From Cyanobium sp. CZS48M (lineage in GTDB: Bacteria > Cyanobacteriota > Cyanobacteriia > PCC-6307 > Cyanobiaceae), in assembly GCA_030373145.1 (NCBI GenBank), contig JAUCZK010000001.1:248001-312000 (forward strand): a stretch of 64,000 nt of DNA. The letters are read 5' to 3'. The stretch's first letter is position 1; every line of letters starts with the position of its first letter. The position numbers and the translations under genes are program-made. The notes under the pieces were generated by a model, which searched no databases, had not been told where the DNA came from, and saw only the letters and a program-made list of their open reading frames with translations. Positions 1-64,000 of the stretch are shown here, piece after piece.

Positions 1-1299
1 GCCCAGGATCAGATCACCAAGGCCCGGGACACTCTCGAGCAGGATGTGGCGGCCCGGACTCTCGAGCTTCAACAGGCCCGGGATGAAGCATTGGCAGCTA
101 CGGGTGCCATGGGGCAATTTCTGTCCACCATCAGTCATGAGATTCGAACTCCCCTCAACGCCGTGATCGGCATGTCCGACCTTCTGCTGGATACAAGCCT
201 GGACGGCCAGCAAAAGGAGCTTGTTCACACCATTAACAGCAGTGCGGAGCTGTTGCTTCGTCTCATCAACGACATCCTTGATCTTTCCAAGATCGAAGCT
301 AAAAAGATGAAGATCAGCTCGGAGGCTTTCTCTCTGCGATCACTGGTTCTGGATTGCTGCCGGATGATGGATGCGGCTGTGCGTGCGAAGCGCCTTGAGC
401 TACGTTGCTCCTTTAGCGATGATCCACCTGATGCTCTGATTGGCGACGGTCTGCGCATTCGTCAGATTGTTCTCAATCTACTCAATAATGCAATTAAGTT
501 CACCAGTCATGGTTCAGTTGGTGTCAAGATTGGTTGGCGACCACTCACTCCATCCACCATCGAGTTGGACCTTGTCGTAGATGATACAGGAACCGGAATC
601 TCCGAAGACTTTCTTTCAAAAATTTTCCAGGACTTCACCCAGGAGCACAATCAAGCCCATGCCAGCCATCACCATGGCACGGGCTTGGGGCTGGCCATCT
701 GCGATCGGCTTTGCCGCTTGATGGGGGGCCGCATTGAGGCCATGAGCCAGCTTGGCCAGGGCAGTCGATTCCATGTCCGCTTGCCGCTGGAGCGCAGTGA
801 GCCCGAGGCTCCGTCTGCTTCGGGATCTGATCAGCCCCTTGAGCTGGACCTCAGCTCGGTCCGCCTGCTCGCTGTGGAGGATAACCGCATCAACCAGCGG
901 GTTCTTGAGCTTCTTCTGGCCAAGCTGAATCTCCAGGCCGAATTTGCCGACTGCGGTGAGGATGCCGTGGAACGTCTCGGCCAGGGGGGATTCAATCTGG
1001 TGTTGATGGATCTGCAGATGCCCGGCATCGATGGGCTCGAGGCCACCCGCCAGCTGCGCGCCTTGCCGATCCCACAGCCTTATGTGGTGGCGCTGACGGC
1101 GTTCGCGTTCGAAGATCAGCAACAGGAGTGCCTTGCCGCAGGCATGCAGGATTTCCTGACCAAACCTGTGAGAGTTCCGGCCTTGCAGGGTTGTCTTCAG
1201 CGCTTTCTGCACTGGCAATCCCTTCAACAGGGTCGTTCTGCCTTGTCTGCAGGCACTCCACCATCAGCGGTCCTGACACCCTTCGATTCGTACCAATGA
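1..1299 (+). CDS. Hybrid sensor histidine kinase, 5' end outside window
   Basis: The reading frame is open from the first base, so the sensor region lies to the left of the window. A short coiled segment rich in E, Q and R leads into a HisKA domain with the motif STISHEIRTPLN; the phosphorylated His codon is at 136-138. A HATPase domain follows, with N box (NLLNNAIKFT), DTGTGI and GTGLGLAI glycine boxes. A C-terminal receiver domain has VEDN at its start, the phosphoacceptor Asp codon at 1009-1011 (LVLMDLQMPG) and the switch Lys in LTKP. This is the usual layout of a phosphorelay kinase that passes phosphate from His to its own Asp and then to an HPt protein. The stop codon overlaps the ATG of the HPt gene (ATGA), which implies translational coupling. 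The signal sensed cannot be told from this part. Confidence 0.93.
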   Translation, partial: AQDQITKARDTLEQDVAARTLELQQARDEALAATGAMGQFLSTISHEIRTPLNAVIGMSDLLLDTSLDGQQKELVHTINSSAELLLRLINDILDLSKIEAKKMKISSEAFSLRSLVLDCCRMMDAAVRAKRLELRCSFSDDPPDALIGDGLRIRQIVLNLLNNAIKFTSHGSVGVKIGWRPLTPSTIELDLVVDDTGTGISEDFLSKIFQDFTQEHNQAHASHHHGTGLGLAICDRLCRLMGGRIEAMSQLGQGSRFHVRLPLERSEPEAPSASGSDQPLELDLSSVRLLAVEDNRINQRVLELLLAKLNLQAEFADCGEDAVERLGQGGFNLVLMDLQMPGIDGLEATRQLRALPIPQPYVVALTAFAFEDQQQECLAAGMQDFLTKPVRVPALQGCLQRFLHWQSLQQGRSALSAGTPPSAVLTPFDSYQ

Positions 1300-1664
1300 C
1301 GGCACACTCGGTTCTCGATCAACGGATCTGGGAGGACTTGCGTGCTCTGGGTGGTTCCGAGGCTGATGCGCTCATCCTTGAGCTGATCACCATGTATCTG
1401 GAGGATGCGCCGCTCCAGCTGGAGGCCATCCGTGAGGCCGCCCGTCAGTCTGACCGGCAGGCTTTGGCCTTTCATGCCCATGCCCTTCGTTCCCCCAGCG
1501 CCAGTCTGGGGGCATTGGGGCTCGCGGAGGCCTGCGCTTGCCTGGAAGCGGGGGCCGCCTCTACCTCTGCGGAGCTTTCCCTGGAGTCTTCCCTGGTTCA
1601 GGCGGTTCTGGGCGAAGCAGAGCGGGTCGTTCAGGAGTTGACGTCAAGGTCGCGTGAACTCTGA
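1296..1664 (+). CDS. HPt histidine phosphotransfer protein
   Basis: A 122-residue single-domain protein. The start at 1296 is chosen because its ATG overlaps the kinase stop and because residues upstream in this frame do not resemble the family. The core reads AHALRSPSASLGA, matching the HPt consensus AHxLKGxSxxLGA, with the phosphorylated His at about residue 62. Lys is replaced by Arg and the following Gly by Ser. It would carry phosphate from the receiver domain of the upstream hybrid kinase to another receiver, most simply that of the next gene. The end overlaps the GTG start of the response regulator by 11 bases, so the three genes look like one operon. Confidence 0.88.
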   Translation: MTAHSVLDQRIWEDLRALGGSEADALILELITMYLEDAPLQLEAIREAARQSDRQALAFHAHALRSPSASLGALGLAEACACLEAGAASTSAELSLESSLVQAVLGEAERVVQELTSRSREL

Positions 1665-2856
1665 TTCCCCCCCCACCATCAGCTCGGCCACCACGATCCT
1701 GCTGATCGACGATGACCGGATTCTGCAGCACATTCTCAGCGGCCTTCTCAAGGCACAGGGATGCCAGGTGCTGATGGCCGCTGATGGTTCCACCGGGCTG
1801 GAGCTGGCCCGTCGCCACAGGCCCCAGCTGGTGCTCTGCGACTGGAGCATGGCCGGCATGGATGGTCTGGAAGTCTGCCGACGGTTCAAGCAGGACCCGC
1901 ATCTGGCGGCGATCTATTTCATCCTGCTCACCTCACGCTCATCGCTCATAGAGCGTGTCGAAGGCCTTGATGCAGGCGCCGATGACTTCCTCTCAAAGCC
2001 GGTGGAACCTTCCGACCTGTTGGCTCGGGTTCGCTCTGGATTGCGCTTGTATCAGGCCAATCATGAGTTGCTGGTGTTGAGCCAGGACCTTGCCGCTCAG
2101 AAGCAAAAGCTGGAGGACGAACTCTCCAGCGCCGCTGATTACGTCCGCTCAATCCTCCCTTCCTCCCTGGAGGGTACCGTTGGCATCGAAAGTCTGTTCA
2201 TGCCCTGCCAACAGCTGGGCGGTGACTGCCTTGACTATTACTGGTTGGATGAGAATCAGTTGATTCTTTATTTGCTGGATGTGTCTGGACATGGTCTGGC
2301 GGCTGCCCTTCCCTCGATCTCTGTGCATAATCTTCTGCGCTCCCGCGTGCTCACCCAAGCTGATCTTGGCGATCCGGCTGCTGTGCTCGGCTACCTCAAC
2401 ACCTGGTTTCAGATGGATCGGCAGAACAACCAATACTTCACGCTCTGGTATGGGGTTTATGACAAGAGAAGCGCCGTGTTGCACTATGCTAGTGCCGGTC
2501 ATCCGCCAGCCCTTCTGTTCACCCCGGATGCGCAGCAGGATTATATACTTCAGGAGTTGAAAGCACCGGGCCTGCCCATTGGTCTGTTCGAGGGCATCAA
2601 TTATTCGACCCACTCCTGCTCAATCGAACCTGGCGCCCTTCTCTATCTCTACAGTGATGGAATCTACGAAGTCCCCACGTCTGAAGTGGCTATGTGGGAA
2701 CTCGAAGATTTCCGTCGGCTGCTGCGAGAGCAGATCGGCAGAGGAAGCACGGACCTGCAGCAGTTGGTTGAGGCCATTCGTGCCTGCACTGGTTGCACCT
2801 CTTTCCCAGACGACGCCTCGGTGATAGCAGCACGGTTTTCTGCCGGCAGCACTTAG
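1654..2856 (+). CDS. Response regulator with PP2C (SpoIIE/RsbU-like) phosphatase output
   Basis: A 400-residue protein starting at GTG 1654, inside the end of the HPt gene. Residues about 15-135 form a receiver domain: acidic triad IDDD, phosphoacceptor Asp in LVLCDWSMAG, switch Lys in LSKPVEP. A coiled linker (around 140-160) joins it to a PP2C/SpoIIE phosphatase domain with the metal-binding motifs GGDCLD, DVSGHG, YSDG and DDASV. Proteins of this class dephosphorylate STAS anti-sigma-antagonist proteins, and phosphorylation of the receiver switches them on. A STAS gene lies convergently just downstream and shares its stop region, so it is the obvious candidate substrate. No serine kinase of the RsbW type is visible nearby. 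Confidence 0.92.
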   Translation: MNSDSPPTISSATTILLIDDDRILQHILSGLLKAQGCQVLMAADGSTGLELARRHRPQLVLCDWSMAGMDGLEVCRRFKQDPHLAAIYFILLTSRSSLIERVEGLDAGADDFLSKPVEPSDLLARVRSGLRLYQANHELLVLSQDLAAQKQKLEDELSSAADYVRSILPSSLEGTVGIESLFMPCQQLGGDCLDYYWLDENQLILYLLDVSGHGLAAALPSISVHNLLRSRVLTQADLGDPAAVLGYLNTWFQMDRQNNQYFTLWYGVYDKRSAVLHYASAGHPPALLFTPDAQQDYILQELKAPGLPIGLFEGINYSTHSCSIEPGALLYLYSDGIYEVPTSEVAMWELEDFRRLLREQIGRGSTDLQQLVEAIRACTGCTSFPDDASVIAARFSAGST

Positions 2857-3212
2857 AGGTACGACTGATCAAAACTGGCTCGATCGGCATAAACTTCGAA
2901 GATCTGATCGGTCCCGGTGATCTCAAGCACCAACTTCAGCTGAGGGCAGAGTGAACACAAGGCCAAGCGCTGACCGGCCTCCCGCACTTTCTTGAGGCAG
3001 GCCACCAGAGCACTGAAACCATTGCTGTCCATGAAGGTGATCGCTTGGGCATCAATCAGGATGATGCCCTTGCCAGCACCGATGGCGTTGCTCAGGTCCT
3101 GGCGCAGCTGTTTACCGGTGTCGCTATCCAGCACTCCTACAGGCTGGATCACATGCAGGAGAGATGAAGCTGGGGTATCCATGCTGGCTGGTGGTGTGTT
3201 GATTATCCCCAT
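2853..3212 (-). CDS. STAS-domain anti-sigma factor antagonist
   Basis: A 119-residue single STAS domain. The helix carrying the regulatory serine reads MDSNGFSALV, matching the DSxG motif phosphorylated by anti-sigma kinases. The protein could also start at ATG 3182 (MDTPASS), which gives a more typical N-terminus. The gene is convergent with the PP2C response regulator and overlaps it by four bases. In known partner-switching systems the unphosphorylated STAS protein sequesters an anti-sigma or kinase partner, and the PP2C protein regenerates that form. The partner is not in this window, so the downstream target is unknown. Confidence 0.87.
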   Translation of the reverse strand: MGIINTPPASMDTPASSLLHVIQPVGVLDSDTGKQLRQDLSNAIGAGKGIILIDAQAITFMDSNGFSALVACLKKVREAGQRLALCSLCPQLKLVLEITGTDQIFEVYADRASFDQSYL

Positions 3213-3393
3213 TCTCGGTGAGGACCGACCGTTCTGGTCTTGCTCCGCTGGGCTCTGGGCAGTTCCTGGACGGGCCAGTCGATCAACCTCTCCCGACTAG
3301 GCTGAACCCAGGTGTCAGGCGACAGCGAAAACTGGTCCAGATGCGACACGAAATCTGGCCCCCCTCTGCGAGCCACTGACCAGGCCCAGCGCC

Positions 3394-4770
3394 ATGACCG
3401 CGGACCTGTCACCTCTGGAGCAGAGCTCCCGGGATGCGGCATTGGAAACACCAGAGGATGTCCAGATGATCCTTGGCCTCACCGCAGCTGGGTGGGGCCG
3501 CAGGCGGATCGCCAGGGAACTGGGCTGCTCGCCTGAAACCGTCCGTAAGTACCGGCGGCAGGGAGGCTGGGAGGCCTACGGCAAACCCCGGCGGATCGGC
3601 GTTCTCGATGGTCAGTGCGGCTGGCTCAGGGAGCGGTTCCTTGCCCACAAAGGAAATGCCGATGTGGTGCGCCAGGAGCTGGCCAGCGAGAAGGGCATCG
3701 CCGTGTCACTGCGCACCGTGGAGCGGGCGGTGGGGCAGTGGCGGCAGGAGCTGCGGGCTGCAGCGCTGGCGACGGTCCGGTTTGAGACGCCGCCGGGCAA
3801 GCAGTTGCAGGCCGATTTCGGTGAGACCTACAGCTGCATCGCCGGCGAGAGGGTCAAGGTTCACCTGTGCGTGCTGACCCTGGGCTACTCGCGGCGGCTG
3901 GTGGTGCGGGCCTATCGGCACGAGCGCCAGGCGAACTGGCTGTTGGCGATGGAGGAGGCCTTCCGCCACTGGCGGGGCGTGCCGGCCGAGGTGTTGTTCG
4001 ACAACGCCCGTGCCCTGGTCAAGCAGCACGATCCGGCTCGCCAGGTGCTGGTGTTCAACGAACGGCTCGATGCCTTTGCCCGCTACTGGGGATTCCTTCC
4101 CAAAGCCTGCCGGCCCTACCGGGCCAGGACCAAGGGGAAGGACGAGCGCGGCGTCGGCTACGTCAAGACGAATGCGGTGGCCGGCCGGGAGTTCGCCAGC
4201 TGGCAGGCGCTGGAAGCGCACCTGGAGCACTGGAGCCGGGAGGTGGCCGACGTTCGCATCCACGGAACGACCGGTGAACAGCCGCTGGTGCGTTTCCAGC
4301 GGGAGGAGGCAGCTGCCCTGCAGCCGTTGCCCCATAAGCCGTCGTTCCTGGCGGAGCGGGAGCTGGTGCGGGTGGTCCACAACGACGCCTGCGTCGAGGT
4401 GGAGGGCAACTGGTACAGCGTCCCCTGGAAGCTGCTCAAGCAGCGGGTGAGTGTTCTGCTGCGGGATCAGCAAGTGCTGATCCGCCATGGCGGCCGTGTC
4501 GTCGCCCGACATGAGCGCGTGGTGGCCAATCGGCGCCATCGCTCCGTGCTGCGGGGGCACTGGGATGGCCTGGTGCCAGCGCCGCAGCAGGACTTGGCCG
4601 AACGGTCACTGCCCTCAGCCGATGGCGCCAGCTGCGTTGGGTCCGCCTCAGCCACGTCCCCGCCCTGTGGGGGCGGAACGCGGCGGCGGACCGGCGTGAT
4701 GCGCAGCTCAGAACTGGCCCGCTCACTGGCCGTCTATGCCGCCGAGGTGGGCGAGGAGGTGGCGGCATGA
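3394..4770 (+). CDS. istA: IS21-family transposase IstA
   Basis: A 458-residue transposase. An N-terminal helix-turn-helix (around residues 25-60, GRRRIARELGCSPETVRKYR) binds the element ends. A DDE integrase core follows, with acidic residues in QLQADFGE and VLFDNARALV and the last one in KGKDERGVGYVKTN. The C-terminal part contains the beta-rich domain usual for IstA. It ends with ATGA, overlapping the start of istB, as is normal for IS21 elements. No frameshift or stop is seen, so it looks functional. Confidence 0.94.
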   Translation: MTADLSPLEQSSRDAALETPEDVQMILGLTAAGWGRRRIARELGCSPETVRKYRRQGGWEAYGKPRRIGVLDGQCGWLRERFLAHKGNADVVRQELASEKGIAVSLRTVERAVGQWRQELRAAALATVRFETPPGKQLQADFGETYSCIAGERVKVHLCVLTLGYSRRLVVRAYRHERQANWLLAMEEAFRHWRGVPAEVLFDNARALVKQHDPARQVLVFNERLDAFARYWGFLPKACRPYRARTKGKDERGVGYVKTNAVAGREFASWQALEAHLEHWSREVADVRIHGTTGEQPLVRFQREEAAALQPLPHKPSFLAERELVRVVHNDACVEVEGNWYSVPWKLLKQRVSVLLRDQQVLIRHGGRVVARHERVVANRRHRSVLRGHWDGLVPAPQQDLAERSLPSADGASCVGSASATSPPCGGGTRRRTGVMRSSELARSLAVYAAEVGEEVAA

Positions 4771-5630
4771 GCCCCGCCAAAACCGGGCAACCAGATCGTC
4801 GCCTGCAGCCGATGGCCACGATGCCGCCTGTCCCCATCGAGGATCTCGACGACATGCTCAGCCGCCTGCGACTGACTGCTATTCGGGATCAGCTCGACAA
4901 CCTGCTTGAGGAAGCGGCCCGCAAGGAGCTGAACCTGCGTGAGGCGTTGACCTGGCTGTGTGCGGCGGAGATCGCCCGCAAGGACCAGCGGCGAATCGCG
5001 ATGGCGATGAGCATCGCCAAGTTCCCGTTCGTGCGGACCCTGGAAGGGTTCGAGTACGAGGCCCAGCCCTCGCTCGATCCGGGCCAGATCCGGGAACTCG
5101 CCACCTGCCGCTGGGTGGCCAACGGCGACACCCTGCTGCTGCTCGGTCCGCCTGGAGTAGGCAAGACACACCTGGCCGTCGCTCTGGGGCGTGAGGCGGT
5201 GAGCAAGGGCTACACCGTTCAGTACGTCTCGGCGATGGAGCTGATCTCCACCCTCGCCCGGGCCCATAACCAGACGGCGCTGGAGGCCCGCCTGAGCCAG
5301 TACGGCAAGAGCAAGCTGCTGATCATTGACGAGCTGGGCTACCTGCCGCTGGAGCCCGATGCGGCACACCTGTTCTTCCAACTGATCTCACGCCGTTACG
5401 AGCGCGGCAGCGTCCTGATCACCTCCAACCGCCCCGTCATGGAGTGGGGAGAAGTGTTCGGCGATCAGGTCGTCGCCACCGCGATCCTCGATCGCCTGCT
5501 GCACCACAGCCATGTGCTGACCGTGCGGGGCGACAGCTACCGCCTGCGCGAGAAACGCCGCTCCGGTCTGATCAGGAGCAGCAGTGCGGTGAGCACCATC
5601 CCAGCCACCGGGGAGGGAGGAAGCCCATGA
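4767..5630 (+). CDS. istB: IS21-family AAA+ helper ATPase IstB
   Basis: A 287-residue DnaC-like AAA+ ATPase that assists IstA in target choice and strand transfer. The Walker A motif GPPGVGKTHLA lies around residue 130 and the Walker B motif LLIIDELGYLPL around residue 190. Sensor and arginine-finger regions follow (ITSNRPVMEWGEVFGD). The start codon overlaps the istA stop. The gene is complete and about 110 bp upstream of the right inverted repeat of the element. Confidence 0.94.
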   Translation: MSPAKTGQPDRRLQPMATMPPVPIEDLDDMLSRLRLTAIRDQLDNLLEEAARKELNLREALTWLCAAEIARKDQRRIAMAMSIAKFPFVRTLEGFEYEAQPSLDPGQIRELATCRWVANGDTLLLLGPPGVGKTHLAVALGREAVSKGYTVQYVSAMELISTLARAHNQTALEARLSQYGKSKLLIIDELGYLPLEPDAAHLFFQLISRRYERGSVLITSNRPVMEWGEVFGDQVVATAILDRLLHHSHVLTVRGDSYRLREKRRSGLIRSSSAVSTIPATGEGGSP

Positions 5631-5789
5631 GCATCCCGTTCCTCCCGATCCACCCCCATCCACATCACCAACGACTGATGAGCAAGACCAACCGGCGCCG
5701 GCTACGGCGTCAACAAACCGCAGCTACAGCCTCACAGGGTGGGCCAGATTTCGTGTCGCCGGAGGACCAATTCCGGATGTCGCTTGACA

Positions 5790-6889
5790 GCAGTGGTGGA
5801 TGCTGCTGGTGGCGATCCTCGCGATCTACCGCTTCGCGGAAGGCTGACGCCTACAGCGGCCAGGGCTCGCTGATGGGCATGGAGCGTTTTGCCAAACGCC
5901 ACCGCAAGACGCTGAACGAGCTGCTGGGTACGCAGGTCGCCAAGCCGCCATCGGATTCCACGTTTCGGCTGCTGCTGGCCCAGCTGGATGTGGAGGGCTT
6001 TGAGGGCCTGCTGCAGCAGTGGATGGCGGCCCAGCCCGGCGTGACAGAGACCGTTGACACCCTGGTCTGTGACGGCAAAACCCTGCGGGGCTCAATCGAT
6101 GAAACCGCCTTCGGCGCAGCGCGTTTTATCGCCCAGGTGAGCCTCTACTCCAACAGCCTGGGTGTGGCCATCTCCCAGAGCACCTACGCCACCGATGCCG
6201 GCGGTGAGATCGCCGCGCTGCGCCTGCTGCTGGATCGCGTGGAGCTCGAGGGGCTGCTGGTGCAGGTTGATGCGCTGCATGCCAACCGCCCTTTTTCCTC
6301 TACCTCGAACAGCGTGGCGCCGACTTTCTGATTGCGGTGAAACACAGCCGCCACAAGGGTTTTCAGGAGATCAAGGATCGCTTGACCTACGCCAGGAAGG
6401 CACCGCTGCAGGCCAGCAAGCGCGAGCGCAAACACGGCCGAGACATCACCTGGACCCTGCGGGCCATGCCGGCTCCGGAGTGGGTAGTGGAGAACTGGCC
6501 TGGCAGCGCCACGGTGATCGCCGTGCGCGGCAAGGGCATCCGCGATGGCAAGCCAACCGACGAGACTCGTTACTACGTCACAAGTCTGCGCACTGGCGCC
6601 GAGGCTCTGCTGCGTCACGTGCGTGACCGTTGGTCGATCGAGAACTCCTGGCACTGGCCTAGCGACACCCAGCTGCGGGAAGACGCCCACCGCTACCGCG
6701 AGGTCAACGGGGTTCAGATCATGGCCACGCTCCGGAGCCTGGCTATGAACGCGCTGCGGCTCGATGGGTTCTGGTCGATCACCGAGGGGCTGGCCGCCCT
6801 GGCCCACGACACCAGGGGTTTACTGGCATTGCTGGGCTGGCGAGAACCTGCTCAGCCACAGGCTTCTGGGTAACTTCTAATGAGCCCTG
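5790..6889 (+). pseudogene. ISAs1-family transposase, 5'-truncated and frameshifted
   Basis: The ISAs1 (H-repeat-like) transposase signature is clear: CDGKTLRGS, VDALHANRPF, ADFLIAVKHSRHKGF and the C-terminal DRWSIENSWHW with LREDAHRYR. The N-terminal part is missing, cut where the IS21 right end stops. The first bases read QWWMLLVAIL in one frame, then an extra stretch near 5820-5845 moves the frame and brings a stop. The core continues in a second frame to 6331 and the C-terminal third is one frame back (-1) from about 6290 to 6873. The second switch falls on CCCTTTT. A second, more decayed copy lies at 35698-36240. The sequence ending near 6889 (gagccctg) may be the element's right tip. 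Confidence 0.85.
6289..6295 (+). other. Slippery-type heptamer at the ISAs1 frame switch
   Basis: The heptamer CCCTTTT fits X XXY YYZ, with zero-frame codons CCT TTT. A -1 slip would re-pair both tRNAs on CCC TTT and carry translation from the core frame (which stops at 6331) into the C-terminal frame. The other ISAs1 copy in this window has CCCTTTC at exactly the equivalent codons (36015-36021) with the zero-frame stop at the equivalent place. No downstream stem-loop was established by eye. Confidence 0.4.
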
Positions 6890-6893
6890 GGCC

Positions 6894-7385
6894 TGCCCCA
6901 TCAGCGATCAGGGCATCAATGGCTTCCAGATTGCGCTGCAGATAGTTAAGCTGCCGCCTCACCGCAGCCTTGAGTCTTCTCCGTCGTGGTCTTTTCTGTT
7001 TGGCGACATTGAGAAAATGTGCACGCGCCTTGCCGCGGTCATAACGTGGGCGATGCACGCCATAACCATTGGCTTGCTTGCAGAGGCCGTCAATCACTCT
7101 CTCTGTCGTCTGCCTCGCCTCATTCAAAAGCTTCAGGTCCGTTGGATAGGTGATATCAGCTGGCGTGCAGGAGGCATCAATGCTGAGCGTGCCCCAATGC
7201 CTTCCTTCTGGCCATTCTGCGGGTTTGATCAGGCTATCGAGCGAGAGCTGATCGCCGTCGTCCTTATCATCCCCACTTGAATCGTCATCGTCATGGGACT
7301 GAGAAGCAGCAGCATCAATCAACATCTCCTTGCCTCGCTGTTGGCCATGGCGCAGCTGCAACCGGCAGCCAACTCTTGCTGAGAC
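6894..7385 (-). pseudogene. IS5/IS1182-like transposase, internal fragment
   Basis: About 150 residues can be read on the minus strand that align with the middle of the intact transposase at 10109-11644. Matching landmarks are WGTLSIDASCTPADITYPTDL against WGTLMLDATCVPDDIPYPVDL (first DDE Asp), LLNEARQTTERVIDGL and LQRNLEAIDALI. An acidic linker rich in D lies before this. Both the N-terminal DUF772-like part and the C-terminal DDE half are missing. The fragment is bounded on the left by the ISAs1 tip and on the right by a piece of another transposase in the opposite direction. It comes from a relative of the 10-11.6 kb element, not from a copy of it. Confidence 0.75.
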
Positions 7386-7466
7386 ATTGAATCAGCCCTG
7401 GCCTACAACCTGATCCGGCTGGGCAACCTGCTCAAACCAGCGATGGCGACGGCATGAGCAGCGGGT
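7386..7466 (+). pseudogene. C-terminal scrap of a transposase
   Basis: A short open stretch ending in TGA at 7464-7466 reads SALAYNLIRLGNLLKPAMATA, the kind of helix that closes IS5/IS1182-type transposases. Nothing upstream in this frame continues it, because the sequence changes at about 7385 into the inverted fragment. It is a leftover of a further insertion sequence. Identification rests on this short motif only. Confidence 0.45.
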
Positions 7467-7726
7467 TGCCCAGAGGTGTGGCCAGGCGGCCACGATCTGG
7501 GAGCCCAAAGGGGAAAAACACACCAAAAGGGGAGCTCTGAGCCGCTGAAACTCTGAAAACCAGACCGAGAGGAGCTGCACCAGCTCTCAGGAGGGAAAAA
7601 CGCGGATTCTCAGGCGGTTTTTCCGCAAACTCTTAGGCTACCCTGATCCTCCGTGAGGACCAACGGCGGCATCGGACGGCCGACAGCCATGGAATACTCC
7701 CTCAGGAGAAGCTCAAATTATATCAG
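7467..7726. other. Non-coding stretch, probable IS end debris
   Basis: No convincing gene is seen in these 260 bases. They follow a transposase C-terminus and include runs of A and a small inverted pair around 7590-7630 (gcgga and ttccgc flanking a T run), as found near IS tips. No clear terminal repeat partner was found within the window. Confidence 0.4.
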
Positions 7727-8692
7727 CTATGTGCGGGACCATACACCAGTGAAGAACTTGTTGATCTCATTAGCTACTTGAGACTCTACGATCAAGGTTG
7801 ACGATTTATCCCCAAGAAATGGATAGAGAAAGAAAAGTGGAGATTCGAAATCTGATTGAACCCATGAAAGATATCTCTCGGAATTCTGAGTTAGTATCAA
7901 GTCTGGTCTTGCCATGCGCACAAGTTCATCATGCATAAACGGTGTACGCAGAAATGCTACATGCTTGTAGACAATTGATAAGAGCTCTGCAATGTCTCTT
8001 CCATAACTATCTCCCAAAAGAACGGCCTTGTTAAGCCCGCAAGACAAGGGGTTAGAATTGCAATAGATATCAATAATTCCATTGTTACCTGCCGAGAGTT
8101 TATTCGAATAACGTTTCACCGAGCCTGGAAGCTTTACTGCTAAGCGATCTTCAGTGCGCACAGGATCAACTTTGGACCCTAAATCACCTGACCAATCAGA
8201 GACAGTGACCAGCAGTTTTTCTTCAATATAGGTTTGTAAATCACTTAATACCTGGTCATGAACTATTCCCGATAGGGCGTCAAGCAGGATTTTGCATGAT
8301 CCGATTGGATTATAGTGAGTATCCACTCGGTAGGAGTTATTTCTAAAGTCTTGCACCAAGTTACTTAATGGATACTTAACTAAGTGCCTTAAGCCGATAC
8401 GCTTTTCTAGGTATATATCAGCAAGCCTATGCTTTATGGGCAAAGGAAAGACTTCTTTACATGAGTTGTGTTTGTCTGGGACTATAATATGACGGTACTG
8501 TGAACATAATTGCTTTGCAATGCTGTTGCGATGTTCAATGTTGCTCCAAAATGAGTCAATTGAATGCTCTGTTGGAATTAGCTCACCGCTGGCATATTTG
8601 TAAGGTGAGTGCGCACCTCCGATAAGGAAGAGAAATCCATCATTACCCTCAACGAGTGTGCTATGATCAAAGCAGAAGGGTTGCACTGTCAT
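7727..8692 (-). CDS. AlgX/AlgJ-like SGNH-fold protein
   Basis: A 321-residue protein with the landmarks of the AlgX/AlgJ SGNH acetyltransferase-like domain: an N-terminal LVEGNDGFLFLIGG, the block IIVPDKHNSCKEVFP, the catalytic-type pair in VDTHYNPIG, and a serine block LLGDSYGRDIAELL. Family members O-acetylate or help build exopolysaccharides. There is no clear signal peptide, so it may act as a cytoplasmic or fused-partner version, or the start may be elsewhere. Its base composition is visibly AT-richer than the backbone genes, it stands alone, and it is flanked by insertion sequences on both sides. That suggests acquisition by transfer, perhaps from a polysaccharide locus. The exact substrate cannot be inferred. 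Confidence 0.7.
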   Translation of the reverse strand: MTVQPFCFDHSTLVEGNDGFLFLIGGAHSPYKYASGELIPTEHSIDSFWSNIEHRNSIAKQLCSQYRHIIVPDKHNSCKEVFPLPIKHRLADIYLEKRIGLRHLVKYPLSNLVQDFRNNSYRVDTHYNPIGSCKILLDALSGIVHDQVLSDLQTYIEEKLLVTVSDWSGDLGSKVDPVRTEDRLAVKLPGSVKRYSNKLSAGNNGIIDIYCNSNPLSCGLNKAVLLGDSYGRDIAELLSIVYKHVAFLRTPFMHDELVRMARPDLILTQNSERYLSWVQSDFESPLFFLYPFLGDKSSTLIVESQVANEINKFFTGVWSRT

Positions 8693-8992
8693 TGGGAGAG
8701 GGCTGGGTCAAGTAAAAGAGCTTTTGCAGGCAAGAAGGAAGGAACTTCGATTTATTTATAGTGAAAATACAAGCTTTAGAGCTTGGCTTACAGAGAATAT
8801 TAGTGATCTTGCATTACCCTTGATTCTCTAGAGCAGTAATTAGTTGCGCTTGCAGAAAACAATGCTAGCCAAGACGGAAATCACTGACAAGCTTAGTACA
8901 TGCTCTTCTAGAGTTGGATTTGTCTAGACCAAACCTAGGGTGTCAAGGGATTGCTGTCAAGGGGTGGCTGCCCGTGCCTTAGGAGTACTTGA
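8693..8992. other. AT-rich intergenic stretch
   Basis: About 300 bases between the AlgX-like gene and the IS1595-family element. It is AT-richer than the surrounding chromosome, with no open frame of note. It must contain the promoter of the AlgX-like gene, but no clean -35/-10 pair could be assigned. No transposon end or RNA gene was recognised. Confidence 0.4.
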
Positions 8993-9955
8993 TTAGGTAG
9001 CAAGCTCCGCACTCCTCAAGATGCGTTCCGGCCGAGCGCCGCAGCTGCAGATGGCATGAACCACCCGCTCGGTCATCGTTGCCAAGTTGAAGCGCCGGTT
9101 GAAGCGGTAATTGAAGGCACCCAGGTAGCGATCGGCGTACTTATCGAATTTCAGGGCATGGAAGGTGCCGCTGAAGCTGGTTTTCAAGTTGCTGAGCACC
9201 GTGTTGATCCAGCGGAATTCCGGCAGTTCATTGGGATGGCGTCCGTTCACGACCACAGCCTGATGCAGGCAACCGACTTCTGTCACGGCGCGGAAGCAGG
9301 CAAGCCCATCTGAGATTACTTCACATCCGATCGCCAGTGAATCCTGTGCCCAGTCAGCGATGGCGGCAAAGGAGAACGTGTCCACGGTGGCAAGCTTCAC
9401 GTAACGAGGGTGGCCCGCATCATCGAGAGAGACGGCCGCGACGATCGGCACCTTGTTCTCTGATCCACGACCTGCCTTGCCACCACAGCGTTCTCCGCCA
9501 AGGTAGGCATCATCCACCTGTACCTTTCCCCGCAGGACATAGGCCCCATCGCGCTCCTTCATCGCCTGCATGATCTTGTTGGGAACCAGCCATGCCGTGC
9601 GGTAGTTCACGCCGAGATGGCGCCTCAGAGCGAGTGAAGAGATGCCAGTGTTGGCCTGGCCCACCAGGTAGAAAGCGAGGAACCAGGTGGTCAGCGGCAA
9701 CTTGGTCGCCTCCAGGATGGTTCCGGCCGTGAGGGTGGCCTGATGGCGGCAGCTCCGGCATTGATAGCGCTTGTGGCGCCTGCCATGGATCAGTCCGTAC
9801 TCCTTGCAATCACAGCGGGGGCAACGGAAACCATCAGGCCAGCGCGCCTGCTCCAGGGCGGACTCGCAATTCTCCTCGGTGCCGTAGAGCTCGATGAACT
9901 CGGGCAGCGACAGGCCGGCCTGGAACTGAATCCGATTCATAGCCATGCCAATCAC
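8993..9955 (-). CDS. IS1595-family transposase (ISXO2-like)
   Basis: A 320-residue transposase. A zinc ribbon at residues about 45-75 has CPRCDCKEYG and YQCRSCRHQ. It is followed by the family's LTAGTILEATKLPL segment. The ISXO2-like catalytic domain contains VQVDDAYLGGE, VISDGLACF and the block WINTVLSNLKTSFSGTFHAL, which carries the final residues of the DDN/DDE-type site. ATG 9955 is the first of two closely spaced starts (MIGMAMNR). The gene is intact. The TAA stop is partly supplied by the terminal repeat. Confidence 0.92.
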   Translation of the reverse strand: MIGMAMNRIQFQAGLSLPEFIELYGTEENCESALEQARWPDGFRCPRCDCKEYGLIHGRRHKRYQCRSCRHQATLTAGTILEATKLPLTTWFLAFYLVGQANTGISSLALRRHLGVNYRTAWLVPNKIMQAMKERDGAYVLRGKVQVDDAYLGGERCGGKAGRGSENKVPIVAAVSLDDAGHPRYVKLATVDTFSFAAIADWAQDSLAIGCEVISDGLACFRAVTEVGCLHQAVVVNGRHPNELPEFRWINTVLSNLKTSFSGTFHALKFDKYADRYLGAFNYRFNRRFNLATMTERVVHAICSCGARPERILRSAELAT

Positions 9956-10013
9956 CCCTGGTACACACGTACCAGCATATGCGACAAAGTCCGCTGACGG
10001 AGCTTGCTACCTA
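8994..10013 (-). mobile_element. IS1595-family insertion sequence
   Basis: A roughly 1.0-kb element with 16-bp perfect inverted repeats (TAGGTAGCAAGCTCCG) at 8994-9009 and, as its complement, at 9998-10013. It carries one intact transposase gene whose stop codon lies in the left repeat. The true tips may be GGTAGC, with the outer TA belonging to the target. No 8-bp target duplication is seen on either side, even when the neighbouring IS5-like element is mentally removed. One flank has therefore been rearranged since insertion. Confidence 0.82.
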
Positions 10014-11758
10014 GGGCTTGCTGAAATTCACCAATTCGCGCCAGAGCGGCCTTTAGCTCCTACAGCATGAGCGTCGCCATGAGGGACGACTAGAGCTTCA
10101 GATGTCGACTAAATGCAGGCAAGTCGCTTCACATGCCGCTCTCCAGTGTTCATACTGGCGAACACCATGTAAACACACACAAACAAAGCAAATAAAAGGC
10201 GCAGTAGCCTTAAGATCTTCTCTGCATTCATCACAAATAGTGCCATCCCGATCACGGATTTGGATGTCTCAACCAACTTCGTCATGATCAGATCAAGGCC
10301 ATACTTGCGCTTGCTTGTACCGATCCGTCCTTCGATCACGGATCTTCTTCTCAGGTCGGATTTGAACAGATCCTGTTGTTCGGCTGATTCCGCAGGACTC
10401 TCGACGCGCTTGCCTCGCCCCCTGCCACTGAGCCGGATATTATGTTCTGCGCAATACCGCTTATTTTCAGTCGTGATGTAGATGGCATCTGCGCATACAC
10501 GTTCTGGATAGTAGCCTCGCTCTTGCTTGTACTGTTCAATTCGCTGAATCAGATCATTTGCTTCATTGTAGTTGTCCCAGCTAATGCGATCCAGATCGAC
10601 AAAACCATTATCATCTGAGATTGATATCTTGGCGCCAAACTCCGTCTTCTTGCCGGCCTTCCCCCTGACGATGGGACGCACGTGCGGTTTCGCCAGGTTG
10701 ACAATCCTGTTGGCAGTGCGGCAGTTATCAGCGTCGTACATTTCCTGCTGCTGACGGTAGACCTCGCTGCTGACGAGCAGCTTGCGATACAGATGGCTGC
10801 CAAGCCCGAGAAGCACTGCGCCAGAATGGATCAGGGTGTCTATTGCCGCCAAGTTGCGTCTGATCTCATTCAGTTGAAACCTCTTGGCTTCGCGAATCTC
10901 AGATTTCCTAGGCTTTTTCTTCTTGATGATGGCAAGGAACTGATTCCTTGCTTTATCACGATTGCAGCGGGGCTTCCGCTTTACTTTGTCGGACACCTGC
11001 TTGAAAAGGTCATCAATGACCATTTCCGTGGTTTCACGGGCTTCGTTGAGTAACCTTAGATCCACCGGATAGGGAATATCATCAGGAACACAGGTGGCAT
11101 CAAGCATCAGCGTGCCCCAGTTCTCGCTGGTGTCATGCGAAAGGGGGCGCTCGCCCAGTTCCAATTCGATGGCCGCCAGTTCCTTGTTTTCGCCCTCAGT
11201 GCATTCATCTGCGAGGGATGATAGAAGCTGTTTGACCAACGCGATCCCACTCGCCTTTGTCATGTCATTGCAGATCTTGATCAGATCAGGGCCAATGCGT
11301 TTCCGGAAGTGCACCATCATCGAAGCGTCGAACGGGCGCGTGAACTGATAGCCACTCAGACCGATGAAGAATTGCAGATAGGGTGATTCCGTAATCAGCT
11401 CAACAGACTCCCGATCCGTTACGCCAAGCCGCTGCTGGATATACAACGCACCAAAGGCCATCCGGAATGGCTTGGCCGGTGCACCAGTAGTGGCGCTGAA
11501 TAATGGTGCGTAGCGACTCTCCAGAGGCTCCCAGGGGATGATGCTGGCCAGCGCAACCCAGCGATTGTTCGGATCCAGCTTGCCGCCAAACGGGGCATGA
11601 AACTCCTCAATCGACAGCTGCCCGTTGTGCTGAAAAACGTACATTTTCAGGTCAGTGAATTCTTCTAGCCCACTAATGGCTGATCTCCGCTAATTCTAGC
11701 GTGAGACACTGACTGGAATCAACTGCACTGCAGGTGATCTGGGTTCCTCAGCAAGCCC
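10014..11758 (-). mobile_element. IS5/IS1182-like insertion sequence, intact
   Basis: The element begins with gggcttgctga at 10014-10024 and ends with the exact complement tcagcaagccc at 11748-11758, giving 11-bp inverted repeats. Both ends are flanked by TA (10012-10013 and 11759-11760), consistent with a 2-bp target duplication. The left TA is also the outer tip of the IS1595-family element, so this element inserted exactly at the end of its neighbour. It carries a single transposase gene. Confidence 0.78.
10109..11644 (-). CDS. IS5/IS1182-like transposase (DUF772 type)
   Basis: A complete 511-residue transposase. The N-terminal region (around 55-130) is DUF772-like: FRMAFGALYIQQRLGVTDRESVELITESPYLQFFIGL. 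The DDE core has the first Asp in LMLDATCVPDD, the second in VCADAIYI and the last acid in SVIEGRIGTSKRKYGL, followed by the closing helix ALFVMNAEKILRLLRLL. A lysine-rich stretch around 240-260 may contact DNA. A fragment of a related transposase lies inverted at 6894-7385. The family label (IS5 versus IS1182) cannot be settled without a database search. Confidence 0.9.
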   Translation of the reverse strand: MYVFQHNGQLSIEEFHAPFGGKLDPNNRWVALASIIPWEPLESRYAPLFSATTGAPAKPFRMAFGALYIQQRLGVTDRESVELITESPYLQFFIGLSGYQFTRPFDASMMVHFRKRIGPDLIKICNDMTKASGIALVKQLLSSLADECTEGENKELAAIELELGERPLSHDTSENWGTLMLDATCVPDDIPYPVDLRLLNEARETTEMVIDDLFKQVSDKVKRKPRCNRDKARNQFLAIIKKKKPRKSEIREAKRFQLNEIRRNLAAIDTLIHSGAVLLGLGSHLYRKLLVSSEVYRQQQEMYDADNCRTANRIVNLAKPHVRPIVRGKAGKKTEFGAKISISDDNGFVDLDRISWDNYNEANDLIQRIEQYKQERGYYPERVCADAIYITTENKRYCAEHNIRLSGRGRGKRVESPAESAEQQDLFKSDLRRRSVIEGRIGTSKRKYGLDLIMTKLVETSKSVIGMALFVMNAEKILRLLRLLFALFVCVYMVFASMNTGERHVKRLACI

Positions 11759-12186
11759 TACGTACTGTCCACCTTCGTGGCGGAGCCCATCCGCTGGATG
11801 GCCCGCTTCGGTTGGAGACCGCTGACGCTGCTGGAGCTGAACCGCAGCGTGGAGGCTCAGCACTTTCGCTACGCCGCCAGCAACCAGTGCATTGCCGACG
11901 CCACCCTGGCGATGCTGCTCAACGACTGGCCTGCTCCCCTGCGGCCCATTGCACGCCGCCTGCTCATGGGCCTGCTCACGCCCCCGGTGGCCGGCAGCCT
12001 GGGCTGGAGCGAGGCGCCCAGCTGGCTGCAGCGGCTGCTGCTGGCCCTGGTGGGACCCGCTTCTATTGCGACCACCCCACGCCCAGTTACGGCCCATGTT
12101 TTTCCCTGGGGCAGCTGGGCCCCCCGGCTTTGCTGGCGCGCCTCAACGCCCCCGGGCAAGGGCGGGAACCCCCCGCCAGCGACTGA
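11759..12186 (+). pseudogene. 3' part of an unrecognised gene, cut by the IS5-like element
   Basis: Directly after the IS end an open frame reads YVLSTFVAEPIRWMARFGW and on through LLMGLLTPPVAGSLGW to about residue 95. It looks like genuine coding sequence with a helical C-terminus. Around 12050-12070 the sensible frame shifts: one frame continues past LLALVGPAS as low-quality sequence, while the next frame gives SYGPCFSLGQLGPPALLARL and stops at 12184-12186. The 5' part is missing, presumably displaced by the transposons. The family is not recognised with confidence. Confidence 0.5.
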
Positions 12187-12256
12187 CCTGCCGTTGGGCC
12201 TGCTCTCCGAATGGTTTGCTATTTCGGAATGAAAGTTCTGGAGACGCGATAAAGGC

Positions 12257-12300
12257 TTGACGGAATGCCCCAAAATGTGTATTATTAATCAATGGATTAA
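12257..12300 (+). promoter_or_regulatory. Probable sps promoter with operator-like palindrome
   Basis: A near-consensus sigma-70 promoter: TTGACG at 12257-12262, a 17-base spacer, and TATTAT at 12280-12285. Overlapping and following the -10 box is a perfect 6-bp inverted repeat, TTAATC (12285-12290) and GATTAA (12295-12300), separated by AATG, sitting at the expected transcription start. This is a plausible repressor site. It would drive the sucrose genes, leaving a leader of about 150 nt before the sps ATG. The regulator is unknown. Confidence 0.6.
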
Positions 12301-12444
12301 TCAAGGAAGACTAGCTTCGTGCTTCTTCCTGGGCGTTCTTGCCTTCGCGTCAATCTTCATTGCAGTCGGTGAGGGATGGCTGTTCCCAAGCGGTCTCCCT
12401 CACCGGTTGCCAAGCTTTCTTGAGTCTCTTGTCCCCAGGCGATC

Positions 12445-14583
12445 ATGGTTGATACGGCCAGCCCCAGTGGTCTCTATATTCTTCTCATCAGTGTGCACGG
12501 ATTGATTCGTGGCCAGGATCTGGAGCTCGGCCGCGATGCCGACACCGGTGGTCAGACGAAATACGTGGTTGAACTGGCCAAGGCCCTCGCCAGGCAGGAG
12601 GGCGTTGAGCGGGTGGATCTGGTCACTCGCTTGGTTGAGGATGATCACGTCAGTCCAGACTATGCTGTTCCGATTGAGAAGCTGGCCGAGAATCTTCAGG
12701 TCGTTCGGATCAAGGCAGGCCCAAATGAGTACCTGCCCAAGGAGCAGCTCTGGCCCCACATGGACAGTTTTGCTGACCACCTCTCCACCTGGTTGGCGGA
12801 GCAGCCCCGGATGCCGGATGTCGTCCACACCCATTACGCCGATGCTGGCTATGTGGGCGTGCGGCTCTCGAATCTCACCGGTCTGCCATTGATTCATACG
12901 GGCCACTCCCTCGGTCGCGACAAATACCGCCGGTTGCTCGCCATTGGTATGGGCATCGATCAGATCGAGCAGCGCTATCACATGCAGGCGCGGATCAGCG
13001 CCGAGGAAGATACTCTCAGTTGTGCTGAGCTGGTGATCACCAGCACGCGCAATGAAATCGAAAGCCAATACGAGCTTTACGATTACTACACGCCCGAGAA
13101 GATGGCGGTGATTCCGCCGGGTACAGACCTCGAGCAATTTCACCCCCCCGTCCAGGGTCAGCCTTCACTCGCTCAAGACTTTCAGGACACGCTCAGCCTG
13201 TTCCTGCGGGAGCCTGCCAAGCCGATGATCCTGGCCCTCTCTCGCCCCGATGAACGTAAGAACATCGTCTCGCTGCTGGAGGCCTATGGCCAGAGCAAGC
13301 GCCTTCAGGGGTTGGCCAATCTGGTGATCGTGGCAGGCAACCGTGACGACATCCGTGAGCTCAATGACGGGGCTCAGTCGGTCTTGACGGAACTGCTCTG
13401 GGTGATCGATTTCTTCGATCTCTATGGCCACGTGGCTCTGCCCAAGCACCACAGTTCCGAGCAGGTACCCGAGATCTACCGCCTGGCGGCGGCCTCCAGG
13501 GGAGTGTTCGTCAATCCCGCCCTCACCGAACCGTTCGGCCTCACCCTCTTGGAGGCCGCCGCCAGTGGCCTGCCGCTGGTGGCCACCGAGAACGGTGGTC
13601 CGGTCGACATCATCGGCAATTGCCACAACGGCCTGCTGGTGGATCCCCTCAGCCGCGAGGACATCGCTGAGGCCATCCTCTCCATCCTGGAGAAGCCCAG
13701 GCGCTGGGATGAGCTCTCTGGAAACGGACTGAGCAACATCGCCCGCTTCTATTCCTGGGAGTCCCACGCCAAGGCTTATCTGGCCATGCTCCAGCCGGTG
13801 GTGTCGAAGCCGAAACCCCTGGCCCAGCCCCCAGCGACCCATCAGTTCAGCAGTTACAGGAACCGGGCCCTGTTCACGGCCATCGACAACACCCTGCTGG
13901 GAGATACCGAAGCCTTGGAGCAGTTCGCCAAGGTGGTGCGCACCCATCGCCGCCAGTTCCTGTTCGGGATTGCCACAGGCCGGCGGCTCGATTCTGTATT
14001 GACCATCCTCAAGCGCTACAACATCCCCACTCCGGATGTGCTGATCACCAGCCTGGGAACGGAGATCTATTATACCTCCGAGCTGTTTGCCGATGTTGCC
14101 TGGAGCCATCACATTGATCACTCCTGGACTCCCCAGGTGCTGCGCCGGGTGCTGGAGTCGCTGCCGGGGCTGTCTCCCCAGCCCAAGAATGAACAGAGCC
14201 GCTTCAAGGTGTCGTACTTCTACGACGCCGAGCTAGCGCCCTCCCTCGAGGACATTCATGCCTTCCTGCGCCAGCAGGAGCTCTCGGTGAATGCCACCCT
14301 CTCTTTCGGTCAATACCTTGATATTGTGCCGGCCCGTGCCTCCAAGGGGCAGGCCCTGCGGTATGTCGCCAACCAATACAACATTCCGCTCGAGCGCACC
14401 CTTGTCACGGGCGGCTCCGGCGGCGACGCCGACATGCTGCGTGGCAACACCCTTGGCGTGGTGGTCTCCAACCGGCACCAGGAAGAACTCTCCAACCTCA
14501 GCGAAAACGAGCAGGTCTACTTTGCCAATGGTGCCCATGCCTGGGGAATCCTTGAGGCGATCAGGCACTACGGCTTCTTCTGA
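12445..14583 (+). CDS. sps: Sucrose-phosphate synthase, two-domain cyanobacterial type
   Basis: A 712-residue enzyme that makes sucrose-6-phosphate from an NDP-glucose and fructose-6-phosphate. Residues 1-460 form a GT-B glycosyltransferase: the N-terminal loop GLIRGQDLELGRDADTGGQ, the HTGHSLG block, and the nucleotide-binding E-x7-E segment EPFGLTLLE around 362-370. Residues from about 470 to the end form an SPP-like HAD domain. Its first motif reads FTAIDNT, with Ala where the nucleophilic Asp should be, so this domain should not hydrolyse phosphate. A separate active-type SPP follows 53 bases downstream. In cyanobacteria sucrose serves as compatible solute and carbon store and is usually induced by salt. 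Confidence 0.95.
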   Translation: MVDTASPSGLYILLISVHGLIRGQDLELGRDADTGGQTKYVVELAKALARQEGVERVDLVTRLVEDDHVSPDYAVPIEKLAENLQVVRIKAGPNEYLPKEQLWPHMDSFADHLSTWLAEQPRMPDVVHTHYADAGYVGVRLSNLTGLPLIHTGHSLGRDKYRRLLAIGMGIDQIEQRYHMQARISAEEDTLSCAELVITSTRNEIESQYELYDYYTPEKMAVIPPGTDLEQFHPPVQGQPSLAQDFQDTLSLFLREPAKPMILALSRPDERKNIVSLLEAYGQSKRLQGLANLVIVAGNRDDIRELNDGAQSVLTELLWVIDFFDLYGHVALPKHHSSEQVPEIYRLAAASRGVFVNPALTEPFGLTLLEAAASGLPLVATENGGPVDIIGNCHNGLLVDPLSREDIAEAILSILEKPRRWDELSGNGLSNIARFYSWESHAKAYLAMLQPVVSKPKPLAQPPATHQFSSYRNRALFTAIDNTLLGDTEALEQFAKVVRTHRRQFLFGIATGRRLDSVLTILKRYNIPTPDVLITSLGTEIYYTSELFADVAWSHHIDHSWTPQVLRRVLESLPGLSPQPKNEQSRFKVSYFYDAELAPSLEDIHAFLRQQELSVNATLSFGQYLDIVPARASKGQALRYVANQYNIPLERTLVTGGSGGDADMLRGNTLGVVVSNRHQEELSNLSENEQVYFANGAHAWGILEAIRHYGFF

Positions 14584-14636
14584 TCGAGTCATGATCCTTG
14601 GTACCCGACTCAACAGCCCATACCACTCCCTCAGCC

Positions 14637-15476
14637 ATGACGCGACTGCTGCTCTGCACAGATCTGGATCGCACCCTTTTGCCCAATGGTGAGTCGCCGG
14701 AGTCGCCCGGGGCCCGCGATCGCTTTGCGGCGTTGGTGGCCCGGCCTGAGGTAACCCTGGCCTATGTCTCCGGCCGTCATCTGGCGCTGGTGGAGCAGGC
14801 GATTGAGGAGTTCGGGATCCCCAGGCCCGATTGGGTCATCGGCGATGTCGGCAGCCGGATGTACCAGTGGGAACCGCCGGGGCAATGGCTGGAGTCGACG
14901 GCCTGGCAAGAGGAGATCGCCAGCGACTGGCCAGGGCTGAACAGTGGGGCGATTTCGGAAGCCTTCACCACCATTGAGGATCTCACCCTGCAGGGGGAGG
15001 ATCGCCAGAGCACCTACAAGCTCAGTTACTTTCTGCCCCTGGGCGCTGACCTCGGCAGCCTTCGTCAGGTGATGGAAGCACGGCTGCGGGAGATGCAGGC
15101 CCGATCCAGCTGGATCTACAGTGTGGATGAACAAGCTCAGGTGGGCCTGCTCGATATCCTGCCCGAGCGGGCCACCAAGTTGCACGCGGTGGAGTTCCTG
15201 ATGCAGCAGCAGGGGTTCCTCCCCAGCAGCACGGTGTTTGCTGGTGACAGCGGCAATGACCTGCCGATTCTGGTGAGCCCCGTCCCCTCCGTTCTGGTGG
15301 CCAATGCTCATCCAGATGTGCTTCGGGATGCCAACGCAGGCTCCAGTCAACGGGGAACTGGCCAGTCATTGTACGTGGCCAAGGGTGACTTCTTGGGCAT
15401 GAATGGCAATTACAGCGCAGGCATTCTTGAAGGCCTGGTGCATTTTCATCCTGAAACTAAGGGCTGGATTCTATAG
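14637..15476 (+). CDS. spp: Sucrose-6-phosphate phosphatase
   Basis: A 279-residue HAD phosphatase that releases free sucrose from sucrose-6-phosphate. Motif I is intact (TDLDRTLLP, Asp at residues 9 and 11), motif II is the SGR in AYVSGRH, and motif IV is GDSGNDLPIL. ATG 14637 is chosen because the protein then begins MTRLLLCTDLDRT, the usual family start. It lies 53 bases after sps in the same direction, with amylosucrase next, so the three probably form one sucrose operon. It supplies the activity missing from the degenerate HAD domain of SPS. Confidence 0.94.
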   Translation: MTRLLLCTDLDRTLLPNGESPESPGARDRFAALVARPEVTLAYVSGRHLALVEQAIEEFGIPRPDWVIGDVGSRMYQWEPPGQWLESTAWQEEIASDWPGLNSGAISEAFTTIEDLTLQGEDRQSTYKLSYFLPLGADLGSLRQVMEARLREMQARSSWIYSVDEQAQVGLLDILPERATKLHAVEFLMQQQGFLPSSTVFAGDSGNDLPILVSPVPSVLVANAHPDVLRDANAGSSQRGTGQSLYVAKGDFLGMNGNYSAGILEGLVHFHPETKGWIL

Positions 15477-15603
15477 GTCAATTCAGGATTTACCTGCTGG
15501 CGTTTCCCGCTGATTTCGCGAGGCAGATGCCAGGCACTAGTCCTGCGCCCCAGCCGATTCGATTCTCTTTTCGAGACCCTCTCCTCCCACCGTTGACTTC
15601 CTG

Positions 15604-17556
15604 ATGTACGAGCAGATCTCTCATTCCCTGTTGAACTCAATCCTCGATGAATTGAGGCCAGAGATCAAGCGCCAGAATCTCAGATATTTCTACACACGCC
15701 TTGGCGCCAATTTTTATGCGATCCATTCGCTCTTCTCCACGCTCTATGGAGATCGAGAAGACTTTCAATCCCAGATGGTTCGTCTGGTGGAGACCATGGC
15801 GGAGGGTTACATTTACCGATCAGAGGAATCTGAGCGGATCGACATGAGCCGCGAGCAGGATCACAACTGGTTCCTCTCCCAGAAGTGGGTGGGCATGGCC
15901 CTCTATACCAATGGATTTGCCAATGATCTTGGAGACTTGGCTGGCAAGATCAGTTACTTCCAGGAGCTGGGAGTCAACATGGTGCATATCATGCCAATCC
16001 TTAAGTGCCCAGCGGGTCAGAGTGATGGTGGCTATGCCATCAGCAACTTCCGCGAAATCGATAGTCGAGTTGGGGATCTTAACGACATTCAGCGCATCTC
16101 TGAGCAATTCAGGAAATGCGGCATTCTGTTGGTTCTGGATATCGTTCTTAATCACACCTCAGATGAGCATGAATGGGCCTTGAAGGCGAAGGACGGAGAT
16201 CCCCGCTACCAGAATTACTACCTTACCTTCGAAGACAGGTCCGTGCCGGATGTGTTTGAGCAGGGGATGCCGATGGTGTTCCCGGTAACTGATCCCGGTA
16301 ACTTCACCTGGAACGAGGAGATGAAGCGCTGGGTGATGACGGTGTTTCACGATTACCAGTGGGATCTGAATTACAGCAATCCTGAAGTCTTCATCGAGAT
16401 CCTCTCGATCGTGCTGTTCTGGGCCAACCAAGGCGTCGATGTTCTCAGGCTCGACGCTGTCGCCTTCCTCTGGAAGAAACTGGGATCAACTTGCCAGAAC
16501 GAACGCAAGGCTCACCTGATTCTGCAACTCCTCAAGGACTGTTGTCAGGTCACAGCCCCTGGTGTTCTGTTCATTGCTGAGGCCATTGTGGCGCCAAGTG
16601 AGGTGGCGAAATACTTTGGCGAGGATGCCATCGTGGCGAAGGAGTGTGAGATTGCTTATAACGCCACATTGATGGCACTCCTCTGGGATGGTATTGCCAC
16701 GCGGAACACCAAGTTGTTGCGAGAAGGGATCAAGAGTCTGCCTACAAAGTTGGATCGAGCCACCTGGCTAACCTATGTTCGCTGTCATGACGACATCGGC
16801 TTTGGCTTTGATGACAAGGATATTGCCGCTGCAGGCTATGAGCCCCATTCCCACCGCATGTTTCTGATTGATTACTTCACCGGCAAGTTCGCTGATACCG
16901 CCAGAGGGCTGGAGTTCATGCGTAACGACTCAACTGGTGACGCGAGAATCTGTGGCTCTCTTGCCTCCTTGGCGGGGCTTGAGTCGGCCTTGGAAAAAGG
17001 TGATCAAGGGCTGATCGATATGGCCATCAGCAAAATTCTGCTGCTTAATGGCATCATTCTTTCCTTTGGCGGAATTCCACTGATCTACAATGGTGATGCG
17101 TTGGGTCAACTCAACGACTACAGTTATATTGATGATCCCAGTAAGTCCAACGACAGCCGCTGGGTCCACCGACCTAAGATTGACTGGGAGAAAGCTGCCC
17201 TGCGGCATCAGCGCGGCACAGTGGAATGCAGGATTTTCACGGCGATGAAGCGAATGATCTCCATCCGCAAGGAGATATCTGCCTTTGCCGATTTCAACAA
17301 CCGCGAGCTGTTGCATTCCGACAACGAGCACCTTCTCTGTTACCTCCGCTACAACCATCTCAGGAGCTCTGAGAAGGTCTTCGTAATCGCCAACTTTGAC
17401 GATCATCCCCAGCAGCTTGAGTTGGAAAGCTACAGCCGTTATGGCATCAACCCGCGGGCGAACTATACAGATCTCTACAGCGGAATCAAGCCCTCGCAAT
17501 ACGACGGTTGCATCGCGCTGCAGGGTGGTCAGTTCTACTGGCTGAGCGAAAGCTGA
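15604..17556 (+). CDS. ams: Amylosucrase-type GH13 enzyme
   Basis: A 650-residue GH13 subfamily 4 enzyme. It has the N-terminal helical domain of amylosucrase (residues 1-90), then a TIM barrel with VLDIVLNHTSDEH, the nucleophile in GVDVLRLDAVAF (about residue 284), the acid/base Glu in LFIAEAIV (about 325) and the transition-state Asp in VRCHDDIGF. The C-terminal beta domain ends near FYWLSES. Such enzymes split sucrose and move the glucose onto a glucan, or act as sucrose hydrolase or phosphorylase-like enzymes. Its length fits amylosucrase better than sucrose phosphorylase. It follows spp by 127 bases, so synthesis and breakdown of sucrose are encoded together. No fructokinase is seen beside it. 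Confidence 0.9.
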   Translation: MYEQISHSLLNSILDELRPEIKRQNLRYFYTRLGANFYAIHSLFSTLYGDREDFQSQMVRLVETMAEGYIYRSEESERIDMSREQDHNWFLSQKWVGMALYTNGFANDLGDLAGKISYFQELGVNMVHIMPILKCPAGQSDGGYAISNFREIDSRVGDLNDIQRISEQFRKCGILLVLDIVLNHTSDEHEWALKAKDGDPRYQNYYLTFEDRSVPDVFEQGMPMVFPVTDPGNFTWNEEMKRWVMTVFHDYQWDLNYSNPEVFIEILSIVLFWANQGVDVLRLDAVAFLWKKLGSTCQNERKAHLILQLLKDCCQVTAPGVLFIAEAIVAPSEVAKYFGEDAIVAKECEIAYNATLMALLWDGIATRNTKLLREGIKSLPTKLDRATWLTYVRCHDDIGFGFDDKDIAAAGYEPHSHRMFLIDYFTGKFADTARGLEFMRNDSTGDARICGSLASLAGLESALEKGDQGLIDMAISKILLLNGIILSFGGIPLIYNGDALGQLNDYSYIDDPSKSNDSRWVHRPKIDWEKAALRHQRGTVECRIFTAMKRMISIRKEISAFADFNNRELLHSDNEHLLCYLRYNHLRSSEKVFVIANFDDHPQQLELESYSRYGINPRANYTDLYSGIKPSQYDGCIALQGGQFYWLSES

Positions 17557-17599
17557 GGGTCTCTTCCCGAATCTCCAGCCAGATCGATCACCCTTGGAT

Positions 17600-18484
17600 T
17601 CAATCCAGCAGGGTCACGGGATCTCCGACGCGGACATCACCGGGATGGGTCACGCTCAGGCGGATCCCGGCCACAACGTTGTTGTGCCGAGCGGTGGCCC
17701 GCAGGATCTCCAGGGTTTCCGGCAGTTCCCCCTGGCCCAGCGTGGTCACCACGCAACGGGGGCAGCCGTCGTTGACCTGAAGACGCAGGACATCCCCCAG
17801 GCCCAGGCTGTGACCGATCCAGGATTCCTCGACAAACCCGCTGCTGCCGGCTTCCGGGCGGATCAGCAGGTTGGGGCGAAAGCGCTCCACGGCAAAGTCC
17901 AGCTGAGGTTCGAGCTGCCGCAGCCGCTCCAAACTGGCGGTGCTGATGGCATGGATCGGGCAGGAATCGAAAAAGGTGCCGCTGGGGAGCACCAGTTCGT
18001 TGACCACATCCTGAAACTCCCTCTCGGGCACCTCAGGCCAGTACTGATCTAGGCTGGCCCTCTCCGGTGCCTGATCCAGCAAGCTAACCTCCCGCCCCAG
18101 CCGCTGCGAGAGCCAGCTGTCCACGGCGGGGTCGCTGCTGATCACCCTGGCTCCGTCCGGGGCGCCCTGCGCTCCGCCTGGGGCTGTGATCGCCACAGCT
18201 GTGGCTCCAGCGCCCTCCTGGGGCGTCTCCAGGCAATGGGCCGCAAAGCCGAGCAGGGCCCTCCAGAGCCTGGGGTTCTTGGCGCTGGCCACCCGGCCGG
18301 TGGCGTGGTCCCAGAGGGCATAGGCCCGGTCGCCCAGCAGGCCAGCGTGGCCGATGGAGGCGGCTTCGAGGCTTTCGCCCAGCATCGACTTGACGGGGTA
18401 GCGCCAGATGGCCTCCACCCGTCCCACGGTCTGTCCCACCACCTGTCTGGCCATTCCCGCCGCTGTGTCCGGTCGTCGCGTCAT
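17600..18484 (-). CDS. MOSC-domain protein
   Basis: A two-domain protein of about 294 residues: an N-terminal beta-barrel MOSC_N ([21 protein letters not shown]) and a C-terminal MOSC domain ([10 protein letters not shown], then [12 protein letters not shown] with the conserved Cys that binds molybdenum cofactor or sulfur). ATG 18484 is preferred; an in-frame GTG at 18523 and ATG 18454 are alternatives. MOSC proteins handle Moco or act as Mo-dependent reductases, and moaB lies directly upstream in the same run, which fits a Moco role. The physiological substrate is unknown. Confidence 0.88.
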
Positions 18485-18527
18485 TCCACAGGTTGCCCCT
18501 GACGGTCGTGGTTCAGGGCTCACCTTT

Positions 18528-19064
18528 TCATCCTGGATTCGTCGCCGGTTGGCGTGGATCTTCGTTCAGCCGTGGCAGCAGCTGGACCAGGTTGCAGGGT
18601 CGAGTTCCGCTGTCGAGCTGGGCGTGGATCAGGCGGTCCCAGGCGGTGGATACCGCGTCGAGGGAGCCGGGCAGTACGAACAGGATCGTGCCGTTGGCCA
18701 CTCCGGCCAGGCAGCGGCTCTGCAGGGTGCTGGTGCCGATCGCCTCGAAGGAGAGCACCCGAAACAGTTCTCCAAAGCCCTCGATCGTCTTGTCCAGCAG
18801 GGGAGCCACCGCCTCGGGCGTTCCGTCGCGGCCGGTGAGGCCCGTGCCACCGCTGGTGATCACCACCTGCACCGCCGGATCGGCAATCCAGGAGCTCAAC
18901 GCAGCGCGGATGGCGTAGCGGTTGTCGGCCACCAGCTGTCGTTCGGCCAGGCGGTGACCCGCTGCCTCCAGCCGCTGCAGCAGGGCATCGCCGGAGGGGT
19001 CACCGCTGGAGGGATCAGCGCTGCGGCGATCCGACACCGTGAGCAGGGCGATGGCGAGGGACAC
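18528..19064 (-). CDS. moaB: Molybdenum cofactor biosynthesis protein MoaB
   Basis: A 178-residue MoaB/Mog-fold protein. It begins [11 protein letters not shown] and has the cofactor-binding [19 protein letters not shown] and the closing [12 protein letters not shown]. It is thought to adenylate or bind molybdopterin before metal insertion. No ATG fits; GTG 19064 is chosen because it precedes the first beta strand by two residues and leaves a 26-base gap after the upstream gene. It is followed at 44 bases by the MOSC gene. Confidence 0.92.
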
Positions 19065-19090
19065 CGGGGCTGGCTGCGGCTGGATCCTCT

Positions 19091-20491
19091 CTACAGGTTG
19101 ATCGGCGACAGCTGCTCCTTGCGCCAGTGCCCCGACACCTTCTCGCTCACCAGCGGCCGCAGCGTCAGCTTCAGGGGAGAGCCGGCCGCCGCATCCACCC
19201 GCAGGGCCGTGAAGCGCCGCCGCAGCTTGGCGCCATGGCCGCTGCGGCCCACGAACAGCTCGGAGTGGGCCACGGGCCGCTCCTGTCCCGGTGGGCCCTC
19301 CAGCAGCGTTCCCCCCTGGGGCCGCTGGCGCCGCAGGCTGTAGCCGCCGCCGCCGCAGATCAGCCAGGGGATGTGGCTGTCGCCATGGCCGGTGTCGCCG
19401 CTGCGCATCAGCTCCAGGCAATGGGCATGGCCGGTGAACACCAAATTGAGCAGGGGCCGCTGCGGCGTGGGCGCGCCCAGCTCGGCGGCCACCTGATCGA
19501 GCACCTCGCGCAGCTGACGGCGCACGGCCAGGGTCTGGGCCTCCCGCCACTTAGTGGCTTCGCTGGCGTAGGGCGGATGGTGCAGCACCAGGATTCGCCC
19601 GCGCACGTCCGGGTTGCGCCAGGAGGCCACCAGCCCCTTCAGGAGCCACTCTTTTTGGCGGGCATCGCCGTCGCCATCACCCTCTGGGCCCGAACCTCCA
19701 CCACCCGAACCTCCACCGCCGGCACCCTCGCCTGCCGCACCGTCCTGGTGGAGGGTGTTGGAGTCGAGGGCGAACACATCGACCCCGGCCCAGCGGAAGT
19801 GGTAGTAGCGGTTGGGCAGGCGGGTGAACTGCCCGGGGCGGTAGGCCAGGCAACGCCGCCCATCGAGCTCGGCGCGGTAGTGCCGATCCAGGTGTCCGGC
19901 CAGCTTCTCCTCCGGCAGGAGCGCGAGTCCATCGAGGAAGGCTCGGGAGTAGGCCTCGCCGACCCGGGAGCCATGGCTGCCCACGTCGAAGACCAGGCTC
20001 GGCCAGAGGCGGCGCACGGGGTTCGAGAGCCCCGCCAGCAGCACCAGCGGCCGCGAGAGGTCGTAGTAGTCGTGGTTGCCAGGCACCGGCAGGAACGGCA
20101 GGCGGAAGGTCATGGCGTCGAAGCGCAACCGCCGCCAGTGCTCGCCGCCCACCAGCCACTCCCGGTAGGGCCGGATGAAGTTGCGCGGGTATTGCTCACT
20201 GGAGCCCACCAGGTACACCAGATCCCCGGTGTGGAGCACAAAGCCCACGTCCTGCTGGTGGTCGAACAGCAGCTCGGCCACCTGCCGCTGGGGGCTTGCG
20301 GCGCCGTAGCGCGACGAGCCGCTGTCCCCCAGCACCAGAAAGCTGAAGGCGTCGGCGGCCGCCGGTGAGCCTTCGATCACCAGTCGGGCCTGGTCGATGC
20401 CCCGGCTGAGCAGCTCGCCATGGCCCCGCCGGATGCGCCGGTCCATCCGCTCGATCTTGCTGCTGATGCTTGCCTCCGAAGCCAGGGTCAT
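19091..20491 (-). CDS. Calcineurin-like metallophosphoesterase
   Basis: A 466-residue metallophosphoesterase with all five metal-site motifs: VLGDSGSSR, HTGDLVY, PGNHDYYD, LHHPPYAS and FTGHAH. It belongs to the purple-acid-phosphatase-like branch, although no signal peptide is seen. Between motifs 3 and 4, around residues 255-275, is a Gly/Ser/Asp-rich insert. It lies in a tight minus-strand run between a 52-codon ORF and moaB. The substrate is not predictable from the sequence. Confidence 0.9.
   Translation of the reverse strand: MTLASEASISSKIERMDRRIRRGHGELLSRGIDQARLVIEGSPAAADAFSFLVLGDSGSSRYGAASPQRQVAELLFDHQQDVGFVLHTGDLVYLVGSSEQYPRNFIRPYREWLVGGEHWRRLRFDAMTFRLPFLPVPGNHDYYDLSRPLVLLAGLSNPVRRLWPSLVFDVGSHGSRVGEAYSRAFLDGLALLPEEKLAGHLDRHYRAELDGRRCLAYRPGQFTRLPNRYYHFRWAGVDVFALDSNTLHQDGAAGEGAGGGGSGGGGSGPEGDGDGDARQKEWLLKGLVASWRNPDVRGRILVLHHPPYASEATKWREAQTLAVRRQLREVLDQVAAELGAPTPQRPLLNLVFTGHAHCLELMRSGDTGHGDSHIPWLICGGGGYSLRRQRPQGGTLLEGPPGQERPVAHSELFVGRSGHGAKLRRRFTALRVDAAAGSPLKLTLRPLVSEKVSGHWRKEQLSPINL
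19691..19720 (-). repeat. Tandem 15-bp repeat coding for a (Gly4Ser)2-like linker
   Basis: Two near-identical 15-bp units (one mismatch at the unit end) lie inside the metallophosphoesterase. On the coding strand they give GGGGSGGGGS, followed by an acidic GPEGDGDGD stretch. It lies between conserved blocks of the enzyme and probably forms a flexible surface loop, made by slippage of the repeat unit. Confidence 0.7.
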
Positions 20492-20499
20492 CGCTGGAC

Positions 20500-20658
20500 T
20501 CAGGCCATGGGTAGGGGAGTGAACACCGTGAGTGCTCCGCTCTGCAACTCGGTCACCTGGCCGTTGATGGTCAACCTGGCCTGGAACGGCTCCCGGGTGG
20601 CCCTGGCCTCATTGAGGACCAGGGGGGTGCCGGCCAGCAGGGCAATGGCAGCGCTCAT
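20500..20658 (-). CDS. 52-residue ORF between helicase and phosphoesterase
   Basis: An ATG at 20658 opens a 52-codon frame ending in TGA at 20500-20502. It starts MSAAIALLAGTPLVLNEARA and contains the beta-like segment ARLTINGQVTELQ. The start is 7 bases after the helicase stop and the end is 8 bases before the phosphoesterase ATG, the spacing of a real gene in a run of coupled genes. The fold is not recognised. Residues 20-45 resemble the start of a small beta sheet. Confidence 0.5.
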   Translation of the reverse strand: MSAAIALLAGTPLVLNEARATREPFQARLTINGQVTELQSGALTVFTPLPMA

Positions 20659-20665
20659 CCCTGGT

Positions 20666-23600
20666 TCACTCCTCCAGGGCCACCAGGTCGCGCAGCTGGC
20701 CGGGATCGAGGCCCCCGAGCCACTCCTCGCCGCTGCCCACGATGTCTTCCGCCAGGCGGGCCTTCTCGCGGATCATGCGGTCGATCTTCTCCTCCACCGT
20801 GCCGCTGGTGATGAACTTGTGCACCATCACCCGGTTAATCTGACCGATGCGGTAGGCCCGGTCGGTGGCCTGGTTCTCCACCGCCGGATTCCACCAGCGG
20901 TCGATGTGGAACACGTGGCTGGCGCGGGTGAGATTGAGCCCCACACCGCCCGCCTTGAGCGAGAGCAGGAACAGCTGCGGCCCGCGGGGGTCGTCCTGGA
21001 AGCGATCCACCATCGCCTGCCGCTCCCCCTTGCTGGTGCTGCCGTAGAGGAAGGGCACCTCCTGGTGGAAGCGCTGCTGCAGGTGGGCCTGCAGCAGGTG
21101 GCCCCATTCGGCGAACTGGGTGAACAGCAGGGCCCGGTCGCCGGCCGCGATCACCTCCTCCACGATTTCCTCCAGCCGCTGCAGCTTGGCCGAGCGGGCG
21201 CTGAAGCCGGCCCCCACCTCTCCTTCCTTGAGCATCAGGGCCGGATGGTTGCAGACCTGCTTGAGCTTGGTGAGCAGCCCCAGCACCTGGCCGTGCTTCT
21301 GGCCCAGGGGGGCCCGGGCGATGGCCTCGAGGGTTTCATCCACGGTGCGGCGATACAACGTCACCTGCTCGGCTGAGAGCCCCACCCATTCCTTCAATTC
21401 CACCTTCTCGGGCAGGTCGGAGATGATCGAGCGGTCGGTCTTGAGGCGCCGCAGCAGGAACGGACCCACGCGCGCCTTGAGGTCGCGTACCGAGGCCATG
21501 TCGCCGTAGCGCTCGATCGGCAGGCGGTAGCGCTGGCGGAAGAACTCCTCCTCCCCCAGCACCTTGGGGTTGAGGAAGTCCATCAGGGCCCAGAGCTCGC
21601 TCACCCGGTTCTCCACCGGGGTGCCGGTGAGGGCGATGCGGAAGCGGCTCTGCTTGAGCGGGCGTGCCAGATCCCGGGCCGCCTGCGACTGGCGCGCCGA
21701 GGAGTTCTTGATCGCCTGGGCCTCGTCGATCACCACCCCCTGCCAATCGAGGCTGGCCAGGAGCTCGCTGTCTCGCTGCAGCAGGCCGTAGCTGGTGAGC
21801 ACCAGATCCACCCCCTCCAGTTTCTTGGCAAGGGCGGCGGGGGTGGAGGGCCGGCGGGGGCCGTAGTGCTCCACCACGCTCAGTTCCGGCGTGAAGGCCT
21901 TCGCTTCCCGCAGCCAGTTGGTGAGCACCGAGGTGGGGGCCACCAGCAGCACGGGCCGCTTCAGTTCCTGCTCCGCCTTGAGGTGCTGCAGGAAGGCCAG
22001 CAGCTGGATCGTCTTGCCCAGGCCCATGTCGTCAGCCAGGCAGGCCCCCTGATCGAAGCGATGCAGGAAGGCCAGCCAGCCCAGGCCGCGCTCCTGGTAG
22101 GGCCGCAGCTGGCCGGCGAACCCCTCGGGGGCGGGCAGCGGATCCGGGGCCTTCTGCTGGTGGTATTGCTCCAGCACCGCCTTCAGCCTCGGGCCGGCCG
22201 TGAAGCGGTGCACCGGCAGCCGCTGCAGGGTCTCCCCCTCGTTGCCGGTCAGACGCAGGGCGTCATCGAGGCTGATCACCGGATCGAGGGCGCAGAACTT
22301 CTCGGCATTGCGCAGATCACCGGGACGCAGCTCGATCCAGGCCCCCTTGTGCTGCACCAGCGGGCTGCGCTTGCCCGCCAGCCGCTCCAGATCCCGCAGG
22401 GTGAGTGTGACGCCGCCGATCATCAGCTCCCATTCCGACTGCAGGCTTTCACCGAGGCTGAAGCCCCGGGAGCGCTCGGGCAGATCGGCTTGGATCGACA
22501 GGCCCAGCCGGCTGGCCAGGCCGCCGCTGAGGCTGGGGGGCAGCACCACGCCCACGCCCACATCGCGCAGCTTCAGGGCGGCGGTGCGCACCAGCACGAA
22601 GGCCTCCGCCGGGGTGAGCTCCATCCGCTCCGGGGTGGCGGTTTCGAGGCCCCGCTCGATCGGCTCGAACACCTGCAGGGCCCGCCCGAGGCCCTCCAGC
22701 AGCAGTTCACCGGGTTGGTGCAGTTCGGTTTCACCCAGCTGCAGGCAGCCGGCACCGGCGGCCCAGACCCCGGCGGCGGGCAGCAGCAGGCTGGGATCGG
22801 CCTCGGCCTGGAGGCTGAAGCGCAGGGGCCAGAGATCTTCCCCCTCGCCGGGGGTGTCGAGCTCAAGGCAGGCCCGTGCCGGCTCCACCCGGCCGGCCAC
22901 CGCCTCGCGCCAGTGGTGGGTGGCCACCTGCAGGCGCTCGCAGTCGTCGTCGTCGAGATCGAGGCGCCCATCGCCGGGGCCGAGGGCCCGCTGCCAGGCC
23001 GTCAGCAGTGGATCCAGCCCCCCCTCGCTGGGGGCGAAGCCCGCCCGCATGCGCGCATCCACCAGGTGCGTGAGGATCGAAGCCAGCCGCCGTCGCCCGG
23101 ATCCCGGCCGCCAGCAGGCCATCGCCACGCCCGCCTCCCCCTGGCCCGGCTCCAGGGCCGCCACCGCCACCTGGGGCAGTCGCGAGGCCAGATCCTCCAG
23201 GCGACGCCGGTCGTCTTCGCGGTTGATCAGCGGCAGCCAGCGGGCGCGGCCCCCCTCCACCTGGGGCAGCACCCGGCCGCGGGCCAGCAGGCTCAGTGAC
23301 CAGCGCTGCAGATGACTCCACCAGCGCAGGTCATCGGCTAGGTCGGGATGGTCGCCGGAGAGGGGCAGACGCCCCAGCCAGAGGGTGGCGGCGCCGGGCT
23401 CCAGCCACCAGCCCTCCACCCGCCAGGGCCACCACTCCACCGATTTCGGGATCGGCTCACCCGCCTGCAGGGGCAGGCCGCTCCAGCTGCCGCTGTCGAT
23501 TTTCTTCTTGCCCCTGGCCCCCTGGCGGCGGCTGGGCAGGCAGAGGGTGGCGCTGGCCGGGCGGAAATCCTCGGTCCAGAGGTCGGCCTCCTCCAGCCAG

Positions 23601-23779
23601 GCGCCCAGGTCGTCCTGGTCGAGGCTGAGGGGGTGCAGGGGCGCCTCCGTGGCTGGCGTCTGGGGCTCGGCCACCCGCCAGGTGTCCGCCCAGAGCAGCA
23701 GGCCCGGCCGGTAGCCGCCCCCCAGGGAGGGCACGGCGGCGGTGTCGGCCGACAGCCAGGTGGCGTGCAGCAGGCTCAT
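20666..23779 (-). CDS. Snf2-family DEAD/DEAH helicase
   Basis: A 1,037-residue Snf2/Swi2 ATPase. The N-terminal 480 residues form the bacterial Snf2-associated region. The two-lobe motor then has the Q-type entry LRPYQERGLGWL, Walker A in ADDMGLGKTIQLL (about 585), DEAQ in VVIDEAQAIKN (about 685), motif III LTGTPVENR, and in lobe 2 LLFTQFAEW, GGVGLNLTRASHV and the arginine-finger motif ATDRAYRIGQ. Bacterial members remodel RNA polymerase or protein-DNA complexes. It heads the minus-strand run, and a similar gene beside alaS is, as I recall, a feature of picocyanobacterial genomes. Confidence 0.94.
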   Translation of the reverse strand: MSLLHATWLSADTAAVPSLGGGYRPGLLLWADTWRVAEPQTPATEAPLHPLSLDQDDLGAWLEEADLWTEDFRPASATLCLPSRRQGARGKKKIDSGSWSGLPLQAGEPIPKSVEWWPWRVEGWWLEPGAATLWLGRLPLSGDHPDLADDLRWWSHLQRWSLSLLARGRVLPQVEGGRARWLPLINREDDRRRLEDLASRLPQVAVAALEPGQGEAGVAMACWRPGSGRRRLASILTHLVDARMRAGFAPSEGGLDPLLTAWQRALGPGDGRLDLDDDDCERLQVATHHWREAVAGRVEPARACLELDTPGEGEDLWPLRFSLQAEADPSLLLPAAGVWAAGAGCLQLGETELHQPGELLLEGLGRALQVFEPIERGLETATPERMELTPAEAFVLVRTAALKLRDVGVGVVLPPSLSGGLASRLGLSIQADLPERSRGFSLGESLQSEWELMIGGVTLTLRDLERLAGKRSPLVQHKGAWIELRPGDLRNAEKFCALDPVISLDDALRLTGNEGETLQRLPVHRFTAGPRLKAVLEQYHQQKAPDPLPAPEGFAGQLRPYQERGLGWLAFLHRFDQGACLADDMGLGKTIQLLAFLQHLKAEQELKRPVLLVAPTSVLTNWLREAKAFTPELSVVEHYGPRRPSTPAALAKKLEGVDLVLTSYGLLQRDSELLASLDWQGVVIDEAQAIKNSSARQSQAARDLARPLKQSRFRIALTGTPVENRVSELWALMDFLNPKVLGEEEFFRQRYRLPIERYGDMASVRDLKARVGPFLLRRLKTDRSIISDLPEKVELKEWVGLSAEQVTLYRRTVDETLEAIARAPLGQKHGQVLGLLTKLKQVCNHPALMLKEGEVGAGFSARSAKLQRLEEIVEEVIAAGDRALLFTQFAEWGHLLQAHLQQRFHQEVPFLYGSTSKGERQAMVDRFQDDPRGPQLFLLSLKAGGVGLNLTRASHVFHIDRWWNPAVENQATDRAYRIGQINRVMVHKFITSGTVEEKIDRMIREKARLAEDIVGSGEEWLGGLDPGQLRDLVALEE

Positions 23780-23926
23780 GGCCGCTGGGCCCGCTCAGAC
23801 CAGGGGTGGCGTCGCATCGTGAACACCGGCAGCAACCACGAACATTGACCACGGACATCGCCTCGGCTCGCATGAGCGGAGCGACTCCCAGCAGCACTCT
23901 GCCGGATGGTGCGCCCCGCGCCGTGA

Positions 23927-24391
23927 CTAGGGCCTCAGGGGTGGCAGCCAGCGCTGCAGGGCCTGGAGCACCAGGGCACTGCCCGCCAGCGGCAGCCACA
24001 GCGGCAGCCACACCAGCAGCAGCTCCAGCGCCAGCCCCGGCAGCAGGCGCAGCCCCCCCTGGCTCAGAAGCTCCGCGGCCGACGGCAGATCGGGGCTGGT
24101 GCCCAGGCTGCGGATGCCGCAGACCGCCCCCACCAGGCCCGCCTGCAGGTGGCTGTCGTCGGGATCGACCCGCTGCAGGTGAAAGGCCAGCAGGCCATAA
24201 AAAAAGCCGCAACCCCCCGCCCGCAGCGCCGGCCTCAGCCCCAGCACCAGGGCCAGGGCCAGGGCGGTGGCGCCCGCCAGCAGCGCCCAGGCGATCGACT
24301 GCAGCCGCAGCTGGGCGCGGTGATCGGTGGGGGCCGTCAGGGCGGGCACGGGGACAGCTGGGATCGGTTGGGACCTGTGCTGGGCGATCAT
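23927..24391 (-). CDS. Hypothetical membrane protein
   Basis: A 154-residue protein with a polar N-terminus (to about 30), a long hydrophobic segment at 33-52 (WALLAGATALALALVLGL), a second hydrophobic region around 58-70, and a strongly hydrophobic C-terminus (LRLLPGLALELLLVWLPLWLPLAG). Probably two to three membrane spans. It is transcribed away from alaS, with only 33 bases between the two starts. The family is not recognised. Confidence 0.7.
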   Translation of the reverse strand: MIAQHRSQPIPAVPVPALTAPTDHRAQLRLQSIAWALLAGATALALALVLGLRPALRAGGCGFFYGLLAFHLQRVDPDDSHLQAGLVGAVCGIRSLGTSPDLPSAAELLSQGGLRLLPGLALELLLVWLPLWLPLAGSALVLQALQRWLPPLRP

Positions 24392-24424
24392 GCCCTCTCC
24401 AGGGTTGATTTGCCGCGTCCGGCC

Positions 24425-27142
<2,718 letters not shown>

Positions 27143-27228
27143 GGTATCGCGCGCTACAGACCGACCGCCTGCTTGGGGATTGAGTTCAAGCTCATCCAGG
27201 TGTCCATCCCCCGCTGGATCCTGATCGC

Positions 27229-29091
27229 ATGATACGTACCCCCACCAGCACCGCCGATGTCATTCAGGGGCTGCTGAGTGACCTGCACCGTCGTTATTCC
27301 CTGCTGGAGGATGGGGCCCCAGCTGATTACATCCCAGAGTTGGCCAAGGCCAATCCCGCCGATTTCGGCATCTCGATCACCACGGTGGATGGCCGCGTCT
27401 ATGAGGTGGGTGACACCCGCAAGCCCTTCACCATCCAATCGATCTCCAAACCATTCGCCTACGGCCTCGCCCTGAAGTTGTTCTCAGGAGAGTACATGGC
27501 GAGGAAGGTGGGCGTGGAGCCCTCTGGAGATGCCTTCAACGCCATCAGCCTGGATCAGAAATCGGGTCGTCCCCGCAACCCGATGATCAACGCCGGGGCG
27601 ATCGCCACCACGGCCCAGATCTGGAAGCACGACCCCCATCAGGCCGAGGCCCTGATGCTCGACTTCTTCAGTGAACTGGCCGGACGTCGCCTCAGCATCG
27701 ACCAGGCGGTGTTCCAGTCGGAGCGGGCCACCGGCCACCGCAACCGGGCGATCGGTCATCTGCTGCGCAATTTCGGCATCATCGAGGACGACCCGGAAGA
27801 GTCGCTCGACCTCTATTTCAAACAATGCTCGATCACCGTCACCTGCCACGATCTGGCGGTGATGGCCGCCACCCTGGCCTGCCAGGGACACAATCCCTTC
27901 ACCGGGGCGAGTCCTCTCTCACCTGAGATTACCGTGCGCATGCTGGCCCTGATGGCCACCTGCGGCACCTACGATTTCGCCGGTCAGTGGCTCTACGACG
28001 TGGGCATGCCGGCGAAGAGTGGCGTGGGTGGTGGCGTGCTGGCGGTGGTGCCAGGCCGCCTCGGCATCGCCACCTATTCTCCGCCTCTTGACGCGCTTGG
28101 GAACAGTGTCCGCGGCATTGCCGTCTGCAATGAGCTTTCCGACAGCCTCGGCCTCAGCCTTTTCAATCAATATCCCCAGACCAGTTCCACGATCCGGCGC
28201 TCCTATAAAGGCTCCCAGCGCCAGTCGCGCAGATGGCGTGCGGCGAATCAGGCCAAGTTGCTTGAGGATCTGCGAGACTCAATCCGAGTTGTGCATACCC
28301 AAGGGGTGCTCGATTTCGCCGCGATCGAGAGATTGCTGGCTGAGCTCAGCGAAATTATGGCTGATGCCTGGATCCTGGTGCTGGATGTGGCCCACGTCAC
28401 AGAACTTCCGGAGGAATCGAGGGGTTTGTTTATGAATGAGCTCACAGCTCTGCGGCGCCGGGGGGTGATCGTGCTGATGGCCAGGACCAACCACCTCGGC
28501 CTTCCCCACACCCTCAGTGTGGCCGGGGGTGAGGAGGAGATGCCCCAGTATGCCCAGCTGGATCAGGCGTTGGAGCGGGCCGAGGATCTGCTGCTGGAAT
28601 CAGTTGAAGATGAGACTCTCGAACCTCCCCTCAGTGTGGAGATCGATCAGACGCTTGGTTTTCTGGGCATGTTGCAACCCACCCACCGCCAGACCCTTGC
28701 CGATCTGATGCAATGTCGTAACTTCGCCAAGGGTGAGCATGTGGTCAAGAAGGGTGATTCGGGCCATGAACTTTTTCTGGTGCGGAAGGGTCGTTTCACC
28801 ATCACCGTCGAACTGCGCGGAAGTGACGGTCAGGCCTATGCATCCCGCCTCGCCACCTTCGAGCCGGGGATGTGCTTCGGGGAGATTGCCTTCCTCTCCG
28901 GCACGCCACGCACAGCCGATGTGACCGCTGATCTGGAGGGCAGCTGCTGGGTGTTGGAGCGCCACGATTTCGAAAACCTGCGCCAGTGGGAGCCTGATGC
29001 GGTCACGGAATTGTTGCTGGCCCTCACCCGGGATCTGGGCACGAAGCTCGCCCTCACCAGCTATCAGCTCACCTTGATGGAACACCTCTAG
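27229..29091 (+). CDS. glsA: Glutaminase A fused to STAS and cyclic-nucleotide-binding domains
   Basis: A 620-residue protein of three parts. Residues 1-310 are a serine-dependent glutaminase, which turns glutamine into glutamate and ammonia: QSISKPFAYGLAL with the SxxK nucleophile (about 73-76), MINAGAIATTA, and SGVGGGVLAVVPGRLGIA. Residues about 345-435 are a STAS domain (FAAIERLLAEL, WILVLDVAHVTE). Residues about 475-600 are a cNMP-binding domain: MQCRNFAKGEHVVKKGDSGHELFLV, then GMCFGEIAFLSGTPRTADVTA, the phosphate-binding cassette with the Glu and an R-T-A tip. The fusion implies that cyclic nucleotide or a STAS partner controls glutamine hydrolysis. It lies 86 bases after alaS. Confidence 0.92.
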   Translation: MIRTPTSTADVIQGLLSDLHRRYSLLEDGAPADYIPELAKANPADFGISITTVDGRVYEVGDTRKPFTIQSISKPFAYGLALKLFSGEYMARKVGVEPSGDAFNAISLDQKSGRPRNPMINAGAIATTAQIWKHDPHQAEALMLDFFSELAGRRLSIDQAVFQSERATGHRNRAIGHLLRNFGIIEDDPEESLDLYFKQCSITVTCHDLAVMAATLACQGHNPFTGASPLSPEITVRMLALMATCGTYDFAGQWLYDVGMPAKSGVGGGVLAVVPGRLGIATYSPPLDALGNSVRGIAVCNELSDSLGLSLFNQYPQTSSTIRRSYKGSQRQSRRWRAANQAKLLEDLRDSIRVVHTQGVLDFAAIERLLAELSEIMADAWILVLDVAHVTELPEESRGLFMNELTALRRRGVIVLMARTNHLGLPHTLSVAGGEEEMPQYAQLDQALERAEDLLLESVEDETLEPPLSVEIDQTLGFLGMLQPTHRQTLADLMQCRNFAKGEHVVKKGDSGHELFLVRKGRFTITVELRGSDGQAYASRLATFEPGMCFGEIAFLSGTPRTADVTADLEGSCWVLERHDFENLRQWEPDAVTELLLALTRDLGTKLALTSYQLTLMEHL

Positions 29092-29563
29092 GGCCCCTGC
29101 GCCGAAGAACACCTGAGCGATCCCTGGCTGCTGGAGCGTTAGCTTTCAGCGTGGTGGCGGCTCAGATCGCCAGCCAGCCAGAGGAGGCCGATGAACTGCT
29201 GGGGGACTAAATCTCGGAGGTGAAGGTGTTCATCTGCTCCGTGCATGACTTCACCCAGCGCATCACCCAGATGAGCACAGACATTCCTTATGATCCTAAG
29301 CGAAGCAGCTCAACAAGTACTTTGCCGTTGTCATTGATCCCTTTCAACGCAAAGGAGGCATCATGGCGGACTTCTACAGCTTGGCCTGTTGCTTGCAGTG
29401 CTGATGGCACCTGCCGCCCCGATCCATACGGCCGCCTTCAATCAGGCCGCCTTCAATCAGGCCACCATCCAGCGATTGGCCGACGACGGCCTGTCCGCCA
29501 GCACCGTGGGCAAGAGCTCGCAGATCAAGGACGCCTTCTCGCAGTGCTCCAACACCAGCTGAG
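29092..29563 (+). pseudogene. Decayed coding remnants between glsA and the channel gene
   Basis: No intact gene is seen, but coding-like pieces appear in several frames. From 29133 one frame reads AFSVVAAQIASQPEEADELLGD, a stop, then ISEVKVFICSVHDFTQRI to about 29300. A second frame near 29315-29385 reads KYFAVVIDPFQRKGGIMADF. A third, from 29374, gives a signal-peptide-like LQLGLLLAVLMAPAA followed by a short polar tail ending at TGA 29561-29563. These look like broken remains of one or two genes, the last perhaps a small secreted protein. No family is assigned. Confidence 0.35.
29431..29460 (+). repeat. Tandem 15-bp direct repeat
   Basis: Two exact copies of gccgccttcaatcag lie head to tail, coding AAFNQAAFNQ in the frame of the possible small secreted protein. 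Simple slippage explains it. Confidence 0.7.
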
Positions 29564-29610
29564 AGTTGTCCAGCCCGAGGGCCTAAGGGGGTCTCCGCCT
29601 GGGGTGATCA

Positions 29611-31089
29611 TCAGAGCGTCAGGGTCTCAAACAGTTGCTTCATACGCTTGAGCAGCTGATTCTCATGCTGCTTCACCATCTCCCTCTCCATCCCCTCCAG
29701 CTCGCCGCGGCGTTTGCTCACCAGGTGGGCCATCCGGTCCATCAGCGGCGGGTTCTGGATCAGCAGGGGGCCCAGACTGGTGCGTGAGACCTCCAGCAAT
29801 AGGCATTCCTCCAGTGACCGGACGGTGGCGCTGCGATGGCTGCCGGCGAGCATTGACATCTCACCGAAGACATCGCCGGTGTTCAGGCAGGCCACCTGGA
29901 AGGGCTCCGCATTCTCCTGCTCCTTGAGCACCTCGACCTTTCCCTGAACCACCTGAAAAAGGGAATCCCCACGGTTGCCTTCGCGCACGATCACTTCCCC
30001 TGGCGCAAAACGCAGGCAGCGGGTAGTCCTGGCCAGCTGGTGCATTTCCTCCTCGCTGAGGTCACCGAAGAGCGGGTTGCGGCTGAGCAGGGCGCGCCGT
30101 TGGTCAAGGCCGCGCTGGTCAGGATGCCCCACATCAAGGACGGTCCGTTTCTCCCGGAGTTCACGCACCGGATAGGGGACGCACTGGCCGGTGCGCTCCA
30201 GGCTGAACCAGATCTGCTCCAGCAGTTCACTGCGCAGGTCGAGCATGTCACCGAGGTTCCCCGGTGGCTGGAAGGCGATGATGTCGTAGGTGATGGCACT
30301 GTCGGCGAAGGCCTGCACCCGCACGGCCGGAGGGGGGGTATCCAGCACGCGGGGATGTTTGCTGAGCACCTCCAGCAGCAGTTGCCGGGCCTGGGAGGGG
30401 GGCAGGCTGTAATCGAGGCCGAGGTTGAAGCGGTTGCCCATGGCACCAAAGGCCACGTAGTTGCGCACCACCACTTCGGTGACCTTGGTGTTGGGCACCA
30501 CCACCAGTGCACCGGTGACATCCTTCAGACAGGTGTCACGCCAATTAATGGATACCACCACCCCCATGGTGCCGTCTCCCAGGTCGAGGAAATCCCCCAC
30601 AGAAAACACATCATCGAACTGGAGTTCCAGTCCTGCGAAAAGGTCTTTGAGAGGCTCCTGGGCGGCCAGTCCCAGCATGGCGGTGAGCACGGCTGAGGTG
30701 GTGACCAGGCTGACCAGATTGAAGCGGGCCTGCTCCTGCACCACGATCACCGTGGCCAAGGTGCCTCCACCCAGCATCAACAACTGCAGCAGAATCTGGG
30801 CAGGTTCTTTACTCAGATGCAGGGCCGCTGGAAGCTCTAGAAACCCCCAGAGAGCCATGCGGATGCCCAGGTAGCTGAACATCAACTCGTCGATGGTGGA
30901 GATCCAGGCCCGATAGTGAGCGGGCAAGAGGATCAGCGGCAGGGTGCGCACAACCGCCCAGCTCAGAATCGCCAGGATGGCCATCTGAATCGGCAACTTC
31001 GGCAGGCGCAGTCGGCGGATCAGGAGCTGCAGGGGCAGAAGCAGCGCCATCGTGACGATGGCTGTGACCCACACCTCCAGCAATGGCAT
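29611..31089 (-). CDS. MscS-type channel with C-terminal cyclic-nucleotide-binding domain
   Basis: A 492-residue membrane protein. Four hydrophobic segments lie in residues 1-170. The MscS pore and beta domain follow (LTAMLGLAAQEPLKDLFAGLELQ, DVFSVGDFLDLGDGTMGVV, VVVPNTKVTEVVVRNY). A cNMP-binding domain occupies about 355-465, with RFAPGEVIVREGNRGDSLF and GDVFGEMSMLAGSHRSATV; the phosphate cassette has Glu but H-R-S in place of the usual R-T/S-A tip. This is the bCNG arrangement of the MscS superfamily, in which a cyclic nucleotide is thought to gate the channel. ATG 31089 is chosen because it starts the first membrane helix and keeps clear of the divergent SIMPL gene. Confidence 0.9.
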   Translation of the reverse strand: MPLLEVWVTAIVTMALLLPLQLLIRRLRLPKLPIQMAILAILSWAVVRTLPLILLPAHYRAWISTIDELMFSYLGIRMALWGFLELPAALHLSKEPAQILLQLLMLGGGTLATVIVVQEQARFNLVSLVTTSAVLTAMLGLAAQEPLKDLFAGLELQFDDVFSVGDFLDLGDGTMGVVVSINWRDTCLKDVTGALVVVPNTKVTEVVVRNYVAFGAMGNRFNLGLDYSLPPSQARQLLLEVLSKHPRVLDTPPPAVRVQAFADSAITYDIIAFQPPGNLGDMLDLRSELLEQIWFSLERTGQCVPYPVRELREKRTVLDVGHPDQRGLDQRRALLSRNPLFGDLSEEEMHQLARTTRCLRFAPGEVIVREGNRGDSLFQVVQGKVEVLKEQENAEPFQVACLNTGDVFGEMSMLAGSHRSATVRSLEECLLLEVSRTSLGPLLIQNPPLMDRMAHLVSKRRGELEGMEREMVKQHENQLLKRMKQLFETLTL

Positions 31090-31254
31090 CCTGAAGTTCA
31101 GCGGTGAATGGGACGCAGAGCATCCAGGCCATGGCCGGGAGAGCCTGGGGTGCAGGATAGGCGGGGTAGCCTCTGCGATTTTGCTCCCTGCAAGTCGCTC
31201 CAGACCAGGCCCCTTTGCCCTGCTTTCCTTTCTGTTTTTCGCCACCGTCAGTCC

Positions 31255-31956
31255 ATGGTTCGCCTTGGTTGCCACGCGGGGGTATGGCCCCTGGCCTTGC
31301 TCCTGCTCCAGTTGACCCCGCCGGTGAGGGCCCAGCAGGTGCAGTTGCGTTGTGATGGCACCCTGCTCGAAGCCAGGGGCAGTGCCGAGAAGAAGCGCAC
31401 GATCGACGTGCTCAAGGTGTCCATGGCGCTCTCAGCGGAGGCGGCCACGGCGGATGGGGCCCTGGGAGAACTGCAGCGTCGCCTGGCCGTGGTGCGCCAG
31501 GCTCTGCAGCGCCTGCAGGTGATGGAGCTGACAGTGAGTTCACCGTCCAGCTGGGAGCGGCCAGCGAGCTCGAAGCGCCCGGCGGCTGTGGAGGCCAATC
31601 TGCAGGTGAGTGGTGAGCTGGCCCCGGCCCGGCTGCAGGCCCTGGTCCGCGAGGTGGGGGCGCTGCCCGGCGTGCGCCTCAACCCGGTCTCGGCTCAGGC
31701 GGATCAGGCCGGCGATGACGCCGTGCGCCGCCAGTTGCTGCGGCTGGCCTATCAGGATGCGCTGCTTCAGGCCAGACAGCTGGCTGAGGCCATCGGTCTA
31801 GGCATGCCAACCCCCCTGGAGGTGCAGATCGACGGCGGCTTCCGGCCGATCCAGGCCAGGGGCATGGCGGCCGATGCTGTCCCGCCCTTTGATCCCGGCG
31901 AGCTGCCATCGCCCACCGATCGCCTGGGGATGGTGGTGCGCTTCTGTGCCCGCTGA
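31255..31956 (+). CDS. SIMPL-domain (DUF541) secreted protein
   Basis: A 233-residue protein with an N-terminal signal peptide (WPLALLLLQLTPPVRAQ, cleavage near residue 26). The mature part begins with the SIMPL-type VQLRCDGTLLEARGSAEKKRTID and continues with VSMALSAEA and AYQDALLQARQLAEAIGL, the alternating strand-helix pattern of DUF541. The start ATG 31255 is set by the signal peptide. SIMPL proteins are periplasmic, of mostly unknown role. It is divergent from the channel gene and followed by DUF3307. Confidence 0.78.
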   Translation: MVRLGCHAGVWPLALLLLQLTPPVRAQQVQLRCDGTLLEARGSAEKKRTIDVLKVSMALSAEAATADGALGELQRRLAVVRQALQRLQVMELTVSSPSSWERPASSKRPAAVEANLQVSGELAPARLQALVREVGALPGVRLNPVSAQADQAGDDAVRRQLLRLAYQDALLQARQLAEAIGLGMPTPLEVQIDGGFRPIQARGMAADAVPPFDPGELPSPTDRLGMVVRFCAR

Positions 31957-32019
31957 AGACGCCTTCAGGCCAATGGTGACCATGCACCCTGCCGGCCCCG
32001 ACCATGGGGCGGCAAGCTG

Positions 32020-32430
32020 ATGGCATCTCTGATTACATTGATGTCAACAAACGGGACCCAGGTCATCTCCGAATTTGGGCTCTTTGCCCTCCTGGCCATG
32101 GGCCATTTCGTTGCCGATTTCGCTCTTCAGAGCGATCGGATGGCCGTGGAGAAATGCCCGGGTAAAGATCACACCCTTCCCTGGCCCTGGTGGCTGTTGG
32201 CCCACTCCGGCATCCATGCCTTTTTTGTCACCTGGCTAACAGGCGTGGTCTGGCTCGGTCTGGCGGAGTGGGTCCTTCACGCCCTGATCGATTACGGCAA
32301 GTGCCGCCACCGCTATGGGATGGCGGTGGATCAACTGCTGCACATGGTCTGCAAAATGATCTGGGTGTTGATTCTTTTCACCTTGGCTCCAGTGGGCTCC
32401 GGCGGCCTGCTGCAGGCCTTCCCGCGCTGA
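32020..32430 (+). CDS. DUF3307 membrane protein
   Basis: A 136-residue integral membrane protein matching DUF3307. Three to four hydrophobic segments are seen (LFALLAMGHFVADFALQ, WWLLAHSGIHAFFVTWLTGVVW, MIWVLILFTLAPVG), and the conserved polar residues are GHFVADFALQSDRMA, HSGIHA and DQLLH. Histidines and aspartates within or at the edge of the helices suggest metal or proton handling, but no function is known. It ends 7 bases before the convergent cNMP protein gene. Confidence 0.8.
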   Translation: MASLITLMSTNGTQVISEFGLFALLAMGHFVADFALQSDRMAVEKCPGKDHTLPWPWWLLAHSGIHAFFVTWLTGVVWLGLAEWVLHALIDYGKCRHRYGMAVDQLLHMVCKMIWVLILFTLAPVGSGGLLQAFPR

Positions 32431-32437
32431 GCAGGAC

Positions 32438-33028
32438 TCAGTCAGCGGAGCCGGTTGGCTGGCTGGAGCGGCTGCGGCCCATCAGCAGTAACCGGTCCAT
32501 CGCCTTGCTCAGGCAGTAATTGAGGGGTTTGATCTCCGACTCCAGCCGGCGCAGCTGATCGGTGTCACCCCGCTCGCTGGCGGCGATGCCATCCAGCAGC
32601 AGACCGATCACCTCATTGCTGCGCATGCAGCGCTGACTCACCAGCGCCAGCATCTCCATGGCCAGGTCGATATCGAAGAGCAGGGTCTTGAGGAAGTTGT
32701 CAACGCTCACCTCCACCAGCTCGGCGGGCCCCTCCACCACCCGCACATCGGCGGAGTGCTGGCCTGAGCCGAACAGCCCCATCTCTCCCAGCAATTCCTC
32801 GGCCTCGATCACCGCGAGGGTGTGGGGCTCGGGCTCGGTGAGGCGGATCTGAATCGCCACCTTCCCTTTGGTGAGCAGCATCAGGCTGTTGGCCGGCGCT
32901 CCCTGGCTCATCACCAGATCGCCGCTGGCGGCCTGGCGGATCACCGGTGCCAGTTCGTCGTGGTGGATGTCCAGCAGCAGTTTCATCCGCTCCCTCACCA
33001 CCTTGAGCTGCGGCTCATCCCCCCACAT
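32438..33028 (-). CDS. Stand-alone cyclic-nucleotide-binding-domain protein
   Basis: A 196-residue protein with one CRP-like cNMP domain at about 20-135 (ASGDLVMSQGAPANSLMLL, then ELLGEMGLFGSGQHSADVRV) and a helical C-terminus (DTDQLRRLESEIKPLNYCLSKAMDRLL). There is no DNA-binding helix-turn-helix, so it is not a transcription factor of the Crp class. The phosphate-binding cassette keeps GE but has Q-H-S-A where Arg-Ser/Thr-Ala is usual, so nucleotide binding is not certain. It lies 12 bases upstream of the speA stop side and probably follows speA in the same transcript. Confidence 0.82.
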   Translation of the reverse strand: MWGDEPQLKVVRERMKLLLDIHHDELAPVIRQAASGDLVMSQGAPANSLMLLTKGKVAIQIRLTEPEPHTLAVIEAEELLGEMGLFGSGQHSADVRVVEGPAELVEVSVDNFLKTLLFDIDLAMEMLALVSQRCMRSNEVIGLLLDGIAASERGDTDQLRRLESEIKPLNYCLSKAMDRLLLMGRSRSSQPTGSAD

Positions 33029-33040
33029 GCTGTGTTCCTC

Positions 33041-35041
33041 TCAGGTTTGCAGGTACGTGCTCTGGCGCAGGCTGTTCTGCAGATGGGCCATCAGCCGGCC
33101 GGCATCGGGCAGCGTGAGCGTGCCGCGGTGAATGGCGGCCTCGCTGGCCACCCGCAGGCGCTCGAGCAGGGCCTCGGGGTCGTGTTCCATCGCTTGGAGC
33201 ACCTCCGCGTTGCTGTCGCCGCGCACCACATGATCGACCCGGTAGCGGCCGTTGGCCCCCAGACGGATATGGACCGCATTGGTGCTGCCGAAGAGGTTGT
33301 GCAGGTTTCCCATCACCTCCTGGTAGGCGCCGCCGAGGAACAGGCCGATCCAGTAGGGCTCCCCCTCGCGCAGCTCATGCAGTTCCAGCAGCGGTTTGGC
33401 CTTGCCGGGGCCGATGAAGCGAGCCAGCTTGCCGTCGGAATCGCAGGTGAGGTCGGCAAAGCTGCCCAGACGGCTGGGGCGCTCGTCAAGCCGGTGGATG
33501 GGCATCACCGGAAAGAGCTGATCGATCGCCCAGGTGTCGGGAGCGGAGCGGAAGATCGAGAGGTTGGCGTAGTAGGTCCCTGCCAGGGCGGCCTGCAGCG
33601 CCTTGAGGTCGTCGGGAATGGGGGTGGCCGCGCCCCAGCTCTCCAGCTGCGCGGCGATCGCCTGGCAGCAGGCCCAGTAGAGCTGCTCGGCCGCTCCCCG
33701 CTCGGTGAGGCTGAGGTAGCCCAGCCGGAAGGCGGAGAGGGCGTCCTGCTTGAACTTGATGGCGTCGTTCCAGCCCTCCTGCAGGTGATCGCCCTGGCCT
33801 GCTGGGGCGTCGAGGGCGGTGGCCTGGATCGAGGCCAGCGTGTCGCGCAGGTTGCGCACGATCAGCGGTTCTTCCCCCTGCGGCGTCGGCGCCTCCCCCT
33901 GCACTCCACCGGTGCCGAGCACATCGAAGACCAGCACGCTGAAGTGGCTGGCAATCGCCCGTCCGCTCTCGCTCACCAGGGTTGGCAGCGGCACCGAGCG
34001 GGGCTCGCAACATTCCCGCACCGTGGCCACCACGTCGTTGGCGTAGTTCTGCAGGGAGTAATTGGTGGAGGCGGCGGTGGCGGTGCGGCTGCCGTCGTAG
34101 TCGATGCCGAGGCCGCCGCCCACATCGAGGTAGCCCATCGGCGCCCCCAGTTCGGCCAGCTGCACATAGATCTGGCCCGCCTCCTGCAGGGCATCCTTGA
34201 GCACGGCGATGTCGTTGATCTGGCTGCCCACGTGGAAGTGCAGCAGGCGCAGCTCGCTGAGCAGATCGGCCTGGCGCAGGGCCTCCACCGTGGCCAGCAG
34301 ATCCGGCACTGACAGCCCGAACTTGGCGCGCTCGCCCACCGAGCTGCCCCAGCGGCCGCTGCTGCGGCTTGAAAGCTTGGCCCGCACACCGATCAGCGGC
34401 GCCGCCCCCAGCTCGCGGCTGGCGCTGATGATCCGCCCCACCTCATCGGCTTGCTCGATCACCACCACCGGCTGGCGGCCCAGCCGGCGGGCGAGGATCG
34501 CCGTTTCGATGTAGCGCTGGTCCTTGTAGCCGTTGCAGATCAGCAGGGCTTCGGGATCGTCCACCAGGGAGAGGGCGATCAGCAGCTCGGCCTTGCTGCC
34601 GGCCTCCAGGCCGAAATGCCACTGGCGGCCGCTCTCCACCAGCTGCTCCACCACGTGGCGCTGCTGGTTGCACTTCACTGGAAAGACGCCCTGGTAGCGG
34701 CCGGCGTAGTCGTACTGGGCGATGGCCCGCTCAAAGGCGGCATGGAGCCGCTCCAGCCGGTCTTCAAGGATGTCGTCGAAGCGGATCAGCAACGGCAGGC
34801 TCAGATCACGCCCCTGCAGGCCCTGCACCAGCTCCACCAGATCCAGGCAGCCACCGCGCTCCCCCCGCGGCTGCACCATCACGTGGCCGCGGGCGTTCAG
34901 GGTGAAATAGGGATCCCCCCAGCCGTCGAGGCCGTAGAGCCGGCTGCTGTCGGCCACGCACCAGCCATCACCTGCCGGCTCAGGGGCCTTTGAGCCTCGG
35001 GCCGGATCGGCGCCCAAGGCCGTGGGATCGGCGAGAACCAT
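33041..35041 (-). CDS. speA: Biosynthetic arginine decarboxylase
   Basis: A 666-residue PLP enzyme that converts arginine to agmatine, the first step of polyamine synthesis. The N-terminal barrel holds the PLP lysine in GVFPVKCNQQRHVVEQ (about residue 125), the glycine-rich phosphate site DVGGGLGIDYDGS, and the active-site Cys/His region in LPTLVSESGRAIASH. The C-terminal domain ends LRQSTYLQT. The length is typical of plant/bacterial SpeA. It is divergent from ndk, with about 120 bases between their starts. Confidence 0.96.
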   Translation of the reverse strand: MVLADPTALGADPARGSKAPEPAGDGWCVADSSRLYGLDGWGDPYFTLNARGHVMVQPRGERGGCLDLVELVQGLQGRDLSLPLLIRFDDILEDRLERLHAAFERAIAQYDYAGRYQGVFPVKCNQQRHVVEQLVESGRQWHFGLEAGSKAELLIALSLVDDPEALLICNGYKDQRYIETAILARRLGRQPVVVIEQADEVGRIISASRELGAAPLIGVRAKLSSRSSGRWGSSVGERAKFGLSVPDLLATVEALRQADLLSELRLLHFHVGSQINDIAVLKDALQEAGQIYVQLAELGAPMGYLDVGGGLGIDYDGSRTATAASTNYSLQNYANDVVATVRECCEPRSVPLPTLVSESGRAIASHFSVLVFDVLGTGGVQGEAPTPQGEEPLIVRNLRDTLASIQATALDAPAGQGDHLQEGWNDAIKFKQDALSAFRLGYLSLTERGAAEQLYWACCQAIAAQLESWGAATPIPDDLKALQAALAGTYYANLSIFRSAPDTWAIDQLFPVMPIHRLDERPSRLGSFADLTCDSDGKLARFIGPGKAKPLLELHELREGEPYWIGLFLGGAYQEVMGNLHNLFGSTNAVHIRLGANGRYRVDHVVRGDSNAEVLQAMEHDPEALLERLRVASEAAIHRGTLTLPDAGRLMAHLQNSLRQSTYLQT

Positions 35042-35162
35042 GGCGAAGCGGTGGAATCCCGAAACGAGGCGACACCATGGAATCTAGGGAGGGTGTCCGC
35101 CATGGCTTGCCAAGCGGCAGGCCCAGCGCGGACGATGGGCCCTATCCGCCGTCGTCCCGTCC

Positions 35163-35621
35163 ATGGCCGTTGAACGCACTTTCCTCGCCATCAAGCCCGA
35201 TGGGGTGCAGCGGGGGCTGGTGGGGGAGATCCTCGGCCGCTTCGAACGTAAGGGCTTCAAGCTGGTGGGCCTAAAGCAGTTGGTGCCCAGCCGTGAGCTG
35301 GCCCAGAGCCACTACGGCGTCCACAGCGAGCGCCCCTTCTTCGCCGGCCTCGTCGACTTCATCACCAGCGGCCCAGTGGTGGCGATGGTCTGGGAGGGGG
35401 AGGGGGTGATCGCCAGTGCTCGCAAGCTGATCGGCGCCACCAAGCCCCTGGAGGCCGAACCCGGAACCATTCGCGGCGATCTGGCGGTGAACATTGGCCG
35501 CAACGTGATCCACGGCTCCGATGCGCCTGAAACCGCTGTCTTCGAGATCGGCCTCTGGTTCGAGCCCTCCGAGCTGAGCGAGTGGACCCCCGCCGATCAG
35601 GTGTGGCGTCGTGAAGGATGA
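35163..35621 (+). CDS. ndk: Nucleoside diphosphate kinase
   Basis: A complete 152-residue NDK that balances nucleoside triphosphate pools. It begins [20 protein letters not shown]; the phosphorylated His is in [16 protein letters not shown] (about residue 118), and the kinase loop region is [14 protein letters not shown]. The gene is intact. A second, broken copy of its 3' half lies 2 kb downstream at 37617-37801, beyond an ISAs1 remnant and a FecR-like gene. Confidence 0.97.
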
Positions 35622-35697
35622 ATGGACAGGCTGGGGCCAGGTACAGCCCAATGCCATGGCCCGCCTCAGTCGCGCGCCCGCCTGGGGTTCGCTTGCC

Positions 35698-36240
35698 GCA
35701 GTGGTGGATGCTGCTGGTGGCGATCCTGTCGATCCTGAGCAACCGCAGAAGCCTCGAACACCCTGGTCTGCGACGGCAAGACCCTGAGGGGCTCGATCGG
35801 TGAGACCGCTTCTGGCGCAGCGCGTTATGGACTCTGGTCGTCTGATTCTAAATGGCCCGGGTTTGCCTTTACTCCAACAGGTTCGGCGTGGCCAATGCCC
35901 AGACCACCTACGCCACCGATGCCGGCGGTGAAATCCAGACCCTGCGCCAGCGGCTGGATCGTGCGTGGAGTTCGATGGGGCGCTGGTACAGGCGGACTCA
36001 CTGCATGCCAACCGCCCTTTCCCCTCGACATCGAGCAGCATGACGCCGATGTCCTGATCACCGCGAAACACAGCCACCGCAATGGGTTTCAGATCATCAA
36101 GGACCAGCTGACCTACGGCAGCGGGTGCCGCTCAAAACCAGCCGGCAAGAGCTGATCAAGGGCGGGCCATCACCTGGACCCAGCGAGGCATACCGGCTCC
36201 AGAGAACGCTGCCCAGGTATACCAACGATTACGGGGAAGT
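35698..36240 (+). pseudogene. ISAs1-family transposase remnant
   Basis: A much decayed relative of the copy at 5790-6889. Recognisable pieces are PQWWMLLVAILSIL, TLVCDGKTLRGSIGE, TYATDAGGEIQTL, DSLHANRPF and, one frame back, DADVLITAKHSHRNGF and RAITWTQRGIPAPE. A large internal deletion joins the N-terminal piece directly to the DGKTLRGS region, an unrelated stretch of about 35 bases lies near 35826-35860, and several further frame changes follow. The frame switch after HANRPF sits on CCCTTTC (36015-36021), the same place as in the other copy. Confidence 0.82.
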
Positions 36241-36273
36241 TGATTAGGATCGATCGGGATCATGTGGTGATTC

Positions 36274-37398
36274 ATGCGACTCCTTCGCTCGATTGCGCTG
36301 CTGGCCATTGCCCCCATCTTGGCGGCAGACTTGGCGATGCCAAAATCAGCTCGAGCATCGGAAGCCGCAACGGTACAGGAAATTCTCGACGGCAATCAGC
36401 TTTTTATCGACGCCCGACGGGCAAAAGTCAAAGAGACCGCGCTCTCTCCGCAGCAAATCACGACGCAGAATAGCCGCGGTCAGCTCATTTTTCGATCTGG
36501 AGCAGCGGCGCGGATCAACCGGTTCACCCAGCTGCGTCTAGGTAAGAGCTGTTTTCTGCTCAGCAAAGGGCAGGTGCTGATCTCTGGCAAGCAGAGTGGC
36601 TGCACCAAGTCATTGCGGATGAGCTCTCGCGGTACCAACTACCTGCTCTCCATCAATGATGATGGAACCACGGATGTGACCGTGCTGGAAGGAACAGTCG
36701 CCGTCGAACAGGTGCTGAGCGACGACCAGTCTGGTGGTCAGCCTCCCCAGTTTACTCAACTTTTGGAGGTATTGAACCAAGGCCGCGATCAGGTTGGCGC
36801 TCCTAGATTAAAAGTGGTGCCTGAAGCTGTACAGAAGCAGATCAACGTCTACGGCAACGCCTTGATTCATGCCATGAAGGCCTCCGGAAGTTGTTTCCAT
36901 GGCAACGAATCTGAGGTGGGGTCACCCTTCACGGTCGTCAGACTACCTACGGGGTGGTCTGTCCTAGGCGAAGTGCTTGGTTGCCCGGCAGAAGCTGGGC
37001 TTTGGACTCCTGCAAGCCTCTCCAATGTTTGGTGGAATTCTTCCTTGCATCAACGGATCGTGTTCAAGAACAACAAGGCCTCCGCGATCGGTTGCGTTTG
37101 GTCAAAGCCGGGGAACAGACAGGAGTTGGAGGTCATCGTCTGCCTGATCCTCAACAACACGGGCAGTACTCCAGCCCTGCAGTCTCCCATCCTGATCAAA
37201 GCCGGCTACAGATTCCGATTCAGCAGTGATGGCCATGTACTGTCCACCTACAAGCTCGGCCCTGGCGACTATCGCGCAATTCTCGGTGGCCGGCTTTTCA
37301 CCGGCTTTGCTTCAAAGCTACCGGAAGTTGATGCGCTCATTCAGTTCATTACTGAGACTATGAATGGCGTGGCCCTACCGCTATCGCCAGAAACCTGA
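36274..37398 (+). CDS. FecR-like secreted protein
   Basis: A 374-residue protein with a signal peptide (SIALLAIAPILAADLAMPKSARA). Residues about 35-150 resemble the FecR fold: AKVKETALSPQQ, GQLIFRSGAAARINRFTQLRLG, then the strand block DGTTDVTVLEGTVAVEQV. The remaining 220 residues match nothing I know; they hold six cysteines and end in a hydrophobic region around 340-370. It is AT-richer than its neighbours and lies between an ISAs1 remnant and a broken ndk copy, which suggests it arrived from elsewhere. It may be a periplasmic or surface protein. Confidence 0.68.
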   Translation: MRLLRSIALLAIAPILAADLAMPKSARASEAATVQEILDGNQLFIDARRAKVKETALSPQQITTQNSRGQLIFRSGAAARINRFTQLRLGKSCFLLSKGQVLISGKQSGCTKSLRMSSRGTNYLLSINDDGTTDVTVLEGTVAVEQVLSDDQSGGQPPQFTQLLEVLNQGRDQVGAPRLKVVPEAVQKQINVYGNALIHAMKASGSCFHGNESEVGSPFTVVRLPTGWSVLGEVLGCPAEAGLWTPASLSNVWWNSSLHQRIVFKNNKASAIGCVWSKPGNRQELEVIVCLILNNTGSTPALQSPILIKAGYRFRFSSDGHVLSTYKLGPGDYRAILGGRLFTGFASKLPEVDALIQFITETMNGVALPLSPET

Positions 37399-37616
37399 TA
37401 GGCAGACAGCCGCCTGTCAACGGCCTGCCAATTCTATGATTATTGGCTACATGTTCTATTGCGGCACACTTTTCTGGCCTAGGGCTGGCATGCTGGTGCC
37501 CGCTCTTCACTGTGGGGACTGCGAAATCTGACTTACAATTTTCTTCGAGATCTGTATTGCAGCTCAAAGGCAATGTTGGCTGTCTGAACATTTGGCTACG
37601 GGATAATCATCCCACC
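37399..37616 (+). other. AT-rich intergenic stretch before the ndk copy
   Basis: About 220 bases after the FecR-like gene, with no open frame of note and base composition like that gene rather than the backbone. The switch to GC-rich sequence is abrupt at about 37611, where the ndk copy begins. Confidence 0.4.
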
Positions 37617-37801
37617 CGGCCTCGTCGACTTCATCACCGGTGGGCCGGTGGTGGCGATGGTCTGGCGGGGGGCGGGGGGTGAACATCGGCCGCAACGTGA
37701 TCCATGGCTCCGATGCGCCCGAAACCGCCGTCTTCGAGATCGGCCACTGGTTCGAGCCCTCCGAGCTGAGCGAGTGGACCCCCGCCGACCAGGTGTGGCG
37801 C
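37617..37801 (+). pseudogene. Partial second copy of ndk with internal deletion
   Basis: The stretch reads [16 protein letters not shown], then jumps into [21 protein letters not shown] and on to DQVWR, matching residues about 60-150 of the resident Ndk with roughly 27 codons lost from the middle. The loss lies between G-rich repeats ending ggtga, which occur at both edges in the intact gene. There is no start, no 5' half, and the stop is not kept. Silent differences show that it is diverged, not a fresh copy. Confidence 0.88.
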
Positions 37802-37847
37802 GTGGAGCCCAGAGTCCCCATCTTGGGGGGGATGTCTCTGACATGGC

Positions 37848-38555
37848 ATGGCCTCAATCGCTCCCTCTCGCCCTCCCTCGTCGCGAACGGGGCCACGCCC
37901 AATCCTGCTGGCCCTGCTCGGCGTCGTGGCGATCTCAGCCTTCGGCCCTGGTCACGCACCGGCCGCTGCTGAGCGACGGGTCCCCCGGGTGCTGGATGTG
38001 CCCTCCCGTCCAGCCTTCATCCGTCCTCCGGGAACCGTTGAGCGACAGGCCCGTGCCGGCCAGGTGATCGCCCCGCTCTCGCAGCTGCGCACACAGAAGC
38101 CAGGTCGTCTGCAGGTGCTGCTGGCCGATGGTCAGTCGTTTCGCCTGGGTGGCAACGCTCTGCTCCAGCTTGATGCGGCCGGCCTGAATCTGAGCGGCGG
38201 CCAGATCATTGCTTGGATCAATCCCGGTGCCGTGCGCCGCCAGCCGCTGAGGATCCGCACCCGGGTGGGCACCGCCTCGATCCAGGGCACCACGGTGTTC
38301 ATCGAAGACCAGCCCGATGGGGTGCTCTTCCTCAGCTGGGAGGGCTCAGTCGAGGTGACCGCCAGCGACGGGACCGTGTATACCCTCTCCAGCGGAGAGG
38401 TGCTGCGCGCCACCCCGGACGGCTGGGTCGGCCCACGCCGCCTCAGCTCCGAGGAGGTGCGCCAGCGCCGGGAGCGCAGCATTCTGCTCAACGGTTTCGA
38501 GGCCCCGATGGAGACGCTGCCGGTGATCGAGCGCGACCTTGGCCTCACCCCTTGA
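37848..38555 (+). CDS. FecR-domain periplasmic protein
   Basis: A 235-residue protein with an N-terminal hydrophobic signal ([16 protein letters not shown], cleavage after about residue 40). Residues about 70-200 form a FecR domain: [72 protein letters not shown]. Its TGA overlaps the ATG of the cyclase gene (ATG begins on the last base of the stop), so the two are translationally coupled. FecR domains beside CHASE2 sensors are thought to form an extracytoplasmic sensing pair. Confidence 0.87.
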
Positions 38556-40399
38556 TGGCTCCGGCGCCAGGCCGCTGGCGGCGGCTGTGGTGGCTTGGCC
38601 TGGCGGTCCCCCTGCTGGCCGGCCTCGACCGGCTGCCCGCCACGGCATTGGGGCAGGGGCTGAACGTGCTCGACAGCCAGATTCAGATCGCCTTCTTCCA
38701 GCTGCGCGGCGCTCGCGCGGCCCCTGCCGACCCGGTGATCCTGGCGATTGATGCTGAATCCCTCGAGCTGGGGGAGCTGCTCAGCCCCAGTGAGAGGCAG
38801 AACTCGCCGATCTGGCGCGAGATGGGCCCGTGGCCCTGGCCGAGGGCCCTGCAGGCCAGGCTGGCCGCCAGCGTGCTGGAGCGAGGGGCGGCCCGGGTGC
38901 TGTTCAACATCGAATTCAGCCAGCCCAGCCGCTTCGGCCCCGCAGACGACCAGGCCTTCCTCGCCACCCTGGCCCCCTGGCGTGAGCGGGTTCACCTCGC
39001 CGCCCGCTATGGCCTGCGCGAACGTCAGGGCCTGGAGGTGGTGCGGCTGCTGTTGCCGTTCCCGTCCCTGGGTGCTCCGGGGCTCACCACGTTGCTGCAG
39101 TCACCCCAGGGGGTGGCGGAGGCCGTGCCGGGGCAGCACTGGCTCGACACCAACCTGGCAGGTTTCCCGCCGCCCCGGCCCCGACCCATGGCCTTCCTGG
39201 CGGCCGGCAAGCCGGTACCGGCCGCGGCGATGGGCCTGAATTACTTCGGCCCCGCCGGCAGCCTCCGCCAGGTGCCGGCCTGGGATCTTCTTGACACCCC
39301 GGCTGGGTACTGGAGCGGCCGCACCGTGCTGATCGGTGCCACGGCCCCCAGCCTGGGCGACCTACAGGAGACCCCCTTCGGTCCCCAGAGCGGCACCGAA
39401 GTCCAGGGAGTGGCCCTGGCCAATGCGATTCAGGGCAGTGGCCTCCGGCGCCTGCCGGGGTGGGGCGAGACCCTGCTGCTGCTGCTCTGGGGGATCGCAG
39501 CGGCCTGGTGGCTGGGCCGGGGCGCCACGGCTGGCCGCAGCCTGCTGCTGATCATCACCCTGATGGCGTTGACGCTGGTGGCTGGCTGGGGGCTCTGGCT
39601 CGGCGCCCTGCTGCGGCTGCCCCTCTCCGCCCTGCTGCTGGCGGCGCTGGCGGGAGGCGGCGGGCGGGCTTTGGGACAGGCCCTGCGGGAGAACCGGGAG
39701 CGGGCCTACCTGCATCAGGTGCTGGCCCGTCGCGTGTCCCCCACCCTGTTGCGCGACATCCTGCGCAACCCCGGGCCGATCTGGACCCAGTCGGTCGGCA
39801 GCCGCGCCCGCTGTGTGGTGCTGTTCAGCGATCTGGTGGGGTTCACCAGCCTGAGCGCCAGCCTCGCCCCCGACCAGCTCTTCGCCCTGCTCAACCGCTA
39901 CTTCGAGGAGATGGCCTCGGCGGTGCTGGCGGAACAGGGCCTGCTCGATAAGTTCATCGGCGACGCGGTGATGGCGGAGTTCGGTGTGCCCCGCAGCCGC
40001 GGCGAGCGCGAGGAGGCCCGTGCGGCGGTGCGGGCGGCCCTGGAGATGCAGGGTGGTCTCAAGCGGCTCAATGCCGAGCTTGAGGCAGCGGGGCGCGCGC
40101 CGTTGCGCCATGGCATCGGCTTGCATGTGGGAGAGGTGATCGCGGGCAACCTCGGGGCCTCCCAGAGGCTGGAGTTCACCGTGGTGGGTGCCAGCGTCAA
40201 CGTGGCCAGCCGCCTGGAGCGTCTGACCCGCTCCTACCCCGACCATCCGATCCTGATCAGCGCCGACCTGCTCGACCTGCTGCCCGGTGAACTGGAGGTG
40301 GAGCCGCTGGGTCCCCATCCGCTGCGGGGCTTGCCAGAGCCGGTGATGGTGTTCGCGCTGCTGGGGCTGATGGGCCACCAGGACAAGGGGCCAGAATGA
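38555..40399 (+). CDS. CHASE2-type class III adenylate cyclase (first)
   Basis: A 614-residue membrane cyclase. After a first membrane helix, residues about 35-295 form an extracytoplasmic CHASE2 domain (DSQIQIAFFQLRG, PWPRALQARLAASVLERGAARVLFNIEFSQ, VLIGATAPSLGD). Three hydrophobic helices follow at 303-370, then the class III catalytic domain. Metal-binding Asp lies in VLFSDLVGFTSLS (about 421), substrate Lys and second Asp in LDKFIGDAVMAEFG (about 465-470), and the transition-state pair in VNVASRLERL. Lys plus Thr (EFTVVG) as purine-selecting residues point to ATP and the bicarbonate-responsive class IIIb. Start is coupled to the upstream FecR gene. Confidence 0.93.
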   Translation: MAPAPGRWRRLWWLGLAVPLLAGLDRLPATALGQGLNVLDSQIQIAFFQLRGARAAPADPVILAIDAESLELGELLSPSERQNSPIWREMGPWPWPRALQARLAASVLERGAARVLFNIEFSQPSRFGPADDQAFLATLAPWRERVHLAARYGLRERQGLEVVRLLLPFPSLGAPGLTTLLQSPQGVAEAVPGQHWLDTNLAGFPPPRPRPMAFLAAGKPVPAAAMGLNYFGPAGSLRQVPAWDLLDTPAGYWSGRTVLIGATAPSLGDLQETPFGPQSGTEVQGVALANAIQGSGLRRLPGWGETLLLLLWGIAAAWWLGRGATAGRSLLLIITLMALTLVAGWGLWLGALLRLPLSALLLAALAGGGGRALGQALRENRERAYLHQVLARRVSPTLLRDILRNPGPIWTQSVGSRARCVVLFSDLVGFTSLSASLAPDQLFALLNRYFEEMASAVLAEQGLLDKFIGDAVMAEFGVPRSRGEREEARAAVRAALEMQGGLKRLNAELEAAGRAPLRHGIGLHVGEVIAGNLGASQRLEFTVVGASVNVASRLERLTRSYPDHPILISADLLDLLPGELEVEPLGPHPLRGLPEPVMVFALLGLMGHQDKGPE

Positions 40400-40602
40400 A
40401 CAACCTCCGATCTCAGAGTTCAACGCCGATCAAGGACCAGCCCCAGCCCAGCTCCAGAACCAGCTGCTGTTGTTCCCTGATGTTCCGCCAGCCGCCCTTC
40501 GCGAGGCCCAAACCATCAGCCCGCCAGGACCCTCCTGGCCGTCGATCCCCGGCTTCGCTCTGCCACGGTTCTTGTGATGCTGAACTCAGCTGAGGGCGGC
40601 TG
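40396..40602 (+). other. Region between the two cyclases, competing short frames
   Basis: An ATG at 40396 overlaps the cyclase stop and opens a 65-codon Cys- and Pro-rich frame that ends at 40593. A different frame, without a start codon, reads more like protein: APAQLQNQLLLFPDVPPAALREA, then a Pro-rich tail to a stop near 40577. Neither is convincing as a gene. The second could be a lost C-terminal tail or a remnant of a small protein. Confidence 0.3.
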
Positions 40603-42492
40603 ATGCGGCGGCTCGGGACACCGGCCGTTGGCTCCCTGCTGCTGGCGCTGCTGGCCGGGGCGCTGGGCGGCTGGCCCCCGGGACCGTGGCGCCCGTGGGA
40701 GCGGGGCCTGGAACAGCAGCTCCTGAAGCTGCGCGGACCACGGCCTGCGCCGGCGGCAGTGGTACAGGTCGCCATCGACGACGCCACGCTGCAGCAGGGC
40801 GGTTGGTTTGTCAGCCAGAACCGTGGGTCGATCCCGGCCTGGGCCCAGGGGATCGGCACTCTGCCCTGGCCCAGGGCCGCCTATGGGTTGCTGGCGTCAC
40901 GGTTGCGGGAGGCGGGGGCGAGCGCTGTGGCGATCAATGTGGTCTTCGCCGGTCCCAGCAGCCTCGGCCCCGGCGACGATGCCGCTTTTGAGCGCTTTCT
41001 GCAGCGCCAGAAGGGCCATATCGCCCTGGCCGCCGAGATGCTCGAACCGCAGGACGCCGCCACAGGCAGCGGCCTCACCCTGGTGCGCCCCGATCAGTTT
41101 GTGGCGGCGATCGGTGGTCCCGGCCAGCTCGGCCTGACCAACACCCTTCCGTCCAGTCCGGGTCAGAGCGCCCTGCACCCCGAGGCCTATGGCCGCGGCC
41201 TGCTGCCGGCCAACCAGGTGGAGCCCTTCCCCTCGCTCTCGGCCACCGCCCTGCGTCTGGCGGGGCGCCGCAGCCGCCAGGACGATCCCCGCCGCGCCCT
41301 CAATGTCTACGGACCCGAGGGCAGCTTCCTGCGCCTGCCGGCCTGGGAGGTGCTGGACCCGGACCGCTGGCCGAATCACCCTCGGCGCGACTCGGTGCGC
41401 GGGGCGATCGTGCTGGTGGGGCCTGTGGTCTCCCAGGGGGAGAGCGGCAACCCCTCCCCCTTTGGTCCGCTCTCCGGCCTCGAGACCCTGGCCACCGCCA
41501 CCGCCAATTCCCTGGAGGGAGATGGCCTGGCCCCCTGGCCAGCCGATCCGCCGCTGCGGGCCTTGCTGGCGATGGCGCCCCTGCTGCTGGTGGCGGCCCT
41601 GGCCCTCGGGCGCTCCGCCCTGGCCTGGCGTCTGACACTGGTGGCGGTGGCCCTGGTTCTGCAGCTGGGGGTGGGTCTGCTGGTGCTGGCCCAAGCCCAC
41701 CTCTGGCTGCCGTTGTTGGCACCCAGCGCCGGTCTGCTCCTGATGGGGCTGCTCTACGGCGGCGACGGCTACCTGCGCGAAGAGCGCGAGCGACGTCGGC
41801 TGCGGCGCACCTTCGAGCGCTACGTGGCCCCCAGCCTGGTGGCTGAGATCCTGGGCGATCCGCGGGCCGCTGAAGGCATGTTGCGCGGCCGGCTGCTGCC
41901 GGTCACGGTGCTCTTCTCCGACATCAAGGACTTCACCCAGCTCACCCAGCGCCGCAGTGCCGAGGGCCAGATCGAGCGGCACGTGAGCCAGCTGAACCGC
42001 TATCTCGGCGCCATGGTGGCGGTGATCACCGCCCATGGCGGCACGGTCGACAAGTTCATCGGCGACGCCGTGATGGCGGTGTTCGGATCGCCACTGGGGC
42101 GCGGAGCCCAGCAGGAGGCGGAGGCGGCGTTGCGGTGCGCCCTGGCCATGCGCCAGGCCCTGCGCGAGCTCAATGCCAGCTGGGCCCAGGAGGGGCTCGA
42201 ACCGTTCGACAGCGGCATCGGCCTGGCCAGCGGTGAGGTGATCGCGGGTCAGATCGGCAGCCCCGAGCGGCTCGATTTCACCGTGATCGGTGACAAGGTG
42301 AACCTGGCCAGCCGGCTGGAGGGGCTGACCCGCAGCGAGGCCCAGCCCGTGCTGTTCGATGCCACCACGGCGGAGCTGGCCGCCGCCGCCGTCGCCACGC
42401 GCGCCCTGGGTGAGCGGCCGGTGAAGGGCATGGGGGCGATTCCGATCTACACCCTGGCAGTCACGGACGGCGAGCTGAAAGGGTCGGACTGA
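40603..42492 (+). CDS. CHASE2-type class III adenylate cyclase (second)
   Basis: A 629-residue protein with the same plan as its neighbour: signal-anchor helix (SLLLALLAGALGG), CHASE2 domain to about 300 (EQQLLKLRGPRPAP, PWPRAAYGLLASRLREAGASAVAINVVF, AIVLVGPVVSQGE), membrane helices at about 320-395, a basic linker (REERERRRLRRTFERYVAP) and a class III catalytic domain. Key residues are VLFSDIKDFTQLT (about 437), DKFIGDAVMAVFG (about 483-488), FTVIGDKVNLASRLEGL. The Lys/Thr pair again indicates an adenylate cyclase of class IIIb. It is only distantly similar to the first cyclase. Its last 46 bases overlap the convergent thiO. Confidence 0.93.
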   Translation: MRRLGTPAVGSLLLALLAGALGGWPPGPWRPWERGLEQQLLKLRGPRPAPAAVVQVAIDDATLQQGGWFVSQNRGSIPAWAQGIGTLPWPRAAYGLLASRLREAGASAVAINVVFAGPSSLGPGDDAAFERFLQRQKGHIALAAEMLEPQDAATGSGLTLVRPDQFVAAIGGPGQLGLTNTLPSSPGQSALHPEAYGRGLLPANQVEPFPSLSATALRLAGRRSRQDDPRRALNVYGPEGSFLRLPAWEVLDPDRWPNHPRRDSVRGAIVLVGPVVSQGESGNPSPFGPLSGLETLATATANSLEGDGLAPWPADPPLRALLAMAPLLLVAALALGRSALAWRLTLVAVALVLQLGVGLLVLAQAHLWLPLLAPSAGLLLMGLLYGGDGYLREERERRRLRRTFERYVAPSLVAEILGDPRAAEGMLRGRLLPVTVLFSDIKDFTQLTQRRSAEGQIERHVSQLNRYLGAMVAVITAHGGTVDKFIGDAVMAVFGSPLGRGAQQEAEAALRCALAMRQALRELNASWAQEGLEPFDSGIGLASGEVIAGQIGSPERLDFTVIGDKVNLASRLEGLTRSEAQPVLFDATTAELAAAAVATRALGERPVKGMGAIPIYTLAVTDGELKGSD

Positions 42493-43592
42493 GGGGCCCC
42501 GAAGCGATCCCAGCGGAAGGCGCCCAGCAACCTCGCCAGCTCAGGCTCCAACGGCTCCTGCAGCAGCAGATCGCCCGTGACCGCCGCCAGCAGCACGCCA
42601 TTGCGGTAATGCCCGGTGGCCAGGGTCAGCCCCTCGATTGGTGATGGTCCCAGCAGGGGCGCTTGGTCGGGGGTGCCGGGCCGGAAGCCCCACCAGCGCT
42701 CCATCGGCGGCCAGTGGGCAGCCTCCGGCAGCAGCGCCGCCAGACCGTCCTGCAGCTGCCGCTGCCCCTGGGGCGTCAGTCCGGCGTTGAAGCCCGCCTC
42801 CGGCTCGCTGGTGGCCCCCACCACCAGCAGACCGTCGTCGCGGGGCACCAGGTAGGTGCCGGGGCCGAACAGCACACGCCTCAGGGCCTGGCGCGGCCCC
42901 TGCAGCGAGAGCATCTGTCCCTTGATCGGTCGCACCGGCAGCTGGGGCAGCAGCTGGGCGCTCCAGGCGCCGCCGGTCAGCACGGCGTCGCCGCAGGGCA
43001 GCACCGTTTCGCTGCCCTCGACCCGCCGCCGCCGCACCCCCTCCAACCGCCCGCCCCGCACCAGCAGCTCGCTCACCTCGCTGCCCTCCTCGAAGACCAC
43101 CCCCAGGGCCACGCAGGCCCGCTCCAGGGCGCGCATCAATTGGCGGCGGTTGTCGATCTGGCCGTCCTGGCTGAACAGCAGTCCGGCCCGCCAGCTGGGC
43201 CCCAGCCCTGGCACCTGTCGCTCCAGGGCTGGACGATCCAGGGGCTCTCCGAATGGAGCCGTGGGGTAAGCGTCGCGTTCAGCTGCGCTGCTGAAGGGCA
43301 CCACGATGCCGCAGGTCCTGAGGCCGGCGCCGAGGCCACTGTCGGCCTCGATTTCCGCCACCCAGGTGGGAATGCGCTCCAGGCTGCGCCGGCCCAGCTC
43401 CAGCAGGGGTCCCACCAGCCCCTCGGCGTGGGGGGCGAGCATGCCGGCCGCCACGAAGCCGGCCGCCTCGCTGCGGTTGCGGCTGAGCACGTGGACGCTG
43501 CGGCCGCGGCGGGCCAGCTGGTGGGCGATGGTCAGCCCGATCAGGCCGCCCCCCAGGACCACCACGACTCCATCCATGCCACGGGGTGCCAT
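42447..43592 (-). CDS. thiO: Glycine oxidase ThiO / FAD-dependent amino-acid oxidase
   Basis: A 381-residue flavoenzyme of the DAO family. The FAD Rossmann motif VVVLGGGLIGLTIAHQL is at the N-terminus, GFVAAGMLAPHAEG and the substrate-domain block LVPRDDGLLVVGATSEPEAGFN follow, and the closing FAD motif is LATGHYRNGVLLAAVTG. In thiamine synthesis ThiO oxidises glycine to the imine used for the thiazole ring. ATG 43592 is chosen; ATG 43577 is a close alternative. It lies divergent to gatB, the order I recall from marine picocyanobacteria, where it is often annotated dadA. Confidence 0.88.
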   Translation of the reverse strand: MAPRGMDGVVVVLGGGLIGLTIAHQLARRGRSVHVLSRNRSEAAGFVAAGMLAPHAEGLVGPLLELGRRSLERIPTWVAEIEADSGLGAGLRTCGIVVPFSSAAERDAYPTAPFGEPLDRPALERQVPGLGPSWRAGLLFSQDGQIDNRRQLMRALERACVALGVVFEEGSEVSELLVRGGRLEGVRRRRVEGSETVLPCGDAVLTGGAWSAQLLPQLPVRPIKGQMLSLQGPRQALRRVLFGPGTYLVPRDDGLLVVGATSEPEAGFNAGLTPQGQRQLQDGLAALLPEAAHWPPMERWWGFRPGTPDQAPLLGPSPIEGLTLATGHYRNGVLLAAVTGDLLLQEPLEPELARLLGAFRWDRFGAPQSDPFSSPSVTARV

Positions 43593-43707
43593 AACCTCAA
43601 GGTATCCAAGCGCCAAAGGCATGGCGACGGCCCTTTGCCAGCGGCCGCTGCCCTCCGCCTTCCGCAAGGGCCCGCTGCATAGGATCAGCTCAAGCCAGGA
43701 GACAGGG

Positions 43708-45189
43708 ATGGGTGCGGCGATGGCAGAGGGGTGCTGGGAGGCCGTGATCGGCCTGGAAACCCATGTGCAGTTGGGCACCGCCAGCAAGATCTTCACGGCC
43801 GCCTCCACCAACTACGGCGACGATCCCAACACCCACATCGATCCGGTGGTGCTGGGTCTGCCCGGCACCCTGCCGGTGCTGAATGAAAAGGTGCTGGAGT
43901 ATGCGGTGAAGGCGGCCCTCGCCCTCAACCTGCAGGTTGCCGAGCACAGCAAGTTCGACCGCAAGCAGTATTTCTATCCAGATCTGCCCAAGAACTACCA
44001 GATCTCCCAGTTCGATCAGCCGATCGCCGAGAACGGCTGGATCGAGGTGGAGGTGGCCGAGAAGGGCAAGGACACCTACCTCAAGACGATCGGCATCGAG
44101 CGGCTGCATATGGAAGAAGACGCAGGCAAGCTCGTTCATGCCGGCAGTGATCGCCTCGCCGGCAGCACCCATTCATTGGTGGATTACAACCGCGCCGGGG
44201 TGGCCCTGGCTGAAATCGTCAGCAAGCCCGATCTGCGCACGGGCCGGGAGGCGGCGGAGTACGCCTCGGAGATCCGCCGGATCATGCGCTATCTGGGCGT
44301 GAGCGACGGCAACATGCAGGAGGGATCGCTGCGCTGCGATGTGAACATCTCGGTGCGGCGCGGGCCGAATGAACCATTCGGCGTGAAGGTGGAGATCAAG
44401 AACATGAACTCCTTCTCGGCGATCCAGAAAGCCTGTGACCATGAGATCGCCCGCCAGATCAAGGCGATCGAGGGCGGTGAGCTGATCCGGCAGGAAACAC
44501 GCCTCTGGGATGAGAGCAAACAGCTCACCAAGAGCATGCGCAGCAAGGAGGGCAGCAGCGACTACCGCTACTTCCCCGAGCCGGATCTGGGCCCGATCGA
44601 GGTGACCTCCGAGCGGCGTGAGGGTTGGCGCGCCGAACTGCCCGAGCTGCCGGCGGCCAAGCGCCACCGTTACGCCGACCAGCTGGGTCTCTCGATCTAC
44701 GACGCCCGGGTGCTCACCGATGAGCGCGCCATGGCCGAGTACTTCGAAGCCGCCGTGGCTGCCGGAGCGGAGGCCAAGGGGGTTGCAAACTGGGTCACCG
44801 GCGACATCGCCGCCTACCTCAATGCCGGCAAGCTCTCGGTCACCGAGCTGCCCCTCAAGCCCACACAGCTGGCGGAGCTGGTGCAGCTCATCGATAACGG
44901 CACCATCAGCGGCAAGATCGCCAAGGACCTGCTGCCGGAGCTGCTGGAGAAGGGCGGTTCCGCCAAGGCGATCGTGGTGGAGCGGGGCCTGGGCATGATC
45001 AGCGACCCCGTCGCCATCACCGAGGTGGTGGCGGAGCTGCTGGCGGCCCATCCGGTTGAGGTGGAGGCCTTCCGTGGAGGTAAGACCAAACTTCAGGGCT
45101 TCTTCGTGGGGCAGCTGATGAAGCGCACCGGCGGCCGGGCCGACCCGAAGCTGGCCAATCGCATCCTCAGTGAGCAGCTCAAGGGCTGA
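43708..45189 (+). CDS. gatB: Asp-tRNA(Asn)/Glu-tRNA(Gln) amidotransferase subunit B
   Basis: A 493-residue GatB. The catalytic cradle has WEAVIGLETHVQLGTASKIF, the zinc/metal region, LPGTLPVLNEKVLEYAVKAALAL, HMEEDAGKLVH, and SLRCDVNISVRRGPNEPFG. The C-terminal YqeY-like domain (ANWVTGDIAAYLN to the end) binds tRNA. With GatA and GatC, which are not in this window, it converts Glu-tRNA(Gln) to Gln-tRNA(Gln). ATG 43708 is taken; ATG 43720 (MAEGCWEAV) is possible. Confidence 0.97.
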   Translation: MGAAMAEGCWEAVIGLETHVQLGTASKIFTAASTNYGDDPNTHIDPVVLGLPGTLPVLNEKVLEYAVKAALALNLQVAEHSKFDRKQYFYPDLPKNYQISQFDQPIAENGWIEVEVAEKGKDTYLKTIGIERLHMEEDAGKLVHAGSDRLAGSTHSLVDYNRAGVALAEIVSKPDLRTGREAAEYASEIRRIMRYLGVSDGNMQEGSLRCDVNISVRRGPNEPFGVKVEIKNMNSFSAIQKACDHEIARQIKAIEGGELIRQETRLWDESKQLTKSMRSKEGSSDYRYFPEPDLGPIEVTSERREGWRAELPELPAAKRHRYADQLGLSIYDARVLTDERAMAEYFEAAVAAGAEAKGVANWVTGDIAAYLNAGKLSVTELPLKPTQLAELVQLIDNGTISGKIAKDLLPELLEKGGSAKAIVVERGLGMISDPVAITEVVAELLAAHPVEVEAFRGGKTKLQGFFVGQLMKRTGGRADPKLANRILSEQLKG

Positions 45190-45222
45190 GGCTTGAGTCG
45201 GGACTTGATGGCCAGCCGCTGG

Positions 45223-46158
45223 TTATCGGTTCGGAGGTGGCTGCTGGGGTGCTCCTGGCTTGATGAAGCCCCGAATGGTCTGAAAGGAGTCTTCCGCGAA
45301 GGAAGCGTCGCCGGTGAACTCCGGTTTGTTGATGACTCGGAGCCGCTCATCCACATGGCTGATCAGCGTGGCCATGTCCGGCTTGCTGGCCAGGTTGAGG
45401 TTGGTGGGCTCCTGGTTGGCACTGATCACTGCGGAGCCGTTGGCCACGGCGCTCTCGATCGTGGAGATCAGATCATTGGCCAGCACATATTTACGGTTGT
45501 AATTCTCATAATTGCTGGCTTGTCCATAGAGCTGGCTGAAGGTCCAGGCTGAATAGAGGACCAGCCCGGAGGTGATGCCGATGTTGATGATGGCATTGTT
45601 CGACTTCTCCCAGCCCTGCTTGCTGATCAGAGCGAGGGAGCTGAGGGCGAGGATCCCCGCCGCAGTGCTCAGCGAGAGGGCGGCATAGCGGTGGGAGAAA
45701 TAGAACACCCCCACGGTGCAGGCCAGTCGCCTCCCCTGATCCAGCTGGCTGATCTGTTCTTTGAGCCGCTGGGTCTGGCCCGGTGTGATCGACACGTCCA
45801 CCCCAACAGTGCTGAGCCGACCGATGCGGGTATCGATGTTGATGAGTCGATTATTGAGATCCGCCAGCTGCCGTTCTCTCTCGTCTGAATTCATAGGTTG
45901 ACCCTGGCAGATAGTCCAGCGGCTGGAGATCCCGGACACGGTGAAGAACACCCCCCAGTACAACACCATGGCCAGCAGAATCAGCCCTGCGCTGATGGTC
46001 AGATGGCCCGCGAGGGTGGGTCTGGCACTGCGGCTGCTCTCGCCGACCTGCTCGTCGATCAGCCAACCCCGCAGCTGACGGTAGCAGCGGGTCCAGGCCA
46101 CCATTAGGAGGTGGGGCGGCCGTGGCCCTCCCTGCGGCGATTCGAAATCGGGATCCAT
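45223..46158 (-). CDS. Hypothetical membrane protein with coiled coil
   Basis: A 311-residue protein. Two hydrophobic helices flank a loop: one at about 55-80 (LTISAGLILLAMVLYWGVFF) and another pair at about 155-205 (YAALSLSTAAGILALSSLALI, INIGITSGLVLYSAWTF). Between them lies a coiled-coil-like stretch, SDERERQLADLNNRLINIDTRI. The C-terminus after residue 215 is soluble, helical and ends in a proline-rich tail. ATG 46158 is preferred over the first possible codon at 46215. No family is recognised; the arrangement resembles DUF4231-type or SLATT-like membrane proteins only loosely. Confidence 0.7.
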   Translation of the reverse strand: MDPDFESPQGGPRPPHLLMVAWTRCYRQLRGWLIDEQVGESSRSARPTLAGHLTISAGLILLAMVLYWGVFFTVSGISSRWTICQGQPMNSDERERQLADLNNRLINIDTRIGRLSTVGVDVSITPGQTQRLKEQISQLDQGRRLACTVGVFYFSHRYAALSLSTAAGILALSSLALISKQGWEKSNNAIINIGITSGLVLYSAWTFSQLYGQASNYENYNRKYVLANDLISTIESAVANGSAVISANQEPTNLNLASKPDMATLISHVDERLRVINKPEFTGDASFAEDSFQTIRGFIKPGAPQQPPPNR

Positions 46159-46183
46159 GCAGGTCCACGTTCGATCATTCAGC

Positions 46184-46810
46184 CTAAGAAGGTTGCTCTG
46201 GCTCGTCAGCCGCACCTCCCAGCAACGCCGTCACCAGCTGCTGGTCCAGGGCTTCGACCGCGCCACTGTTCTCGATCACCAGATCGGCCAGCGGGCGTTT
46301 GCGCTCCAGGGGCCACTGGGCCGCCACTCGGGCGCGAGCCTCCGCCTCGCTGAGCCGGTCGCGGGCCATCAGCCGTTTGAGTTGCTGGTCCTCTTCGCAG
46401 TCCACCAGCCAGACCTCGCTGCAGAGCCCCTCCAGCCCCGCCTCGAACAGAAGGGGGATCATCAGTACCACCACTGGGGCCGTGGCCAGTCGAGCCAGAT
46501 CGGCATCAAAGCGTGCTCGCACCAGCGGATGGATCAGTGCCTCCAGCCAGGCCCGCTCCGCCCCATCCGCGAACACGATCCGCCCGAGGGCGGCGCGATC
46601 GATCCCTCCTGTCGCGTGGCGCACCCGGGCGCCGTAGCGCTCCAACACGGCCTGCTCCCCTTGGCTACAGGCGGCCAGGGCCTCCCGGGCATAGCTGTCG
46701 GCATCCAGCACGGGCAGCCCATGGCGCTCGGCGAGTAACCGGCCCACGCGGCTCTTGCCCGTGGCGATGCCGCCGGTTAGGCCGATGCGACGTTGGTGTG
46801 GGGGGATCAA
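46184..46810 (-). CDS. coaE: Dephospho-CoA kinase
   Basis: A P-loop kinase of about 208 residues for the last step of coenzyme A synthesis. The Walker A motif GLTGGIATGKS is at the N-terminus, followed by LDADSYAREAL, the LIHPLVRA block with its conserved His, VVLMIPLLFEAGL and the lid RLMARDRLSEAEARAR. No ATG or GTG lies near the expected start; TTG at 46810 gives MIPPHQRRIGLTGG, the right length for the family, while the nearest ATG (46927) would add 39 unconserved residues and overlap argJ. The gene is divergent from argJ. Confidence 0.93.
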   Translation of the reverse strand: MIPPHQRRIGLTGGIATGKSRVGRLLAERHGLPVLDADSYAREALAACSQGEQAVLERYGARVRHATGGIDRAALGRIVFADGAERAWLEALIHPLVRARFDADLARLATAPVVVLMIPLLFEAGLEGLCSEVWLVDCEEDQQLKRLMARDRLSEAEARARVAAQWPLERKRPLADLVIENSGAVEALDQQLVTALLGGAADEPEQPS

Positions 46811-46903
46811 GGCTGTGGTCCTCGGCGGTGGGACTGGCTGCCGGCCCCGATCCTGCCCGTCAGACCGACAGCTCGGCAGGATGCAGGCAGCTTGCTCCCT
46901 CCC

Positions 46904-48154
46904 GTGACCCTTGCGGCCCTCTGGCATCCGATCTCAGGTGGTCTCACCGCTCCGGCCGGTTTTCTGGCGGCGGGGATCATGGCCGGGCTCAAACCCTCCG
47001 GCAACCCGGACCTGTCCCTGCTCCTGGCCCCGGAGGGGGCCGTGTGCGCCGGCACCTTCACCACCTCGCTGGTGCGCGCCGCCTGCGTCGACCTCTGCGC
47101 CCAGCGCCTGGCCGCCAGCGGTGGCCGGGCCCGGGCGGTGCTCACCAACTCCGGCCAGGCCAATGCCTGCACCGGTGACCGGGGCCTGATCGACAGCCTG
47201 AGGGCCACCCAGGCCACTGCCGACCTCCTCGACCTGGCGGCCGAGCAGGTGCTGATCTGCTCCACCGGCGTGATCGGCGTGCCGATCCCGATGGACATCC
47301 TGCTGGCGGGCCTCGATCCCCTGGTGGAAGCCCTCAGCCCCGAGGGGGGCGCCGCCGCCGCCACCGCGATCCTCACCACCGACCTCACCGCCAAGCAGAT
47401 CGCCCTGGAGGCCGACCTCGGCGGCCGCCGCGTGCGGATCGGCGGCATGGCCAAGGGCTCCGGGATGATTCACCCCAACATGGCCACGATGCTGGGCTAT
47501 CTCAGCTGCGATGCCGGCGTGCCGGCGGAGCTGTGGCAGGCGATGGTGCAGCGGGCGGTGGACCGCTCCTTCAATGCGATCACGGTGGACGGGGACACCA
47601 GCACCAACGACACGTTCCTGGCCTTTGCAGCCGGGGAACCCCTGAACCCCGAGCACTTTGAGGCGCTGGAGGCCGGCCTGACGGCGGTGTCGCAGCACCT
47701 GGCCCGGGCGATCGCCCGCGATGGCGAGGGGGCCACCTGCCTGATCGAGGTGCAGGTGGAGGGTGCCCCGGATGAGGCCGGCGCCCGGGCGATCGCCCGC
47801 ACCATCTGCGGCTCCTCGCTGGTGAAGTGCGCCATCCACGGTCGCGATCCCAACTGGGGCCGGATCGTGGCGGCGGCGGGCCGTGCCGGCGTGGCCTTCG
47901 ACCCCGAAGCGGTGGCCCTCTGGCTGGGGGAGCACCAGCTGATGGCGGCGGGCCAGCCCCTGGCCTTCGATCGCCCGGCCGCCTCGCGCTACATGGCCGA
48001 GCGGGCCGCCGGTGCCTATCTCAACCCCGATCCGCTCCTGGGCGACACCGTGGCCATCCGCCTGGTGGTGGGCGACGGCCCTGGTGAGGGCCTGGCCTGG
48101 GGCTGTGATCTCTCGGATCAATACGTGCGCATCAACGCCGACTACACCACCTGA
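46904..48154 (+). CDS. argJ: Glutamate N-acetyltransferase / amino-acid acetyltransferase
   Basis: A 416-residue bifunctional ArgJ of the cyclic arginine pathway. The autoprocessing site is in KGSGMIHPNMATMLGYLSCDA, where cleavage before Thr yields the nucleophile. Other landmarks are TNSGQANACTG, CSTGVIGVPIPMD, DGDTSTNDTFL, GRDPNWGRIVAAAGRAGV and the C-terminal NADYTT. GTG 46904 is chosen because the protein then begins VTLAALWHPISGGLTAPAGF. Two HIP1 octamers lie in the gene. It feeds arginine synthesis, which speA draws on. Confidence 0.96.
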   Translation: MTLAALWHPISGGLTAPAGFLAAGIMAGLKPSGNPDLSLLLAPEGAVCAGTFTTSLVRAACVDLCAQRLAASGGRARAVLTNSGQANACTGDRGLIDSLRATQATADLLDLAAEQVLICSTGVIGVPIPMDILLAGLDPLVEALSPEGGAAAATAILTTDLTAKQIALEADLGGRRVRIGGMAKGSGMIHPNMATMLGYLSCDAGVPAELWQAMVQRAVDRSFNAITVDGDTSTNDTFLAFAAGEPLNPEHFEALEAGLTAVSQHLARAIARDGEGATCLIEVQVEGAPDEAGARAIARTICGSSLVKCAIHGRDPNWGRIVAAAGRAGVAFDPEAVALWLGEHQLMAAGQPLAFDRPAASRYMAERAAGAYLNPDPLLGDTVAIRLVVGDGPGEGLAWGCDLSDQYVRINADYTT

Positions 48155-48205
48155 ACGCTCGCGGCTACGGGCAGGATGGGATCTCTTCCACCACCAGCCC
48201 CCCCC

Positions 48206-48727
48206 ATGTCCGAGGCCGGAGCCCGGCGTCGATCCCGCCGATCCAGCCCTGAGGCGGCGGCGGCGCCCCAACCCCCAAAGCGCTGGCCCCGCTGGCTGCT
48301 GCCCCTGGTGGCGGGCCTGGCCTTCGGATCGGGCTACGCCCTCACCGATCGCCTGCTGGCGTTGCAGGCCAGCGGGCCGGTCAAGCTGGATCAGACGTTC
48401 GATGTCAAACCGTTTCCCGGCACCCCGCTGGAGAGCCTGCGCCTGCGCTATGGCGCCGACCGCCAGGAGCTGCGCGCTGATCTGGAGCTGATCGAGGCGG
48501 AACGCCAGCAGCAGGAGACAGCGGCCAAGGCCAAGCGCGAGGCGGCCGAAAGGACCAGGCAACAGCAGGAGACCAGCGGCAGCCAGGCTGGAGACTCCAC
48601 CAGCGGATCTTCAGCGGAGTCCGGCGGCGCGTCCGACGCCGCGGCAGATGCTCCGCGCTCCGAACCCATCCCTGAGCCTGGGCCGCCCACGCTCGAAGCG
48701 CCACCGCCGCCGGCTCCCGAGCGTTAG
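48206..48727 (+). CDS. Hypothetical membrane-anchored protein
   Basis: A 173-residue protein. A basic, Arg/Pro-rich N-terminus is followed by one membrane helix at about 32-50 (LLPLVAGLAFGSGYALTDRL), a short conserved-looking domain (KLDQTFDVKPFPGTPLESLRLRYG), a charged coiled coil (around 90-120) and a low-complexity tail rich in Ser, Gly, Pro and Ala. Likely anchored with the bulk outside the cytoplasm. It lies 51 bases after argJ. No family is recognised. Confidence 0.72.
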   Translation: MSEAGARRRSRRSSPEAAAAPQPPKRWPRWLLPLVAGLAFGSGYALTDRLLALQASGPVKLDQTFDVKPFPGTPLESLRLRYGADRQELRADLELIEAERQQQETAAKAKREAAERTRQQQETSGSQAGDSTSGSSAESGGASDAAADAPRSEPIPEPGPPTLEAPPPPAPER

Positions 48728-48769
48728 CCCTGATCTGCCACAGTTTGGCCAGAGCGGACGGTCCCTTCA

Positions 48770-49099
48770 ATGCATGCCCCCCAATCTCTGCTGCAGGCTG
48801 CGTTGAATCGGCTGGGGGCTCGCCTCGGCAGTGGCTTCGCCGATTCGGCGGCCAGCCTGGCCGTGCTGGCCCAGGAGGCGCCCGAGCGCCTCAGGCGCGA
48901 GCTGGAGTTGTTCTGGAGTGAAGTGGAGCAGGAGGCCCAGCGGCTCGAAACCGAGGTCACGGCTGGCGGCTCGGCCGCCAGCACCGGCACTGCAGCGGCC
49001 AGTGCCACGGCCTGGGCCGCAGCCGCTCCCCAGGATCAGATCGATGATCTGCGCGCCCGGGTGGCGACGATCTCCCGCCAACTTGAGGACCAGGCTTGA
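48770..49099 (+). CDS. Hypothetical small helical protein
   Basis: A 109-residue soluble protein: an amphipathic helical N-terminal part (LLQAALNRLGARL, VLAQEAPERLRRELELFWSEVEQEAQRLE), an Ala/Ser/Thr-rich linker and a C-terminal coiled segment (DQIDDLRARVATISRQLED). Its stop overlaps the start of the ABC1 kinase gene (TGATG), so the two are coupled and probably act together. No family assigned; such small coupled genes beside ABC1 kinases recur, as far as I recall, in picocyanobacteria. Confidence 0.75.
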   Translation: MHAPQSLLQAALNRLGARLGSGFADSAASLAVLAQEAPERLRRELELFWSEVEQEAQRLETEVTAGGSAASTGTAAASATAWAAAAPQDQIDDLRARVATISRQLEDQA

Positions 49100-50772
49100 T
49101 GGGCGCCTGGCGCCAACGCTGGCAGGGCTTGGCCCGTTCGCTGCGGATCTGGTGGACCGTGCTGCGCCTGCTGGGGGGGCTCTGGTGGGATGGCAAGAAC
49201 TGGACCTACCCCGGCGGCCCCACCCAGGAGCGGCGGGAGGCCCGGCAGCAGCGGCGGGCCCACTGGCTCACCCAGGAGCTGCTGGGCCTGGGCTCGGCCT
49301 TCATCAAGCTGGGCCAGCTGCTCTCCGCTCGCCCCGATGTGCTGCCGGCGGGCTATGTCGAGGAGCTCTCCCGCCTTCAGGATCAGGTGCCCTCCTTCCC
49401 CTTCACGGTGGTGCAGGCGCTGCTGGAGGAGGAGCTGGGTGGGCGCTGCGCTGAGATCGTCGACCTCGAAGAGCGGCCCCTGGGCTCCGCCAGCCTCGCC
49501 CAGGTGCACCGGGCCAGCCTGCGCAGTGGCCGCCAGGTGGTGTTCAAGATCCAGCGGCCCGGGCTGGAGCGGTTGTTCCGCCTGGATCTGGAGGTGATGC
49601 AGCAGGTGGCGGCAGTGATGCAACGCCATCCGCGCTGGGGAGAGGGCCGCGACTGGGTGTCGATCGCCCAGGAATGTCGCCGGGTGCTGCTGCGGGAACT
49701 GGATTTCCGCCTGGAGGCCGAACATGCGGCCCGCTTCCGTCAGCAGTTCCTCGACGATGCCGGCATCCGCATCCCCGCGGTGATCTGGGAGCTCAGCACC
49801 CGCCGGGTGCTCTGCCTTGATTTTCTGCCGGGCATCAAGATCACTGATCGCGCCGCCCTGGTGGCGGCGGGCATCGACCCGGCGGCGGTGGCTGAGAAGG
49901 GTGCGGCCAGCTACCTGCAGCAGCTGGTGCGCTTCGGCTTTTTCCATGCCGACCCCCACCCCGGCAACCTGGCTGTGGCCGCCGATGGCGCCCTCATTTA
50001 CTACGACTTCGGGATGATGGGCCAGCTCTCGCCGCGGTTGCGCAGCCGGCTGGGCCGGATGGTGCGGGCTGCTGCGGCCCGTGATGCCGCCGGCCTGGTG
50101 GACGAGCTGCAGGGAGCCGGGGTGATCGCCAAGGACGTGGATCCCGGCCCCGTCCGACGCCTGGTGCGGGTGATGCTCACCGAAGCGCTCACGCCCCCCT
50201 TCTCCACAAACGTGATCGAGAAGCTCTCCGGCGACCTCTACGACCTGGTCTACGGACAGCCGTTTCGCCTGCCCGCCGAGCTGATCTTCGTGATGCGGGC
50301 CCTCTCCACCTTCGAGGGGGTGGGGCGCAGCCTCGATCCCGGCTTTAGCCTGATGGCCATTGCCCGCCCCTACCTCCTACCCCTGATGACCGCGAGCGGG
50401 AACGGCCCCAACGATTTCCTCGGTGAACTCAGCCGCCAGGCCGCTGAAGTGGGCAGCCGTGCCCTGGGGCTGCCGCGCCGGCTGGAGGACAGCCTCGTAC
50501 GCATCGAGCAGGGCGACCTGCAGGTGCAGATCAGGGCCGGTGAAACCGATCGGCTGCTGCGCCGCCTGGCACTCGCTCAGCAGAGCACCAGCCAGGCGAT
50601 CCTGCTGGGAGCCTTTGCTGTGGCTGCCGCGGTGCTGGGGTCCGGCAGTCAGCAGGCCCTGGCCGCGATCCCGCTGGTGGCCGGGGTGCCGGTGGGTTTG
50701 AGCTGGATCAAGCTCCAGGGGCGCCTGCGGCGGGATGCGCGGCTGGAGAAATTGCCGGGAGCTGGGGGCTGA
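49099..50772 (+). CDS. ABC1/UbiB-family atypical protein kinase
   Basis: A 557-residue ABC1 (UbiB/COQ8) family ATPase. The signature KxGQ is in AFIKLGQLLSARPDVLP (about residue 70). The Ala-rich nucleotide loop is PLGSASLAQVHRA, the catalytic lysine is in VVFKIQRPG, the catalytic loop is HADPHPGN and the metal motif YYDFGMMG. Two hydrophobic C-terminal segments (ILLGAFAVAAAVLG, ALAAIPLVAGVPVGL) anchor it to a membrane. Family members support prenylquinone synthesis or lipid handling; in phototrophs they associate with thylakoids or plastoglobules. Start ATG 49099 overlaps the previous stop. Confidence 0.94.
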   Translation: MGAWRQRWQGLARSLRIWWTVLRLLGGLWWDGKNWTYPGGPTQERREARQQRRAHWLTQELLGLGSAFIKLGQLLSARPDVLPAGYVEELSRLQDQVPSFPFTVVQALLEEELGGRCAEIVDLEERPLGSASLAQVHRASLRSGRQVVFKIQRPGLERLFRLDLEVMQQVAAVMQRHPRWGEGRDWVSIAQECRRVLLRELDFRLEAEHAARFRQQFLDDAGIRIPAVIWELSTRRVLCLDFLPGIKITDRAALVAAGIDPAAVAEKGAASYLQQLVRFGFFHADPHPGNLAVAADGALIYYDFGMMGQLSPRLRSRLGRMVRAAAARDAAGLVDELQGAGVIAKDVDPGPVRRLVRVMLTEALTPPFSTNVIEKLSGDLYDLVYGQPFRLPAELIFVMRALSTFEGVGRSLDPGFSLMAIARPYLLPLMTASGNGPNDFLGELSRQAAEVGSRALGLPRRLEDSLVRIEQGDLQVQIRAGETDRLLRRLALAQQSTSQAILLGAFAVAAAVLGSGSQQALAAIPLVAGVPVGLSWIKLQGRLRRDARLEKLPGAGG

Positions 50773-50805
50773 ACGCTCGGCTGAGCTGGGTACAGCCGTT
50801 GGGCT

Positions 50806-51285
50806 TCAGTTGCAGCCCTGCACGGAGATGCGGTAGCTGAAGCCGAGGGCTCCAGGCTGGCTGGAGGAGCCGATCCGGAAGTTCATCAGGCTGGTGCGCT
50901 TGCCCGGCACCGAGGCAAAGGGCCCCCACATCCGGCCGGTGCCCTGGGGGGGCGTCAGCGTTTCGTTGAACAACCGCAGGCTGCTCCCGTCAGTGAAGCG
51001 CATGAATCCCTGCACCGGATAACTGGCCTCGTCGGTGGAGGTGGCGGTGAAGAAGAAGCGGTAGCTGCTGAAGGGCTGGTCCACGATGAAATCGGTGTTC
51101 CAGTTGTTGCGACCCAGCAGGCGCCCCCGCCCGATCCGCTTGCTCACCACCGGCTCGGAGCCGCCGATGGGCATCAGGAAGGTGCAGTTGGCTGCGGGCT
51201 GGGCCAGCGCTGGCCCAGCTGTCATCACACCAATCGTCAGCATCGCCAAGGCCTGGGCCAGACGCACTGGGGTGGAAGCGATCAT
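50806..51285 (-). CDS. Small secreted protein of unknown function
   Basis: A 159-residue protein with a clear signal peptide (LAQALAMLTIGVMTAGPALAQ, cleavage at about 29). The mature part is predicted to be beta-rich: NCTFLMPIGGSEP, NTDFIVDQPFSSYRFFFTATS, GFSYRISVQGCN. Two Cys, one near each end of the mature chain, could form a disulfide. No family is recognised. It faces the ABC1 gene convergently, 33 bases away. Confidence 0.75.
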   Translation of the reverse strand: MIASTPVRLAQALAMLTIGVMTAGPALAQPAANCTFLMPIGGSEPVVSKRIGRGRLLGRNNWNTDFIVDQPFSSYRFFFTATSTDEASYPVQGFMRFTDGSSLRLFNETLTPPQGTGRMWGPFASVPGKRTSLMNFRIGSSSQPGALGFSYRISVQGCN

Positions 51286-51325
51286 GAAGTGCCCAAGGCT
51301 TGTGGCCGGATCGTAGATCCCCTGA

Positions 51326-51375
51326 GGTCCCCGTCCTTCGGCTCCGGCATAGAGCGCCTGGCTGCCCAGTTCGTC
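51326..51375 (-). repeat. 50-bp exact copy of the 3' end of enolase
   Basis: Bases 51326-51375 are identical to 62785-62834, which encode the C-terminal [17 protein letters not shown] part of enolase, in the same orientation. The homology stops abruptly on both sides. The copy lies between the secreted-protein gene and the barrel-protein gene, with no neighbouring transposon end. It is probably a recombination scar or a piece carried in with foreign DNA. Confidence 0.85.
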
Positions 51376-51562
51376 TCCCCAGGGAGTTGATCACAGGGCT
51401 GAAGCTGCATGAGACGGTCAGTTCCTGAAGGGCCACCAAGCCGCCGAGGTGGAAGCAGCTGTCCGAGCCACTGAGAGGAGAGCCCCATCTCCACAGTCAC
51501 CAACTGGCCGCCTCCTGATTCCGGCTGAGGCCAAGCCTGGGGCCTGGCGCACCCCCTGGCGC

Positions 51563-52594
51563 TCAGAAGAAGAACTTCACACCGGCTTCAATCCCATTCT
51601 GATCAATGTTGTAGGAATTTTCGGGGATCTGATCATTGCTTCCGCTCAGGTGCAGATAGCGCCACGACAGATTGAGCTGGGTGGAGTTGCCGATGGCATA
51701 GCCGAGGCCAGCCTGGGCGTTCCAGGAGTAATCCTCCGAGTTGTTCACTCCGAAGCCCCCGAGGTCGGCGCGGGCGAAGAGCCTCAGGCGGGGGGAGAGA
51801 AACACCATGGCCTGGGTCCCGATCAGGGGCTGCGCCACGGTGCTCCCGAACGACTGCTGCCGCTGCAGATTCAATCCCTGCAACGTTCTCGACTTCTCCA
51901 GGCGCGGCCCCTTGAACGTCAGGGTTCCGCCAGACCCCTGGCTCTGCACGTCCAGGTCGTATTGCATGTCGACGAACCGCACCCCGGCATAGGGAATAAT
52001 CGTGAAACTGCCGGCGCGCGCCACTGCCGATTCCCGGTCTCCGAAGCGATAGCGCAGGGCCAGGTCATAGATCCCCTGGATATTCCCGATACTGGCGTCG
52101 ATGCTGCGCTGGCCGTCAGGAGTGAAGGTGAGGCTGCGCTTGCCAAGAGGGCCTTCGATGGAGCGCGTCTTGATGTTCCTGAGCGTTCCCTCTTCCCCCT
52201 TGACGGAGACGTAGCTGATATCTGTGAGGAGTCCGACCCGGCCGTACTCGACGCTGCCCCGGAAGTAGGCCGCGGACGTCAGCGGTCTGAGCACCTGGCC
52301 GAGGTCCAGATCCAGGTCGGTTGTGAAGCCTCTGACGGTGGTGGTCCCGGAGGTGCGCAGCGGCGCGAAGCCGTAGAGCTCCAAGGTGGCGGCCCAGGGC
52401 GTCGGCGATGGCTGGGGTTCGCTGGCGCCGGGCTCCAGTGGGGTGGGCTCCGCTGAGGTCGGTTCGGCAGCCCTGGCGGCACAGGGTTCCAGGGCAACAG
52501 CCGAAGCCAGAAGGCCAGTCAGCAAACTCGCGCTGATTGGCAGGAGCCGAGCCCATGAACGGCGTGCTGGAGAGGGATGAAGGAACCAGGCCAC
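51563..52594 (-). CDS. Outer-membrane beta-barrel protein
   Basis: A protein of about 343 residues with a signal peptide (RRSWARLLPISASLLTGLLASAVA, cleavage near an ARA) and a Pro/Glu-rich linker, then a chain of alternating strands ending in VKFFF, the terminal aromatic signature of outer-membrane barrels. Strand-like blocks include AYFRGSVEYGRVGLLTDISYVSV, YDLALRYRFGD, FTIIPYAGVRFVDMQYDL and TQLNLSWRYLHLSG. It resembles OmpW/opacity-type 8- to 12-strand barrels rather than the large cyanobacterial SLH porins. The start is uncertain: GTG 52594 gives the best signal peptide, GTG 52620 is possible. An AraC-type gene lies upstream. Confidence 0.72.
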   Translation of the reverse strand: MAWFLHPSPARRSWARLLPISASLLTGLLASAVALEPCAARAAEPTSAEPTPLEPGASEPQPSPTPWAATLELYGFAPLRTSGTTTVRGFTTDLDLDLGQVLRPLTSAAYFRGSVEYGRVGLLTDISYVSVKGEEGTLRNIKTRSIEGPLGKRSLTFTPDGQRSIDASIGNIQGIYDLALRYRFGDRESAVARAGSFTIIPYAGVRFVDMQYDLDVQSQGSGGTLTFKGPRLEKSRTLQGLNLQRQQSFGSTVAQPLIGTQAMVFLSPRLRLFARADLGGFGVNNSEDYSWNAQAGLGYAIGNSTQLNLSWRYLHLSGSNDQIPENSYNIDQNGIEAGVKFFF

Positions 52595-52745
52595 GTGATC
52601 AAGACAAGAAATGAACCCACCCACTCGGGCGCGCCAGCCGGCGGCATCGAACAAGGTAGACAAACTATTCCACACCGTCTCAATTCCTGCCTCTCCCCAG
52701 TTGGAGATTGACCTGCGCCAACGTGGCAATTCTTGAGCACTCTGC

Positions 52746-53795
52746 TCAGTGGGGTGGACGCCCCAGGCGCAACACACCCGAGGGCAGCACGCCGTAGCGA
52801 CGCCGAAACCCCATGGCGAAGCCGGAGAGATCAGCGAAGCCGTGGCGGCGGGCGATCGACGCCACCGTGTCATCCGCTTCAGGATGGAGCAGGGCCTGAC
52901 GGGCCGCTTCGAGGCGCTGAGCCTTGAGCCATTGCATGGGGCTGCAGCCGAACCTTTCCTGGAACAGGATCTGAAGACTCCGGCGGGAGTAGGCGCTGCG
53001 CAGTTCCATCTGGGTGAGGGTGATCGGGGTGTGCAGGTGGGCCTTCATCCACTCCAGCAAGTCGGTGAACGCCTGCTCCCGCGGCTGGGGAGCCGGGTGG
53101 GGGCTCCCGGTCCCGGAGTGTTGAGCCCCGAGCAGCTCCGGAAACAGCAGCAGGGCCAGGAGCCGAAGCAGGAGATCCTCGATCCCGAGAGCGGCGAAGC
53201 CCCCGGCGGCTTCCAGATCAGGCGCATCCAGTGTCGTCAGGGTCCGCCGCAGGGTGGTCAGCAGATCGTTCTCCAGGGCGTTGCCGGGAAGCACCAGCCT
53301 GGGCTGGCGGAGCCGGCGAAGAAAGGCCTTCGGTCCACGGGCAGCTCCGGCGATCGCGGCGGCGGTGAGGGCCAGCCGACCAGGATCCAGGTGAATCAGT
53401 ACTTCCTGGAGAAACCCGGTCTGGGCTTCGAAGGCCGAGCCGGGGAGATACAGCAGACCCTGTTGCGGCAGGAGATCGAAGCGTTGATGCAGGATCGTCA
53501 CCCGGGCGGATCCGGCATAGGCCAGGGCGACCATGGCCCACCCGGTCTCCTCGGCTTCCAAAAGCAATGGAGCATGCACGCTGCTGGAGAGCGTGAGGTG
53601 ATCCAGGCGAAGGACAGCGTTGCGGTGGAAGAAACCTTGGCGTTCACCCATCCGCACCAGCCCACGCAGGGGGGTGGCGGCATGGATCCTCTCCGCCAGG
53701 GCAGTTTCATCCCTCAGCACAAGGGCGCGATCGTTGAGGAGCACCAGCGGAAGGTGATCGGAATCTGCGCCGCCGCCCTGATTGTGCGTTTCCAC
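52746..53795 (-). CDS. AraC-family transcriptional regulator
   Basis: A 349-residue regulator. The N-terminal 200 residues form a cupin-like effector or dimerisation part of the AraC-binding-like type (VHAPLLLEAEETGWAMVALAYAG, LLPQQGLLYLPGSAFEAQTG). The C-terminal 100 residues contain two helix-turn-helix units: LTQMELRSAYSRRSLQILFQERFGCSPMQWLKAQRL and VASIARRHGFADLSGFAMGFRRRYGVLPS. It lies upstream of the barrel gene in the same direction and divergent from the sulfatase-maturation gene, so it may control either. The ligand is unknown. Confidence 0.9.
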   Translation of the reverse strand: METHNQGGGADSDHLPLVLLNDRALVLRDETALAERIHAATPLRGLVRMGERQGFFHRNAVLRLDHLTLSSSVHAPLLLEAEETGWAMVALAYAGSARVTILHQRFDLLPQQGLLYLPGSAFEAQTGFLQEVLIHLDPGRLALTAAAIAGAARGPKAFLRRLRQPRLVLPGNALENDLLTTLRRTLTTLDAPDLEAAGGFAALGIEDLLLRLLALLLFPELLGAQHSGTGSPHPAPQPREQAFTDLLEWMKAHLHTPITLTQMELRSAYSRRSLQILFQERFGCSPMQWLKAQRLEAARQALLHPEADDTVASIARRHGFADLSGFAMGFRRRYGVLPSGVLRLGRPPH

Positions 53796-53916
53796 CGCAT
53801 GATTCCTGTCCGTTTATTGATCTTAGGCAACAAATCCGATGGAATCAGTCTTGGGAGAGTTCGGGAAATTGAGCTGAAGCACTACGCTCGCCTCATCGAC
53901 AACCTGTCGTTCGGGA

Positions 53917-54909
53917 ATGCCCCGACCTGATTTCATCTGGCTGGCCCTGGTCGTGCTCACCCTCCTGCTCGTTCAGCCGGCCGCTTCTCGGGCTGCGGCC
54001 AGCTGCCCCGCGGACATGGTGGCGATCCCCGCCGGCCGCTTCCGCATCGGCGCCGCCGGCCAGCTGGGGGAGGAGCGGGCCGCGGCCGGGGTGCGCCTCT
54101 CCCCCTTCTGCCTCAGCGCCCATGAGGTGACGAACCGGCAGTTCTCCGCCTTCGTGGCCGCCACTGGCTACCGCACCGTGGCCGAGCGGCCCCTCACGGT
54201 TGAACAGTTCCCCGATCTCTCTCCGGCCGAGCGCAAGCCGGGTTCCCTGGTGTTCGAGCCCGTGGCGGGGGATGGCCCGATCGAGGAACTCAGCTGGTGG
54301 CACTGGGTTCCCGGTGCCGACTGGCGCCACCCGCAGGGTCCGGGCAGTTCGATCGCCGGCCTCAACGACCATCCCGTCGTGCAGATCGCCTTCGACGATG
54401 CCGAGGCCTACACCGACTGGGCCGGGGCGGCCTTGCCGACCGAGGCCCAGTGGGAGTTCGCTGCCCGTGGCGGCCTCAAGGATCAGGTCTTCAGCTGGGG
54501 CAACACCTGGAAGCCCGGCCTGGCCAACACCTGGCAGGGGACGTTCCCCGTGAACAACACCGCCGAGGACGGCTACCCGGGCACCGCCCCGGTGGGCCAC
54601 TTCCCCGCCAATGGCTACGGCCTCTTCGACATGACGGGAAACGTCTGGGAGTGGACATCCGACTGGTACCAGAGCGGCCACGCCTCGATTGAGGGCCAGC
54701 TGGATCCCCACCTGGAGGATGCCGCCGCCAGCAGCGACCCGCGGGATCCGGGGGTCGCTAAGCACGTGATCAAGGGCGGCTCCTTCCTGTGCGCCCCCAA
54801 CTACTGCAGCCGCTACCGGCCCGCCGCCCGGGAAGCGGAGAGCCCGGACACGGGCACCTCTCACATCGGCTTCCGCCTCGCTTCCCCGCTCCTCAACGCC
54901 TCCCTCTGA
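53917..54909 (+). CDS. Formylglycine-generating enzyme (SUMF1 family), exported
   Basis: A 330-residue FGE-sulfatase-type protein that oxidises the sulfatase active-site Cys to formylglycine. An N-terminal signal peptide is visible (ALVVLTLLLVQPAASRAAA). The FGE domain runs from DMVAIPAGRFRIG through EVTNRQFSAFVAATGY, LPTEAQWEFAARGG and TGNVWEWTSDWY to GGSFLCAPNYCSRYRPAARE. The two copper-binding cysteines are at about residues 292 and 297, the positions seen in known FGEs, which marks it as an active maturase and not only an FGE fold. The sulfatase gene follows after 3 bases. Confidence 0.93.
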   Translation: MPRPDFIWLALVVLTLLLVQPAASRAAASCPADMVAIPAGRFRIGAAGQLGEERAAAGVRLSPFCLSAHEVTNRQFSAFVAATGYRTVAERPLTVEQFPDLSPAERKPGSLVFEPVAGDGPIEELSWWHWVPGADWRHPQGPGSSIAGLNDHPVVQIAFDDAEAYTDWAGAALPTEAQWEFAARGGLKDQVFSWGNTWKPGLANTWQGTFPVNNTAEDGYPGTAPVGHFPANGYGLFDMTGNVWEWTSDWYQSGHASIEGQLDPHLEDAAASSDPRDPGVAKHVIKGGSFLCAPNYCSRYRPAAREAESPDTGTSHIGFRLASPLLNASL

Positions 54910-54912
54910 CCC

Positions 54913-57552
54913 ATGGCTGACGCCCCTCTGCACCGCCTGAGCACCGCCCTGGGCCGCCTCCGCTTCGGCTGGGGGCGCCGGGTGGCGGCCTTCTTGGCGG
55001 TCCTGCTGCTGGTGGGCTGGCAGCTGGGCTGGTCGCCCGCCGCCGCCCAGCGGATGGTGAGCGGGGTACTGGGCAGCCCGGCCGCGAAGGCCACGATTGC
55101 CGGGAACCAGCTGCCGGCTCCCCCTCCGCCCTTCGGGGGCGTGATCAAGGAGAACGCACTCGACTCGAAGCCGTGGTGGCCGCCCACGGTGGTGCCCCCC
55201 AAGGACGCGCCGAACGTGCTGCTGATCATGACCGACGACGCCGGATTCGCCGTCAACAGCGTGTTCGGGGGCGTGATTCCCACTCCGGCGATGGAGCGGA
55301 TCGCCAGCCAGGGGCTTCGCTACAACCGCGTCATGTCCACGGCCCTGTGTTCGCCCACACGGGCGGCCCTGATCACCGGACGCAACCATCATTCCGTGGG
55401 CTTCGGCGTGATCGCCGAGCAGGCCACCGGCTTCCCCGGCTACGACAGCATCATCGGCGTCGAGAACGCCACCATCGGCCGGATCCTGCGCGACAATGGC
55501 TATGCCACCAGCTGGTTCGGAAAGGACCACAACACCCCCACCTACCAGGCCAGCCAGGCCGGGCCGTTCACCCAATGGCCCACCGGCATGGGCTTTGATT
55601 ACTTCTACGGATTCGTGGGCGGGGACGCCAACCAGTGGGGCCCGAACCTGTTCCGCAACACCACCCAGATCTATCCCTGGAAGGGCCAGGAAGGCAGCCT
55701 GAAGCTGGATCGCTCCGATCCGGCGGCGAAGGTTTGGCCGGTCACGGGCAAGGAGCCTTCCTGGAACCTGATCACCGCGATGGCCGACGACGCCATCGAC
55801 TGGATGACGCGCATCCACCAGACCAACCCCGACCAGCCGATCTTCCTGCACTACGTGCCGGGCTCCTCCCACGCCCCGCACCACCCCACCAAGGAATGGG
55901 TCGACAAGATTCATGAGCTGCACCTGTTCGACGACGGCTACGAGAAGCTGCGCGAGCGGATCTTCGAGAACCAGAAGAAGCTCGGGGTGATTCCGGCCGA
56001 TGAGAAACTCACCCCCTGGCCGGCCGACATCCTCACCCCCTGGGATCAGCTCAGTGAGGAGGCCAAAAAGCTCTACATCCGCCAAGTGGAAGTGTTCGCC
56101 GCCTTCGTGGCCTACAACGACCACGAGATCGGCCGGGTGATCCAGGCCTTCGACGATCTGGGCAAGCTGGACAACACGTTGATCGTCTACATCAACGGCG
56201 ACAACGGCACCAGCGCCGAGGGAGGCCCGGAGGGCACCTTCAGCGAGGTGGCCTTCTTCAACGACGTTCGTCCCCCGGTGGACGTGCAGATGAAGTACTA
56301 CGACGCCTGGGGCACGGAATTCGCCTACAACCACATGTCGGCTGGATGGTCGTGGGCGTTCGACACCCCCTTTGACTGGTTCAAGCAGAACGCCTCCCGG
56401 CTGGGGGGCGTGAACCAGAACATGGTGATTTCCTGGCCCAAGCGGATCAAGGACAAGGGTGGCCTGCGCGAACAGTTCCTCCACGTGATCGATGTACTGC
56501 CCACGATCCTGGAGGCCAGTGGGATCCCGGCTCCCCAGACCGTGGACGGCATCCAGCAGAAACCGATCGAAGGCACCAGCTTCCTTTACACCTTTGACCA
56601 GGCCAACGCCAAGGCCCCTTCACGGCACACGACGCAGTACTTCGAGATGATGGGCCAGTGGGCTCTGTATCACGATGGCTGGCTGTTGAGCACCAAGGTG
56701 GACCGTGCCCCCTGGGACGCCTTCGGACCGGCGAATCCTGATCCGCTCAACAACCAGGTGTTCCAGCTCTACGACCTCTCCAAGAACTTCAACCAGTCGG
56801 AAGACATCGCCGGGCAACATCCGGACAAGGTGGCGGAGCTCCGCAGGATGTTCGTGGAAGAGGCCAAGAAGCATCAGGTGTTCCCGCTCAACGCCTCGGT
56901 GGCCGCCAGGGTGGCCGCCGCGCGGCCCAGCCTCACTGCCGGGCTTAACGAGCTGGTGTACACCCGGCCGATGACCGGCGTGCCCCAGGGGGATGCGCCC
57001 TACCTGCTGAACACCTCCTACACCCTCACCGCCGACATCACGGTGCCCCAGCAGGGTGCCGAAGGCATGATCGCCACCTCCGGCGGACGCTTCGCCGGCT
57101 GGGGGTTCTACCTACTCAAAGGGAAGCCGGTGTTCAACTGGAACCTGCTGAACCTGGACTGGGTGAAGTGGGAAGGCCCCGAGGCCCTCACACCAGGCCG
57201 CCACAGGGTGGAGTTCGACTTCAAGTACGACGGCCTAGGGCTCGGTACGATCAAGTTCAACAGCTTCGCCGGCGTGGGCAAGGGTGGAACGGGCACCCTG
57301 AAGGTGGACGGCAAGGTGGTGGCCACCAAACGCATGGAGAAAACCATCCCGATCATTCTTCAATGGGATGAGAGCTTCGATATCGGCTCCGACACCATCA
57401 CCGGCATCGACGACAGCGATTACCTACCGCCCTTCCCCCTTACCGCCAAGCTCAACAAGCTCACGATCAACATTGATCGGCCCCAGCTCAGCCCAGCAGA
57501 CATCAAGAAGCTGGAAGCGGGCATGAAGACAGCTGCTCTCGGGATCCAATGA
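54913..57552 (+). CDS. Arylsulfatase-type sulfatase, exported
   Basis: An 879-residue sulfatase. A membrane helix or signal is at residues 23-45 (RVAAFLAVLLLVGWQLGW). The metal site begins LLIMTDDAGF, and the formylglycine motif CSPTR has its Cys at about residue 146 in TALCSPTRAALITGR. Further family blocks are ATSWFGKDHN, LHYVPGSSHAPHH and YINGDNGTSAEGG. The last 200 residues form a beta-rich domain typical of large bacterial arylsulfatases. It would release sulfate from organic sulfate esters outside the cytoplasm. It is coupled to the FGE gene upstream, so the pair should form a self-sufficient unit. Confidence 0.94.
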   Translation: MADAPLHRLSTALGRLRFGWGRRVAAFLAVLLLVGWQLGWSPAAAQRMVSGVLGSPAAKATIAGNQLPAPPPPFGGVIKENALDSKPWWPPTVVPPKDAPNVLLIMTDDAGFAVNSVFGGVIPTPAMERIASQGLRYNRVMSTALCSPTRAALITGRNHHSVGFGVIAEQATGFPGYDSIIGVENATIGRILRDNGYATSWFGKDHNTPTYQASQAGPFTQWPTGMGFDYFYGFVGGDANQWGPNLFRNTTQIYPWKGQEGSLKLDRSDPAAKVWPVTGKEPSWNLITAMADDAIDWMTRIHQTNPDQPIFLHYVPGSSHAPHHPTKEWVDKIHELHLFDDGYEKLRERIFENQKKLGVIPADEKLTPWPADILTPWDQLSEEAKKLYIRQVEVFAAFVAYNDHEIGRVIQAFDDLGKLDNTLIVYINGDNGTSAEGGPEGTFSEVAFFNDVRPPVDVQMKYYDAWGTEFAYNHMSAGWSWAFDTPFDWFKQNASRLGGVNQNMVISWPKRIKDKGGLREQFLHVIDVLPTILEASGIPAPQTVDGIQQKPIEGTSFLYTFDQANAKAPSRHTTQYFEMMGQWALYHDGWLLSTKVDRAPWDAFGPANPDPLNNQVFQLYDLSKNFNQSEDIAGQHPDKVAELRRMFVEEAKKHQVFPLNASVAARVAAARPSLTAGLNELVYTRPMTGVPQGDAPYLLNTSYTLTADITVPQQGAEGMIATSGGRFAGWGFYLLKGKPVFNWNLLNLDWVKWEGPEALTPGRHRVEFDFKYDGLGLGTIKFNSFAGVGKGGTGTLKVDGKVVATKRMEKTIPIILQWDESFDIGSDTITGIDDSDYLPPFPLTAKLNKLTINIDRPQLSPADIKKLEAGMKTAALGIQ

Positions 57553-57604
57553 CCCTGCATACGTTAATCTCTTGCCAGACTGACTGAAAGTCCCAGACGA
57601 TCTG

Positions 57605-58270
57605 ATGCCGCCACCGATCATTCCTCACCACTTCATGGTTCAGTTCGTCACCTCCATGGTGGCGTTGCTGAATCCCCTTGGCGATTTCGCCCTGTTCCTG
57701 GCCCTCACCCAGGGACGCAGCCGGGCCGAGCAGAAGAGCATCGGCAATCAGGCGGCTGTGGCGATCGGCGTGATAATGCTCACCTCCCTCTGGTTGGGCA
57801 GAGCCATTCTGGGCGGCATCGGCATCAGCATCGGCGCGTTCTCGATTGCGGGAGGTATTGTGCTGTTCGGCATCGGCCTTGGCATGTTGAACAGCAAATC
57901 CGGTGACTCCTCAAAGACAGAATCCAATCAGGACAACATCGATGCGGGTCGGATGAAAACCTCACCGGCGGTGGTTCCCCTGGCGATCCCGATCTCCGCC
58001 GGGCCTGGTGTGATCACGGCCCTGCTTGTGGCATCCCACAGCAATGAGGCAGGGATTCCCGGCCTGCTGGCCCTGTCGGTCGCCAGTGTGGTGATGGCGG
58101 GGATGATGGCCGTGGTGTTCTGGTATGCCCCGGCACTCGGCAGGCTGATGGGCCCCTCGGGTATGCAGATTACCACCCAGATCATGGGCCTGATTGTCAC
58201 GGCGATCGCCTCCCAGATGGTGCTGAATGGCTTGAAGAGCGCTGCTCCTATGTTCATCTCCCCGTCGTAG
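57605..58270 (+). CDS. MarC-family membrane protein
   Basis: A 221-residue integral membrane protein of the MarC/NAAT family. Six hydrophobic segments are visible: FVTSMVALLNPLGDFALFLAL, AVAIGVIMLTSLWLGRAILG, IGAFSIAGGIVLFGIGLGML, VVPLAIPISAGPGVITALLVA, LALSVASVVMAGMMAVVF and QIMGLIVTAIASQMVLNGL. The repeated NPLG(D) and P(I)SAGPG motifs are typical. Members are putative multidrug or amino-acid related transporters of uncertain role. A broken second copy lies at 60186. Confidence 0.92.
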   Translation: MPPPIIPHHFMVQFVTSMVALLNPLGDFALFLALTQGRSRAEQKSIGNQAAVAIGVIMLTSLWLGRAILGGIGISIGAFSIAGGIVLFGIGLGMLNSKSGDSSKTESNQDNIDAGRMKTSPAVVPLAIPISAGPGVITALLVASHSNEAGIPGLLALSVASVVMAGMMAVVFWYAPALGRLMGPSGMQITTQIMGLIVTAIASQMVLNGLKSAAPMFISPS

Positions 58271-58279
58271 GTCCAGCTC

Positions 58280-59998
58280 ATGCACAAGCCAGCGCGGCCT
58301 TCCAGATCCGGGCCTTTCAAAAACCAGTCTTCCAGAACTCATTCCTCCAGAAACAGAGCCCGTTGGATCCCATCGCTCCTCTCCGGCCTGCTGCTGCAGC
58401 TGGGTGCCACCCCCGTGCTGGCGGCCCAGCAGGTCACGTTCCGGCTGGGTGAACTGCAACGCTCGGTCCCCGTGGCCGACCTGGCCGAATTTGTGCGCAC
58501 GGGAACGATCAGTAACAACATCTCCTTCCTGATTGATCCGCTCAAGCCGGGTGATCGTCAGGCGTTGCGTTTCGCCCTTAGCCATCCCTTCCCCACCACC
58601 AGCCTGGAAGTGTCCGACTTCCTGCAGACCCCCATGGGCGGTGTGGTGGTGCGCCAGTTCGCCAAACTGTTCGAACGGCCCCCTGCGGAAGTGGTGCCTG
58701 CCCTGTCGGGAGCCCTGATCCTCGGCGCCTCCTCCGGCAAAGGGTTGAGGCTGATGGATGTGCTGGAGAAGTATCCCCTCGAGAATCTGATCATCGGCGT
58801 GCCGAAGGTGATGAACCTGGCCCGCCGCCTCAGGGGTCAATTCGATCTGCAGGAGCAGATCTTTCCCCGACTGGCCACGAAGGATCCTGCCAACCCTCTG
58901 CCCAGCCCCACCCTGAGCGGGTACGCCAAGCCAGGGGACCACCCCTACAGACGGGAACGCTTCTCCTTCACCGGGCCGGACGGCAACACCATTGAGGTCA
59001 TCGGCCTGGTGCCCACTCCGAAGCCCGCGGGGGCCGCACGGCCGCCCGGCGCGCCACAGCCTTCCGCCCCGCCCCTGATCGTGCTGGCCCCGGGGCTCAA
59101 CACCGATTACAACGCCCTGCTCTACGTGGGCGAACACCTGGCCTCGCACGGCTATGGGGTGGCGGCACTCAACTTTCCGGCCACCAGTGCCAACCGGGTG
59201 AAGGCCACGATCCAGGGACTCGCCAGCATCCCCGCTCCGAACGCCTGGTACCACCAACCCCTGGATGTGAGCCGGCTGATCGATCAGGTGGCCCGCCGGT
59301 TTCCCGGACGGATCGACACCAGCCGCGTCGGGGCGCTCGGCCAGTCGCTGGGGGGGTACACCGTGCTGGCGCTGGGGGGAGCACAACTGGACTGGCCCCA
59401 CCTCGAGCGCGCCTGTGCCGTGATCAATGACCCCGCCGAGGTGGAGTTCAATCCGGCCATCCTCTGGCAGTGCCAGGCCCCGGGCCAGGTGGTGAAGCGC
59501 GCCAGCTTCGCCGATCCCCGCGTCAAGGCTGTGATCGCCGTGAATCCGGTGAGTACTCCGATCTTCACAGCCCCATCCATGCGCAAGCTGAAGGCTCCGG
59601 TCCTGATCGTCTCCGGCACCGCTGACATCTTCGCCCCCCCGATTTCGCAGCAACTGGTTCCCTACACCAGCGTGGGGGCGGCCGGCAGTGTGCTGGCCCT
59701 GTTTGAAGCAGCCACCCATCTTTCCTTTCTGGATGGAAGCGGTCCACTGCCCGACTGGCTGATCGGACCCAAGCCAGAGAAGGCCCGGGAGGATCTCAAG
59801 GCGCTGTCGCTGGCATTCTTCGATCAGGAACTGCTGGGTAGGAACGCGATGCGAACCCTTCTGCCCTCGCAGGCCGCCCTGCAACGCACGGGCCAGCCGA
59901 TGCAGTTTCTGCTCCGGCGTGAACTGCCCCCCTCGTTGATCCAGGGCATCGATCCCAACCTGGAGCTGGAAGCCGAACCCTCATCCTTCGGGCGATGA
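58280..59998 (+). CDS. Alpha/beta hydrolase with N-terminal DUF1400-like region
   Basis: A 572-residue exported protein: basic N-terminus, signal helix (WIPSLLSGLLLQLGATPVLAAQQ), then a DUF1400-like part at about 50-180 (VTFRLGELQRSVPVADLAEFVRTG), which is common in cyanobacterial hydrolases. An alpha/beta-hydrolase fold follows, with the oxyanion region LIVLAPGLNTDYNALLYVG, the nucleophile in GALGQSLGGYT (Ser about 356), a late Asp in VSGTADIFAPP and His in FEAATHLSFLDG. It probably cleaves an ester or lipid outside the cytoplasm. It lies 9 bases after marC. Confidence 0.9.
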   Translation: MHKPARPSRSGPFKNQSSRTHSSRNRARWIPSLLSGLLLQLGATPVLAAQQVTFRLGELQRSVPVADLAEFVRTGTISNNISFLIDPLKPGDRQALRFALSHPFPTTSLEVSDFLQTPMGGVVVRQFAKLFERPPAEVVPALSGALILGASSGKGLRLMDVLEKYPLENLIIGVPKVMNLARRLRGQFDLQEQIFPRLATKDPANPLPSPTLSGYAKPGDHPYRRERFSFTGPDGNTIEVIGLVPTPKPAGAARPPGAPQPSAPPLIVLAPGLNTDYNALLYVGEHLASHGYGVAALNFPATSANRVKATIQGLASIPAPNAWYHQPLDVSRLIDQVARRFPGRIDTSRVGALGQSLGGYTVLALGGAQLDWPHLERACAVINDPAEVEFNPAILWQCQAPGQVVKRASFADPRVKAVIAVNPVSTPIFTAPSMRKLKAPVLIVSGTADIFAPPISQQLVPYTSVGAAGSVLALFEAATHLSFLDGSGPLPDWLIGPKPEKAREDLKALSLAFFDQELLGRNAMRTLLPSQAALQRTGQPMQFLLRRELPPSLIQGIDPNLELEAEPSSFGR

Positions 59999-60185
59999 AC
60001 CACGCCCAACGCTCTGCGTGCTGGAAAAGCAAGGATGAGCAGACTTTCCATGGTCTTCCACAGCGTCGTGGCGGCGCTCCGAACCATCGCCCCCGCCCAC
60101 GAACCAGGGGGAGAGCCGGGAGCGGCCAGGTGAGATCGAACCCCGCGCTGATGACTCCTCTGTTGATCCCTTCCGAGCCTCGCTG

Positions 60186-60450
60186 ATGCCTCAACCCATC
60201 ATTCCGCACCACTACATGATCCAGTTCGTCACCTCCATGGTGGCTTGCTGAATCCCCTGGCTGATTTCCCCCTGTTCCTGGCTCTCGCCCAAGGACGCAG
60301 CCGGGGCGAACAGAAGAGCATCGGCACTCAGGCGGCCGTGGCGATCGGTGTGATCACGGCCCTGTTCTGGTGGCGTCCCACAGTCATGAGGCCAGAATTC
60401 CTGGCCTGCTGGCGCTGGTGGTCGCCAGTTGGCGATGGCTGGGCTGGTGG
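60186..60450 (+). pseudogene. Broken second copy of marC
   Basis: It starts MPQPIIPHHYMIQFVTSMVA, matching MarC almost residue for residue, then a missing base near 60245 gives an early TGA. The matching frame goes on with LLNPLADFPLFLALAQGRSRGEQKSIG to TQAAVAIGVI, and then jumps to the part equivalent to ITALLVASHSNEAG. About 230 bases are lost between two ggtgtgat/ggcgtgat-type repeats that are present at both edges in the intact gene. The similarity fades near 60450, inside the next gene's apparent start. Confidence 0.87.
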
Positions 60451-61104
60451 CGATTGCCCAGCCTCTTTGCGCGGCTCCGGCAAAACTCGCTATGGCCGCA
60501 AGGGTTGAATTGTTATTTGTGCAGAATTCGGCCGGTGTGGAGATCGATGTTATCAGGGGACTTCTCACCTGGAGGAATGTTGCGCCGAGCACCCTGTTCT
60601 TCACCGACCGTCCCGCCAGGATGGCGGGCCACTGCCACACCAAGGAGGAGTTTCTGAAGCTCTGGTTTGAAGGACCCGACAGCTTCTCCCGCAATCCTCC
60701 CAACGCCACCCTTTCGATCCTGGAGCCCGGTAAGCCAGACCTGCTCAACGTGGTGGTGCAGTTGCGTAATCCAAGGCTCAACGGCAACGACCTCCTTTAC
60801 GACATCAAGCTTGTCGAGGGTGTCCTGCCTGCGTCCGGTGATGCGGCTGTTCTGTTCATCGACGTGCTTGGTTTTTGGCGTCGCAATGTCCGTCGAGTCG
60901 CAATCGTGGGCACGTCCACGGCCATAGCCGCCTCCGCTGCGGTTTCTGCTTCAGAAGCCATTCCTCCTGCAGCGACCATGGTTCCCGCCTCCCAGCCCTG
61001 CCCAGAAGATCAGCCAGCTCAAGGCGATGTTGCAGGAGGGCCTGATCACCCCGGCCCAATACCAGAAAGCCTCCCAGGAGTTGCTGAACCAGTTCGTTCA
61101 GTGA
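60435..61104 (+). pseudogene. Secreted-protein gene, N-terminus replaced and C-terminus frameshifted
   Basis: From about residue 20 the frame has a clear domain: ARVELLFVQNSAGVEIDV, APSTLFFTDRPARMAGH, FLKLWFEGPDSFSRNPPNATL and ASGDAAVLFIDVLG. I know this pattern from small secreted proteins of unknown function in proteobacteria and cyanobacteria. Its first residues (from ATG 60435) come from the broken marC copy rather than a native leader, although they are hydrophobic enough to mimic one. Near 60990-61003 the sensible frame moves by one: KISQLKAMLQEGLITPAQYQ, a SHOCT-like helix pair, then a stop at 61102. Unshifted, the frame runs on to 61187 as unlikely sequence. Confidence 0.6.
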
Positions 61105-61305
61105 TCTGCCAAACGCCAGTCGATCACAGGCTCACGCCTGAGAGGGTGACGGAAGCTCCTCACTGGTCACCCTCGTTCTGGGCCTGACCCCGATCGCCAG
61201 GGTCAGCGTTTCTGCAACAACCCACCGATCCAGGCCTAACCGCTTCCACGACTACCGACCCCGCCCAGAGGATCTGGATACGTTGAAGGACCCTGGAGGC
61301 GGTGG

Positions 61306-62724
61306 ATGCCACCGGAACGTTTCTTTCTGGAGCTTGATCCCCCCGAGGCTCTGATGCGGGACTGGCCCCACGTGGTGATCGTGGGCGGCGGCTTTGCTGG
61401 CCTCAAGGCCTGCCATGCCCTGGCCGGCAAGCCCGTGCGGGTGACCCTGATCGACAAGCGCAACTTCAACCTCTTCCAGCCTCTCCTTTATCAAGTGGCC
61501 TCGGGGCTGGTGTCGGAGGCCGATGTGGCCTCTCCCCTACGCCAGATGGTGGGCCAGGCCCCGAACATCCAGGTCTTGCTGGGGGAGGTGGTCGACATCG
61601 ACCCGCAGGCAAAGCAGGTGGCGTTCAACGACCACCGCTATGGCTACGACCACCTGATCCTGGCGAGCGGCTCCGGCAGCACCTACTTCGGTCACGAGGA
61701 ATGGCGGCCCCTGGCGCCGCCGATGAAGATCCTCGAGCACGCCGATGAGATCCGCCGCCGGTTGCTGATGGCCCTCGAGGAGGCCGAGCAGACCCGCGAC
61801 CCCGAGCGCCGTCGCTTCCTCCAGACCGTGGTGGTGGTGGGCGCAGGCCCGGCGGGCTGTGAGCTGGCGGGCTCCCTGATCGAGCTGATGCACCGCGCCA
61901 TCCGCTGTGATTTCAAGCAGCTTCAGCACGACCTCTGCCAGGTGGTTCTGGTGGATGCGGTGGAGCGGGTGCTGCCCACCATGCACCCAAAACTCTCGAC
62001 CGCCGCGGCCACCCACCTCCAGGGCGCCGGTGTGACCCTGATGATGCGCTCGATGGTGAAGGGCATAGCCCCAGGTCGGGTGTCGTTGGAGGGCACCGAT
62101 GGCCCCCAGGAGCTGCAGGCCGCCACCATCTGCTGGACCGCTGGCGTGCGGGCCTCCCGGCTCGGCGCCCTGCTGGCTGAACGCACCGGCTGCCCGGTTG
62201 ATCGTGGCGGGCGGCTGCTGGTGGAGCCCGACTTTTCGGTGCCGGGCCATCCCGACATCCACGCCATCGGTGACCTCTGCGCCTACCTCCACACCAGCGA
62301 CGGAAAGCCCCTGCCCGGCATGGCCGGACCTGCAGTGCAGATGGGCGGTTGGGTGGCGGCCCACATCCTGGCCAGTAGCGGCGGCAGCTCGGTGGCGCCC
62401 TTCCGCTTCACCGACCTGGGCAGCATGGCCGTGATCGGCCCCTGGTACGCCGTTGCCGATCTGCGGGGGCTTCATGTCACGGGGCTTGCGGGCTGGGTCC
62501 TCTGGGCCCTGGCGCATCTGGCCTTCATCCCCGATACGGAGAACCGCATCACCCTGTTCACCAAGTGGATGTGGCAGATCGCCACCCGCCAGCGCACGGC
62601 CCTGCTGATCACCGGCCGGCCTGATCAGCACCTGGGCGTGGACGTCGGGCTTTTCCGGGCCCAGCTCCACCCCGAGGCCGAGGCCACGGCCGCGCAGCAG
62701 GATTCAGAGCCCCTGGCGGCCTGA
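61306..62724 (+). CDS. Type 2 NADH dehydrogenase-like FAD oxidoreductase
   Basis: A 472-residue NDH-2-type flavoprotein. The FAD Rossmann motif is HVVIVGGGFAGLKAC, followed by the family's FNLFQPLLYQVASG. The NAD(P) Rossmann motif is VVVVGAGPAGCELAGSL, and the quinone-site region is AIGDLC with GPAVQMGGWVAAHI. Two C-terminal hydrophobic stretches (around 400-430, WVLWALAHLAFI) would bind it to the membrane. It passes electrons from NAD(P)H to plastoquinone without pumping protons. ATG 61306 is used; ATG 61354 (MRDWPHVVIVG) would suit the core equally well. Confidence 0.92.
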   Translation: MPPERFFLELDPPEALMRDWPHVVIVGGGFAGLKACHALAGKPVRVTLIDKRNFNLFQPLLYQVASGLVSEADVASPLRQMVGQAPNIQVLLGEVVDIDPQAKQVAFNDHRYGYDHLILASGSGSTYFGHEEWRPLAPPMKILEHADEIRRRLLMALEEAEQTRDPERRRFLQTVVVVGAGPAGCELAGSLIELMHRAIRCDFKQLQHDLCQVVLVDAVERVLPTMHPKLSTAAATHLQGAGVTLMMRSMVKGIAPGRVSLEGTDGPQELQAATICWTAGVRASRLGALLAERTGCPVDRGGRLLVEPDFSVPGHPDIHAIGDLCAYLHTSDGKPLPGMAGPAVQMGGWVAAHILASSGGSSVAPFRFTDLGSMAVIGPWYAVADLRGLHVTGLAGWVLWALAHLAFIPDTENRITLFTKWMWQIATRQRTALLITGRPDQHLGVDVGLFRAQLHPEAEATAAQQDSEPLAA

Positions 62725-62768
62725 CTGATTCTTCCGTGTGGTCTCCGCTCAACCCTGGTGTTGTGACC

Positions 62769-64000
<1,232 letters not shown>

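Follow-up and report, generated by a model that had tools for sequence, protein, structure and literature searches.

The window analyzed here, a 64,000-nucleotide stretch of the Cyanobium sp. CZS48M genome, carries two copies of an ISAs1-family insertion sequence (Table 1). In copy 1, the N-terminus is broken by a 25-nt insertion near position 5827, the left end of the element is absent, and the truncated end abuts an IS21-like end (5741–5790). The latter belongs to an IS21-like element at 3313–5790 with an IstB-like ORF (4767–5630), whose right end adjoins copy 1; the missing left end of copy 1 was not found on the far side of this element. The half of copy 1 in the -1 frame matches Pfam DDE_Tnp_1 with 39.1 bits (cutoff 23) and contains RWSIENSWHW, the motif with the catalytic Glu. 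In copy 2, parts of the interior and of the ends are gone; both copies are decayed and probably inactive. Elsewhere in this genome, a third copy (L009, on contig C3) shows the same break with CCCTTTTCCC. An Rfam search of the window gave no match.

The earlier note had described a shift of -1 directly after HANRPF in both copies. It placed the shift at CCCTTTT in one copy and CCCTTTC in the other, and the zero-frame stop at a matching codon about 35 nt further on. Our reading of the two junctions agrees, and the two zero-frame TGA codons are homologous. At the slip site, the zero frame of copy 1 reads CAT GCC AAC CGC CCT TTT TCC TCT and its -1 frame runs on as FFLYLEQRGADFLIAVKHSR; the zero frame of copy 2 reads CAT GCC AAC CGC CCT TTC CCC TCG and its -1 frame runs on as FPLDIEQHDADVLITAKHSH.

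The 25-nt insertion of copy 1 (TACCGCTTCGCGGAAGGCTGACG) occurs at the identical place in the N-terminal part of the element in three genomes (5827–5851 in the window, 2489–2511 in L049, and 333–355 in L163) and introduces an in-frame TGA soon downstream. Near-matches with one or two mismatches are present in four further genomes.

Table 1 Features of the two ISAs1-family copies in the window.
Feature	Coordinates	Strand	Evidence
Copy 1, ISAs1-family element, decayed, without its left end but with the right terminal repeat	5791..6889	+	blastn alignment to the intact G143 element (79.6%, 1099 bp)
Copy 1, transposase N-terminal half, zero frame, TGA-terminated	5853..6331	+	tblastn, query residues 22-168 in a single frame; break near residue 20
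Copy 1, slip site C_CCT_TTT (C3T5C2 tract)	6289..6295	+	Sequence; equivalent position in 98/104 copies
Copy 1, zero-frame TGA stop, 33 nt past the heptamer	6329..6331	+	Homologous stop in relatives
Copy 1, transposase C-terminal half, -1 frame, open to stop, 193 aa	6292..6873	+	Open reading frame
Copy 1, right terminal repeat ACTTCTAATGAGCCCTG	6872..6889	+	Alignment to the G143 element end
Copy 2, ISAs1-family element, remnant, several frame changes and deletions	about 35690..36204	+	blastn to the G143 element, 73% and 90% pieces
Copy 2, slip site C_CCT_TTC	36015..36021	+	Sequence
Copy 2, zero-frame TGA, 33 nt past the heptamer	36055..36057	+	

Relatives of the element and conservation of the frame break

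The joined proteins of both main subclades have the normal length of ISAs1 transposases and match the ISAs1 profile NF033564 with 192.2 and 205.1 bits (cutoff 70; model positions 2–314 of 314), and the match to PF01609 is also above its cutoff. The motifs CDGKTLRGS and QADALH lie in the zero frame, and the Glu of RWSIExxWHW is invariant in the -1 frame; the putative Asp, Asp, Glu triad was assigned from these motifs and the profile. Elements in the genomes G231, G127, and G109 have CAGGG ends, a length of 1242–1264 bp, and readable 10-bp target duplications, within the size of about 8–10 bp expected for ISAs1.

According to the earlier note, conservation of the break among cyanobacterial homologs would favor a programmed event, whereas intact one-frame homologs with one extra base at this point, broken copies being rare, would argue against it. 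When 201 genomes of the same family were searched with the joined protein, relatives were present in 56, where nearly all of them match as two pieces meeting at residues 165–170; reading at base level gave a -1 relation in 61 of 63 distinct copies. The addition of named genomes (Synechococcus, Cyanobium, Vulcanococcus, and others) brought the set to 104 distinct copies. The -1 break lies at the same codon in 98 of them, the remaining six having extra indels, and a clean one-frame gene is found in none of the 104. Such agreement is far from chance, and both halves are fully open in 51 copies. Judged from these sequences, the -1 break is a fixed trait of one ISAs1 clade in picocyanobacteria (Synechococcus, Cyanobium, and Vulcanococcus).

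Apparent one-frame matches in G184, G237, and G124 (L042, L051, and L054) arose from stops that had been read through, and a base-level check revealed the same slip region in each, plus other lesions. Two frame-equal cases (L170 and L236) are degraded copies with extra indels.

The elements with T-type sites form a single clade (support 100/100), indicating one common origin. In their sister group, from other cyanobacterial families, one-frame elements are mixed with others that have an A-run break at the same codon. Matches on proteobacterial and actinobacterial plasmids are mostly in one piece, among the matches listed, and a distant blastn search of phage records found no relative. A cyanobacterial-type ISAs1 relative with 65% identity (L182) lies on a contig titled Bifidobacterium breve MAG (CALPNT020000132.1), which is probably a mislabelled or contaminated bin.

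Where both halves are open (51 copies), the N-terminal half has a median dN/dS of 0.28 and the C-terminal half, read in the -1 frame, one of 0.35. For the eight codons around the GADF block past the slip site, pN/pS is 0.47 in the -1 frame versus 1.33 in the zero frame. These ratios indicate that purifying selection acts on both halves. Copies that are 100% identical and carry terminal repeats occur within single genomes (five in G143 and three in G231), and an ISAs1 profile search of G143, G231, G127, G109, and G099 found split genes only. Since G143 and G231 combine identical copies with split genes only, the transposase that moved these copies most likely comes from a split gene.

Candidate slip sites

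The site of the window's subclade reads CGC CCT TTT TCC, and both window sites belong to the H_HH.U_UU.Y heptamer type, which ranks among the most efficient in E. coli (PMC4066793). The heptamer CCCTTTY pointed out in the earlier note is characteristic of this subclade; elsewhere in the clade it is replaced, usually by xCG TTT TTC. TTT TTC is present in 39 of 43 open copies of three sister subclades, and a small number of open copies depart from the usual site (CCG TTT TCG, CCG TTT TCT, and CCG TTT ACG). In a relative carried by a Synechococcus elongatus plasmid, the site is GCT TTT TTC and forms a full T_TTT_TTC heptamer. Nearly all open copies have a shift-prone motif (C_CCT_TTT/C, T_TTC, or T_TTT_TTC) at the junction; for most of the clade this is the tetramer T_TTC after G. 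U_UU.C ranks as the second-best tetramer in E. coli (PMC4066793); the tetramer is a weaker motif there and required a stimulator. The slip site is retained in clades that are about 45–50% identical in protein, and the conserved slip codons partly reflect shared descent. Otherwise open copies keep both the break and its pyrimidine slip site, in line with the regulated frameshift that the earlier note had offered as one option.

In the three subclades, G is the last base of the codon preceding TTT in each of the 43 open copies, though this codon encodes Pro, Ala, Ser, Val, or Arg. This G holds the run at T5, so that the stronger T_TTT_TTC heptamer is avoided, and its invariance possibly reflects selection for weak slipping. 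In the sites of subclades B, C, and D (e.g., L069 and L106), G precedes TTT TTC in every open copy.

Local folding of 44 sequences against codon-preserving shuffles revealed no extra-stable RNA structure within 120 nt past the slip site (mean Z about 0), and no clear Shine–Dalgarno stimulator was seen on inspection by eye. About 180–270 nt past the slip site, the 44 representatives fold more stably than codon-shuffled controls (mean Z -0.72), which could be a distant element or chance.

Proposed programmed frameshift and competing explanations

We consider it very probable that the window sites are inherited programmed -1 frameshift signals, fixed in one ISAs1 clade of picocyanobacteria, with slippage that is most likely ribosomal. 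Under this proposal, most ribosomes would stay in the zero frame and stop at the conserved TGA. Their product, about 200 residues long, would comprise the N-terminal region and the first two catalytic Asp residues and lack the catalytic Glu. A minority would slip by -1 on C_CCT_TTT/C, where tRNA-Pro and tRNA-Phe can both re-pair as CCC TTT; in the sister subclades, slipping would take place on T_TTC within xCG TTT TTC or on T_TTT_TTC. The slipped ribosomes would produce the full transposase of about 350 residues, with a junction peptide of the ANRPFFLYLEQR type. As only a minority would slip, the slip is proposed to limit the amount of transposase, with a possible inhibitory role for the short product.

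The slip could instead be made by RNA polymerase, an extra U on the T run in some transcripts restoring the frame. Such a U in the T5 run would yield the same protein, polymerase slippage is known at U5C4 of a Roseiflexus IS630 element (PMC5009743), and related cyanobacterial ISAs1 elements have their break at this codon in A7/A8 runs, some requiring -1 and some +1 or -2, which fits polymerase slippage there. In the present clade, however, the runs are short (T5, shortened to T4 or T3 in some copies, among them window copy 2), whereas selection against slippage-prone runs has been seen at about nine in many genomes (PMC1088944). Moreover, the C_CCT_TTY heptamer is retained where the T run shrinks, and the direction is always -1, degraded copies aside. 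We therefore regard slippage by RNA polymerase as unlikely, and ribosomal slipping as the best reading of the sites.

A second explanation invokes two cooperating separate proteins, the second translated from an internal start or after re-initiation close to the TGA. The Synechococcus elongatus IITB6 relative has two overlapping genes in RefSeq, and in the window's subclade a GTG lies shortly past the TGA (6337). In 49 of the 51 open copies, however, the -1 frame has no ATG, GTG, or TTG from its upstream stop to the conserved GADF block, which would make this block unreachable by ordinary internal starts. Selection nevertheless acts on this block in the -1 frame, where its match to one-frame ISAs1 proteins involves no change in length, so that two separate proteins seem very improbable.

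Least credible is a single broken ancestor with transposase supplied from elsewhere and a functionless break, the other option of the earlier note: the clade does have one origin and many copies are decayed, both window copies included, but this ancestor was not dead, given the purifying selection on the half behind the break as well as before it, the recent multiplication of frame-split elements as identical copies in complete genomes without a one-frame ISAs1 gene, and the persistence of the site in clades about 45–50% identical in protein, and we rejected a plainly broken ancestor on the grounds of selection on both halves and recent copying.

Comparison with known frameshifting elements

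Recoding in insertion sequences is already well known: frameshifting has been described for IS1, IS3, IS5, and IS630 (PMC5009743) and noted for IS982 (PMC7335449). In the literature searched, we found no paper reporting frameshifting in ISAs1, and the clade, its pyrimidine sites, and their position in the catalytic domain look undescribed there. The remark in the earlier note that frameshifting is not a general trait of ISAs1 holds, with the addition that RefSeq appears to treat two members of the family, ISAcma12 and ISAzs22, as frameshifted. ISAcma12 has a single RefSeq CDS of 1090 nt, a length that implies joined frames, and in this and other A-run cyanobacterial ISAs1 elements the frame breaks at the homologous codon (DALHxQK), as in the present clade. 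The A-run elements differ in that they use A7/A8 runs, CAA AAA AAA C (needing -1) or CAA AAA AAC (needing +1 or -2), and form a separate clade mixed with one-frame elements. Breaks at the homologous codon in A7/A8 runs were seen at L141–L144, L146–L149, L153, L157, L240, L245, and L246, some of them in identical multi-copy elements (G404). ISAzs22 from Azospirillum has a RefSeq CDS of 1138 nt with the transposase over two frames, which likewise implies joining; its break at a TTTCCCCCC tract is a different site, about 40 codons beyond the cyanobacterial one. Two copies on plasmids of Azospirillum sp. B510 (L242 and L243) break at TTTCCCCCC; in RefSeq, the frames of one copy appear to be joined, while another is split.

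We tentatively suggest that cyanobacterial ISAs1 elements may have repeatedly placed recoding at one fixed codon of the catalytic domain, just past the second Asp, swapping the slip chemistry (A8, A7, T5, T6C, and C3T5). Selection would then have kept the position and not the motif, and the short product with two of the three catalytic residues would be a functional regulator rather than a by-product.

The GeneTack DDE_Tnp_1 clusters comprise PF01609 transposases with conserved -1 or +1 frame transitions that were proposed to be programmed (PMC3711429). These clusters are described as A-rich, with transcriptional realignment likely, and are named by Pfam domain only (PMC3711429).

The proposed frameshift would explain annotation that is split or discarded, such as the two partial genes of Synechococcus elongatus IITB6, the one RefSeq record of the clade examined, and copies in Synechococcus and Cyanobium labelled as pseudogenes may be active. 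The natural site variants (heptamer versus tetramer, T5 versus T4) offer a ready series for relating slip strength to transposition.

IS3 and IS1 elements (PMC5009743, PMC4066793) resemble the ISAs1 clade in having overlapping frames, the second in -1, with a slippery heptamer or tetramer and a fusion product that is the transposase; U_UU.C and U_UU.U_UU.C also occur in their elements. Among the motifs that the text consulted gives for IS3/IS1, C_CCT_TTY does not appear (PMC5009743, PMC4066793), and the ISAs1 clade, unlike IS3/IS1, has no nearby RNA stimulator that we could find. In IS3/IS1, the shift links a DNA-binding ORF with a catalytic one, whereas that of the ISAs1 clade lies within the catalytic domain, a few codons past the second Asp. 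With this clade, one part of ISAs1 would join the transposon families that restrain themselves through frameshifting, its motif and position differing from those of the classic IS3/IS1 elements.
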